The position numbers and the translations under genes were made by a program. Positions 1 through 39,910 of a stretch of DNA of 39,910 nt are shown piece after piece (the stretch's first letter is position 1; each line of letters starts with the position of its first letter). The stretch is from NCBI GenBank assembly GCA_902799075.1, contig CADBYZ010000043.1, positions 1-39,910 on the forward strand. Reading direction: 5' to 3'. The stretch comes from Oscillospiraceae bacterium. GTDB taxonomy: Bacteria > Bacillota > Clostridia > Oscillospirales > Oscillospiraceae. Below the pieces are notes generated by a model that was not told the DNA's origin, did no database searches, and saw only the letters and a program-made list of their open reading frames with translations.

Positions 1-201
1 AAAGGCCTCGATCAGATCCGCCGCCCGGGCCTCGGGGTGCTCGTTCAGATACTTGATGCCCTTGAGTGCGTTCGTCATGAACTTGACCTTGATGCCGTAA
101 GCCTCCAGGCGTTTGATACCCAGTTCCCGCTGATGATTTGCAAAGTCCTCGCCCAGCATGCCGCTGGAGAGGCTTACAACGCCGATCGCTTTGATCTTCA
201 T
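1..201 (-). CDS. LD-carboxypeptidase, peptidase S66 (MccF-like), 5' part only
   Basis: The first 67 codons are visible; the gene continues past base 1. The translation starts MKIKAIGVVSLSSGMLGED and continues with an HQRELGIKRLEAYG stretch, which matches the N-terminal nucleophile domain of S66 serine peptidases. These cut L,D-peptide bonds in muropeptides or inactivate microcin C-type compounds. The ATG overlaps the hisIE stop codon by four bases (ATGA), with GGAG about nine bases upstream, so it is translationally coupled to the his operon. Its link to histidine synthesis is not obvious and it may just ride on the transcript. The catalytic Ser-Glu-His residues lie outside the window. Confidence 0.75.
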   Translation of the reverse strand, partial: MKIKAIGVVSLSSGMLGEDFANHQRELGIKRLEAYGIKVKFMTNALKGIKYLNEHPEARAADLIEAF

Positions 202-845
202 GTCATTTTCTCCTGTTTGACCTTGTGGTCGATGACGTGGCGGGAGGCAAGCTCCCTGTGCACATCCTCGACGCTGATCCCGGCCTCGACCATCAGCACC
301 ATCACATGGTAGGCAAGGTCCGCGATTTCGTACACGGTCTCCCTCTTGTCTTCGGCTTTGGCGGCGATGATGACCTCGGTGCACTCCTCGCCCACCTTCT
401 TGAGGATTTTATCAAGGCCCTTGTTGAAGAGATAGCTGGTGTAGGACCCCTCGGGCATGTCGCGCTTGCGGCCCTCGAGCAGCTTGTACAGGCCCTCAAG
501 TGAGAACTCGCTGCGGCTGTCGCTGTGCCAGACGGGGTTTTCAAAGCAGGAGAAGGTGCCGAGGTGGCAGGCGGGGCCGTCCGGCTCCACGACCACGACG
601 AGGGCGTCCCTGTCGCAGTCGGCGGTGATGGAGACGATGTGCTGGTAATTGCCGCTGGTCTCTCCCTTGAGCCACAGCTCCTGCCTTGAGCGCGACCAGA
701 AGCAGGTCAGCTCCTTTTCCATGGAGATCTTGAGGCTCTCCCTGTTCATGTAGGCCACCGTCAGTACCCGTTTGGTGACGGAATCCACCACCACGGCGGG
801 GATCAGGCCTTTTTCGTCGAATTTGAGTTCATCAATATTTATCAT
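198..845 (-). CDS. hisIE: Bifunctional phosphoribosyl-AMP cyclohydrolase / phosphoribosyl-ATP pyrophosphatase
   Basis: Catalyses steps 2 and 3 of histidine biosynthesis in the cytosol. The N-terminal half is a HisI domain, with CFWSRSRQELWLKGETSGN and the metal-binding ADCDRDA and PACHLGTFSCF segments. The C-terminal ~95 residues are a HisE MazG-like helical domain with GEECTEVIIAAKAED. The 215-residue length is normal for the fusion. Two ATGs compete, at 851 and 845. GAGAGG lies directly against the first but seven bases before the second, so 845 (MINIDELKFDEKG) is preferred. The upstream ATG would give a four-base overlap with the hisF stop. The stop overlaps the next gene by four bases. 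Confidence 0.93.
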   Translation of the reverse strand: MINIDELKFDEKGLIPAVVVDSVTKRVLTVAYMNRESLKISMEKELTCFWSRSRQELWLKGETSGNYQHIVSITADCDRDALVVVVEPDGPACHLGTFSCFENPVWHSDSRSEFSLEGLYKLLEGRKRDMPEGSYTSYLFNKGLDKILKKVGEECTEVIIAAKAEDKRETVYEIADLAYHVMVLMVEAGISVEDVHRELASRHVIDHKVKQEKMT

Positions 846-847
846 GT

Positions 848-1609
848 TCATACCTCTCTGACGGGGATATTGTTGGCCTTGAGCGCGGCCTTGAGGTCGG
901 GGATCGTGACCTCGCCGAAGTGGAAGATGGAGGCGGCAAGGCCCGCGTCCACCTTGGGGAGTGTTTTGAAGAGCGTGACAAAATCGTCGATGCCGCCCGC
1001 GCCGCCGGAGGCGATCACCGGGACGGAGACAGCATTGCACACCGCGTCCAGCATTTCAAGGTCGAAGCCCTGTTTGACTCCGTCGGTGTCGATGGAGTTT
1101 AACACGATCTCGCCCGCGCCGCGCTCCACGCCCTTTTTGATCCAGGCGATGGCCTCCATGCCGGTGTCCTCGCGCCCGCCTTTTGCAAAGACGTGGAACA
1201 CGCCGCCCACGCGCTTGACATCCGCCGACAGCACCACGCACTGATTGCCGTAGCGTTTGGCGGCCTCGAAGATTAACGAGGGGTCCCGGATCGCGCCGGA
1301 GTTGACGCTGACCTTGTCCGCCCCGCATTTGAGCACACGGTCGAAATCGTCGAGCGTATTGATGCCGCCGCCCACGGTGAGGGGGATGAAGATGGTGCGG
1401 GCCACCTCGGTCAGCACGTCGGTAAAGAGCCTCCGCCCCTCGGCGGAGGCGGTGATGTCATAGAAGACCAGCTCGTCGGCTCCGCTGTCACTGTAATATC
1501 TCCCCAGCTCCACGGGGGAGGACAGGTCCCGCAGGCCCCGAAAATTGACCCCCTTGACCACGCGGCCGTCGCGCACATCGAGGCAGGGGATGATTCGTTT
1601 GGTAATCAT
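848..1609 (-). CDS. hisF: Imidazole glycerol phosphate synthase, cyclase subunit
   Basis: HisF forms imidazole glycerol phosphate and AICAR from PRFAR, using ammonia channelled from HisH. The 253-residue (beta/alpha)8 barrel starts MITKRIIPCLDVRDGRVVKG, whose Asp-11-type catalytic aspartate is present. It carries the second catalytic aspartate in LNSIDTDGVKQGFD and the phosphate-binding VGGGI and ASGGAG loops. The length is typical. The start codon overlaps the hisA stop by four bases, and the stop overlaps the upstream candidate start of hisIE. This tight spacing is seen along the whole operon. Confidence 0.97.
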   Translation of the reverse strand: MITKRIIPCLDVRDGRVVKGVNFRGLRDLSSPVELGRYYSDSGADELVFYDITASAEGRRLFTDVLTEVARTIFIPLTVGGGINTLDDFDRVLKCGADKVSVNSGAIRDPSLIFEAAKRYGNQCVVLSADVKRVGGVFHVFAKGGREDTGMEAIAWIKKGVERGAGEIVLNSIDTDGVKQGFDLEMLDAVCNAVSVPVIASGGAGGIDDFVTLFKTLPKVDAGLAASIFHFGEVTIPDLKAALKANNIPVREV

Positions 1610-2319
1610 TTCGCCGCCTCCAATGCATCCTTTAAGTCTATGGCCCCGGTATAGTACGCCTTGCCGATGATGGCCCCGTAGAGGTCCAGCATGCGCAGGG
1701 CTCTGATGTCGTCAACGGACGACACGCCCCCGGAGGCCACGAGGTTGAGGCTGAACGCTTTGGAAAGCTCGCCGTACAGTGCCCGATTGGTGCCCTGCAT
1801 GGCCCCGTCCCTGGAGATGTCGGTGCATATCACCGTCTGCACACCGAGGCTTTGCAGCTCCCGGCAGAAGTCGAAGGCGTCAAGCTCTGACTTTTCCGTC
1901 CAGCCGCGGATGGCGACTTTTCCGTCCCTGATGTCCACGCCCACGGCGATTTTCTCTTTATACGTCTCCACCGCCCCGCGCAGAAAGACGGGATCGGTGA
2001 CGGCGGCGGTGCCGAGGATGACGCGGTCAATGCCGGCGTTTAAGTAGCGCTCCACCACTTCCATGCTGCGTACCCCGCCGCCGACCTCGATAAAGAGCGG
2101 CGCGGCGGCGCGGATGCGTTTGATGGTTTCCAGGTTCGGGGTCTCCCCGTTCTTCGCGCCCTCAAGGTCTACCAGGTGCAGGCACCCGGCACCGGCCTTA
2201 TGAAACGCCTCGGCGATCTCCGGCGGGTTTTCGCTGTAGACGGTCATCTGCGCGTAGTCGCCCTTATACAGGCGCACGGCCTTGCCGTCGTATAAATCTA
2301 TCGCGGGAAAGATCAGCAT
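1606..2319 (-). CDS. hisA: ProFAR isomerase
   Basis: HisA isomerises ProFAR to PRFAR, the substrate of HisF/HisH. The 237-residue (beta/alpha)8 barrel opens [21 protein letters not shown], with the catalytic aspartate in FPAIDLYDG. It has EVGGGVRS and ICTDISRDGAMQG, which carries the second catalytic aspartate, plus the ASGGVSS phosphate loop. It overlaps hisH upstream by seven bases and hisF downstream by four. No internal promoter is needed, so expression should follow the hisZ promoter. Confidence 0.97.
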   Translation of the reverse strand: MLIFPAIDLYDGKAVRLYKGDYAQMTVYSENPPEIAEAFHKAGAGCLHLVDLEGAKNGETPNLETIKRIRAAAPLFIEVGGGVRSMEVVERYLNAGIDRVILGTAAVTDPVFLRGAVETYKEKIAVGVDIRDGKVAIRGWTEKSELDAFDFCRELQSLGVQTVICTDISRDGAMQGTNRALYGELSKAFSLNLVASGGVSSVDDIRALRMLDLYGAIIGKAYYTGAIDLKDALEAAK

Positions 2320-2936
2320 ATGGTTTCCTCCTCGCAGAAGGCCCGCAGGATATTCAGCCCCACCCTGCCGCTCTTTTCCGGGTGGAACTGGCAGCCGCAG
2401 ACATTATCCCGCTGCACGGCGGCGGTGAGCAGGGCGCCGTATTCGGCGTTGGCAATCACGCTGTCGGCACAGTCGGCGGCGTAGAACGAATGTACAAAAT
2501 ACACACAGTCCCCCTCTTTGATGTAGCGGAAGAGGGGGCTTTTGTTTTCGGTAAAGCGCAGGGCGTTCCAGCCGATGTGCGGGATCTTGCAGTCCGCCGG
2601 GATGACGTCCGCAATGGGCCGCACCTCGCCGGGGATGAGGCCGAGGCCCGCGTGCTCACCGTACTCGAAGCCCCGGTCGAACAAAAGCTGCATGCCGAGA
2701 CAGATGCCCATGAGGGGTTTGCCGTTTTTTGCCTCGTCCACGATCACCGCGTCAAGCCCCGTTGCCCGCAGCTTGTCGGCGGCGTCCCCGAAGGCCCCGA
2801 CGCCGGGCAGGAGGATCTTGTCCGCTTTTCTGAGCGTGTCCGCCTCCCCGGTCACGACGGCCTCCGCCCCGATGGCGGCGAGGGAGCTTTTGAGGGAAAA
2901 GAGGTTCCCCACGCCGTAGTCCACAATGGCGATCAT
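2313..2936 (-). CDS. hisH: Imidazole glycerol phosphate synthase, glutamine amidotransferase subunit
   Basis: HisH hydrolyses glutamine and passes ammonia to HisF. The start at 2936 ([14 protein letters not shown]) is chosen because it overlaps the hisB stop as ATGA; longer upstream reading is not conserved. The class I amidotransferase triad is visible: the nucleophilic Cys in [12 protein letters not shown] and the His and Glu in CQFHPEKS. The length of 207 residues fits the family. The motif NIGWNAL-type segment ([17 protein letters not shown]) is also characteristic. Confidence 0.96.
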
Positions 2937-3523
2937 CCCAGGACCCCCTTGGTGGAGGGCAGCTCGTCTGAGCAGGCGGGGTCGATGGCGACGGCCTTGC
3001 GCAGCGACCGTGCAAAGGATTTGAAGCAGCCTTCGATGATGTGGTGGCTGTTCTTCCCGGCCAGCTCTTTGATGTGGAGCGTAATGCCCGCATTCATGCA
3101 GAAGGCGGTGAAAAACTCCTCCACAAGCTCCGTATCGAAGGTGCCCACCTTTTCCGTCGGGATGGGCAGGTCGAAGCACAGAAAGCTCCGGCCCGACACA
3201 TCCACCGCCGTCAGGATCAAAGCCTCGTCCATGGGGAGCGTCGTGTCGCCGTAGCGGACGATGCCGCGCTTGTCGCCCAGGGCCTCCTTCACCGCGCGGC
3301 CGAGACAGATGCCGATATCCTCTGTGCTGTGGTGATCGTCCACGCCGGTGTCGCCCACGCACCTGAGCGCCAGGTCAAAGCGCCCGTGGCGGGCAAAGAG
3401 CGTGAGCATGTGATCGAGAAAGCCGACGCCGGAGTCGACACTGCTCTCCCCTGTCCCGTCCAGGTTCAGGGTGAGGGAGATATCCGTCTCGGCGGTCTTG
3501 CGGCTGATTGTGGCGCTTCTCAT
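2933..3523 (-). CDS. hisB: Imidazoleglycerol-phosphate dehydratase
   Basis: Dehydrates imidazole glycerol phosphate to imidazole acetol phosphate. This is the monofunctional 196-residue form, with no phosphatase domain. The manganese-binding His/Glu pairs are visible in [29 protein letters not shown] and [18 protein letters not shown]. The start at 3523 ([14 protein letters not shown]) overlaps the hisC stop as ATGA. Downstream it overlaps hisH by four bases. Its product is the direct precursor of the HisC substrate, which makes the damage in hisC notable. Confidence 0.96.
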
Positions 3524-4495
3524 CTCTGTTCCTCCAGAATCTCCCGGACATTTTTGAGGAAAATGTCCATCTGCTCCCTGGTGCCGATGGTGATGCGGCT
3601 CCATTCCTCGATGCCCGGCTGGGCAAAGTGGCGGATCAGCACGCCGCGCTCCTTGAGCTTTAAGTACAGCTCTTTGCCGCCGATCTTCTCCGCCCTCGCA
3701 AAGATGAAATTCGACGAGGAGGGCAGCACCTCAAAGCCCAGCTTTTCAAGCGCCGCCGTGGTGTAGGCGCGGTTATCCATGATGGTGCGGCAGTTTGCTC
3801 TTGTGGTCTCCTCGTCCAGCAGCACGCCGAGGCCGACAGCCAGGGTCATGGAGTTTACGTTATAGGGGTTGATGGAATACTTGATGGCGTTGAGGTCGGC
3901 AATCAGCGCCTTGCTGCCCGCGGCAAAGCCCAGGCGCGCGCCTGCCATGGAGCGCGACTTGGAGAAGGTCTGCACCACCAGGAGGTTCTCATAGTCCTGA
4001 ATCAGCGGGATGCAGGTCTCGCCGCCGAAGTCCACATAGGCCTCGTCGATGACCACTACGCTGTCGGGGTTGTGCTTTATCCTCCGGCGCGATGGTAAAG
4101 TCCGCCCGCAGGGGGATGGTAGTATAAGGGACATGGTTCAGGTCCGCGTAGACGGGGTAAAAGCCGTAGCTGATGCTGGGGAAGGCGGCCTGCCTTCTGT
4201 CGTCGCAGAAGGCCATGAAGGAGAAGTTCAGAAGCTCGTCCGAGCCGTTGCCGAGGATAATGTTGTCAGCGTCGATGCCATGGAGCTCGGCAAGCCGGGA
4301 GCGCAGGTCGATGCACTGAATCTCCGGATACAGGTTCAGAGGCCGCAGATGCTCCCGCGCGAAGGCCATGGCCTTTTCCGACGGCGGGAAGGGGCACTCG
4401 TTAGTGTTTAATTTCGTGACGTTCAGCACCTTCGGCTGCTCGCCGGGGGTGTAGGGGACGAGATCCTTGTATTTGTAGCTGAAAAAGCGGCTCAT
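3520..4495 (-). pseudogene. hisC: Histidinol-phosphate aminotransferase, broken by internal deletion/frameshift
   Basis: HisC is the PLP-dependent transaminase that makes histidinol phosphate. The N-terminal part (4495 down to about 4084, [20 protein letters not shown]) and the C-terminal part (about 4080 down to 3520, HNPDSVVVIDEAYVDFGGE) are each well conserved but lie in different frames. At the join, the N-terminal reading APED runs directly into HNPDS. Relatives as I remember them have about 30 residues between these blocks, including the ANPNAPTG motif that contacts PLP. That segment is absent here. The PLP lysine block VQTFSKSRSMAGARLGFA is intact. The gene is 976 nt, one more than a multiple of three. 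Either this is a true deletion or an assembly error. The four-base overlaps with hisD and hisB are preserved. Confidence 0.85.
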
Positions 4496-5772
4496 GTGTC
4501 TTCCTCCAATCGAATCAGAGCGCTGCGCGCGTGGCCGTCCAGGCCCTCCTTGTACGCAAAGCGCGCGATCTCCGGCGCAAGCTTCTTGAAGGCCTCCGCC
4601 GGGTAATAGGTGTACTGGATCTTTTTGACGAAATCGTCCACCCCGAGGGGGCTTCCGAAGCGTGCGGTGCCGGTGGTGGGCAGGGTGTGGTTCGTGCCGC
4701 CGAGATAGTCCCCCAGCGGCTCCGGGCAGTTTTTCCCGAGGAAGACAGAGCCCGCGTTTTTCACGTCGTCCAGATAATCAAAGGGATTATCCACAAAGAT
4801 TTCCAGATGCTCCGGGGCGACGGCGTTGGCGATCTCCATGCCGCGCCTGAGGTTAGCGGCGATGATGATTTTCCCGTTATCCTCAATCGAAGGCCGGGCG
4901 ATGCTCTCGCGCGGGAGTTTTGATAACTGCTCTTCGATCTCCGCCTGTACCGCATACGCAAGCTTCTCGCTGTCCGTCACCAGCACGCAGCAGCTCAGGA
5001 CATCGTGCTCGGCCTGGGCCAGCATGTCCGCCGCCACATGGGTAGGCTTTGCGGTCTTATCCGCCAGCACCAGCACCTCACTGGGCCCGGCGATCGTGTC
5101 GATGGCCACCTGGCCGTAGACCTGGCGCTTGGCTTCGGCGACGTAGGCGTTGCCGGGGCCGACGATCTTGTCCACCCGCGGGATGCTTTCTGTCCCGTAG
5201 GCCATGGCGGCCACGGCCTGCGCGCCGCCGACCTTGTAGATCCTCGTGACCCCCGCGATCTGCGCCGCCGCGAGGATGGCCGCATTCACCTTGCCATCCC
5301 TACCGCAGGGGGTGCACATGACGATCTCCTTACAGCCCGCGATCTTGGCGGGTACCGCGTCCATCATCACCGTGGAGGGGTAGGGCGCCGTGCCGCCGGG
5401 GACATAGAGCCCCGCCTTCTCGATCGGCAGCAGCTTCTGGCCCATCACCACGCCGCCGGGGCGGGTAAAGGAATAGCTCTGCCTGAGCTGCTTTTCGTGG
5501 TACTCGCGGATATTGCGCTCGGCAAGACGCAGGGTGTCGAGAAATTCCGGCTCGGTCCGGGCCATGGCCTCCGCGATCTCGGCCTCCGATACCAGCATGG
5601 TGTCAAGCCTTGCGCCGTCAAACTTTTCGGTATACTTCAAAACCGCCCTGTCGCCGTTTTCGCGCACGTCCTTGAGGATGCCCGCGACCACGCCGGACAC
5701 GTCCACCTTCGGGGCGTTTCTTTTTAAAAGCTCCTCGTCCCGGAGCTCGCCGTCCTGATAAATTCGGATCAT
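4492..5772 (-). CDS. hisD: Histidinol dehydrogenase
   Basis: Catalyses the last two steps of histidine synthesis, oxidising histidinol to histidine with two NAD. The protein is 426 residues, a usual length. Family blocks include [21 protein letters not shown], the [29 protein letters not shown] region, [14 protein letters not shown], and the zinc-binding and catalytic segments AEHDVLSC and APEHLEI. The C-terminal [12 protein letters not shown] is also present. It sits between hisG and hisC with four-base overlaps on both sides. Nothing suggests damage. Confidence 0.97.
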
Positions 5773-6392
5773 GCTGTTGCCTCCTTCGCCAGTGCCCGGG
5801 TCAGCTCCTCGATCCGGGTCTTGTAAAATACGAAGCTTGCCTTGTTGGCAATGAGCCGCGCGCTGATGGGGACGATGGTCTCCAGCACGGCAAGATTGTT
5901 TTCCTTAAGTGTGGTGCCCGTCTCCACGATGTCCACGATCACGTCGGACAGGCCCAGAATGGGCGCAAGCTCGATGGAGCCGTTGAGGCCGATCACGTCG
6001 ATGTCCCGGCCTGTGGACGTATAGTAATCGGTGGCGATATGAGAAAACTTGGTCGCCACGCGCAAGGTCCGGGCGGGATCGTCCCGAAAGTCCTTCGGCC
6101 CCGCCACGCACATGCGGCATTTGCCGACATTCAGGTCCAGAAGCTCGTACACGTCGGGCCGGTACTCGAGCAGGATGTCCTTGCCCGCGACCCCGATGTC
6201 CGCGGCGCCCCGCGCGACATAGATCGCCACGTCCGAGGGCTTGACCCAGAAGTAGCGGATGCCGAGGGCCTCGTTTTCAAAAAAGAGCTTGCGGTTTTCC
6301 TCATGGATGGACGGGCACTCAAAGCCCGCCCGCTCGAACATGCCGTAGACCTTCTCGCCGAGCCGCCCCTTGGGAAGCGCGATATTAAGCAT
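5769..6392 (-). CDS. hisG: ATP phosphoribosyltransferase, short form
   Basis: HisG commits ATP and PRPP to histidine synthesis. At 207 residues it is the short form, lacking the C-terminal regulatory ACT-like domain. Short forms need HisZ for activity and feedback control, and hisZ is the gene immediately upstream. The start at 6392 (MLNIALPKGRLGEKVYGMFERAG) is fixed by the conserved LPKGRL motif and the eight-base overlap with hisZ. Further motifs are YVARGAADIGVAGKDIL and the PRPP-binding segment DVIVDIVETGTTLKENNL. Confidence 0.96.
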   Translation of the reverse strand: MLNIALPKGRLGEKVYGMFERAGFECPSIHEENRKLFFENEALGIRYFWVKPSDVAIYVARGAADIGVAGKDILLEYRPDVYELLDLNVGKCRMCVAGPKDFRDDPARTLRVATKFSHIATDYYTSTGRDIDVIGLNGSIELAPILGLSDVIVDIVETGTTLKENNLAVLETIVPISARLIANKASFVFYKTRIEELTRALAKEATA

Positions 6393-7314
6393 GGGCGCCC
6401 ACCTCCAGTCGTTCCAGCTTGTCGAGATAGCAGGCAAAGCCGATGGCGCGGCCGGGCTTTCCCATGCGGTGCAGGAGCCGGTCATACACGCCGCCGGACA
6501 GCACGCTCGACGGCACGCCGCGCACATAGCCCTGGAAGGCCAGAGCATTATAATAGCGCATGTCGCCGAGTATAGAGAAGTCGAGGCTCACGCGCCCCTG
6601 CTCCTCGGGCGGCAGTGCACCGGCAAAGCGCTTTGCTTCCTCCATCGCTGCCTCCGGGCACCCGACGGCCCCGAGCGCTTCCGGCGCCTCCGACGGCGCG
6701 GCGGTACAGAGCGTGAGACCGGCGATGCGCTGCGCGTCCTGCGGCGTCACTCCGGCGTCTGCGCACACGGCCTTCAGCTCGTGCACGTTCTTCTCACCCA
6801 TGCAGCGGAGCACATCCCGCCGGGCATCGCCTTGAAGCTGCGCCAGATCCAGCACATGCTCCACAATGCCGAGCAGCGACACACAGAGCCGATAGTCCGG
6901 TGAAATCAGCCCGAGGCTCTCCAGCGCAAGATCCAGAACTTCGGCGGTGCCGGGATCATCCCGGGCGCCCAGGCACTCCACGCCGGTCTGCCGGATCTCC
7001 CGGAAGGACCCGGCACTCTCGGACACGCGGTAGACGTTCTCGTCATAATAGAATTTCTGCACCTCTTCCGCCGCAGGCCGCCAGGCGCGCACGATGGAGA
7101 GCGTCACATCGGGCTTTAAGGCCATGAGCTTTCCGTTTGTGTCGGTAAAGGTAATGACCTGGGGCGAGCGCAGAAAATCCTTGTTTTTCATGTAAAGCTC
7201 GTATTCCTCGAACCTGCTCATGCGGTAGGGCGCAAAGCCCCGCCGGTGATAGAGCGAGCGGAGGGCAAAGCTGATCTTCTCCTCGTTGGTGAGGACAGCG
7301 GTATCAATGGTCAT
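6385..7314 (-). CDS. hisZ: ATP phosphoribosyltransferase regulatory subunit, HisRS-like
   Basis: HisZ is a catalytic-domain paralogue of histidyl-tRNA synthetase that partners short-form HisG and senses histidine. The 309 residues contain class II synthetase-like motif 2 (MALKPDVTLSIVRAWR) and an RRGFAPYRMSRFEEYELY start, but no anticodon-binding domain. It is the first gene of the operon, with GGAGG seven bases before the ATG. The promoter gives a leader of only about 30 nt, too short for a T-box or attenuator. Control would therefore have to be at the promoter or through the proteins. Confidence 0.92.
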   Translation of the reverse strand: MTIDTAVLTNEEKISFALRSLYHRRGFAPYRMSRFEEYELYMKNKDFLRSPQVITFTDTNGKLMALKPDVTLSIVRAWRPAAEEVQKFYYDENVYRVSESAGSFREIRQTGVECLGARDDPGTAEVLDLALESLGLISPDYRLCVSLLGIVEHVLDLAQLQGDARRDVLRCMGEKNVHELKAVCADAGVTPQDAQRIAGLTLCTAAPSEAPEALGAVGCPEAAMEEAKRFAGALPPEEQGRVSLDFSILGDMRYYNALAFQGYVRGVPSSVLSGGVYDRLLHRMGKPGRAIGFACYLDKLERLEVGAHA

Positions 7315-7349
7315 GGGTGCCTCCGGAAAATCTGTCTGGTTGCTTTAGC

Positions 7350-7378
7350 ATATTAGCACGTTATCTGATTAAAGTAAA
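7350..7378 (-). promoter_or_regulatory. Promoter of the his operon
   Basis: On the minus strand, TTTACT (7373-7378) and TAATAT (7350-7355) are separated by 17 bases, in an AT-rich gap between mutY and hisZ. The predicted start of transcription is about 30 bases before the hisZ ATG. This is a consensus match only. Confidence 0.55.
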
Positions 7379-7438
7379 GTCTTTTTTGAAGACAGCTTAT
7401 TATAACAGAAGCGAGGATACGCGGGAAGGGGGATTTTC

Positions 7439-8485
7439 TTACAGTTTCTTCTGGTAATACTTCAAGGCTGTCGGGATGGGGCAGTCGCGCCGGATCTCCT
7501 CCGGGGTCTTCCAGACAAAGCCCGGCAGCTCCCGCGAAAGCTCCGCGCGGTAGCCCTGCATGTGCCACTCCACATGGGTGAAGACATGCTTTGCCTCGCC
7601 GCAGGGCTCGATGCCGCGTACTTCCCCGCCGAGGGCGATCACAGTCTCCCGCGCCTGCGCCTCGTCCAGTGCGCCGTCGAGGTTTGGAAACTCCCACAGG
7701 CCCGCGAGCAGGCCCTTCCCTTCCCGCTTGCGCACGGCGTACCGGTCCCTGCATTTGAGCAGCAGCACTGTTCGCTGCTCAATGCGCCGCTCCCTCGGCG
7801 GGCTCTTGACCGGGTAGCGATCCGTCTCGCCGTTCTGGCAGGCCCGGCACAGGGCGTTCATCGGGCAAGCCTCACATTTCGGCGTGGTGTTCGGCAGACA
7901 GACGGTCTCCCCCAGTTCCATGATGCCCTCGGTCAGCAGGCCCGCCCGCTCCCCGCGCGGGTAGCAGGCGCGCAGGAGGGACGCGATATCCGCGCGGGTC
8001 TTGGGCAGCATGATGTTGTCCGCCCTTGCCAACGCCCTTGTCATCACCCGCAGGACATTGCCGTCCACAGCCGGCTCCGGCTCGCCATACGCGATCGACG
8101 CAATAGCCCCGGCAGTGTAGTCCCCGATGCCGGGGAGCGTTTTCAGCCGGGCCGCCTCCCGCGGCAGTTCGCCGCCGAAGTCCGCCATCACCCGCCGCGC
8201 CGCCTTTTGGAGATTTCGCGCCCGGCTGTAATAGCCCAGCCCTTCCCAGAGTTTTAATAATTGATCCTCTTCGACTTCTGCGAGTGCCCGGATGTCGGGC
8301 AGGGCCTCCAGGAAGCGCGCATAATATGGGATCACGGCCTCGATGCGCGTCTGCTGGAGCATAATCTCCGACACCCACACATGGTAGGGCGTGGGCGAGA
8401 GCCGCCAGGGCAGCGGTCGGCGCACAGAGGCGCACCAGTCGATAAGCTTTTGGGCACAGGCATTTGTCAGCGCTTCGTCGGTCAT
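7439..8485 (-). CDS. mutY: A/G-specific adenine DNA glycosylase
   Basis: MutY removes adenine mispaired with 8-oxoguanine. The 348-residue protein has an N-terminal HhH-GPD domain: VSEIMLQQTRIEAVIPYY, the hairpin LKTLPGIGDYTAGAIASIAYG, and the catalytic aspartate in AVDGNVLRV. A four-cysteine iron-sulphur loop follows (cysteines in ETVCLPN, KCEACP and LCRACQ). The last ~120 residues form the NUDIX-like 8-oxoG recognition domain. The start at 8485 (MTDEALTNACAQK) is chosen because it has GGGAG about eight bases upstream. A longer frame is open but would run into the preceding terminator. Confidence 0.93.
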   Translation of the reverse strand: MTDEALTNACAQKLIDWCASVRRPLPWRLSPTPYHVWVSEIMLQQTRIEAVIPYYARFLEALPDIRALAEVEEDQLLKLWEGLGYYSRARNLQKAARRVMADFGGELPREAARLKTLPGIGDYTAGAIASIAYGEPEPAVDGNVLRVMTRALARADNIMLPKTRADIASLLRACYPRGERAGLLTEGIMELGETVCLPNTTPKCEACPMNALCRACQNGETDRYPVKSPPRERRIEQRTVLLLKCRDRYAVRKREGKGLLAGLWEFPNLDGALDEAQARETVIALGGEVRGIEPCGEAKHVFTHVEWHMQGYRAELSRELPGFVWKTPEEIRRDCPIPTALKYYQKKL

Positions 8486-8498
8486 TGTGTTCACTCCC

Positions 8499-8529
8499 AA
8501 AAAACGGGGACGGCTTTCGCCGTCCCCGT
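8499..8529 (-). terminator. Rho-independent terminator after the membrane protein gene
   Basis: On the minus strand there is a perfect 11-bp stem (8504-8514 with 8519-8529, four-base loop), followed by six T. It lies directly downstream of the gene at 8539-9369 and just before mutY. Confidence 0.85.
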
Positions 8530-8538
8530 CAATTCGTA

Positions 8539-9369
8539 TCACAGCTTTTCAAAGCCGCCCTCGTCCACTGCCGGATCGTCGATCTTCTTCGGCGGCAGGT
8601 TCTCGAGATTGCGCACCAGGATCCAGGTATACAGCAGCAGCATCCCCGCCGAGGCAAGGAGGATCAGCTGCATGCCCATGTAGCGCTCATCGGCCAGGGC
8701 CATGATGCACATCATCGTGCCCATCATCGCGCCGAACAGAGCGTTATACTGCTTTTCCACATGGAAGGCAAAGCAGCCCACACGGAAAAAGCCCATCATG
8801 GCGAACATGATCGTCACAAGCTCCACCGCGAAGCTCCAGACCACGCTGTTAAGCTGGTTGCGCACATAGCTGAGGATCAGCCACACCGCGTACATCAGCA
8901 CCGGCAGCATCGACCCGATGCGCACCAGGGTCTGGTGCTCAAAGGTCTCGTAGTTTGCCTGGCCCAGCACCAGCGGGAAGGCAAGCCCGGACAGGGCCGC
9001 AAGCAGGCACAGCACGCGGATCATGTCCGCATTTGTGTCGGTCTCCGTGGTCATCATCAGTACCACCGCGCCCGCGATCATCACAAGCCCGGCAAGCCAG
9101 CGCAGGATCGCAAAGATTTTGCCCGGGTTATACAACGCCTTGCAGAAGTCCTTCGGCGGGGCCAGGCGCTTGTCCTGCATGGAGCGGATGAAGTGCCGGA
9201 ACACCAGCGCGGAGGCGATGACCATCGCCGGGACCAGGAGATTGAAGAAGCTGCGCTCGTTCAGGCCGTTTTCGTCAAAGGCGAGCTGATCCTGCAGCCA
9301 GCGGAAGAACACGCCGAATGCGCCCGCACCGGCCACATAGCAGCAGATTTCCAGAGGTTTTTTATACAT
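8539..9369 (-). CDS. Integral membrane protein of unknown function
   Basis: A 276-residue protein with about seven or eight hydrophobic segments, for example LVPAMVIASALVF, LRWLAGLVMIAGAVVLMM, VLCLLAALSGLAFPLVLG, MLPVLMYAVWLIL and a final LILLASAGMLLLYTWILV. A polar, acidic C-terminal tail (PPKKIDDPAVDEGGFEKL) is probably cytoplasmic. I do not recognise a named family. It is expressed as a single gene between its own promoter and a strong terminator, and divergently from the SpoIID-like gene. The ribosome binding site before the ATG at 9369 is weak. Confidence 0.75.
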   Translation of the reverse strand: MYKKPLEICCYVAGAGAFGVFFRWLQDQLAFDENGLNERSFFNLLVPAMVIASALVFRHFIRSMQDKRLAPPKDFCKALYNPGKIFAILRWLAGLVMIAGAVVLMMTTETDTNADMIRVLCLLAALSGLAFPLVLGQANYETFEHQTLVRIGSMLPVLMYAVWLILSYVRNQLNSVVWSFAVELVTIMFAMMGFFRVGCFAFHVEKQYNALFGAMMGTMMCIMALADERYMGMQLILLASAGMLLLYTWILVRNLENLPPKKIDDPAVDEGGFEKL

Positions 9370-9420
9370 AAGCCGTATCTCGATTCCATAAAATGATTGT
9401 GTAATGCTCGTAGCTGTGCA

Positions 9421-9449
9421 ATTATATCCCCTTTATGGCGTTCCGTCAA
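9421..9449 (-). promoter_or_regulatory. Promoter of the membrane protein gene
   Basis: Minus strand TTGACG (9444-9449), 17 bases, TATAAT (9421-9426). A near-consensus sigma-A promoter with a ~45-nt leader before the ATG at 9369. Confidence 0.7.
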
Positions 9450-9484
9450 GTAAACGGATTTAAATAGTGTGGAGTTTGGGGAAA

Positions 9485-10402
9485 GTGAAACGTGAAACGT
9501 GGAAAGTGAAGTTGTTGCTGGTTGTCGTTTCCGTGACGGTTTTGGCTGTGCTGCGAAGCGGGTATTCTGCCCCGCCGGTCCCCTCCCCTGCCGCCGAGAC
9601 CGTTCAGGTGCGCGTAAAGCATGGAGATATGGTCGTCACCGGGCCGCTGGAGGAGTATCTGGTGGGCGTGGTGGCGGCGGAGATGCCCGCGGATTTTGCG
9701 CCGGAGGCCCTGCGCGCCCAGGCTGTCGCCGCGCGAACCTACACGCTCTACTGCATGCGCTCGGGAAAGCACGCGGACGCGGACGTCTGCACGGACTATC
9801 ACTGCTGTCAGGCCTGGAAGAGCGTGGAGGACACGGAGAAGCCTGCGCCCATACGGGACGCGGTTTATTTCACCGCCGGAGAGTATCTGCAGTTTGCGGG
9901 GCAGGCGGCCTTCACCGCGTTTCACTCCTCCTCGCCGGGCTTCACCGAAGCCTGCGGCGCGATCTGGAGCGAGCTGCCCTATCTGGTAAGCGTGTCAAGT
10001 CCCGAGAGCGCCGACAGTGTCCCGGGCTTTGTGAGCCGGGTGGATATCGGTGTATTCGATCTGCGTGACACGCTGCTTGCGGCCTGCCCTGATGCGGATT
10101 TTTCCGCGCCGCCGGAGGAGTGGATCGGGGAGATCACTCGCGACGAAAGCGGCAGAGTGTCAGAAGCCGTGATCGGCGGTCGGGTTTTTACGGGCGTAAA
10201 GCTGCGGGAAATATTCAAACTGCGCTCCACGGCCTTCACCGTCGACTACGCGGACGGGATCTTCACCTTCACCGTCACGGGCTTCGGCCACGGCGTGGGC
10301 ATGAGCCAGTACGGTGCCAACGTCATGGCCATGGACGGCGCGGATTACCGCGAGATCCTCGCTCACTATTATCCCGGCACGGAGCTTGTATCCCTGTGGT
10401 AA
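9485..10402 (+). CDS. SpoIID-like peptidoglycan lytic transglycosylase
   Basis: SpoIID acts with SpoIIM and SpoIIP in remodelling peptidoglycan during engulfment of the forespore; paralogues include LytB. An N-terminal hydrophobic segment (LLLVVVSVTVLAVL) serves as a membrane anchor or signal. The body has the family blocks EEYLVGVVAAEMPADF, the catalytic-Glu region with EALRAQAVAARTYTLY, and the C-terminal GFGHGVGMSQYGANVMA. The start is uncertain: a GTG at 9485 with GGAG ten bases upstream is chosen, and an in-frame GTG at 9467 is the alternative. The gene is convergent with the methyltransferase and overlaps its 3' end by 34 bases. Confidence 0.88.
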   Translation: MKRETWKVKLLLVVVSVTVLAVLRSGYSAPPVPSPAAETVQVRVKHGDMVVTGPLEEYLVGVVAAEMPADFAPEALRAQAVAARTYTLYCMRSGKHADADVCTDYHCCQAWKSVEDTEKPAPIRDAVYFTAGEYLQFAGQAAFTAFHSSSPGFTEACGAIWSELPYLVSVSSPESADSVPGFVSRVDIGVFDLRDTLLAACPDADFSAPPEEWIGEITRDESGRVSEAVIGGRVFTGVKLREIFKLRSTAFTVDYADGIFTFTVTGFGHGVGMSQYGANVMAMDGADYREILAHYYPGTELVSLW

Positions 10403-11103
10403 ATGCGCCTGTATTCCGCGCTTTCGGTGCCGTCAGAGTCATACAGGTACAGCGACGGCGCCACCGTGAGGCCCGGCTTGCCGCCGCGGCGCGCCTCCAC
10501 CAGCACAAGGCTCGGCGCAGCCTGCGCGTCCCTGCATGCAAGCCGCAGGCGCTTGGGCTCGAGCCCCGCCGCCGTGAGGCACACCAGTAGCCCGGATAAG
10601 CGCTCGGGCCGATGGACGAAGAAAGCGCGCCCGCCGGTCTGAAGCAGATACGCCGCAGCAGCACAGAGCTCCGGCAGTGTGCATAGTATCTCACTTCTTG
10701 CGGCGGCGCGGTCGGCATCCTGCGGCAGAGCGCCGCTGCCCTGGGGGAAATAGGGCGGATTGCAGACCACAAGATCAAAGCTCCCCGCGCGAAAGAGGGC
10801 GCGGTGGTCGCGTATATCGCCGGTAATGATCTCGCTGCGCGCGGTCAGGTCGTTGAGCGCCATGTTCTCCCGGGCAAGGGAAGCCGCCTCGGACACGATT
10901 TCGAGCCCGGTCATGTGCAGTCCTGGTGAGCGTTCAAGGAGCAGCAGCATCGCCGCCCCGGACGCGCAGCCGAGCTCGATGCCGCGCTTTGCCCCGGCGG
11001 TGTTCACAAAGTCTGCCAGCAGCACGCAGTCGGTCCCGAGGCGGAAATGCGCCGCCTGGATAAAGCGCGGCCCGCCGGGCCAGAGGATTTCGGGTGTGGG
11101 CAT
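10369..11103 (-). CDS. tRNA1(Val)-adenine37-N6-methyltransferase family protein
   Basis: A 244-residue Rossmann-fold SAM methyltransferase of the TrmN6/YfiC-like (COG4123) group. The SAM motif is GIELGCASGAAMLLL, followed by an acidic LEIV residue. The N6-adenine catalytic motif is NPPY in LVVCNPPYFPQG. The start at 11103 (MPTPEILWPGG) has AGGAAAGGA about nine bases upstream. It follows the ferredoxin gene by 22 bases and is probably cotranscribed with it. Its target in this organism is inferred from the family. Confidence 0.82.
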   Translation of the reverse strand: MPTPEILWPGGPRFIQAAHFRLGTDCVLLADFVNTAGAKRGIELGCASGAAMLLLLERSPGLHMTGLEIVSEAASLARENMALNDLTARSEIITGDIRDHRALFRAGSFDLVVCNPPYFPQGSGALPQDADRAAARSEILCTLPELCAAAAYLLQTGGRAFFVHRPERLSGLLVCLTAAGLEPKRLRLACRDAQAAPSLVLVEARRGGKPGLTVAPSLYLYDSDGTESAEYRRIYHRDTSSVPG

Positions 11104-11125
11104 CGCGTAAAATCCTTTCCTTGGA

Positions 11126-11296
11126 TTACTCCTGAACGATCGCCTCGGCGGGGCACTGGGCAGCGCATGCGCCGCACTCCAGGCACTTGTCGGGGTTGAT
11201 CTCGTAGTGCAGATCGCCCATATCGATCGCTTCGGCAGGACACTGTGCTGCGCAGGAACCGCAGGACAGGCACTCGTCAGTGATAACAAAAGCCAT
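11126..11296 (-). CDS. 2[4Fe-4S] ferredoxin
   Basis: A 56-residue clostridial-type ferredoxin that carries electrons at low potential. Two CxxCxxCxxxCP motifs are visible: CLSCGSCAAQCP and CLECGACAAQCP. Each supplies three ligands to one cluster and one to the other. The ATG at 11296 (MAFVITDECLSC) has GGAGGT six bases upstream; longer upstream reading is not coding. It is a plausible partner for the NfnAB complex and the thioredoxin reductase in the same window, but that is inference. Confidence 0.95.
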   Translation of the reverse strand: MAFVITDECLSCGSCAAQCPAEAIDMGDLHYEINPDKCLECGACAAQCPAEAIVQE

Positions 11297-11338
11297 GATG
11301 CTACCTCCGTATGTAGATTGACCTTTCGGTCTAAGCAC

Positions 11339-11366
11339 ATTGTAACACAACTCTTCCAAAAATCAA
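11339..11366 (-). promoter_or_regulatory. Promoter of the ferredoxin gene
   Basis: Minus strand TTGATT (11361-11366), 16 bases, TACAAT (11339-11344). A short palindrome (GACC-GAAA-GGTC, near 11320-11331) lies at the expected 5' end of the transcript. Confidence 0.55.
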
Positions 11367-11395
11367 TTACAAATCATGAAATTCGCGCCTATATT
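11367..11395 (+). promoter_or_regulatory. Candidate promoter of the Clp ATPase gene
   Basis: Plus strand TTACAA (11367-11372), 17 bases, TATATT (11390-11395). It would give a ~100-nt leader. I see no CtsR-type heptad repeats or CIRCE element in the leader. Confidence 0.4.
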
Positions 11396-11499
11396 TTGCT
11401 TTGGTTTTGGCGATACTTTCACTGCTTCCCGCGTTTCGCCCCTTTCGGCGGTATGCGCGGAGGATAATGGATTTGTTATACCAAGGGGAGGGATGCCCT

Positions 11500-13752
11500 G
11501 TGAAGAGCAATGAAAAATTTACCCAGCGGGCGGAGATCGCCATTGAGGCCGCGCGCGCCGCCGCCGGCGAGCTGGGCCACGCCTACATCGGCACCGAGCA
11601 CCTGCTGCTCGGCATTTTGGAGGAGCAGGACGGTCTCGGCGCGCATATCCTCCGGCGCGAGGGACTGGAGCGCGAGCACCTGCGCCGTGTAATCGCCAGG
11701 GAATCCGGCCTGGGCTGTCCCGGCGCGCCGGGGCTGGGCCTGACGCCCAACGCCCGCAAAGCCCTCGAGCAGGCGGCAAAAGAGGCCCAGGCCCTGCGCC
11801 ACGGCTGCATCGGCACGGAGCATCTGCTGCTGGGTCTTCTGCGTCTGGACGAGTGCGGCGCGGTGCGGGCCCTGCGCGGGGCGGGGGTGGATCTCAACAA
11901 CGTCTGTACCGCCATCATGGATGTCTTCGGCAACCCCGACCCCCGGGGCCGCCCCCAGACCGGCACGCTGCGCACGCCGCTGCGCAGGGCCGAGACGCGC
12001 ATCCTCGACCAGTACAGTCTGGACCTGACCGACCGCGCCGCAAACGGTCTCATCGACCCCGTGGTGGGCCGCTCCGCCGAGATCCGCCGCACCATCCAGA
12101 TTTTATCCCGGCGCAGCAAGAATAACCCCGTGCTCATCGGCGAGCCGGGCGTGGGCAAGACAGCCGTGGCGGAGGGGCTTGCCCTCGCGGTGGCCCGGGG
12201 CGAGGCGCCCCCGAATCTCGGCGGCAAGCGCATCGTGTCGCTGGACATTCCCGCAATGCTGGCGGGCACCAAGTACCGGGGCGATTTTGAGGACCGGGTC
12301 AAGTCCGTTCTCCGTGACGTACGCCGGGCGGGGGACGTGATCCTGTTTGTTGATGAGCTGCACACCATTGTCGGCGCGGGCAGCGCGGAGGGGGCCATCG
12401 ACGCCGCCAACATCTTAAAGCCCGCCCTGGGCCGGGGCGAGGTGCAGATCATCGGCGCCACCACGCCGGAGGAATACCGCCGCTACATTGAAAAGGACGC
12501 GGCCCTCGAGCGGCGCTTCCAGCCCGTGCAGGTGCGCGAGCCGGATGTGAAGCTCACGATGGAGATGCTGCGCTCCCTGCGCCCGGCGCTGGAAAAGCAC
12601 CACCGCGTGCGCTTTTCCGACGCCTCCATGGAGGCCGCCTGCTCCCTCTCCGTGCGCTATATCAACGACCGCTTCCTGCCCGACAAGGCCATTGACCTGC
12701 TCGATGAGGCCGGGGCCTCCGTGCGGGTGCAGGGCGGGGTCAGCGTGACGGAGGCGGACGTTGCAAAGGTTCTCTCGGTCTGGACGGGCATCCCGGTGAC
12801 GGGACTCTCCGAGAGCGAAAGCGAACGCCTCATTGCTCTGGAGGACCGCTTGAAGGAGCGCATTATCGGTCAGGATGAGGCGGTATCCGCCGTGGCGCGG
12901 GCTATACGCCGGGGGCGTGTGGGGCTCAAGGATCCCTCCCGGCCCATCGGCTCCTTCCTCTTCTGCGGCCCCACGGGCGTGGGCAAGACCGAGCTCTGCC
13001 GGGCGCTGGCCGACGCGGTCTTCGGCGACGCCGGGGCGGTCATCCGCCTCGACATGTCCGAGTATATGGAAAAGCACTCGGTCAGCCGCCTCATCGGCTC
13101 GCCCCCGGGCTATGTGGGCTACGAGGACGGCGGGCAGCTTACAGAGAAGGTGCGCCGCCGCCCCTGGTCGGTGGTGCTGTTCGATGAGATCGAAAAGGCC
13201 CACGAAGACGTGTGGAGCATCCTGCTGCAGATCATGGACGACGGACACCTGACCGACTCCACCGGGCGGCGGGTGGACTTTTCCAACACCGTGGTGGTCA
13301 TGACCTCGAACGTCGGTGCCAAGGCCATCACCGACGGCCGCCTGCCGCTGGGCTTTGCGGGCGGCAGCGGCGGCGAGAACGTTATGCGCGAGCAGGTACG
13401 CGCTGAACTGCGCACGACTTTCAAACCGGAATTTCTCAACCGCGTGGACGAGATCATCGTCTTCCGCCGCCTGGATGAAAGCGACATGCTTGCCATCACG
13501 AAAAGGCTTTTGAAAGAGGTGGAGCAGCGCTTTGAAAACCTGGGCCTGCGCCTGCGTGTGCCGGAGGACGCCGCACGCCGCCTCGCCGAAATGGGCCGCA
13601 GCGAAAACAGCGGGGCTCGTCCCCTGCGCCGCACCATCCGCCGCGAGATCGTGGACCGGGCCGCGCAATTGCTGCTGGAGGGCACGCTCCGCCCCGGCAG
13701 CGTTGTTACGGCTGTGTGTGAGGGGGACGGGATTGAACTGAGAAAAGGATAA
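11500..13752 (+). CDS. clpC: Clp protease ATP-binding subunit, ClpC-like without middle domain
   Basis: A 750-residue Hsp100 unfoldase that feeds substrates to ClpP. Two Clp-N repeats occupy about residues 1-145 (YIGTEHLLLGILEEQDGLG and CIGTEHLLLGLLRLDECG). AAA domain D1 has Walker A GEPGVGKT and Walker B VILFVDELH. D2 has GPTGVGKT and WSVVLFDEIEKAH. The ClpP-docking loop position reads PLGFAGG. Between D1 and D2, DEAGASVRVQG runs straight into VTEADVAKVLSVWTGIPV. The coiled-coil/UVR middle domain of normal ClpC, which binds MecA-type adaptors, is therefore missing. The start is GTG at 11500, with GGGGAGGG eight bases upstream. It stands alone, without ctsR or mcsAB. Confidence 0.93.
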   Translation: MKSNEKFTQRAEIAIEAARAAAGELGHAYIGTEHLLLGILEEQDGLGAHILRREGLEREHLRRVIARESGLGCPGAPGLGLTPNARKALEQAAKEAQALRHGCIGTEHLLLGLLRLDECGAVRALRGAGVDLNNVCTAIMDVFGNPDPRGRPQTGTLRTPLRRAETRILDQYSLDLTDRAANGLIDPVVGRSAEIRRTIQILSRRSKNNPVLIGEPGVGKTAVAEGLALAVARGEAPPNLGGKRIVSLDIPAMLAGTKYRGDFEDRVKSVLRDVRRAGDVILFVDELHTIVGAGSAEGAIDAANILKPALGRGEVQIIGATTPEEYRRYIEKDAALERRFQPVQVREPDVKLTMEMLRSLRPALEKHHRVRFSDASMEAACSLSVRYINDRFLPDKAIDLLDEAGASVRVQGGVSVTEADVAKVLSVWTGIPVTGLSESESERLIALEDRLKERIIGQDEAVSAVARAIRRGRVGLKDPSRPIGSFLFCGPTGVGKTELCRALADAVFGDAGAVIRLDMSEYMEKHSVSRLIGSPPGYVGYEDGGQLTEKVRRRPWSVVLFDEIEKAHEDVWSILLQIMDDGHLTDSTGRRVDFSNTVVVMTSNVGAKAITDGRLPLGFAGGSGGENVMREQVRAELRTTFKPEFLNRVDEIIVFRRLDESDMLAITKRLLKEVEQRFENLGLRLRVPEDAARRLAEMGRSENSGARPLRRTIRREIVDRAAQLLLEGTLRPGSVVTAVCEGDGIELRKG

Positions 13753-13755
13753 GAA

Positions 13756-13785
13756 AACCCGGCAGGGCGTGTGCTCTGCCGGGTT
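13756..13785. terminator. Bidirectional terminator between the Clp ATPase gene and nfnB
   Basis: Perfect 10-bp stem (13756-13765 with 13776-13785). The minus-strand side is followed by TTTTC. It separates two convergent genes. Confidence 0.7.
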
Positions 13786-13800
13786 CGGTGTTTGTAAGGA

Positions 13801-15201
13801 TTACTCCTTGCTCTTGATGTAGTTGTCGATGGAGACAGCGCCCGCCTTGCCGGCGCCCATGGCCAGGATGACGGTGGCCGCGCCGGTGACGGCGTCGCCG
13901 CCGGCGAAGACGCCCTCGCGGGCCGTCACGCCGCCCTCGTCGGCCTCAATGCCGCCCTTGCGGGTGAAGGTGAGACCGCCGGTGGTGTTGCGGATGAGGG
14001 GGTTGGGGCTGGTGCCGATGGCGATGATGACGGTGTCCACGTCCAGGACCCACTCGCTGCCCTTCACGGGGACGGGAGAACGGCGGCCCTTCTCGTCGGG
14101 CTCGCCCAGCTCCTGGCGCAGAAGCTCGATGCCGGTGACAAAGCCGTCCTCGCCCGCGAGGATGCGGGTCGGGTTATTGAGCAGATTGAACTCGATCCCC
14201 TCGGCTTCGGCATGCTCGACCTCTTCCAGTCTTGCGGGCAGCTCGTCGCGGCCGCGGCGGTAGCAGATGTAGACATGCTCCGCGCCGAGACGCTTGGCAA
14301 CACGCGCGGCGTCCATGGCGACGTTGCCGGCGCCGACGACGGCGACACGGTGGAAGTGCTTGATGGGGGTATCGTAATCGTCGCGGTAGGCCTTCATGAG
14401 GTTGACGCGGGTCAGCAGCTCATTGGCGGTGTAGACGCCGAGAAGGTTCTCGCCGGGGATGTGCAGGAACTGGGGGAGTCCTGCGCCGGAGCCGATGAAC
14501 ACGGCCTCAAAGCCGTCGGCGAACAGCTCGTCCACGGTCTCGGACTTGCCGATGATGGCGTTGTTGATGATCTTGACGCCCATGGCCTTGAGGTTCTCGA
14601 TCTCCTTGGCCACGATCTCCTTGGGAAGACGGAACTGCGGGATGCCGTACACCAGCACGCCGCCGGACTTGTGCAGAGCTTCAAAGATGGTCACGTCGTA
14701 GCCCATCTTTCTGAGGTCGCCCGCGCAGGTCAGGCCCGCAGGGCCGGAGCCGACGACCGCGATGCGGTGGCCGTTGGAAGCGGGGACTTCGACCTCGACC
14801 TTTTCGAGCTTTGCCTGCTCGGCCATGTGCCAGTCGGCGACGAAGCGCTCGAGGCGGCCGATGCCGACGCTCTCGCCCTTCAGGCCGCGCACGCACTTGC
14901 TTTCGCACTGCTTTTCCTGGGGACACACACGGCCGCAGACGGCGGGCAGGGAGTTGGTGGAGGTGATGATGTCGTAGGCGGCTTCAAACTCGCCCTCGGC
15001 GACCTTGGCGATAAACTCGGGGATACGGACCGCCACGGGACAGCCGGTGCGGCAGGCGGGGTTCTTGCAGTTGAGGCAGCGCTTGGCCTCGTCAATGGCC
15101 ATCTCCGGGGTGTAGCCCAGGGCCACTTCGTCGAAATTACCGGCACGGACGATGGGGTCCTGCTCGGGCATTTCGTTCTTGGTCAGTCTCATATTAGCCA
15201 T
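13801..15201 (-). CDS. nfnB: NfnB: NADPH-binding large subunit of Fd-dependent transhydrogenase (annotated as GltA small-subunit type)
   Basis: The 466-residue flavoprotein resembles the homotetrameric small subunit of glutamate synthase. Next to NfnA it most likely forms the electron-bifurcating NADH-dependent ferredoxin:NADP oxidoreductase. N-terminal cysteines for two [4Fe-4S] clusters are in CLNCKNPACRTGCP and CGRVCPQEKQCESKC. The FAD-binding GSGPAGLTCAGDL and the NADP-binding GAGNVAMDAARVAKRLGA follow. A C-terminal GGDAVTGAATVILAMGAG completes the FAD fold. GGAGG is eight bases before the ATG. It overlaps nfnA by eight bases, so the two are coupled. Confidence 0.88.
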   Translation of the reverse strand: MANMRLTKNEMPEQDPIVRAGNFDEVALGYTPEMAIDEAKRCLNCKNPACRTGCPVAVRIPEFIAKVAEGEFEAAYDIITSTNSLPAVCGRVCPQEKQCESKCVRGLKGESVGIGRLERFVADWHMAEQAKLEKVEVEVPASNGHRIAVVGSGPAGLTCAGDLRKMGYDVTIFEALHKSGGVLVYGIPQFRLPKEIVAKEIENLKAMGVKIINNAIIGKSETVDELFADGFEAVFIGSGAGLPQFLHIPGENLLGVYTANELLTRVNLMKAYRDDYDTPIKHFHRVAVVGAGNVAMDAARVAKRLGAEHVYICYRRGRDELPARLEEVEHAEAEGIEFNLLNNPTRILAGEDGFVTGIELLRQELGEPDEKGRRSPVPVKGSEWVLDVDTVIIAIGTSPNPLIRNTTGGLTFTRKGGIEADEGGVTAREGVFAGGDAVTGAATVILAMGAGKAGAVSIDNYIKSKE

Positions 15202-16060
15202 TTCTCTTTCCTCCCGTCATGTTGCAGATGTGCTGGGCGGCCAAATCCTGCTCCTCCTTGTAAAAGGCGGCGCGCTTGAGCAGAGAGTCGAAGTCGACCT
15301 GGTGGGCGTCAAAGTCGGGACCGTCGACGCAGGCGAACTTGGTCTCGCCGCCGACGATGACGCGGCAGCCGCCGCACATGCCGGTGCCGTCGACCATGAT
15401 GGGGTCGAGGGAGATGATGGTGCTGATGCCGTAGGGGCGGGTCACGTCGGCCAGGAACTTCATCATGATGTCGGGGCCGATGGCGATGACGCGGTCAAAC
15501 TGGGGCTTGCCTTCTTTGATGTTGTTTTCGATCTCCTGCTTGAGGAAGACGGTGGTGAAGCCCTTCTCGCCGTAGGTGCCGTCGTCGGTGCACATGATGA
15601 GCTTGTCGGAAGCTTCCTTCAGCTCGTCCTTGAGGATGACGATGTCGGCAGAGCGAAAGCCGCCGATGAAGGTGACTTCGATGCCGCGCTTGTGCATCTC
15701 TTTCGCGATGGGGTAGGCAATGGCGCAGCCCACGCCGCCGCCGACCACGCAGACCTTCTTGAGACCTTCCATCTCGGTGGCGCGGCCGAGAGGGCCGACG
15801 AAGTCGGAGATGTAGTCGCCCTGCTGAACGGTGTGGAGCATTTTGGTGGTGCGGCCGGCCGCCTGCACCATGACGGAGACGGTGCCCTTCTCACGGTCCC
15901 AGTCGGCAACGGAGACGGGGACGCGCTCGCCCTGCTCGTCCAGACGGAAGATGACGAACTGACCGGCCTGCGCGTGTTTGGCCGCCAGCGGCGCCTCGAT
16001 CTCGAACAGGCAGATGGTCTTGGCGTCGTTGAGGAAACGCTTGGTTACTACCTTGTACAT
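15194..16060 (-). CDS. nfnA: NfnA: FAD/[2Fe-2S] small subunit of Fd-dependent transhydrogenase
   Basis: A 288-residue ferredoxin-NADP reductase-fold protein, also annotated as SudB or dihydroorotate dehydrogenase electron-transfer subunit. It has the NAD-binding VGGGVGCAIAYPIAKEM and a C-terminal cysteine cluster (GTGMCGGCRV and KFACVDGP) for the [2Fe-2S] centre. With NfnB it couples NADH and reduced ferredoxin oxidation to NADP reduction. The start at 16060 (MYKVVTKRFLND) has AGAGGTG five bases upstream and is preferred to the ATG at 16078. No pyrD lies nearby, which favours NfnA over a PyrK role. Confidence 0.87.
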   Translation of the reverse strand: MYKVVTKRFLNDAKTICLFEIEAPLAAKHAQAGQFVIFRLDEQGERVPVSVADWDREKGTVSVMVQAAGRTTKMLHTVQQGDYISDFVGPLGRATEMEGLKKVCVVGGGVGCAIAYPIAKEMHKRGIEVTFIGGFRSADIVILKDELKEASDKLIMCTDDGTYGEKGFTTVFLKQEIENNIKEGKPQFDRVIAIGPDIMMKFLADVTRPYGISTIISLDPIMVDGTGMCGGCRVIVGGETKFACVDGPDFDAHQVDFDSLLKRAAFYKEEQDLAAQHICNMTGGKRNG

Positions 16061-16123
16061 GGAAACACCTCTATACATATAATAATGGATTTGCGGTTTT
16101 TCTGTTGACTTTGCAACACTTCT

Positions 16124-16152
16124 ATTTTACGCGACATGCGCTGTAAAGTCAA
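16124..16152 (-). promoter_or_regulatory. Promoter of nfnAB
   Basis: Minus strand TTGACT (16147-16152), 17 bases, TAAAAT (16124-16129). The leader before nfnA is about 55 nt. Confidence 0.65.
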
Positions 16153-16171
16153 CGCTTATACGCGATTTTTG

Positions 16172-16678
16172 TTATTCCGCCCGCTCCAGCAGCCTCTTGA
16201 TGGCCCTTGAGCGGTGAAGGAAGCTCAGCACCGCGCCCTGTACCGGCAGCATCACCGCAAGCTGCACCGCCCGCGCCTTGAGAAGCGTCGTATACGGGGT
16301 GCCGCTGATATAGGAGATCATGGCGGTATTGGCAAGGTACGACACCAGCACCACGTTGAGTACCGCCGCGAGAATGGGCCAAAGAAGGCTCCTGTCCCGG
16401 CGGTAGAGACACAGGCCGAAGATGAGGCCGGTGCAGGCCGCCGTCAGCGTAAAGCCCGGGAAGAAGGCGCCGGTCGGAAACAGAAGCGCGCCCACCAGGT
16501 CCCCCAGCGCAGCCACCAGGGCCGCCCACCAGGGGCCGTACAAAACGGCGCACAGAGCCACCGCCGCAAAGCCAAGGCCGATCTTCATGACGGGCGTGTT
16601 GACGGCAAGCAGGCGCGTGAGCACCACGTCCAGCGCCAGAAGCTCGGCGGAGACGATCAGTTTTTTTGTGTCAGGCAT
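16172..16678 (-). CDS. ECF transporter S component, folate (FolT) type
   Basis: A 168-residue, six-segment membrane protein that would bind a vitamin and use a shared ECF energising module encoded elsewhere. The segment GDLVGALLFPTGAFFPGFTLTA, followed by LIFGLCLYRR, is typical of the folate-family S components. It ends in a basic cytoplasmic tail (HRSRAIKRLLERAE). The start at 16678 (MPDTKKLIVSAELL) has GGAAGTG about six bases upstream. Substrate assignment rests on family resemblance. The transcript leader is too short for a tetrahydrofolate riboswitch. Confidence 0.78.
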   Translation of the reverse strand: MPDTKKLIVSAELLALDVVLTRLLAVNTPVMKIGLGFAAVALCAVLYGPWWAALVAALGDLVGALLFPTGAFFPGFTLTAACTGLIFGLCLYRRDRSLLWPILAAVLNVVLVSYLANTAMISYISGTPYTTLLKARAVQLAVMLPVQGAVLSFLHRSRAIKRLLERAE

Positions 16679-16705
16679 AGAATCACTTCCCCACAGATTG
16701 GCATG

Positions 16706-16734
16706 ATTATACTCCATGAACGTATGTCTTGCAA
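16706..16734 (-). promoter_or_regulatory. Promoter of the ECF S component gene
   Basis: Minus strand TTGCAA (16729-16734), 17 bases, TATAAT (16706-16711). It is back to back with the trxB promoter. Confidence 0.7.
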
Positions 16735-16738
16735 GCGC

Positions 16739-16767
16739 TTGAATAATATACGCGCTTCGTATATAAT
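16739..16767 (+). promoter_or_regulatory. Promoter of trxB-citC
   Basis: Plus strand TTGAAT (16739-16744), 17 bases, TATAAT (16762-16767). The leader is about 25 nt before the GTG start. Confidence 0.7.
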
Positions 16768-16797
16768 AAAAGCAAATGAAACACAGGAGGCAAAGAC

Positions 16798-17742
16798 GTG
16801 GAAAACAAAATTTACGACGTGATGATCCTCGGCGGCGGCCCCGCCGGTCTGGCTGCGGGTATTTACGCCGGGCGGGCGAAGCTGTCGGTCCTGATCATCG
16901 AAAAGGGCGCGGACGGCGGGCAGATCATCCTGACCCACGAGATCGAAAACTACCCCGGCCAGCCCAATATCCAGGGCATGAGCGGTCAGGAGCTCATTGC
17001 CCCCATGAGCGAGCAGTGCATGAAGTTCGGCTGTGAGCGCGTCAGCGACACCATCAGCGCCTGCGACTTCTCCGGGCCGGTCAAAAAGCTCGTCGGCAAT
17101 CGCGGCGAGTATCTGGCAAAGTCCGTCATCCTCTGCACCGGGGCCATGACGCGCTTTATCGGCTGTGAGCACGAAGCGGACTTCGTGGGCCGCGGCGTGA
17201 GCTACTGCGCCGTGTGCGACGCGAATTTCTTCACCGGCCTCGACATCTACACCGTGGGCGGCAACGGCATTGCGGCGGAGGAGGCCATCTACCTGTCCAA
17301 ATTCGCCAAGCGCCTCATCATGCTGCACAAGGGCAAGACCCTCTCGGTCACGCCCGACGTATTGAAAGAGCTGGAGGAGAACCCGAAGATCGAGATCCGC
17401 TGCGGCGTGGAGGTCGCGGACCTGGGCGGCGACGGCGTGCTGAGCGAGATCACGCTCCGGGATGTGGAGTCCGGGGAGCTTACGAAGATCAGCGCCGACC
17501 CCGAGGACGGCATGTTCGGCATCTTCGGCTTCACGGGCCGCAAGACCACCGGCATGTTTGAGGGCATCCTCGACATGGAGGGCGGCTATATCAGGACCAA
17601 TGCCAAAATGGAGACCAATATCCCCGGCGTCTACGCCGCGGGCGACGTGCGCATGACGCCGCTGCGCCAGGTGGTCACCGCCTGCTCTGACGGCGCGATC
17701 GCCGCCATGCAGTGCAGCAAGTATGTGGGAAGCCTGAAATAA
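16798..17742 (+). CDS. trxB: Thioredoxin reductase-like flavoprotein
   Basis: A 314-residue two-domain FAD protein that reduces thioredoxin. It has the FAD motif LGGGPAGLAAGIYAGRA, a redox-active CxxC (YCAVCDANFF) and a C-terminal YAAGDVR. In the second nucleotide-binding domain the GxGxxA core is kept (GGNGIAAEEA). The arginine-rich HRRxxxR stretch that normally binds the NADPH phosphate is replaced by LHKGKTLSV. It may therefore use another donor, perhaps ferredoxin as in some clostridial reductases. The GTG start has AGGAGG nine bases upstream. citC follows after 20 bases. Confidence 0.85.
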   Translation: MENKIYDVMILGGGPAGLAAGIYAGRAKLSVLIIEKGADGGQIILTHEIENYPGQPNIQGMSGQELIAPMSEQCMKFGCERVSDTISACDFSGPVKKLVGNRGEYLAKSVILCTGAMTRFIGCEHEADFVGRGVSYCAVCDANFFTGLDIYTVGGNGIAAEEAIYLSKFAKRLIMLHKGKTLSVTPDVLKELEENPKIEIRCGVEVADLGGDGVLSEITLRDVESGELTKISADPEDGMFGIFGFTGRKTTGMFEGILDMEGGYIRTNAKMETNIPGVYAAGDVRMTPLRQVVTACSDGAIAAMQCSKYVGSLK

Positions 17743-17762
17743 AGATTTTGGAGGACGGCAAC

Positions 17763-18803
17763 ATGGCCTACAGCATCTCCCGCGTCTCCCCTTCCGATCA
17801 GCGCGCGCTGAAGCAGGTGGACGCGCTTTTGCAGCAGGAGGGTATACAGCGCGACGGAAATCTCGACTATATCGCGGCGATGTACGACGAGGACTACCGC
17901 GTCATTGCCACCGGCTCCTGCTTCGGCAACACCCTGCGCTGTTTCGCCGTGAGCCACGAGCACCAGGGCGAGGGTCTGCTCAACCAGGTCATCACCCACC
18001 TCATCGAGGTGCAGCACGAGCGCGGCAATCTGTCCCTGTTCCTGTACACCAAGATCGCCTCGGCCAAGTTCTTCGGCGACCTGGGCTTTTATGAGATCGC
18101 GCGCGTGGACGGAACGCTCGTCTTCATGGAAAACCGCCGCGACGGTTTTAATAAATACCTTAAGCGCCTTGAACGGAGCCGGTCAGAGGGGAAATCCGCC
18201 GCCCTCGTGATGAACGCGAACCCCTTCACCCTGGGTCACCAGTACCTAGCCGAGACGGCGGCGGCTGCGTGCGATACGCTCCACCTGTTTGTGGTGAGCG
18301 AGGACGCAAGCCTCGTCCCCTTCTCCGTCCGCAAAGAGCTTGTGCGCCGCGGCACGGCCCACCTGCCCAATGTCGTCCTGCACGACAGCGGGCCCTACAT
18401 CATCAGCTCCGCCACCTTCCCGAGCTATTTTCTCAAGGACGAGGAGAAGGTCATCGAGGGCCATGCGCGGCTCGACCTGGAGATCTTCAAAAAAATCGCC
18501 GCGGCCCTGAACGTCACCGCCCGTTTTGTGGGCGAGGAGCCGACGAGTCAGGTCACGGGGCTTTACAACAAAATTATGGCCGAGGAGCTGCCCAAGGCCG
18601 GGATCGAGTGCCGTATCATCCCCCGCAAAGCCGACGGCGGACAGGCCATCAGCGCCTCTACCGTGCGCAAGGCCCTGCAGGAGGGCGACATGGAAACCTT
18701 CCGCCGCCTGGTGCCGGAGACCACCGCCGCCTGGTTTGAAAGCGAGGAGGCCGCGCCGGTACTCCAAAGCATCCGCGGAGCCGGAAACGTCATCCATTAT
18801 TAA
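17763..18803 (+). CDS. citC: [Citrate (pro-3S)-lyase] ligase, orphan
   Basis: CitC acetylates the prosthetic group of the citrate lyase acyl carrier protein, switching the lyase on. The 346-residue protein has an N-terminal GNAT-like domain (residues ~1-130, with HQGEGLLNQVITHLIE) and a C-terminal nucleotidyltransferase domain. The latter has the T-x-G-H motif in NANPFTLGHQYLAE and the ISASTVRKAL signature. GGAGG lies eight bases before the ATG. No citD, citE, citF or citX is in the window. It either acts on a lyase encoded elsewhere or has been kept for another acyl-transfer job. Confidence 0.88.
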   Translation: MAYSISRVSPSDQRALKQVDALLQQEGIQRDGNLDYIAAMYDEDYRVIATGSCFGNTLRCFAVSHEHQGEGLLNQVITHLIEVQHERGNLSLFLYTKIASAKFFGDLGFYEIARVDGTLVFMENRRDGFNKYLKRLERSRSEGKSAALVMNANPFTLGHQYLAETAAAACDTLHLFVVSEDASLVPFSVRKELVRRGTAHLPNVVLHDSGPYIISSATFPSYFLKDEEKVIEGHARLDLEIFKKIAAALNVTARFVGEEPTSQVTGLYNKIMAEELPKAGIECRIIPRKADGGQAISASTVRKALQEGDMETFRRLVPETTAAWFESEEAAPVLQSIRGAGNVIHY

Positions 18804-18868
18804 GGCAGCACCGCACAATCCGCTCATCACGCGCCTCCCGGAAAAACCATGCGCTGTTGCCTTGACCC

Positions 18869-18897
18869 TTGCTTTTTCGGTCTTCGCGCTGTATAAT
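18869..18897 (+). promoter_or_regulatory. Promoter of the MATE exporter gene
   Basis: TTGCTT (18869-18874), 17 bases, TATAAT (18892-18897), about 35 bases before the ATG. Confidence 0.6.
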
Positions 18898-18932
18898 GCC
18901 CCTCGCTTTGTGAAAGGCAGGGATCAACGCAG

Positions 18933-20300
18933 ATGAACGAAACACAGGATCTGACAAGGGGCAGCATTCTGGGAAAGCTGACGCGCTTCTTCTTTCCCAT
19001 CCTCATCGGTCAGCTCTTTTTCCAATTATACAATACCGTGGACGCCATCGTGGTCGGGCGCTGTCTCGGCCCGGCGGCCCTGGCGGCGGTGGGCGGCAGT
19101 CCTGCCGTCATCACCAATCTGGTCATCGGCTTCTTTACCGGTCTCGGCACCGGGGCGACCGTCGTGATTTCTCAGTACTACGGCGCACATGACGACGCGC
19201 AGCTCAGCCGCGCGGTGCATACCATCCTCTGCTTCTGCATGTTCGCGGGGGTGCTGCTGTCGGGGCTGGGTTGGCTGTCCGCCCCCTGGTCGCTGCGCGT
19301 GGTGAAGACCCCGGCGGACATCCTGACCGATTCCGCCGTGTACCTGCGCATCTACTATCTCGGCGCGGCGGGGATGCTGCTTTTCAACATCGGCTCCGGC
19401 ATATTGCGCGCGGTGGGCGATTCCCGCTGGCCGCTCATCTTCCTGGCTGTCTGCTGCCTTTTGAATATTGTGCTGGATCTGCTGTTTGTGGCGGTGCTGC
19501 CCTGGGGCGTGGCGGGCGCCGCGTGGGCGACGGGCATCTCCCTGACCTTCAGCGCGGTGCTGCTGCTCATCCACCTGAGCAGGGCAGACGGCCCCTGGCG
19601 CTTTCGCTTGAAGGAACTGCGCATCTATCCCGCGTCCCTCAAGCGCATCCTCTACCTGGGTGTCCCGGCGGCGGTACAGGGCTCGATGTACTCTCTCTCC
19701 AACATCATCATCCAGGCGGCAGTCAACAACTTCGGCACTGTGACGGTGGCTGCCTGGACCGCCATCGGCAAGTTTGACGCCCTCTTCTGGGTCACGAGCA
19801 ACGCCATGGGCACCGCGCTTTGCACCTTTGTGGGGCAAAACTTCGGTGCGGGCAAGTACGACCGCATGCGCAGAGGCGTAAAGCAGTGGCTGCTGACGGA
19901 CATCGGTATGACGATCTGTATTTCGGTGCTGCTTTTAAGTCTCGCGCCCTGGATGCTGCGCATGTTTTCCTCCGACCCCGAGGTCATAGCCCTGGCACGG
20001 AAGATGATGTGGTACTTTGCCCCCTTCTACGTGGTGTGGGTATTCATCGACATACTCTCCAATGCCCTGCGCGGGGCGGGGGATTCCTTCTGGCCCATGG
20101 TCATCAGCCTTGTCGGCGTGTGCCTGCTGCGCATTCTCTGGATCGCGCTGGTGGTGCCGCACTGGAACACCATTGCGGGCGTGAGCTTCAGCTATCCCTT
20201 TACCTGGGGCGTCACGGCGCTGGTGTATCTGATCTATTATCTCAAAGCCCCCTGGCTCGAGCGCTGCACGCGCGCGGCCCTGGGACACGCGCATGAATAA
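18933..20300 (+). CDS. MATE family efflux transporter
   Basis: A 455-residue, twelve-segment membrane antiporter that exports drugs or metabolites using a sodium or proton gradient. The N-terminal block LTRFFFPILIGQLFFQLYNTVDAIVVGRCLGPAALAAVGGS is the usual MatE signature. The two-fold repeat is seen again around KRILYLGVPAAVQGSMYSLSN. Length and topology are normal for the NorM/DinF-like clostridial group. It stands as a single gene between a promoter and a strong hairpin. Substrate unknown. Confidence 0.92.
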   Translation: MNETQDLTRGSILGKLTRFFFPILIGQLFFQLYNTVDAIVVGRCLGPAALAAVGGSPAVITNLVIGFFTGLGTGATVVISQYYGAHDDAQLSRAVHTILCFCMFAGVLLSGLGWLSAPWSLRVVKTPADILTDSAVYLRIYYLGAAGMLLFNIGSGILRAVGDSRWPLIFLAVCCLLNIVLDLLFVAVLPWGVAGAAWATGISLTFSAVLLLIHLSRADGPWRFRLKELRIYPASLKRILYLGVPAAVQGSMYSLSNIIIQAAVNNFGTVTVAAWTAIGKFDALFWVTSNAMGTALCTFVGQNFGAGKYDRMRRGVKQWLLTDIGMTICISVLLLSLAPWMLRMFSSDPEVIALARKMMWYFAPFYVVWVFIDILSNALRGAGDSFWPMVISLVGVCLLRILWIALVVPHWNTIAGVSFSYPFTWGVTALVYLIYYLKAPWLERCTRAALGHAHE

Positions 20301-20307
20301 AGACGAC

Positions 20308-20335
20308 ACGGGAGCGGCCGCTTGGCCGCTCCCGT
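20308..20335. terminator. Bidirectional terminator between the MATE and GT2 genes
   Basis: Perfect 12-bp GC-rich stem (20308-20319 with 20324-20335, four-base loop) between two convergent genes that end at 20300 and 20340. Confidence 0.75.
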
Positions 20336-20339
20336 TGAT

Positions 20340-21302
20340 TTATTCTTTTTCGTCCCAGGTCCGCTCACTGATGATGTAGCGCGGGCGCTGCTTGGTCTCC
20401 ATGTAGATCTTGCCGATGTACTCGGCGATGACGCCGAGGCAGAGGATCTGCACGCCGCTGACGAAACAGATGATGCAGGTCATGCTGGCCCAGCCGGGGA
20501 CGGACCTGCCGCACAGCGCGGTGATAAGCGCCCAGATGCAGAACAGAAAGCTCACCAGGGCGATCACGAAGCCGAGGCCGAAGATCATGCTCAGGGGCTT
20601 GACGGAGAGACTGGTCACGCCGTCGACCGCAAGGCCGATCATCTTTTTGAGCGGATAGTGGCTCTCGCCCGCCATGCGCTCGGCTCTCGAGTAGCTGACG
20701 GAGGTGGACTTAAAGCCCACCAGCGGCACCATGCCGCGAAGATAGAGGTTGACCTCTTTGAAATTGGCAAACTCCTTGAGGACACGGGCCGAGATGAGAC
20801 GGTAGTCGGCGTGGTTGAAGACCACCTCCGCCCCCATCATGGCGAGGAACTTATAAAAGCTCTCGGCGGTGAAGCGCTTGAAGAAGGTGTCGGTCTCGCG
20901 GCTGGAGCGCACGCCGTACACCACATCGCAGCCGTCGAGATAGGCGTCCACCATCTTGTCCATGGCGTTGATGTCGTCCTGGCCGTCGCAGTCGATGGAG
21001 ATGGTGATGTCGCATTTATCCTTGGCCTCCATAAGGCCCGCGAGCACCGCGTTCTGGTGGCCGCGGTTGCGGCTCTGGCAGATGCCGATATAGTGCTCGT
21101 CCTGCTTTGCGAGCATGCGGATGATGTCCCAGGTGCGGTCGCGGCTGCCGTCGTTGACGAAGAGGACGCGGCTGTCCGGGGTGATCTTGCCCGCTTGGGC
21201 AAGGCTCAGGATCTTATTGAGAAACAGCGGAGCCGTGATGGGCAGCACCGCCTCCTCGTTATAGCAGGGGATGACGATAAAAAGGCGCGGGGTCTTGTTC
21301 AT
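20340..21302 (-). CDS. GT2 family polyprenyl-phosphate glycosyltransferase (DPM1/GtrB-like)
   Basis: Likely transfers a sugar from a nucleotide donor to undecaprenyl phosphate at the membrane. The 320 residues have an N-terminal GT-A domain (VIPCYNEEAVLP, FVNDGSRDRTWD, DCDGQDD as the DXD region). Two C-terminal transmembrane helices follow (FGLGFVIALVSFLFCIWALI and MTCIICFVSGVQILCLGVIAEYIG). The start overlaps the stop of the upstream GT-C gene by four bases. The lipid-linked sugar it makes is an obvious donor for that neighbour, although the coupling is inference. Confidence 0.9.
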   Translation of the reverse strand: MNKTPRLFIVIPCYNEEAVLPITAPLFLNKILSLAQAGKITPDSRVLFVNDGSRDRTWDIIRMLAKQDEHYIGICQSRNRGHQNAVLAGLMEAKDKCDITISIDCDGQDDINAMDKMVDAYLDGCDVVYGVRSSRETDTFFKRFTAESFYKFLAMMGAEVVFNHADYRLISARVLKEFANFKEVNLYLRGMVPLVGFKSTSVSYSRAERMAGESHYPLKKMIGLAVDGVTSLSVKPLSMIFGLGFVIALVSFLFCIWALITALCGRSVPGWASMTCIICFVSGVQILCLGVIAEYIGKIYMETKQRPRYIISERTWDEKE

Positions 21303-22714
21303 TGCGTTCTCCTTTCCTCCCCGGCAAAGCCGAGGGCGGCGAAGATGATGAGGATGGGGATAAGGGAATAGTGGTAGCGGTCGGAAACCTCCACCAGCAT
21401 GTGGGCAAGCGTCAGGCCCAGAAAGTACAGCGGCAGCAGCAATCCCGCGCCGAGCCGTCTTGACCGGAACAGGCGCACGACGCCCGCAATGGCGGCGAGG
21501 AACACGCCGTAGTAAAACACGTTGCACACGCCCATGCAGAGCTTCACAAAGCGCTCAGAGCGTGTGAAGCGGTAGGTGTAGCCGCCCAGCTGGTCGGCGC
21601 CGAGGAAGGAAAAGAGCTTCACGGCAAACAGCTTCGGGAAGTTGATGCCGGAGGCAAGGCGCTCCTTCAGATGGGGGATCATGCTCTCCTGGGCCTCGGG
21701 CGCGGATTTGCCCTGCTTGAGGTAGGCGGTCAGCAGATCCATGTCCTCCTCGGCGTAGCAGCCGCCGGTGGCCTCGTTGAAGCCCACGTAGACGTTATAC
21801 CAGGGGACGGAGGCGATCTCCTGCCCGAGGATTCTTTCCACATGCCGGTCCCAGAGTGAGCCGGTCGCCCGAAACGCCGCCGTCATTACAAAAAATGCTG
21901 CGAGCCAGAGCGCCCAGAGCCGGGCGTTCTTTGCCTTTTCTCCCCGCAGGAAGACGATCCACAGCGCCGCCGCGATCACGAGGATCAGCGCGATGGGCCG
22001 CACCAGGTTGATCGCCGCGAGCAGCAGCCCGAGCGCGAGCGCGAGCAGCAGCGCGGCCAGGGGTCTTTTTTCGATCAGCTCCTCCAGCCGCAGAAACAGC
22101 CGGAAAAACAGCAGGATCAAACAGGTATAGATCGGCTCGGAAAATACGAGCGAGCCGAGCATCAGCTTGCACGGCGTGACGGCCCACAAAAGCGCCGCGA
22201 GAAAGGCCGCCCGCTCATTGATAAGCTCCCTTGAAAGCCTCCAAACGAGGCCGCAGCTCAAGGTCGTGAGCACGACGTTGAACACCGTCACCGCGAGCAC
22301 CGATTCCCCGAACACGCGCTGCAGCGCGCTCAGGATCGTGGCGGTGCCGAGGATGTGGGGGTACATGGCGACATACCAGGCGTCGGGGATCTCGGTGCCG
22401 TTTGCCAGCGCCCGGGCCACGTCCCAGTACTCCTGATAGTCGCTGAAGGGCTCGATGCGCACGGCAAGCACCCAGGCGAGGTTCACGATAAAGCACAGGC
22501 CCATCGCCCAAAGCGCCGTGTGCTTCGGCACGGGAAGCGCATTGCGGCGCAGGAGTCCATACAGTCCCGCCGCCCATCCGGCCCCCAGGATAAGGGCCAG
22601 GAGGTAGGAATGGGCGGTGAGTCCCTCGCGCACGACAAGGCACAGGGTAAGTCCCAGCAGCCCGAGCAGGATGCCCAGCATGATCCGCTTGAAACAGACG
22701 GACGCTTTTTCCAT
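21299..22714 (-). CDS. GT-C family membrane glycosyltransferase (PMT/ArnT-like)
   Basis: A 471-residue protein with about ten to twelve transmembrane segments. The first outside loop carries acidic residues (VRIEPFSDYQEYWDVARAL), as in dolichyl- or undecaprenyl-phosphate-sugar-dependent GT-C enzymes. It would move a sugar from a lipid carrier onto a cell-surface acceptor. The ATG has GGAG six bases upstream and lies only 17 bases after deoD. The three genes deoD, GT-C and GT2 therefore look cotranscribed. The acceptor cannot be read from the sequence. Confidence 0.78.
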   Translation of the reverse strand: MEKASVCFKRIMLGILLGLLGLTLCLVVREGLTAHSYLLALILGAGWAAGLYGLLRRNALPVPKHTALWAMGLCFIVNLAWVLAVRIEPFSDYQEYWDVARALANGTEIPDAWYVAMYPHILGTATILSALQRVFGESVLAVTVFNVVLTTLSCGLVWRLSRELINERAAFLAALLWAVTPCKLMLGSLVFSEPIYTCLILLFFRLFLRLEELIEKRPLAALLLALALGLLLAAINLVRPIALILVIAAALWIVFLRGEKAKNARLWALWLAAFFVMTAAFRATGSLWDRHVERILGQEIASVPWYNVYVGFNEATGGCYAEEDMDLLTAYLKQGKSAPEAQESMIPHLKERLASGINFPKLFAVKLFSFLGADQLGGYTYRFTRSERFVKLCMGVCNVFYYGVFLAAIAGVVRLFRSRRLGAGLLLPLYFLGLTLAHMLVEVSDRYHYSLIPILIIFAALGFAGEERRTQ

Positions 22715-22731
22715 GGTTTACTCCGTTGGTT

Positions 22732-23448
22732 TTATTTCTCCATTTTGACCGCCGTATCCAGGGCGATTTTGATCATCTCGTTGAAGCCGGTCTGGCGCTC
22801 CTCGGCGCTCAGCTCCTCCTGCTTGAACAGGTGGTCGGAGATGGTGCAGATGCACAGGGCGCGCTTTCCGAAATACGCGGCGTTGGCGTAAAGGGCGGCA
22901 GCCTCCATCTCGACGGCCAACACGCCCATCCGGCGCACGGCCAGGGTGCCCTCGTAGCCCTGGGGGTGGTAGAAGTTATCCGAGGAGTAGATGTTGCCCA
23001 CATGCCAGGTGGCGCCGTGCTCCTCGGCGGTTTCCATGGCGTAGCGGAGCAGCGTGGGGTCTGCGATGGGGGCGAAGGTGCCGGGGAAATTAAAGTGCTC
23101 CATATAGTTGCTGTTTGTGCAGGCGCCCTGGGCGATGACAATATCCATGACATTGATGTCGTCCTGCAGCGCGCCGGCGGAGCCGATGCGGATGATGTTC
23201 TCCACATTATAGGAGTCATAGAGCTCCCAGCTGTAGATGCCGATGGCGGGCATGCCCATACCGGAGGCCATCACGCTCACCGGCACGCCCTTCCATTTGC
23301 CGGTATAGCCCTGCACGCCGCGCACATTGTTGACGAGCACAGGGTCGGTCAGGAAGTTTTCCGCAATGAATTTGGAGCGCAGCGGATCGCCGGGCATTAA
23401 AACGGTCTTGGCAAAATCGCCGGGTCTGGCACTGTTATGGGGGGTCAT
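22732..23448 (-). CDS. deoD: Purine-nucleoside phosphorylase, DeoD type
   Basis: Splits purine nucleosides with phosphate in salvage. The 238-residue length fits the hexameric class. Motifs are VLMPGDPLRSKFIAENF, YTGKWKGVPVSVMASGMGMPAIGIYSWEL, the RIGSAGALQ phosphate site, and VLAVEMEAAALY with the nucleoside-binding Met-Glu. The catalytic aspartate is in CTISDHLF. The ATG at 23448 (MTPHNSARPGDFAK) has GGAGG seven bases upstream. It leads a likely operon with two glycosyltransferases, an unexpected pairing. Confidence 0.95.
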   Translation of the reverse strand: MTPHNSARPGDFAKTVLMPGDPLRSKFIAENFLTDPVLVNNVRGVQGYTGKWKGVPVSVMASGMGMPAIGIYSWELYDSYNVENIIRIGSAGALQDDINVMDIVIAQGACTNSNYMEHFNFPGTFAPIADPTLLRYAMETAEEHGATWHVGNIYSSDNFYHPQGYEGTLAVRRMGVLAVEMEAAALYANAAYFGKRALCICTISDHLFKQEELSAEERQTGFNEMIKIALDTAVKMEK

Positions 23449-23490
23449 GATGATTCCTCCTTGTATTTTATTATGTTGTGGTTTTTCTAT

Positions 23491-23518
23491 ATTATATAGC
23501 AGAAATCGCAAAAGTCAA
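23491..23518 (-). promoter_or_regulatory. Promoter of deoD
   Basis: Minus strand TTGACT (23513-23518), 16 bases, TATAAT (23491-23496); close to consensus. Confidence 0.72.
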
Positions 23519-23596
23519 ACCTGATGAAAAAAGTGGACTTTTCACTTTCCACTTTCTATGTTAGAATGTCCAAAAACGAAACCGGAGGCAGGGACT

Positions 23597-24820
23597 ATGA
23601 AGCAGACGCGGGAGTATCCGCTTTTCACCGTGAGCAAAAAGGGGACGCGCTGGGTCGAGGGCGGGCACCCCTGGATCTACGCCGAGGAGATCCTTTCCAA
23701 GAGCGCGGAGCCGGAAAACGGGGCGCTGGCGGACGCCGTGAGCGAGGGCGGCAAATACCTCGGCACGGGGCTATACAGCCGCGAGAGCAAGATCGGCCTG
23801 CGCCTTCTCTCCCATAACGCAAATGACCGCTTTGACGAAGCCTTCTGGCGGCGGCGCATCCAATACGCCTGGGACTACCGCAAGACCGTGCTGGACACGG
23901 AGGACCTTGCCTGCTGCCGCGTGATCTTCGGCGAGGCAGACGGCTTTCCCGGTCTCACGGTGGACAGATTCTCCGATCTTCTTGTGGCCCAGACGCTGTC
24001 CGTAGGGATGGAGCGGCTCAAGGACACGATCTTCCCGCTGCTTGCGGAGGTCCTGCGCGCGGACGGGCAGCGCATCTCCGGCATCTTTGAGCGAAACGAC
24101 GCCGCCATCCGCGCTCTCGAGGGGCTGGAGCAGGGCAAGGGCTGGTACGTCCTGCCCGGTGAGACCGCGCCGGAGAGCGCCGTGACCGAGATCTGCGAGA
24201 ACGGCATCTATTACGCCGTCGATGTGGAAAACGGGCAGAAGACCGGCTTCTTCCTCGACCAGAAGTACAACCGCCGGGCCGTTGCGCGGCTGGCCCGGGG
24301 CCGCCGGGTGCTCGACTGCTTTACGCATACCGGCTCCTTCGCCCTCAACGCGGCCCTTGGCGGGGCTGAGCACGTGACGGCGGTGGACGTGTCCGAGAGT
24401 GCCATCGCCATGGCGGAGGCAAACGCCAGGCGAAACGGCCTCGAAGGGCGCATGGATTTTGTGGCGGCGGACGTGTTCGAGCTTCTGCCGACCGTCAAAA
24501 AGGGCGACTATGATTTCATCATCCTCGATCCCCCGGCCTTCACCAAATCCCGTAAAACCGCCAAAAACGCCGAGAAGGGGTACAAGGAAATCAATCTCCG
24601 CGCCCTAAAGGCTCTGCCGCGCGGCGGGTATTTTGCCACCGCCTCCTGCAGCCACTTCATGCCCGCCGAGCAGTTTGAAAAAATGCTGCGCGCGGCGGCT
24701 GTGGACGCGGGCGTGGAGCTCAGGCAGATCGAGGCCCGCCAGCAGGCCCCGGACCACCCGATCCTCTGGAACGTGCCGGAGACGGACTATTTGAAGTTTT
24801 ATCTTTTCCAGGTCGTATAA
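23597..24820 (+). CDS. Class I SAM-dependent rRNA methyltransferase, RlmI type
   Basis: A 407-residue protein of the family that makes m5C1962 in 23S rRNA. It has an N-terminal PUA-type RNA-binding domain (SKKGTRWVEGGHPWIYAEEIL), a central EEHAD-like region and a C-terminal Rossmann methyltransferase. The latter has VLDCFTHTGSFALNAALGGA and the motif IV segment ILDPPAFTKS, with the catalytic Cys in ATASCSHFM. The start at 23597 (MKQTREYPLFTV) has GGAGG nine bases upstream and is preferred to longer in-frame starts. It is a single gene ending in a clear terminator. Confidence 0.88.
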   Translation: MKQTREYPLFTVSKKGTRWVEGGHPWIYAEEILSKSAEPENGALADAVSEGGKYLGTGLYSRESKIGLRLLSHNANDRFDEAFWRRRIQYAWDYRKTVLDTEDLACCRVIFGEADGFPGLTVDRFSDLLVAQTLSVGMERLKDTIFPLLAEVLRADGQRISGIFERNDAAIRALEGLEQGKGWYVLPGETAPESAVTEICENGIYYAVDVENGQKTGFFLDQKYNRRAVARLARGRRVLDCFTHTGSFALNAALGGAEHVTAVDVSESAIAMAEANARRNGLEGRMDFVAADVFELLPTVKKGDYDFIILDPPAFTKSRKTAKNAEKGYKEINLRALKALPRGGYFATASCSHFMPAEQFEKMLRAAAVDAGVELRQIEARQQAPDHPILWNVPETDYLKFYLFQVV

Positions 24821-24824
24821 AGAG

Positions 24825-24852
24825 AATCCGTGCAGCCAGGGCTGTACGGATT
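24825..24852. terminator. Bidirectional terminator
   Basis: Stem AATCCGT (24825-24831) with ACGGATT (24846-24852), plus an inner CAGC/GCTG, followed by TTCTTT on the plus strand and TCTCTTT on the minus strand. Serves the convergent methyltransferase and AraC genes. Confidence 0.75.
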
Positions 24853-24856
24853 TTCT

Positions 24857-25699
24857 TTATTCCCCCTTGCCCAGCATCTTGCCGGGGCTGACGCCGAAGC
24901 TCTCCTTGAAGGCCCGGTGGAAGGCGGAGTAGTCCCCGAAGCCGCTGTCGGCGGCGGCCTTGGCGGCGGGGGTGCCCTCGCGGATGAGGCGGGCGGCGTG
25001 CATGAGGCGCTTTTGCCGCACGTAGGCGTGGACGGTGGAGCCGGTCTGTGCTTTAAACAATCGCATGAAATGGTAGGGGCTCAGATAGACGCGCTCGGCC
25101 AGGGCCTCCACGGTGAGCGCTTCCGGGAAATGCTCGTTGATGTAGCTCAGGGCCTCCTGCACCTTGGGGTCGCCGCGGGCCTCGAGGCGCTCGGGCGCGG
25201 CCTCGTGCAGGCGGTTTACCCGGATGAGCAGCTGGATGATCAGCGTCTCGCGCATGGTCTGGGCGCCGAGGCGGGTGTCCGAGGCGGCTTTCTCATATGC
25301 TTCGACGGCGGTCTTCAATTCCGAAAGCTGCTCCTCCGTGGCGGTGAGCAGATAGCGGCGGTGCCTGTCCGCCTGGTCGAAGCAGTCCATCAGTCCCGCG
25401 CCGGGGAAGGCCCGCTCGAAATACCGCCGGTCGAGATAGAGGATGATGCGCTCATAAGGGCGGCTGCGGTCGATGACGGCCTTGTGGATGGCATGGTGGC
25501 GCACCAGCAGCACCGACCAGGGCGGCAGGTCATAGCTCTGCTCCTCCACCAGATAGTTGACGCTGCCTTCGAGCAGGATGACCAGCTTGTCAAATTCGTG
25601 AAAGTGAAAATCCAGCTCCTGCCCCGCCGTATCCTTCAAATGAAAATAGTGAAAGCTCTCGCGCAGATAGCCCGCGCGGTTGATATTTGACTCTGCCAT
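24857..25699 (-). CDS. AraC family transcriptional regulator with cupin sensor domain
   Basis: A 280-residue regulator. The N-terminal ~100 residues form an AraC-type cupin for ligand sensing (LDFHFHEFDKLVILLEGSVNYLVEEQSYDLPPWSVLLV). The last ~100 residues hold the two helix-turn-helix motifs (LTVEALAERVYLSPYHFMRLFKAQTG and AAADSGFGDYSAFHRAFKESFGVSPGKM). The ATG at 25699 has GGAGG seven bases upstream. It is transcribed divergently from the dicarboxylate symporter and probably controls it through the repeats between them. The ligand is unknown, but a substrate of the symporter is a fair guess. Confidence 0.9.
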   Translation of the reverse strand: MAESNINRAGYLRESFHYFHLKDTAGQELDFHFHEFDKLVILLEGSVNYLVEEQSYDLPPWSVLLVRHHAIHKAVIDRSRPYERIILYLDRRYFERAFPGAGLMDCFDQADRHRRYLLTATEEQLSELKTAVEAYEKAASDTRLGAQTMRETLIIQLLIRVNRLHEAAPERLEARGDPKVQEALSYINEHFPEALTVEALAERVYLSPYHFMRLFKAQTGSTVHAYVRQKRLMHAARLIREGTPAAKAAADSGFGDYSAFHRAFKESFGVSPGKMLGKGE

Positions 25700-25736
25700 G
25701 ACAGTCCTCCGGACACTTTAACACATTACATCATGG

Positions 25737-25765
25737 AGTATACCGCAGTTTTTGCAAAGTATCAA
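25737..25765 (-). promoter_or_regulatory. Promoter of the AraC regulator gene
   Basis: Minus strand TTGATA (25760-25765), 17 bases, TATACT (25737-25742). One TTTGCAA repeat falls inside its spacer, which would suit autoregulation. Confidence 0.6.
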
Positions 25766-25790
25766 GCAGTGTTTGCAATTTACTTTGCAA
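25751..25790. promoter_or_regulatory. Three TTTGCAA repeats, candidate AraC operator
   Basis: TTTGCAA occurs at 25751-25757, 25772-25778 and 25784-25790. The first two are 21 bases apart, two helical turns, which is the usual arrangement of AraC half-sites. They lie between, and partly inside, the two divergent promoters. Confidence 0.5.
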
Positions 25791-25806
25791 ATCGTTCGCA
25801 TATAAT
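25779..25806 (+). promoter_or_regulatory. Promoter of the dicarboxylate symporter gene
   Basis: TTTACT (25779-25784), 16 bases, TATAAT (25801-25806), 39 bases before the ATG. The -35 box directly abuts two TTTGCAA repeats. Confidence 0.6.
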
Positions 25807-25845
25807 AGCATACAAGCAAAAACCAATTTGAAAGGGGTTTTCTCC

Positions 25846-27093
25846 ATGAAGTCCAACAGCTTTCTGAAGAACAACTGGTTCTTCTTCTCCATGATCATCG
25901 GCATCGTGGCCGGTATCATCGTCGGCTTTGTCTGGCCCAACGCGGGCGTGCTTGAGCCGCTCGGCACGCTGTTCATCAACATGATGTTCTGCGTGGTGGT
26001 GCCGATGGTGTTCTTCTCCATCTCCTCCTCCATCGCCAACATGAAAAGCGCCAAGCGCGCGGGCAAGCTGATGGGCACGACGGTCATCACCTTCATGTGC
26101 ACCACCATCATCGCCTCCGTCATCATGTATGTGCTGGTGCGCTTCATCCCCGTCTACACCGGTGAGCCCGCCTTTGAACCGGGCGCCTCCGAGCCCATGA
26201 CCGCGGGCGCGATGATCGTCGGCTTCTTCACCAAGCCCGACTTCCCCGAGCTGTGGAGCCGCCGCTCCATTCTCCAGCTCATCATCGCCGGCATTTTCTT
26301 CGGCTTCGGCGTGCAGATGTGCGGCGGACCCAAGACCAAGGTGGCCGGCCTGCTCGATGAGATCACCCAGGTCCTCATGAAGGTCATCAAGCTCATCAGC
26401 TACTACGCCCCCATCGGCTTCTTCGGCTTCTTCGCGGCCCTGGTCGCGGCCCACGGCGCCGACTTCGTGTCCTCCTACGCCCGCGCCATCATCCTCTACT
26501 ATGTGGTTGCCTTTGCCTACATGTTCCTGATCTTCCCGCTCTACGCCCGCTTCGGCGGCGGCCAGGGCGCCGTCAAGGTCATGTTCCAGCACCTGTTCCG
26601 TCCCGCGGCCGTCGCCTTCGGCACCTGCTCCTCCGTCGCCACCATCCCCACCAACATGGAGGTCTCCGAGGACACCGGCATCTCCAAGGACGTGACCGAC
26701 ATCGTTCTCCCCATGGGCGCGACGATGAACATGGACGGCTCCGGCATGAGCGCCATCATCAAGGTCGCCTTCCTCTTTGGCATGTTCGGCAAGGACTTCG
26801 CCACCACCGACGCGCTGCTCGCGATCATGGTAGCCACCGTCTCCTCCGTTGCCATGTCCGGCATCCCCGGCGGCGGCGGCACCGGCGAGCTGGTGCTCTG
26901 CTCCCTGTTCTTCCCCGAGCAGCTGGCGGTCGCCTTCCCGATCGCCCAGGCCATCGGCGACCTCGTCGATCCCCCCGCAACCATGGTCAACGCCGCAGGC
27001 GACTATGTGGCCTCCTTCATCGTCTCCCGCTACAATGACGGCAAGGATTGGCTCCAGAAGGCCATGGCAAAGAAGAATCAGCAAGCTACATAA
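25846..27093 (+). CDS. Dicarboxylate/amino acid:cation symporter (DAACS family)
   Basis: A 415-residue sodium- or proton-coupled importer of the GltP/DctA/SstT superfamily. The re-entrant hairpin serine-rich motif reads CSSVATIPTNMEV. The cation/substrate site reads MGATMNMDGSGMSA, close to the canonical NMDGT. A second hairpin has SGIPGGGGTGELV, and the last helix carries the D and N residues in DLVDPPATMVNAAGDY. The ATG at 25846 has AAAGGGG about nine bases upstream. It is divergent from the AraC regulator. Which acid or amino acid it carries cannot be told. Confidence 0.9.
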   Translation: MKSNSFLKNNWFFFSMIIGIVAGIIVGFVWPNAGVLEPLGTLFINMMFCVVVPMVFFSISSSIANMKSAKRAGKLMGTTVITFMCTTIIASVIMYVLVRFIPVYTGEPAFEPGASEPMTAGAMIVGFFTKPDFPELWSRRSILQLIIAGIFFGFGVQMCGGPKTKVAGLLDEITQVLMKVIKLISYYAPIGFFGFFAALVAAHGADFVSSYARAIILYYVVAFAYMFLIFPLYARFGGGQGAVKVMFQHLFRPAAVAFGTCSSVATIPTNMEVSEDTGISKDVTDIVLPMGATMNMDGSGMSAIIKVAFLFGMFGKDFATTDALLAIMVATVSSVAMSGIPGGGGTGELVLCSLFFPEQLAVAFPIAQAIGDLVDPPATMVNAAGDYVASFIVSRYNDGKDWLQKAMAKKNQQAT

Positions 27094-27100
27094 AAGATTT

Positions 27101-27150
27101 GGCGTTGTCTCAAAATAGCAAAAGGAGTTATTGAGAGGCAACGCCTCTTT
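27101..27150 (+). terminator. Hairpin after the symporter gene, possibly the end of an IS
   Basis: GGCGTTGTCTCAA (27101-27113) pairs with TTGAGAGGCAACGCC (27131-27145) with a two-base bulge, followed by TCTTTAA. It could terminate the symporter transcript. The position next to the decayed transposase suggests it started as an IS end. Confidence 0.45.
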
Positions 27151-27800
27151 AATCAGTCATAGTTTGCAGAAAAAGGCATAGCATATCGACCACATCAAGG
27201 CAAAAATGTGCAAAACCATCCGGAGAGTGCCGCAAATAAGCAGCGCTCCCGGATGGTTTTTCCATGTTCAGTTGCCTTGTAATCTACAGCCCCGCCGGAA
27301 AGCTCTTGGGAATCACAGGGCCCGTTCCCAAGCGCTGCCTTTTGAATCCTCTGCCTGGCAAAGCGCCCGGAGACATAGATGCCCTTGTTCCTTTTCTCTA
27401 TGGCAACACCGCACAATACGTCTGCGGCATCTTCCGGAAAATTCGTGCCCTGATTTTGTCACTTTTTCTTGAGGTACACAAAGTACATCTGCGAAAAGGA
27501 GTCTTTTTAATAGTGTCAAACGTGATCGCCTTTCCGTTTGCACAGGTATATGTGTCTGTCTCAGCATTGTATGCCATATTTTCCCGGCGGCTGATGTCGG
27601 TACGTTTTTGCCTTTCTTTGTTCGTGATTGGAAGGCTTTACAAACAGAGCAATATCCTTTAATTCCTCAAAGCAGCAGTTTTCTTCGCTCTCATAGCCAG
27701 AGTCCGCACAAATCTGCTTGATCTTGTCGTACCGCTTCAAATACTTTGTGAATGGGATCTATCGCTTCCGTGATCGGTCTGTGTTTGATACAAGGGAAAA
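27110..27800 (-). pseudogene. Decayed IS1182-type transposase, C-terminal part
   Basis: On the minus strand one frame from about 27770 reads [23 protein letters not shown] and then FEELKDIALFVKPSNHEQRKAKTYR before a stop. After a frame change it continues with DTYTCANGKAITFDTIKKTPF and [31 protein letters not shown] is a hallmark of IS1182-family DDE transposases. The N-terminal half is missing and there are at least one frameshift and several stops, so it cannot be active. The far end towards 27110 is poorly conserved. This stretch, with the repeats after it, fills the gap between the symporter and tRNA-Leu. Confidence 0.65.
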
Positions 27801-27841
27801 TAAAATCCGGACCCGCTGCGCCGGGCTTCGATCGGGAGAAA

Positions 27842-28005
27842 GCTTGGGACCAGCAACACCAAGAGAGGGCATCCCCCAAGGGCCGGACTCGAAGCCGCTG
27901 CGCGGCACTCGGCGTCATGCACAGCCTGACGCCTTCGCCGGAATCTGCTGCACAGACCTGCCCGAGCTTGGGACCAGCAACACCAAGAGAGGGCATCCCC
28001 CCAAG
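27842..28005. repeat. Direct repeat beside tRNA-Leu, carrying a truncated tRNA 3' fragment
   Basis: A 39-base segment at 27842-27880 recurs at 27966-28005 with one extra C. The first copy runs straight into 13 bases (27881-27893) identical to the T-arm region of tRNA-Leu (28030-28042), skipping 24 bases that include the CCA end. In the intact copy, CACCAAGAGAGGGCA (27981-27995) and its perfect complement (28010-28024) form a 15-bp hairpin that overlaps the tRNA 3' end. It looks like the scar of an integration or duplication at the tRNA. Confidence 0.8.
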
Positions 28006-28019
28006 GGGGTGCCCTCTCT

Positions 28020-28105
28020 TGGTGCCGGTGGCCGGACTCGAACCGGCACGGGATCGCTCCCAGGGGATTTTAAGTCCCCGGTGTCTACCGTTCCACCACA
28101 CCGGC
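28020..28105 (-). tRNA. tRNA-Leu (anticodon UAA)
   Basis: The minus strand folds as a class II tRNA. The acceptor GCCGGTG pairs with CACCGGC, followed by A and an encoded CCA. The anticodon stem GGGGA/TCCCC holds the loop CTTAAAA, giving anticodon TAA. A long variable arm (GGGA-GCGA-TCCC) and a T-arm with GGTTCGAGTCC follow. It reads UUA/UUG leucine codons. The 3' end overlaps a strong hairpin. Confidence 0.95.
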
Positions 28106-28155
28106 GTTTGTGCTATTGCTTCTGAACTAATTCTTTAACTGGTTCAGGAGCAATT

Positions 28156-28201
28156 ATGCCGTGTTTCGCGGTTGCCCCGCAAGGGGCGAGCGAAACGGCA
28201 T
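28156..28201. repeat. Long imperfect hairpin upstream of tRNA-Leu
   Basis: Arms ATGCCG, TTTCGC and GCCCC pair in order with GGGGC, GCGAAA and CGGCAT around a GCAA tetraloop, making a 17-bp interrupted stem. No gene overlaps it. It may be a mobile palindrome. Confidence 0.6.
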
Positions 28202-28207
28202 TCAAAT

Positions 28208-28270
28208 ATTATTGATGTGCCCTGCACGTGCTGATATATTGATTCAAGATTGATTTGGCACATCAATAAT
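28208..28270. repeat. 63-bp element with perfect 14-bp inverted ends
   Basis: 28208-28221 (ATTATTGATGTGCC) is the exact reverse complement of 28257-28270. The 35-base interior is AT-rich and non-coding. It looks like a miniature inverted-repeat element or a protein-binding palindrome. Confidence 0.6.
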
Positions 28271-28302
28271 TTACCACGTATAGGGCGTTTCGTCAAGGCG
28301 CG

Positions 28303-28329
28303 AAAAAAGACAAGCGGAAAACCCGCTTG
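28303..28329 (-). terminator. Terminator of the rpsF-ssb-rpsR operon
   Basis: On the minus strand CAAGCGG/CCGCTTG (28323-28329 with 28311-28317) form the stem, followed by TCTTTTTT, 18 bases after the rpsR stop. Confidence 0.85.
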
Positions 28330-28346
28330 CCTTTCTCGATTCGTAA

Positions 28347-28586
28347 TCAGTCGGTCACGTAGGGCAGAAGAGCGATCTGACGGGCTCTCTTGATGGCCTC
28401 GGTGAGCTCACGCTGATGCATGGCGCAAACGCCGGTCGTGCGGCGAGGCAGGATCTTGCTGCGCTCGGACATGAAGCGGCGAAGCTTGGCGGCGTCCTTG
28501 TAGTCGATGTAGGTCGCCTTATCAACGCAGAACTGGCAAACTTTTCTGCGCTTGCGGTTCTTGGGGTTGTTCTTATCGAAAGCCAA
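28347..28586 (-). CDS. rpsR: 30S ribosomal protein bS18
   Basis: A 79-residue protein of the small-subunit platform that pairs with bS6. The sequence [21 protein letters not shown], then [20 protein letters not shown], is the standard bS18 pattern. Its cysteines (CQFC and CAMH) make it the zinc-binding variant. The start codon is TTG at 28586, with GGAGG seven bases upstream; no ATG or GTG is available in place. It is the last gene of the rpsF-ssb-rpsR operon. Confidence 0.96.
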
Positions 28587-28610
28587 AGCTGTATCCTCCT
28601 TATTTCAATT

Positions 28611-29105
28611 TCAGAACGGCAGCTCGCCGTCACCGTCATCCAGATCCACGAAGGTATTCGACGGGGCAGGGGCCGCGGCGCGGCCGGCGTCGTATCCGCC
28701 GTAATTCGAGGAATTGGAAGAGTAGTTGTTCGAGTAGCTGTCGGCACGGTTGTCGCCGTAGGAGCGGTTGGAATCGCTGTCGCGGCGGCTCTCTCCAAAG
28801 TAGACGTTGTCCGCGTTGACTTCCCAACTGGTGCGGTTGTTGCCGTCGCGGTCCTGCCATTTTCTGGACTGGAGGCGGCCGGAAACAACGATCATGCTGC
28901 CCTTGTGGAAGTACTTGGACACGAACTCGCCGGTGGAACGCCAGGCGACGCAGTCGATAAAATCGGTCTGCTTCTCGCCGCCGTCGCGGCCGCCGAAATC
29001 GCGGTCCACCGCAACGGTAAAGCTTGTCACACTGACGCCGGCCTGCGTGGTACGCAGCTCGGGATCACGGGTCAGGCGGCCCATGATGGTGATGTGGTTG
29101 AGCAT
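28611..29105 (-). CDS. ssb: Single-stranded DNA-binding protein
   Basis: A 164-residue protein. The OB fold runs from MLNHITIMGRLTRDPELR to about residue 105 (FIDCVAWRSTGEFVSKYFHKG). A Ser/Asn/Tyr/Gly-rich linker follows, and then the acidic tip DLDDGDGELPF, which binds replication and repair partners. The gene order rpsF-ssb-rpsR is the usual Firmicute arrangement and supports this as the main chromosomal SSB. Confidence 0.97.
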   Translation of the reverse strand: MLNHITIMGRLTRDPELRTTQAGVSVTSFTVAVDRDFGGRDGGEKQTDFIDCVAWRSTGEFVSKYFHKGSMIVVSGRLQSRKWQDRDGNNRTSWEVNADNVYFGESRRDSDSNRSYGDNRADSYSNNYSSNSSNYGGYDAGRAAAPAPSNTFVDLDDGDGELPF

Positions 29106-29117
29106 TACGGTACCTCT

Positions 29118-29414
29118 TTACTCGGGACGGGTGACGATGAGACGACGCAGGATGCCGTCGGTAATACCGAGGATACGGTCAAGCTCTGCGGGCAGCTCGG
29201 GGCCGCTGGTGAACTTCATCAGCACGCGGTAACCCTCGGAAAGGTAGTTGATTTCGTAAGCCAGCTTCTGCTTACCCATCTCCTCCAGTTCCTCGAGCGT
29301 ACCATTTGCTTCCACAAGACCCTTGAACTTTTCGACGACCGCGGCGTACTCTTCCTCCGTGAAATTGGGGTTGACGATGTACATCACTTCGTACTTTTCG
29401 CTTGCTTTTGCCAT
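29118..29414 (-). CDS. rpsF: 30S ribosomal protein bS6
   Basis: A 98-residue ribosomal protein of the platform. Recognised by EKYEVMYIVNPNFTEEEYAAVVEKFKG, the GKQKLAYEINYLSEGYRVLMKF beta strand and the C-terminal ILRRLIVTRPE. AGGAGG lies eight bases before the ATG at 29414. It is the first gene of its operon and has a leader with structure consistent with binding of the S6:S18 complex. Confidence 0.97.
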   Translation of the reverse strand: MAKASEKYEVMYIVNPNFTEEEYAAVVEKFKGLVEANGTLEELEEMGKQKLAYEINYLSEGYRVLMKFTSGPELPAELDRILGITDGILRRLIVTRPE

Positions 29415-29445
29415 GGTTGCACCTCCTTCTGGTCATTTGGCCCCC

Positions 29446-29487
29446 GCTCAGTGTCGGGAGCAAGGATAGCCGTCCTTCCGGACAGGC
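29446..29487 (-). promoter_or_regulatory. rpsF leader, possible S6:S18 autoregulatory RNA
   Basis: In the ~75-nt leader, one hairpin (GCC-T-GTCC-GGAA-GGAC-GGC, minus strand) is followed by a second: GCTC-CCGACACT-GAGC (29461 to 29446), whose loop begins with CCG. The known bS6:bS18 feedback motif also presents a CCG to the protein pair. Resemblance only. Confidence 0.4.
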
Positions 29488-29493
29488 TTAATA

Positions 29494-29521
29494 ATTATAT
29501 CCTTTTTCGCGGGATTGTCAA
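29494..29521 (-). promoter_or_regulatory. Promoter of rpsF-ssb-rpsR
   Basis: Minus strand TTGACA (29516-29521), 16 bases, TATAAT (29494-29499): two consensus hexamers. Confidence 0.85.
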
Positions 29522-29590
29522 GGATTTTTTTGAGAAAAAGATCAAGAAATCTTGAAAAATAGAGCCCAGAATATTTCGTATAGGAAACCT

Positions 29591-29619
29591 TTGTAATTTT
29601 CTTTTCAGTATGATATAGT
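29591..29619 (+). promoter_or_regulatory. Promoter of cas12f
   Basis: TTGTAA (29591-29596), 17 bases, TATAGT (29614-29619). The transcript would begin near 29626, leaving only about 10-18 bases before the GTG start codons, with AAAGGG at 29627-29632 as ribosome binding site. Confidence 0.55.
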
Positions 29620-29637
29620 AAGAACGAAAGGGCGGTG

Positions 29638-30939
29638 GTGAATGTGGCAAAGGGCGCATTGTCCAAGGTCATGAAATACGAGCTGAGCTATCTGGACGGC
29701 TGCGGCGATTTCCAGAACATGCAGAAAGAGCTCTGGGCCTTGCAGCGGCAGACGCGGGAGATTTTGAACCGCACCATACAGATCGCCTATCACTGGGACT
29801 ACACCGACCGGGAGCACTTCAAGAAAACCGGGCAGCATTTGGATGTGAAGGCCGAGACAGGCTATAAGCGACTGGACGGATATATCTACGACGAGCTGAA
29901 AGAGACTGTTCAGAATTTCGCGTCGGTAAATGTAAACGCTACGATCCAGAAGGCATGGGCCAAATACAGATCCTCCAAGGCCGATGTGCTGCGCGGCGAC
30001 ATGTCCCTGCCCTCCTACAAGAGCGACCAGCCACTTGTCCTGCATGCACAGAGTATCAAGCTGTCTGAGAACAAGGACGGGCCTGCCTTGCAGGTGACGC
30101 TGTTTTCCAATACTCACAAAAAGTCCTGCGGTTATTCCAATGTCCGCTTTGCCTTCCGGCTCCACGACGCGACACAGCGGTCGATTTTCAAAAATGTTCT
30201 GTCCGGGGAATACGGTCTGGGTCAAAGCCAGATAGTCTATAAGCGCCCAAAGTGGTTCCTGTACCTCACCTACAACTTTTCACCGGAGCAGCACGGGCTG
30301 GACCCGGACAAGATTCTGGGCGTAGACCTGGGGGAGAGCACCGCGCTTTACGCAAGTTCTCTCGGCGATTACGGGTCTCTCCGTATTGAGGGAGGCGAGG
30401 TCACGGCGTTTGCAAAGCAATTGGAGGCACGCAAGCGCTCCCTGCAAAAGCAGGCGGCGCACTGCGGCGAGGGCCGCGTCGGACATGGGACAAAGGCACG
30501 GGTTTCAGACGTGTACAAGGCGGAGGACAAGATCGCCAATTTCCGAAACACGGTCAACCACCGCTACAGTAAGAAGCTGATCGACTACGCTATCCAGCAC
30601 CAGTACGGCACGATACAAATGGAAGAGCTCTCCGGCATCAAGCAGGACACCGGCTTTCCGAAGTTTCTCCAGCACTGGACCTATTATGATCTTCAGCAGA
30701 AGATCGAAGCAAAAGCGAAAGAAAACGGGATCAACTTCATCAAGGTCGATCCCTCCTATACCTCTCAGCGGTGCAGCAAATGTGGGAACATAGACAGTAA
30801 TAACCGACCGTCGCAGGCTGTGTTCTGCTGCACAAAATGCGGTTTCCGAGCAAATGCGGACTTCAACGCCTCGCAGAATCTGTCCATCCCGGAAATCGAC
30901 AAAATCATCAAAAAAGAACGCGGTGCGAACACGAAGTGA
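29638..30939 (+). CDS. cas12f: Miniature type V CRISPR effector, Cas12f1-like
   Basis: A ~433-residue RNA-guided nuclease candidate. The N-terminal ~215 residues (WED/REC-like) include LRGDMSLPSYKSDQP and NVLSGEYGLGQSQI. The RuvC domain has the first catalytic Asp in ILGVDLGES (~D230), the Glu in GTIQMEELSGI (~E329) and the last Asp in RANADFNASQNL (~D408). The target-strand zinc ribbon has RCSKCGN and CTKCGF. KIANFRNTVNHRYS and WTYYDLQQKI are nearly the same as in Cas12f1 of Acidibacillus sulfuroxidans (422 residues), recalled from memory. No HNH domain. A TnpB transposon protein is the alternative, but the adjoining array and anti-repeat, and the lack of tnpA, argue for Cas12f. In-frame GTGs at 29635, 29638 and 29644 make the exact start uncertain. 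GC is lower than in flanking genes. Confidence 0.88.
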   Translation: MNVAKGALSKVMKYELSYLDGCGDFQNMQKELWALQRQTREILNRTIQIAYHWDYTDREHFKKTGQHLDVKAETGYKRLDGYIYDELKETVQNFASVNVNATIQKAWAKYRSSKADVLRGDMSLPSYKSDQPLVLHAQSIKLSENKDGPALQVTLFSNTHKKSCGYSNVRFAFRLHDATQRSIFKNVLSGEYGLGQSQIVYKRPKWFLYLTYNFSPEQHGLDPDKILGVDLGESTALYASSLGDYGSLRIEGGEVTAFAKQLEARKRSLQKQAAHCGEGRVGHGTKARVSDVYKAEDKIANFRNTVNHRYSKKLIDYAIQHQYGTIQMEELSGIKQDTGFPKFLQHWTYYDLQQKIEAKAKENGINFIKVDPSYTSQRCSKCGNIDSNNRPSQAVFCCTKCGFRANADFNASQNLSIPEIDKIIKKERGANTK

Positions 30940-31053
30940 TCGCGGATTTCCATACAGGTTCGCACTGCTTTTGGGGCGACTTCCCGTCCCGAAATCGAGA
31001 CAGTGACCGTCAGACTCTGCTTTGCAGAGCAGGTATTTGCGCGTTTTTGCAGC
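30923..31053 (+). ncRNA. Candidate tracrRNA of the Cas12f locus
   Basis: This 131-nt stretch overlaps the last codons of cas12f and reaches the array. It holds GTGCGAAC/GTTCGCAC (30923-30930 with 30958-30965), a small hairpin at 30977-30997 (CGA-C-TTC ... GAA-A-TCG) and CTCTGC-TTT-GCAGAG (31015-31029). Last comes an anti-repeat at 31039-31053, GCGCGTTTTTGCAGC. It pairs with the first 14 bases of the repeat, leaving one T bulged and one C-T mismatch. In known Cas12f1 systems the tracrRNA also ends in an anti-repeat for the 5' part of the repeat. CTTC and CCC at 30980-30990 could pair weakly with the repeat 3' part. No promoter or terminator is defined. Confidence 0.6.
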
Positions 31054-31807
31054 TGCAACACGCGCGGAAACGCGGGTTGAAGGGTGTCGCCCGGCGACTT
31101 CTGTGTCCTTGCCGCCGACGCTGCAACACGCGCGGAAACGCGGGTTGAAGGGCAAAGTAAATGATTGTTTATGTGCGTTTCGTTATGCTGCAACACGCGC
31201 GGAAACGCGGGTTGAAGGTTGCTTTTGGCGGCGCGCGCCTTGTCGCTTTCGCCGGCTGCAACACGCGCGGAAACGCGGGTTGAAGGGCATTCCGGGCAGA
31301 CGACAAAGCCGCCCGATCTGATTGCTGCAACACGCGCGGAAACGCGGGTTGAAGGAAAGCCGATGATGTGATGACGGCGGCAGCCGTCGGGCTGCAACAC
31401 GCGCGGAAACGCGGGTTGAAGGACTATCCAATCAGCGACCATGTACTGGCGCGCGGGGCTGCAACACGCGCGGAAACGCGGGTTGAAGGATTCGCCCTGC
31501 TCGTCCGGTGAGTACGCGATCAGGCTGCAACACGCGCGGAAACGCGGGTTGAAGGATTCCCAAAATTCGCCCAGGGTGTTGAGGTTTGGCTGCAACACGC
31601 GCGGAAATGCGGGTTGAAGGATGTTTGTACCACCTGCAATGCCGTTTGCGGCAAGCTGCAACACGCGCGGAAACGCGGGTTGAAGGTGTTCGATGTCGTT
31701 GACCATGTTCACGGGGTTTCGCTGCAACACGCGCGGAAACGCGGGTTGAAGGATTTGCCCTCCTCATGTGTCAGGAAGCCGCCCTTTGCTGCAACACGCG
31801 CGCAAAC
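31052..31807 (+). CRISPR. CRISPR array: 12 repeats of 32 nt (last one degenerate), 11 spacers
   Basis: Repeats start at 31052, 31120, 31187, 31255, 31324, 31391, 31458, 31524, 31589, 31655, 31721 and 31788. The repeat begins GCTGCAACACGCGCGG and ends GCGGGTTGAAGG. CAAC and GTTG, and inner CGCG and CGCG, can pair. Ten repeats are identical; the ninth (31589) has one C-to-T change. The last keeps only the first ~15 bases before diverging. Spacers are 36, 35, 36, 37, 35, 35, 34, 33, 34, 34 and 35 nt. The degenerate end marks the trailer. The array therefore reads in the same direction as cas12f, with a GTTGAAGG handle 5' of each spacer, as type V effectors need. Confidence 0.97.
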
Positions 31808-31821
31808 CACACCCTCACACC

Positions 31822-31970
31822 GTAGGGGCTGACGCCCTCGGCAGCCCGGCAGTACAATCTCATATTCAGCATCCCGCCCCGGCGAATACGTACACCGTTC
31901 GTATTCGCCGGGGCAGTCTGCTATTTTCACCATTTCCTCGGCCCGGGCCGCCGGGGGCGTCGGCCCCTAC
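31822..31970. repeat. 149-bp palindromic (MITE-like) element after the array
   Basis: The outer arms 31822-31849 (starting GTAGGGGCTGACGCCC) and 31943-31970 (ending GGGCGTCGGCCCCTAC) are complementary over 28 bases except three positions, all G-T-compatible. Nested inside, 31877-31890 and 31900-31913 form a perfect 14-bp stem with a nine-base loop. There is no coding frame. Its arrangement fits a non-autonomous intergenic palindrome of the kind scattered in clostridial genomes. It begins 14 bases after the array degenerates. Confidence 0.75.
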
Positions 31971-32009
31971 AAATTAAAACCGGGGTTGTACCAAATTCAC
32001 GTCACCGGA

Positions 32010-32038
32010 TTGACTTCACCATCCTTTTAGGGTAAAAT
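32010..32038 (+). promoter_or_regulatory. Promoter of holB-ricT
   Basis: TTGACT (32010-32015), 17 bases, TAAAAT (32033-32038), about 40 bases before the ATG. Confidence 0.7.
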
Positions 32039-32078
32039 ATATTGATTCAGTATATGATATACGAAAGGCGGGGCGGGT

Positions 32079-32909
32079 ATGGCGCAGAGTACAGCGAACG
32101 AAAGCGAACGCATCCCACATGCCTGCCTGATCTGCGCACCGAGCGCGGAGGCGGCGCTGGACAAGGCCAGAGAGCTTGCGTCCAGGGCCGTCTGCTCCGG
32201 GACGGGTTTATTGAAACCCTGCGGGGCGTGCCGGGACTGCCGGAAGGTCGCGGCGGGGATACACCCGGACGTGATCACTCTCACCCGCGCGGCCGACGAC
32301 AAGGGAAAGCAGAAGCAGAACATCACCGTCGACCAGATCCGCGCCCTCTCGGCGGACGCCATCGTCCTGCCGAACGAGGCAAAGCGCAAGGTCTACATCA
32401 TCGACGGCGCCGAGACCATGAACCCCGCCGCCCAGAACGCCGCCCTCAAGCTTCTGGAGGAGCCGCCCGCCGCGGTGGTGTTCCTGCTGTGCACGGTGCG
32501 GCCCATGCAGCTGCTGGAGACGGTGCGCTCCCGCTGCGCGCTGGTGAAGCTCCAGGGCGCGGAGGACCCCGAGGGCCCGGACGAGGCGGCGCAGGAGCTG
32601 GCAGCGGGCTATCTCAAGGCGGTCAACACCCGGGACGACGCGCAGATCCTCCGCTGGTGCGTACAGAATGAGAACATCGACACCCAGGCCATGGCGGCCT
32701 TTCTGGAGGCGGTGCGCCTGCGGCTGTCGGACATGCTGTGCCTGCGCCTTAAAAGCGGGCGGCTTTCCCGCGCGGAGCTTCTGGGCCTGTACAGGCTCAG
32801 CGAGCGGTGTACCCAATATCTGAAGGTCAATACAAACGTAAAGCAATTATTCGGGCTGCTGGCGGTGGACGCCCTGCCCGACGGAAACAGAGGAAACGCA
32901 ATTGATTGA
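32079..32909 (+). CDS. holB: DNA polymerase III subunit delta'
   Basis: A 276-residue clamp-loader subunit. It has the zinc cysteines in KPCGACRDCRKV and the sensor-type blocks VDQIRALSADAIVLPNEAKRKVYIIDGAETMNPAAQNAALKLLEEPPA. The SRC motif appears in VRSRCALVKL. The Walker A loop is degenerate (SAEAALDKAR in place of GxxGxGKT), as expected for delta', which does not hydrolyse ATP. It starts within the first AT-poor stretch after the CRISPR module, and overlaps ricT by eight bases. Confidence 0.88.
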   Translation: MAQSTANESERIPHACLICAPSAEAALDKARELASRAVCSGTGLLKPCGACRDCRKVAAGIHPDVITLTRAADDKGKQKQNITVDQIRALSADAIVLPNEAKRKVYIIDGAETMNPAAQNAALKLLEEPPAAVVFLLCTVRPMQLLETVRSRCALVKLQGAEDPEGPDEAAQELAAGYLKAVNTRDDAQILRWCVQNENIDTQAMAAFLEAVRLRLSDMLCLRLKSGRLSRAELLGLYRLSERCTQYLKVNTNVKQLFGLLAVDALPDGNRGNAID

Positions 32910-34209
32910 AGTAGTCAGTATCAAATTCAAAAACCGGGGCAAGTGCTATTACTTTTCCCCGAACGGCCTGAACGTGCGCACCGGCGAAAAGGTGATCGTG
33001 GAGACCTCCAAGGGCCTCGAGATCGCCGACTGCACCCACGGCAACCACAACGTCATGGACACCGCCGTGGTCCAGCCCCTGCGCTGCGTACAGCGCATCG
33101 CCACCAAGGACGATCTGCGCATCGCCCAGATCAACGTCCAGCGAGAAAAGGAGGCCTTTGAGATCTGCCAGGAGAAGATCGCAAAGCACGGCCTCGATAT
33201 GAAGCTTGTGGACGTGGAGTGCAACTTTGAGGGCACGAAGACCATGTTCTTCTTCACCTCCGACGGGCGCGTGGACTTCCGGGAGCTTGTCAAGGACCTG
33301 GCGAGCGTCTTCCGCAACCGCATCGAGCTGAGGCAGATCGGCGTGCGCGACGAGTCCAAGATGATCGGCGGCATCGGCATCTGCGGCCGCCCGTATTGCT
33401 GCAGCCAGTTCCTGGACGACTTCCAGCCCGTGTCCACCAAGATGGCCAAGGTGCAGTCCCTGTCCCTGAATCCCGCCAAGATCTCCGGCAGCTGCGGCAG
33501 ACTCATGTGCTGCCTGCGCTATGAGCAGGAGGCCTACGAGGACCTTATCAAGAAGGTCCCGAAGCAGGGCGCCTTCGTTGAGACCAAGGACGGCTTCGGC
33601 ACCGCCGTGCAGGTCAATCTCCTGCGACAGACCGTGAAGGTGCGCCTGGATGACGACAGCGACGACTCCCTGCACCTGTACAAGGCAAATGAGCTGTGCG
33701 CCGTGCCCGGCGGCAGACCCCGCGATGGGGAGCAGCCCGTCTCCACCTTCCGGTATGTTCCCGAGCCCGAGCCGGAAGCCGAGGAGCCCGAGGCCAACCC
33801 CTGGATGGTCGAGCCGCAGTACCACGACCCGGCCCTGCTCGAGCCCGAAGAAGCCCCGGCCGAGGAGCCGCGCCGCAGCAGCCGTCGCCGCCGCTCCAGA
33901 AAGCCCGCCCCCGAAGGGAAGACCGAGGCCCCGGCGGCACAGAAGAAGGAGCCGCGCCCCGAGCAGAAGAGCGCCGACAAGCCCGCCGACAAGGAGGGCC
34001 GCAGCGCCCACAGCCGCCGCGGCGGCAAGAGCCACGGCAAGCCCAGGCCGGAAGCCGGGCCCAACGACGCAGCCGCCCCCAAGCCGGAGCAGGCAAAAAA
34101 GGAGGCCGCTCCCGCCGGGGAGGAGGGCGCGGCGAAGCCCAAGTCCAACCGCCGCCGCTACTATCGCGGCAAGCCAAAGGCCAGAGGCGGCGAGAAGCCC
34201 CAAGCGTGA
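32902..34209 (+). CDS. ricT: RicT/YaaT (PSP1 domain) protein with long charged tail
   Basis: In Bacillus, RicT works in the RicAFT iron-sulphur complex that affects RNase Y-dependent RNA maturation, sporulation and competence. Residues 1-~270 are the PSP1 domain, with the cysteine-rich signature GICGRPYCCSQFLDDF and GSCGRLMCCLRYEQEAYEDL. The last ~165 residues are a low-complexity Pro/Ala/Glu/Lys/Arg tail, at first acidic and then strongly basic (SRRRRSRKPAPEG, SNRRRYYRGKPKARGG). That tail may bind RNA. The start is TTG at 32902, with AGAGGAAA six bases upstream, overlapping holB. holB-ricT is the common Firmicute order. Confidence 0.9.
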   Translation: MIEVVSIKFKNRGKCYYFSPNGLNVRTGEKVIVETSKGLEIADCTHGNHNVMDTAVVQPLRCVQRIATKDDLRIAQINVQREKEAFEICQEKIAKHGLDMKLVDVECNFEGTKTMFFFTSDGRVDFRELVKDLASVFRNRIELRQIGVRDESKMIGGIGICGRPYCCSQFLDDFQPVSTKMAKVQSLSLNPAKISGSCGRLMCCLRYEQEAYEDLIKKVPKQGAFVETKDGFGTAVQVNLLRQTVKVRLDDDSDDSLHLYKANELCAVPGGRPRDGEQPVSTFRYVPEPEPEAEEPEANPWMVEPQYHDPALLEPEEAPAEEPRRSSRRRRSRKPAPEGKTEAPAAQKKEPRPEQKSADKPADKEGRSAHSRRGGKSHGKPRPEAGPNDAAAPKPEQAKKEAAPAGEEGAAKPKSNRRRYYRGKPKARGGEKPQA

Positions 34210-34210
34210 C

Positions 34211-34242
34211 AAAATGCACCGTCAGGCCGACGGTGCATTTTT
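34211..34242. terminator. Bidirectional terminator after ricT
   Basis: A perfect 13-bp stem, AAAATGCACCGTC (34211-34223) with its complement (34229-34241), ends in TTTTT on the plus strand. The flanking A-run acts as a T-run for the convergent signal-peptidase-like gene. Confidence 0.85.
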
Positions 34243-34272
34243 GATTTATGGCAAAGTATGGAGAGGACACTT

Positions 34273-34770
34273 CTATCCGATCACTTTCCCCAGCAGATCG
34301 GCGGCTTTCACAGGGCCGAAGTCGCGGGAGTCGTATGCCTCTTCCCGGGCGTCGCCCAGGAGGAACAGCTCCCCCTGACGCAGGATCACCGGGAAGGTGA
34401 TGCCCTCGGGGCGCGGGTCGGTGCGGGTGAAGCTGTAGCTGCCGCGCTCGGCGAGCCCGTTGATGTACGTGAGACCGCCCCGAAGCTCCACGCTGTCACC
34501 CGCGACAGCCACCACGCGCCGAACCGCGGTGTTCCCGCCCGGCAGCCGGAGGCATACCGCGTCCCCGCGCCTGAAATCCCGTGACAGGCGCAGGTAGGCG
34601 ACGAGCGAGCCGCTTTTCACCGTGGGCCGCATGCCGTCATCCCGGACAAGGGCAAAGCCCAGAATCAGTGAAAACGCGGCGATTGCCAGAAGGATGATCC
34701 CCACGCTCACGCGGATGCGGCGGATGAGTCCGCGGTGCTCCCGGTCATAGCCTGTGTTTCTGTTCGCCAT
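34273..34770 (-). CDS. Signal peptidase I-like (S26) protein lacking the catalytic dyad
   Basis: A 165-residue protein with one N-terminal transmembrane helix (VGIILLAIAAFSLILGFALV) and an S26-type outer domain. Box B, normally SMxPT with the nucleophilic Ser, reads DGMRPTVKSGS, so Ser is Gly. Box D, normally KRVxxxPGD with the general-base Lys, reads RRVVAVAGDSVEL, so Lys is Arg. Box E is conserved (LLGDAREEAYDSRDFGPVKAADLLGKV). The fold seems intact but ordinary Ser/Lys chemistry is not possible. It is convergent with ricT. Confidence 0.85.
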   Translation of the reverse strand: MANRNTGYDREHRGLIRRIRVSVGIILLAIAAFSLILGFALVRDDGMRPTVKSGSLVAYLRLSRDFRRGDAVCLRLPGGNTAVRRVVAVAGDSVELRGGLTYINGLAERGSYSFTRTDPRPEGITFPVILRQGELFLLGDAREEAYDSRDFGPVKAADLLGKVIG

Positions 34771-34872
34771 TGCTCCATGCCCCCGAAGAAAAAGATGTCA
34801 ACATTGTAGCACGGCGCAGAGAAAAAGAAAACCGCGCCGTGTAAATTTTTGCGTCGACGGCAAAAGGGAGAT

Positions 34873-34910
34873 TCAGACAAAAGTGACAGAATCAGACAAA
34901 AGTGACAGAA
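34873..34910 (+). repeat. Two perfect tandem 19-bp repeats upstream of glgB
   Basis: TCAGACAAAAGTGACAGAA occurs at 34873-34891 and again at 34892-34910 with no gap, ending six bases before the -35 box. The position suits an activator or repressor site. Upstream, 34810-34817 and 34834-34841 form an 8-bp GC hairpin, followed by TAAATTTTT. Confidence 0.85.
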
Positions 34911-34916
34911 TGCCAG

Positions 34917-34945
34917 TTTACAGACCGGCGCTTTTTTGTTAAAAT
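34917..34945 (+). promoter_or_regulatory. Promoter of glgB
   Basis: TTTACA (34917-34922), 17 bases, TAAAAT (34940-34945). The leader is about 55 nt. Confidence 0.65.
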
Positions 34946-35006
34946 ACAAAAAGGCAATCTGACCGGTATGCTGCCGGCAACGACATAGATTAAAGGAGAA
35001 ACTGCC

Positions 35007-36980
35007 ATGTACCCGATCCTTGAGAGGGACGCGGCCCTGCGCCCGTTTGAAAGGGACATCAATCTGCGCATGGATAACTACCGGCGCATGCACGCGCTGT
35101 TGGCAAACGACAGGACACTCAGCGACTTTGCAAACGCGCATGAGTATTACGGCTTCCACCACACCATGGACGGCTGGGTCTACCGTGAGTGGGCGCCCGG
35201 CGCGGACGCGCTGTATCTGTCGGGGGAGTTCAACAACTGGTCGGCGGACGAAACACCTCTGACGAGACTCTCCGGCGGCAGCTGGGAAGTGAAGCTGCCG
35301 GAGGGAACGCTGCATGACGGCATGCGCGTCAAGACCGTGGTGCGAAACGGAGATAAACTCACCTGGCACATCCCCCTCTACGCCCGGCGCGTCATCCAGG
35401 AAGAGCAGAGCTATGAGTGGATCTGCGAGGTCTGGGACCCCATTGAGCCCTACGCCTGGACGGACGGGGACTTCGAGGCAGACCCGCACCTGTTTATCTA
35501 CGAGTCCCATGTGGGCATGGCCACCGAGGAGTACCGCGTGGGCACCTACCGGGAGTTTGCGGACAATGTGCTGCCGCGCGTGAAGGAGCTCGGCTACAAT
35601 ACCATCCAGCTCATGGCCATCATGGAGCACCCGTATTACGGCTCCTTCGGCTACCAGGTGTCGAATTTCTTCGCCGCCTCCAGCCGCTTCGGCTATCCCG
35701 AGGATCTGAAATATCTGGTTGACAAGGCCCACGGCATGGGCATCGCGGTGCTGCTGGACGTGGTACACTCCCACGCGGTGAAGAACACCGTGGAGGGCAT
35801 CAACCGCTTTGACGGCACCGACACCCAGTTCTTCCGCGCAGGGCGCGCCGGCGATCACCCCGCCTGGGACACGAAGTGCTTCAACTACGGCAAGACCGAG
35901 GTCATCCATTTTCTGCTCTCCAACCTCAAATTCTGGATGACCGAGTACCACTTCGACGGCTTCCGCTTCGACGGCGTGACCAGCATGCTCTACCACGACC
36001 ACGGCCTGGGCGCGGCGTTTTCCACCCTGCGCATGTACTTCTCCCTCAATACCGACACCGAGGCCATCACCTATCTCCAGCTTGCAAACGAGCTTATCCA
36101 TGAGATAAACCCCAACGGCATCACCATCGCCGAGGACATGTCCGGCATGCCGGGCATGACCGTGAAGGTCGAGGAGGGCGGCATCGGCTTTGACTACCGC
36201 CTCGCCATGGGCCTGCCTGACATGTGGATACGCCTCATCAAGGAAAAGCGGGACGAGGACTGGAACCTCGAGTATATCTGGCATGAGCTCAACGACCGCA
36301 TGGCGGCCACCATCGCCTATGTGGAGAGCCACGACCAGGCCCTGGTGGGCGATCAGACCATTATGTTCCGCCTGGCCGAGGCGCACATGTACACCGACAT
36401 GGACAAGATCTGTCACAACCAGGTCATCGACCGCGCCATGGCCCTGCACAAGATGCTGCGCCTGATCACCGCGGCGGCGGGCGGCAACGGTTACCTCAAC
36501 TTCATGGGCAACGAGTTCGGCCACCCCGAGTGGATCGACTTCCCGCGCGAGGGCAACGGCTGGGACTACAAGTACTGCCGCCGCCAGTGGAGCCTGCCGG
36601 AAAACGGCTATCTGAAATACGGGCAGCTCAATCTCTTTGACCATGACATGATCCGGACCTTCCGCAAGGTCGACCTCCTGGGCGACGGCACGGCCCATCT
36701 CAGGTTCATCCGCCAGGATGACCACATCATCGCCTTTGAGCGCGGCGGCCTCGTCTTTGTCTTCAACTTCGACCCCGTCCGCAGCCATATGGACTATGTT
36801 ATCCCCGTGAGCGTCGGGCGCGATCACGAGGTGGTCTTTACCACCGACGACAGCTGCTACGGCGGCTTTGACAACATCGGCCACGAGCTGCGCTCGGCCT
36901 TCATCCCCGGTATGAACACCCCGGCCCTGAAGCTGGGCCTGCCGCCGAGAACGGCCATGGTCCTGAAACCGGTAGAATAA
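35007..36980 (+). CDS. glgB: 1,4-alpha-glucan branching enzyme, eukaryotic-like GH13_8 type
   Basis: Introduces alpha-1,6 branches into glycogen. The 657-residue protein has an N-terminal CBM48 (VYREWAPGADALYLSGEFNNWSADE) and a GH13 barrel with YESHVGMA and QLMAIMEHPYYGSFGYQVSNFFA. The catalytic residues are the nucleophile Asp in FDGFRFDGVTSM, the acid Glu in TIAEDMSGMPG and the third Asp in VESHDQALVGD. FMGNEFGHPEWIDFPREGNGW is typical of the eukaryote-like branching enzymes rather than the E. coli type. AGGAG lies eight bases before the ATG. No other glg gene is in the window. Confidence 0.93.
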   Translation: MYPILERDAALRPFERDINLRMDNYRRMHALLANDRTLSDFANAHEYYGFHHTMDGWVYREWAPGADALYLSGEFNNWSADETPLTRLSGGSWEVKLPEGTLHDGMRVKTVVRNGDKLTWHIPLYARRVIQEEQSYEWICEVWDPIEPYAWTDGDFEADPHLFIYESHVGMATEEYRVGTYREFADNVLPRVKELGYNTIQLMAIMEHPYYGSFGYQVSNFFAASSRFGYPEDLKYLVDKAHGMGIAVLLDVVHSHAVKNTVEGINRFDGTDTQFFRAGRAGDHPAWDTKCFNYGKTEVIHFLLSNLKFWMTEYHFDGFRFDGVTSMLYHDHGLGAAFSTLRMYFSLNTDTEAITYLQLANELIHEINPNGITIAEDMSGMPGMTVKVEEGGIGFDYRLAMGLPDMWIRLIKEKRDEDWNLEYIWHELNDRMAATIAYVESHDQALVGDQTIMFRLAEAHMYTDMDKICHNQVIDRAMALHKMLRLITAAAGGNGYLNFMGNEFGHPEWIDFPREGNGWDYKYCRRQWSLPENGYLKYGQLNLFDHDMIRTFRKVDLLGDGTAHLRFIRQDDHIIAFERGGLVFVFNFDPVRSHMDYVIPVSVGRDHEVVFTTDDSCYGGFDNIGHELRSAFIPGMNTPALKLGLPPRTAMVLKPVE

Positions 36981-36985
36981 ACGTA

Positions 36986-37028
36986 AAGGGACGAACGCTC
37001 CGAAAGAAGCGGTCGTCCCTTCACTTTT
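36986..37028 (+). terminator. Terminator of glgB
   Basis: AAGGGACGA (36986-36994) pairs with TCGTCCCTT (37013-37021), with a further short inner stem, then CACTTTTT. It may also serve the convergent phosphatase gene. Confidence 0.75.
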
Positions 37029-37035
37029 TAAACCA

Positions 37036-37740
37036 TCAGCAGACCGTGACCTCGGCCCCGGCGTCCTCGAAGACCTGGGCCATGATCTCCGCGTAGCCCC
37101 GGCAGGGCGCGTCCTCCTCCGGCAGCAGGATCCTGAAGCGCCGTCCCAGGTGAGGCAGGCCCGTGAGAATGTCATACAGGGCGTCGAGGTTCCGCCCGTA
37201 GTCCTTGCCCCAGAGCATGCGCGCCGACAGCACGTCATAAAGTTCCGGACGCTCCCGGCAGGCGGTGAAGTCCAGCGTCAGCTCCGGCGTCAGCGCGTTG
37301 AGAAGCCCAAGACAACCCTCGTAGATGTCGTCCCAGGCGGTGTCGAAGTCGCGGGTGTACCAGGGATCGTCAATGATGGCGCCCGGGCGGCCCGCGTACT
37401 CGCTGAGCAGATGGAGCTTGCCGTCGGGATCGCCGCGGAAGCAGCGCTCCATATTGCGGATGTTGGCATCGTCAAAGCCGATCAGCAGGTCCCAGCGCTC
37501 ATAGTCCTCCGCCCGGATGCGCCGCGCGGTCTTGCCCGAGCAGTCAATCCCGTGCGCGTTGAGCTTGCGCCGGGCAGGCGGATAGACGGGGTTGCCCAGC
37601 TCCTCGGAGCTCGTGGCGGCGGAGGCGATCTCGTAATCCTCCGCCATCCCGGCGCGAGAAACCATGTCCTTGAGAATAAATTCGCCCATCGGGCTGCGGC
37701 AGATATTGCCGTGACACACAAAAAGCACTTTTATCATCAT
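37036..37740 (-). CDS. Low-molecular-weight tyrosine phosphatase fused to a barstar domain
   Basis: A 234-residue single reading frame with two domains. Residues ~1-150 are an LMW-PTP: the P-loop VCHGNICRSPMGEF (C-x5-R) and the acid loop IIDDPWYTRDFDTAWDDI are intact. Residues ~153-234 match barstar, the barnase inhibitor: LTLDFTACRERPELYDVLSARM, then YGRNLDALYDILTG and a C-terminal AEIMAQVFEDAGAEVTV. Barstar proteins usually stand alone, next to a nuclease. No barnase-like gene is seen here. AAGGG lies seven bases before the ATG. The mobile element starts just upstream. Confidence 0.87.
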   Translation of the reverse strand: MMIKVLFVCHGNICRSPMGEFILKDMVSRAGMAEDYEIASAATSSEELGNPVYPPARRKLNAHGIDCSGKTARRIRAEDYERWDLLIGFDDANIRNMERCFRGDPDGKLHLLSEYAGRPGAIIDDPWYTRDFDTAWDDIYEGCLGLLNALTPELTLDFTACRERPELYDVLSARMLWGKDYGRNLDALYDILTGLPHLGRRFRILLPEEDAPCRGYAEIMAQVFEDAGAEVTVC

Positions 37741-37795
37741 TTAAAACCCTTTATAAGCCTTTAAAACTAATTTTTATGAACTATGTTGGGAAATC

Positions 37796-37863
37796 AAAAT
37801 GGTGTAAATCTCCATAATTCTCCATTTTATCCTGCGAAAATGGTGTATCGTTGGTGTACACCA
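37796..37863. other. Candidate attachment/integrase arm sites of the mobile element
   Basis: Just beyond the integrase stop, AAAATGGTGTA occurs twice (37796-37806 and 37837-37847), and TGGTGTACACCA (37852-37863) is a perfect palindrome. Tn916-type elements have such core and arm repeats at this place. The true boundary needs the empty site or the other end. Confidence 0.5.
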
Positions 37864-37870
37864 CAATGGA

Positions 37871-39037
37871 TCAAATTCCCGCAATTGCGGAAAATTTCTG
37901 GAAAGATTGAGCCGCTGCGTCGTAGTCCAGATGTGTATAAATTCTCAGTGTTGTACCCACATCTGAATGACCCATCAAGTATTGCAGCTCTTTGACAGGC
38001 ATCCCGGCTCTGGCAAGCTTGGTACAGAAGGTATGGCGGAGAATATGCGGCGTGACCGTAAGTTGGTCGAAATGCGTCTCGTTGTACTTGTCCACGATGC
38101 GCTTGATCGCGTGTTCAAAATGTCCGGCGACCTTCGGCTTTTCATCCTTGTCCAGAAACAGAAACCCGCTCTTGCCGTCGACAACGACCTCGACCTTGGG
38201 CTTGATCCGATCCCGCAGCACGCGCTTGAATGCCTGGTACACCTCGTCGCTCATGGGGATGTAGCGCTCGCCGCTCTCGGTCTTGGGCTTTTCCAGATAA
38301 TACTCGCAGTGCTTCGTCCGTACAAGCTGGCGTTCCACATGTACCCGCCGTCTGGCAAAGTCCAGATCAAAGATTGTCAGGCCGCACAGCTCACTGATGC
38401 GCATCCCGGTTCCCAGCAGGATCACCACCGGATCATAATACCGGATTCTGCATTTGTCCTCTTTCAGATAGTCGAGAAACCTTTTCTCTTCTTCCTCCGT
38501 CAGAGGGATACGCTCAATAGTGTCATCCGGAACCACATCGGTGAGCTTGAACGCGAAGGGATTCTTTTTCAGGATGTCCTCATCCACCGCCATCTCGAAA
38601 GCCGGACGCACGACACCACGCACACTTTGAATGCTGCTGTAGCGCCGACCGTCATTTCTGAGTTTAATAAACCATTCTTTGGCGTCGGACTTCTTGATCG
38701 TCTTGATCTGCCGATAGGAGAAATCCTCGTCCTTCAAAATGCCGAGTACAAACTCATAGTTGATCTGTGTATTATACCGCATCCCCTGCTTCAGCTTCAG
38801 ATACTTTTCGACAAGCTCCAGAACCGTGATTTCACCGGCGCAGTAGTCCAGACCGTTGTTGAAAACAACCTTTTGGATCTCCGCTTCCCGGTCGCGCAGG
38901 TCTTCAAGCGTTGAGGCATAGATGTATTTCCGCTTGCCCTTGATGTCGGTATAACGATACTGATAGCCACCGTTTGCCCGCTGGCTCTCGCCGGATTTCA
39001 ATACTCTTCCTTTTTTATCTTTGCGCTTTTCTGACAT
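37871..39037 (-). CDS. Tn916-type tyrosine recombinase/integrase
   Basis: A 388-residue integrase that inserts and excises a conjugative or mobilisable element. The N-terminal arm-binding domain (RANGGYQYRYTDIKGKRKYIYASTLEDLRDREAEI) is of the Tn916 Int type. The SAM-like core-binding domain follows, then the catalytic domain. Its residues are Arg in GTGMRISELCGL, His-x-x-Arg in HILRHTFCTKLARAGM, His in LMGHSDVGTT and the Tyr in RIYTHLDY. The ATG at 39037 has AAGGAGG seven bases upstream. It lies at the element's end with xis and mob upstream on the same strand. Confidence 0.93.
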   Translation of the reverse strand: MSEKRKDKKGRVLKSGESQRANGGYQYRYTDIKGKRKYIYASTLEDLRDREAEIQKVVFNNGLDYCAGEITVLELVEKYLKLKQGMRYNTQINYEFVLGILKDEDFSYRQIKTIKKSDAKEWFIKLRNDGRRYSSIQSVRGVVRPAFEMAVDEDILKKNPFAFKLTDVVPDDTIERIPLTEEEEKRFLDYLKEDKCRIRYYDPVVILLGTGMRISELCGLTIFDLDFARRRVHVERQLVRTKHCEYYLEKPKTESGERYIPMSDEVYQAFKRVLRDRIKPKVEVVVDGKSGFLFLDKDEKPKVAGHFEHAIKRIVDKYNETHFDQLTVTPHILRHTFCTKLARAGMPVKELQYLMGHSDVGTTLRIYTHLDYDAAAQSFQKFSAIAGI

Positions 39038-39061
39038 GATAACCTCCTTACAAATCGAAAA

Positions 39062-39101
39062 GCGCCTGATATGATAGTCAAAGTATATCATAATCAGGCG
39101 C
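39062..39101 (-). terminator. Hairpin between xis and int
   Basis: 39062-39076 pairs with 39086-39101 over 15 bp with one bulged base, then TTTTC on the minus strand. It covers the xis stop codon. It could weaken transcription into int or be the footprint of an insertion in xis. Confidence 0.6.
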
Positions 39102-39251
39102 CTTTGCATAGTTCTTGCCTACCCAGAGAACAAAGTTGCAGTTCTCCGCGTCGCTGATTTCGCGCAGGCGGTTGACACCCACATTGCTGTAGGCTGCCGC
39201 CTCTTCCAGAGTAAGAGTTGCCTTTTCCCATACCGGGACCTCACACTTCAT
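39078..39251 (-). CDS. Truncated excisionase-like protein
   Basis: A 57-residue frame, MKCEVPVWEKATLTLEEAAAY and onward to NRLREISDAENCNFVLWVG. It matches the N-terminal helix-turn-helix of Tn916-family excisionases (Xis), which bend DNA so that Int can excise the element. After WVG the usual basic C-terminus (a KRLIKRKKFEEF-like stretch in relatives) is replaced by KNYAKAPDYDIL and a stop inside a hairpin. AGGGGGA lies seven bases before the ATG, which overlaps the mob gene by 11 bases. The protein may have lost part of its DNA binding. Confidence 0.75.
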   Translation of the reverse strand: MKCEVPVWEKATLTLEEAAAYSNVGVNRLREISDAENCNFVLWVGKNYAKAPDYDIL

Positions 39252-39910
39252 TCGCATTCCCCCTTTCCTGTTCGATAGTTTTGCCGGAGTAGCGGAAGAC
39301 GATCTCCGGCGGGATCTTCCGGAGCGTGCGCTCCAGCTCTATATAATCGGATTTGAGCTGGGCCTCCGCGAGGCGGCGCTTCGTGTCGCCGTCGGCAGCA
39401 TCTTTCAGATTCTGCTTCAAATCCGCGTTTTCTGCTTTCAGGCTGCGGATCGCCTGATCATATTTCTTTGTCTTCGTGAGAAATTTCCCCAGCTCCGGGA
39501 AGAATTTCTTCAGCATTGTCTCCAGCACCGCGGTATTCTTCCTCACGTTGAAAGCGTTGGTGTCGGAGAGCAGTTCCAGAATCGCCTTCGCCTGTTTATT
39601 CAGATTCGCCGCCTGCTTGAAGATGCGCGGCGGGATATGCTCGCGCCCGGTTTTGCTGGCGCTCTCCCCGCGCTCCAGATCGGGGTATTTACTGACCATG
39701 TGCTGCCAATATCTGTCCTGCCATGCGGTCAGGCTTTTCCGGTTGCCGATGATGTCTTTGGCCGAGAGCCGCCCGTCCTTCGTGATCGGGACGAAAGAGA
39801 GGTGCATGTGTGGCGTCTTCTCGTCCATGTGAACAGGGGCGGCAATCAGCCGGTCTTCTCCCAGCTCATTCTTCAGAAAGTCAACAGCATGCTGGAAGAA
39901 GGCGCGAATC
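39241..39910 (-). CDS. MobV-family relaxase (plasmid recombination/mobilisation enzyme), C-terminal part
   Basis: The 5' end is outside the window; about 223 residues are visible. The reading IRAFFQHAVDFLKNELGED, then APVHMDEKTPHMHLSFVP, holds the HxDExxPHxH metal-binding motif of MobV relaxases, which nick DNA at oriT for transfer. Next come the LSAKDIIGNRKSLTAWQDRYW block and a long coiled-coil tail (residues EILELLSDTNAF to the end, rich in Lys, Glu and Leu). It overlaps xis by 11 bases. This marks a mobilisable rather than self-conjugative element, as far as can be seen. Confidence 0.87.
   Translation of the reverse strand, partial: IRAFFQHAVDFLKNELGEDRLIAAPVHMDEKTPHMHLSFVPITKDGRLSAKDIIGNRKSLTAWQDRYWQHMVSKYPDLERGESASKTGREHIPPRIFKQAANLNKQAKAILELLSDTNAFNVRKNTAVLETMLKKFFPELGKFLTKTKKYDQAIRSLKAENADLKQNLKDAADGDTKRRLAEAQLKSDYIELERTLRKIPPEIVFRYSGKTIEQERGNANEV

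What the first reader, a model, noticed from the sequence alone, without database searches (positions are those of the whole stretch)
29638..31807. Compact, self-contained Cas12f1-type CRISPR locus in a clostridial chromosome
A ~433-residue RuvC and zinc-ribbon protein is directly followed by a structured RNA region with an anti-repeat, and then by a 12-repeat array in the same direction. All three RuvC acidic residues and the four zinc cysteines are present, so it should be catalytically active. Sequence blocks match my memory of AsCas12f1, one of the smallest known CRISPR nucleases. The whole system fits in 2.2 kb between rpsF and holB-ricT. No cas1, cas2 or cas4 is nearby. The locus is complete enough to be a distinct small member of type V-F1.
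Basis: partly seen in the sequence, partly recalled or inferred. Interest (0 to 1): 0.92.

Follow-up and report, generated by a model that had tools for sequence, protein, structure and literature searches.

The report
Cas12f1 CRISPR locus, broken guide RNA
This is a close relative of a known miniature CRISPR nuclease (OsCas12f1) with an intact enzyme gene and a phage-derived memory array, but its helper RNA lacks a stretch that its relatives keep, so as assembled it is probably disabled rather than complete.

Summary
The nuclease gene and array are real. The protein (434-codon frame, likely 431 aa) is a Cas12f1 of the OsCas12f1 clade: 66% identical to OsCas12f1 (PDB 9nzq) and 86% to a same-genus relative, with the RuvC triad and zinc cysteines present. 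The array has 11 full 32-nt repeats plus a truncated last one. One of 7 spacers scanned matches two related phages 34/34, next to 5'-TTT.

A covariance model from six relatives shows a conserved tracrRNA (stems 1, 2 and 3), followed by an anti-repeat. The window keeps stem 1, the stem-1 loop that pairs with the repeat end, and half of stem 2. The 52-54 nt that follow in three close relatives are gone: the closing strand of stem 2, stem 3 and the anti-repeat. No other copy was found in the held genome (76% complete).

Most likely this is a recently truncated, probably inactive V-F1 system. An assembly artefact, or an unusually reduced natural guide, cannot be excluded. It is a new member of a known kind.

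The parts
29635..30939 (+). cas12f1 gene (open frame from GTG 29635; likely start GTG 29644, 431 aa)
   Evidence: PADLOC Cas12f 7.9e-127; 66% identical to OsCas12f1 (L003 protein = PDB 9nzq, 433/433); catalytic and zinc residues invariant
30973..31034 (+). 5' half of the tracrRNA, retained (stem 1, 5' strand of stem 2, inner hairpin)
   Evidence: matches model R1 positions 1 to about 62; whole match 40 bits
30980..30983 (+). CTTC in the stem-1 loop, complementary to GAAG at the repeat's 3' end (pseudoknot contact, retained)
   Evidence: 9 of 10 rows have a 4-bp complement (L005 has 3), with four different pairs
31034..31035 (+). deletion point: 52-54 nt of tracrRNA present in L004, L002 and L003 (closing strand of stem 2, stem 3, anti-repeat) are absent here
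   Evidence: closing strand and stem 3 also seen in L005, L015, L016, L017
31035..31051 (+). leader end, alignable with relatives; holds CGCGTTTTTGC (31040-31050), a possible re-registered anti-repeat
   Evidence: complementarity not clearly above chance
31052..31807 (+). CRISPR array: 11 full 32-nt repeats plus a truncated last repeat, 11 spacers of 33-37 nt
31490..31523 (+). spacer 7: 34/34 match to two IMG/VR contigs of related phages (L019, L020), 5' flank GGGCGTTT in both
29118..29414 (-). rpsF, left neighbour
   Evidence: Ribosomal_S6 1.3e-27
32079..32909 (+). holB, right neighbour
   Evidence: DNA_pol3_delta2 4e-41

Best explanation
This is a type V-F1 locus of the OsCas12f1 clade whose ancestor worked as its relatives do. 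A Cas12f1 dimer would carry one guide, made of a tracrRNA encoded downstream of the gene and a crRNA from the array, and cut phage DNA next to a 5' T-rich PAM (steps shown in print for OsCas12f1, inferred here). In this lineage an internal deletion of 52-54 nt, perhaps slippage between two GTAAT copies seen in the closest relative, removed the closing strand of stem 2, all of stem 3 and the anti-repeat. Nuclease, stem 1 with its repeat-pairing loop, leader end and array remain. As assembled, the locus cannot form the standard dual guide, so it is most likely recently inactivated. Shown: the missing segment, its conservation in relatives, the intact protein and array. Inferred: loss of function and its recency.
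For: The segment is conserved. In R1, built from L002, L003, L004, L005, L016 and L017, 93.5% of cells pair, 13 of 23 pairs change on both sides, and 0 of 500 shuffles reach either; stem 3 is 100% paired with 5 of 6 pairs changing on both sides. Copies not used for building score 76 (L015), 50 (L018), 103 (second L017 copy), 89 (L063) and 95 (second L016 copy, whole in L068). The window scores 40, with 2 of 6 stem-2 pairs non-standard and 33 model positions replaced by 9 nt. Among 18 non-window matches to R1 examined (L065 set aside as it looks like part of a coding gene, L068 counted with L016), 17 keep the closing strand CTCGA/CTCGG; the exception is L052:3833-3902. Nothing else in the held genome matches R1 or GCACATAGTAATCCGTGC with up to 3 mismatches. 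The anti-repeat compensates between L004 (GTGACTTG/TGAGTCAC) and L003 (GCGGCTTG/TGAGCCGC), and the window has no complement to its GCGGGTTG. Recency: dN to L002 is 0.085 while 75% of synonymous sites differ, and the window branch (0.072) is no longer than L002's (0.087). Past use: spacer 7 is a perfect phage match with 5'-TTT.
Against: The protein shows no relaxed selection and 10 of the 11 full repeats are identical, the other having one change, as expected of a system still in use. Bit score alone proves little: more divergent Cas12f tracrRNA matches score below the window (L052 39, 32 and 22; L054 38; L055 29; L053 21 and 18); the argument rests on the missing segment. Four of six stem-2 pairs can still be drawn in the window. 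In print, an OsCas12f sgRNA lacking stem 4 was ten times more active (PMC13186708, section 8). By my count on L003 that stem is the anti-repeat:repeat duplex, so loss of the anti-repeat alone need not be fatal. The deletion rests on one assembly and reads were not available.
Confidence: 0.6

Rival explanations
1. The deletion is an assembly error or a minor strain haplotype; the real cell carries an intact OsCas12f1-type tracrRNA and a working V-F1 system.
For: G000 has 116 contigs and 75.7% completeness, as a metagenome assembly would; protein under strong constraint; homogeneous array.
Against: The joint has only about 5 nt of direct repeat (GTAAT in L002), too short to mislead an assembler by itself; the flanks align on both sides. 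The repeat base that pairs with a G of the anti-repeat in L002, L003 and L004 is changed (C to G) in all 11 full window repeats.
Confidence: 0.2
2. A working V-F1 system with a reduced natural guide. The kept 5' half of the tracrRNA holds the repeat end by the CTTC/GAAG pseudoknot, and CGCGTTTTTGC at the leader end serves as a re-registered anti-repeat, or the half-tracrRNA acts in cis with repeat 1 as a natural single guide.
For: Pseudoknot contact kept, with four different pairs across loci; 11-nt complement, 9 Watson-Crick and 2 G-U pairs, duplex energy -18.5 within the six relatives' range of -12.4 to -20.8 for a 22-nt handle; leader end plus repeat 1 folds into a long hairpin (z -2.62; L003 gives -2.36); stem 4 dispensable in the published OsCas12f sgRNA; no relaxed selection.
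Against: Complement not clearly above chance (10/200; 65/300; 73, 17 and 19 of 100). Stem 3 and the closing strand of stem 2 are present in all 9 full-length copies scoring above 45 bits (6 of them built the model; a tenth is cut by a contig end). Truncating the OsCas12f1 sgRNA stem impaired activity in a human-cell reporter (PMC10090079 passage).
Confidence: 0.17
3. An IS200/IS605 TnpB with an omega RNA that sits by chance beside an array.
For: NCBIfam's general TnpB model matches (NF040570, 180 bits against a cut-off of 100), as Cas12f and TnpB are related.
Against: Best models are Cas12f/Cas12u3 (421.8 and 413.8 bits); 100/100 clade with OsCas12f1, Cas12f side split 98/94 from two of three TnpB-type rows (the third, L058, labelled so by me, is an unresolved long branch); array in direct continuation; immediate neighbours are rpsF and holB.
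Confidence: 0.01

Closest known systems
OsCas12f1 (Oscillibacter sp., 433 aa; PDB 9nzq/9nzs/9nzt; PMC10090079, PMC13186708)
   Same: 66% identical protein; same gene - tracrRNA - array order, seen directly in L003, whose protein is 433/433 identical to 9nzq; same stem 1; similar repeat ends (GTTGCAAC against GCTGCAAC; TTGAAGG in both); T-rich flank at one protospacer
   Different: Window lacks the closing strand of stem 2, stem 3 and the anti-repeat; the repeat differs in its middle and at the anti-repeat contact (GCGGGTTG against GCGGCTTG); more repeats (11 full plus one partial against 3 in L003)
L002, uncultured Clostridiales RUG518 (ONPN01000025.1)
   Same: 86% identical protein, same genus (L014 in G446 is the same contig), similar leader end
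   Different: Intact tracrRNA; different chromosomal site (no rpsF, holB or ricT match in the 11.3 kb held); different spacers; 5 repeats
AsCas12f1 (PDB 8j12 and 8j1j named so in PMC13186708; 8j3r, 7wju and 8dzj by recall)
   Same: Type V-F1/V-U3 effector of similar size and domain make-up
   Different: Far lower score than OsCas12f1 (347 against 682 bits); outside the clade of the window

Membership tests
Cas12f1 effector (type V-F1, formerly V-U3) | Sequence homology and phylogenetic placement with Cas12f1 | tested here: met
Cas12f1 effector (type V-F1, formerly V-U3) | RuvC catalytic triad and zinc-ribbon cysteines | tested here: met
   D231, E330, D409; C380, C383, C399, C402. OsCas12f1 D228/D406 are essential in print (PMC10090079, section 6)
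Cas12f1 effector (type V-F1, formerly V-U3) | Works as a dimer on one guide RNA | not testable with these tools
Type V-F1 CRISPR locus | CRISPR array next to the effector gene | tested here: met
Type V-F1 CRISPR locus | Array spacers target mobile elements next to a 5' T-rich PAM | tested here: inconclusive
   1 of 7 spacers scanned matches two related phages, flank GTTT; agrees with TTN and with YTTH except for G at -4; one protospacer cannot define a PAM
Complete dual-guide OsCas12f1-type system | tracrRNA with stem 1, stem 2, stem 3 and an anti-repeat to the crRNA | tested here: not met
   stem 1 and half of stem 2 only; no other copy found in the held genome
Complete dual-guide OsCas12f1-type system | Complement between the repeat's 3' end and the stem-1 loop (pseudoknot) | tested here: met
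IS200/IS605 TnpB | Adjacent tnpA | tested here: not met
   Immediate neighbours are rpsF and holB; frames in the gap overlap the gene or the array and were not themselves searched
IS200/IS605 TnpB | Transposon ends bounding the unit | not tested
   No rpsF match in the up to 1.5 kb held upstream of holB in 29 relatives, so no empty site could be compared

The most novel reading that the evidence does not exclude
A natural V-F1 system that still works after losing the tracrRNA core and anti-repeat. The crRNA would be held by the stem-1 loop pseudoknot plus a new leader-end complement, or repeat 1 would act in cis as a single guide. That would be a step between dual-guide CRISPR and the single omega RNA of TnpB, and a natural counterpart of the engineered stem-4 deletion in OsCas12f.
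Probability: 0.15. Interest if true: 0.7.

Novelty: new member of a known kind. Interest (0 to 1): 0.4.

Why it matters
The protein extends the OsCas12f1 clade, a source of miniature editors, by a 66%-identical member. The RNA side matters more: relatives give a covariation-backed tracrRNA model with two separate repeat contacts, and the window shows what is lost when a natural locus drops the core. If the locus still works, it would define a minimal natural Cas12f guide. If not, it warns that tracrRNA finders based on loose complementarity can call a broken locus complete: my implementation of the pairing rule in PMC10090079 finds two 'anti-repeats' in the window, one in L003 and none in the intact L002 and L004.

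Tried and rejected
TnpB/IS605 origin: rejected by models, tree and neighbours.

A second tracrRNA elsewhere in the genome: none found with R1 or a stem-3 pattern with up to 3 mismatches; the genome is 75.7% complete, so absence is not proof.

Anti-repeat by loose pairing rule: uninformative. The best complement in the window is weak against shuffles. In one search single relatives do not beat shuffles convincingly either (12 to 287 of 300 for the 8 relative rows); the evidence there is the shared place and the compensating changes. Two rows used one of several differing repeats: L016 the third of three (the first differs at the contact) and L005 the first of two.

Spacer targets: blastn of the whole array found nothing convincing in phages (7 records, all E about 10) or plasmids (55 records, best E 0.02, a 54-nt match at 82%). 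Exact 20-nt scans of viral contigs covered 7 of 11 spacers (2, 4, 6, 7, 8, 10, 11); spacers 1, 3, 5 and 9 were not scanned. Spacer 4's hit is chance (14 of 37 mismatches). The targeted phage region was not found in 102 genus genomes, which without a positive control shows little. No close relative of the protein was found in viral contigs.

Empty-site comparison failed because the gene beside holB differs among relatives. Structure prediction failed for lack of alignment depth, so no fold search was run. dN/dS could not be given as a number because synonymous sites are saturated. Cas1 was the only adaptation gene searched in the whole genome.

A parallel I dropped on checking: I first took the pRUMAL01 cas12f (L052) as array-less, but one search shows three repeats upstream of it, beside a fuller tracrRNA match. 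Its truncated downstream copy is therefore a spare remnant and only a weak parallel. My odds did not rest on it and are unchanged.

Literature: searches (20 of 25 papers listed; 9 of 9; 15 of 47; none found). No title or abstract start in those lists describes a natural Cas12f locus with a truncated tracrRNA. Supplements could not be read, so I cannot say whether this locus is among the 34 systems of PMC10090079. Seen: PMC10090079 abstract, outline, sections 6 and 14, passages; PMC13186708 passages and section 8; PMC7229846 passages; the rest as listings only.

Full report
WHAT IS THERE. The frame 29635-30939 (+) encodes 434 codons; relatives beginning MAKG or MGKG suggest GTG 29644 as the start. 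It is a Cas12f: PADLOC Cas12f 7.9e-127 and Cas12u3 2.2e-124, Pfam Cas12f1-like_TNB 7.1e-23. Its best solved relative is 9nzq (682 bits), followed by AsCas12f1 entries (up to 347 bits). PMC13186708 assigns 9nzq to OsCas12f, and the protein of L003 (Oscillibacter sp. RGIG6662) is 433/433 identical to it. L003 is therefore an OsCas12f1 locus and a direct yardstick. The window protein is 66% identical to it and 86% to L002. A tree of 18 proteins places the window with L002 (100/99) inside the OsCas12f1 clade (100/100). Two of three TnpB-type rows fall outside the Cas12f side at 98/94; the third (L058, my label) is an unresolved long branch.

ARRAY AND CONTEXT. The array has 11 full repeats (10 identical, one with a single change) and a truncated twelfth. 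The repeat pattern occurs nowhere else in the held genome. Cas1 was not found there. The unit lies between rpsF and holB-ricT. The closest relative, in the same genus, has its locus at another site (no rpsF, holB or ricT match in the 11.3 kb held), and 2 of 102 genus genomes, the window's own included, carry such a gene, so the gene is rare and appears to have moved. Of 7 spacers scanned, spacer 7 matches two contigs perfectly (34/34). They are related phages, 95% identical over 2.3 kb, and L020 encodes a tail fibre, an integrase and an endolysin. The 5' flank GGGCGTTT agrees with the TTN of enOsCas12f1 and with the YTTH of OsCas12f1 except at -4 (PMC10090079). This supports past use as anti-phage immunity, on one case.

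THE GUIDE RNA. Aligned with L002, L003 and L004, the stretch between gene and array has one gap in the window where the relatives have 53, 54 and 52 nt. I built a model from six relatives (L002, L003, L004, L005, L016, L017). Individual folds of those six and of L015 agree on stem 1, the base of stem 2 and stem 3. Covariation is strong: 13 of 23 pairs change on both sides, 93.5% of cells pair, 0 of 500 shuffles reach either, and every slid version is far worse. Copies not used for building score 76 (L015), 50 (L018), 103 (second L017 copy), 89 (L063) and 95 (second L016 copy, whole in the overlapping contig L068). More divergent Cas12f loci (L052-L055) score 18-39, so the window's 40 bits are not low in themselves; what counts is which part is missing. 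Positions 1 to about 62 fit. The closing strand of stem 2 is then replaced by a stretch that pairs at 4 of 6 places, and 33 model positions including stem 3 are replaced by 9 nt. Of 18 non-window matches examined, 17 keep the closing strand; the exception is L052:3833-3902, a spare remnant in a plasmid that has fuller copies and an array upstream (L065 set aside, L068 counted with L016). In 6 of 8 relative rows the 8 nt beside stem 3 pair with the same place of the repeat; L002 has 6 bp there, and L015 pairs in a shifted register. Changes compensate between loci: GTGACTTG/TGAGTCAC (L004), GCGGCTTG/TGAGCCGC (L003), GTGAGTTG/CGGCTCAC (L005). The two tandem copies in L017 differ by one base on each side and keep all pairs by wobble, which is not compensation. 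The window's corresponding GCGGGTTG has no complement in the gap. No second tracrRNA was found in the genome.

A SECOND CONTACT. The repeat's last nucleotides are complementary to the stem-1 loop in all ten rows tested (4 bp in nine, 3 in L005), with four different pairs: GAAG/CUUC, CAAG/CUUG, CGAG/CUCG, UGAG/CUCA. Non-cognate combinations average 2.65 bp, and 7 of 74 reach 4. The window keeps this contact.

WHAT IT MEANS. In print, deleting positions 106-125 (stem 4) of the OsCas12f sgRNA raised plasmid interference tenfold, and deleting 40-58 had no effect (PMC13186708, section 8). Counting on L003 from GGGGCGAC, 106-125 is the anti-repeat:repeat duplex to within one base; this mapping is mine. 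Loss of the anti-repeat alone might thus be tolerated in a fused guide. The window also loses stem 3 and most of the base of stem 2, which all 9 full-length copies above 45 bits keep (6 of these built the model). In a human-cell reporter, truncating the OsCas12f1 sgRNA stem impaired activity (PMC10090079 passage).

TIMING. Synonymous differences to L002 are 75% (saturated) while dN is 0.085, and the window's branch is not longer than L002's. The protein was under constraint for nearly all of its history. The deletion is therefore recent, or not real in the cell, or compatible with function. The closest relative has GTAAT on both sides of the missing stretch, which suggests slippage (by eye).

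VERDICT. A real Cas12f1 locus of the OsCas12f1 clade with a truncated tracrRNA, most likely recently disabled (0.6). Artefact (0.2) and reduced working guide (0.17) remain open and are separable by reads and one interference assay.

Noticed in passing
R1 gave five matches on three contigs of this genome; two of the five are one copy seen on two overlapping contigs.
   Followed up: partly
   Followed up: partly
L054 (Alicyclobacillus phage MMB025): A phage-borne Cas12f with a tracrRNA-like match (38 bits) and two repeat families (1958-2070 and 2262-2448, the latter annotated CRISPR), all upstream of the gene, the reverse of the usual order.
   Followed up: partly
L052 (Ruminococcus albus plasmid pRUMAL01): cas12f with a tracrRNA-like match and three repeats about 2.2 kb upstream (1-80 and 98-265), a second match just before the gene (2217-2322) and a truncated one after it (3833-3902).
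   Followed up: partly
window 31868-31922: Inverted repeat with 26-nt arms, 85% complementary, 3 nt apart, just downstream of the array.
   Followed up: no
window 28023-28105 (-): tRNA gene found by Rfam (56 bits), near the rpsR-ssb-rpsF genes.
   Followed up: no
L020:5438-5471: The protospacer of spacer 7 lies between the tail-fibre gene and the integrase gene of the phage.
   Followed up: partly
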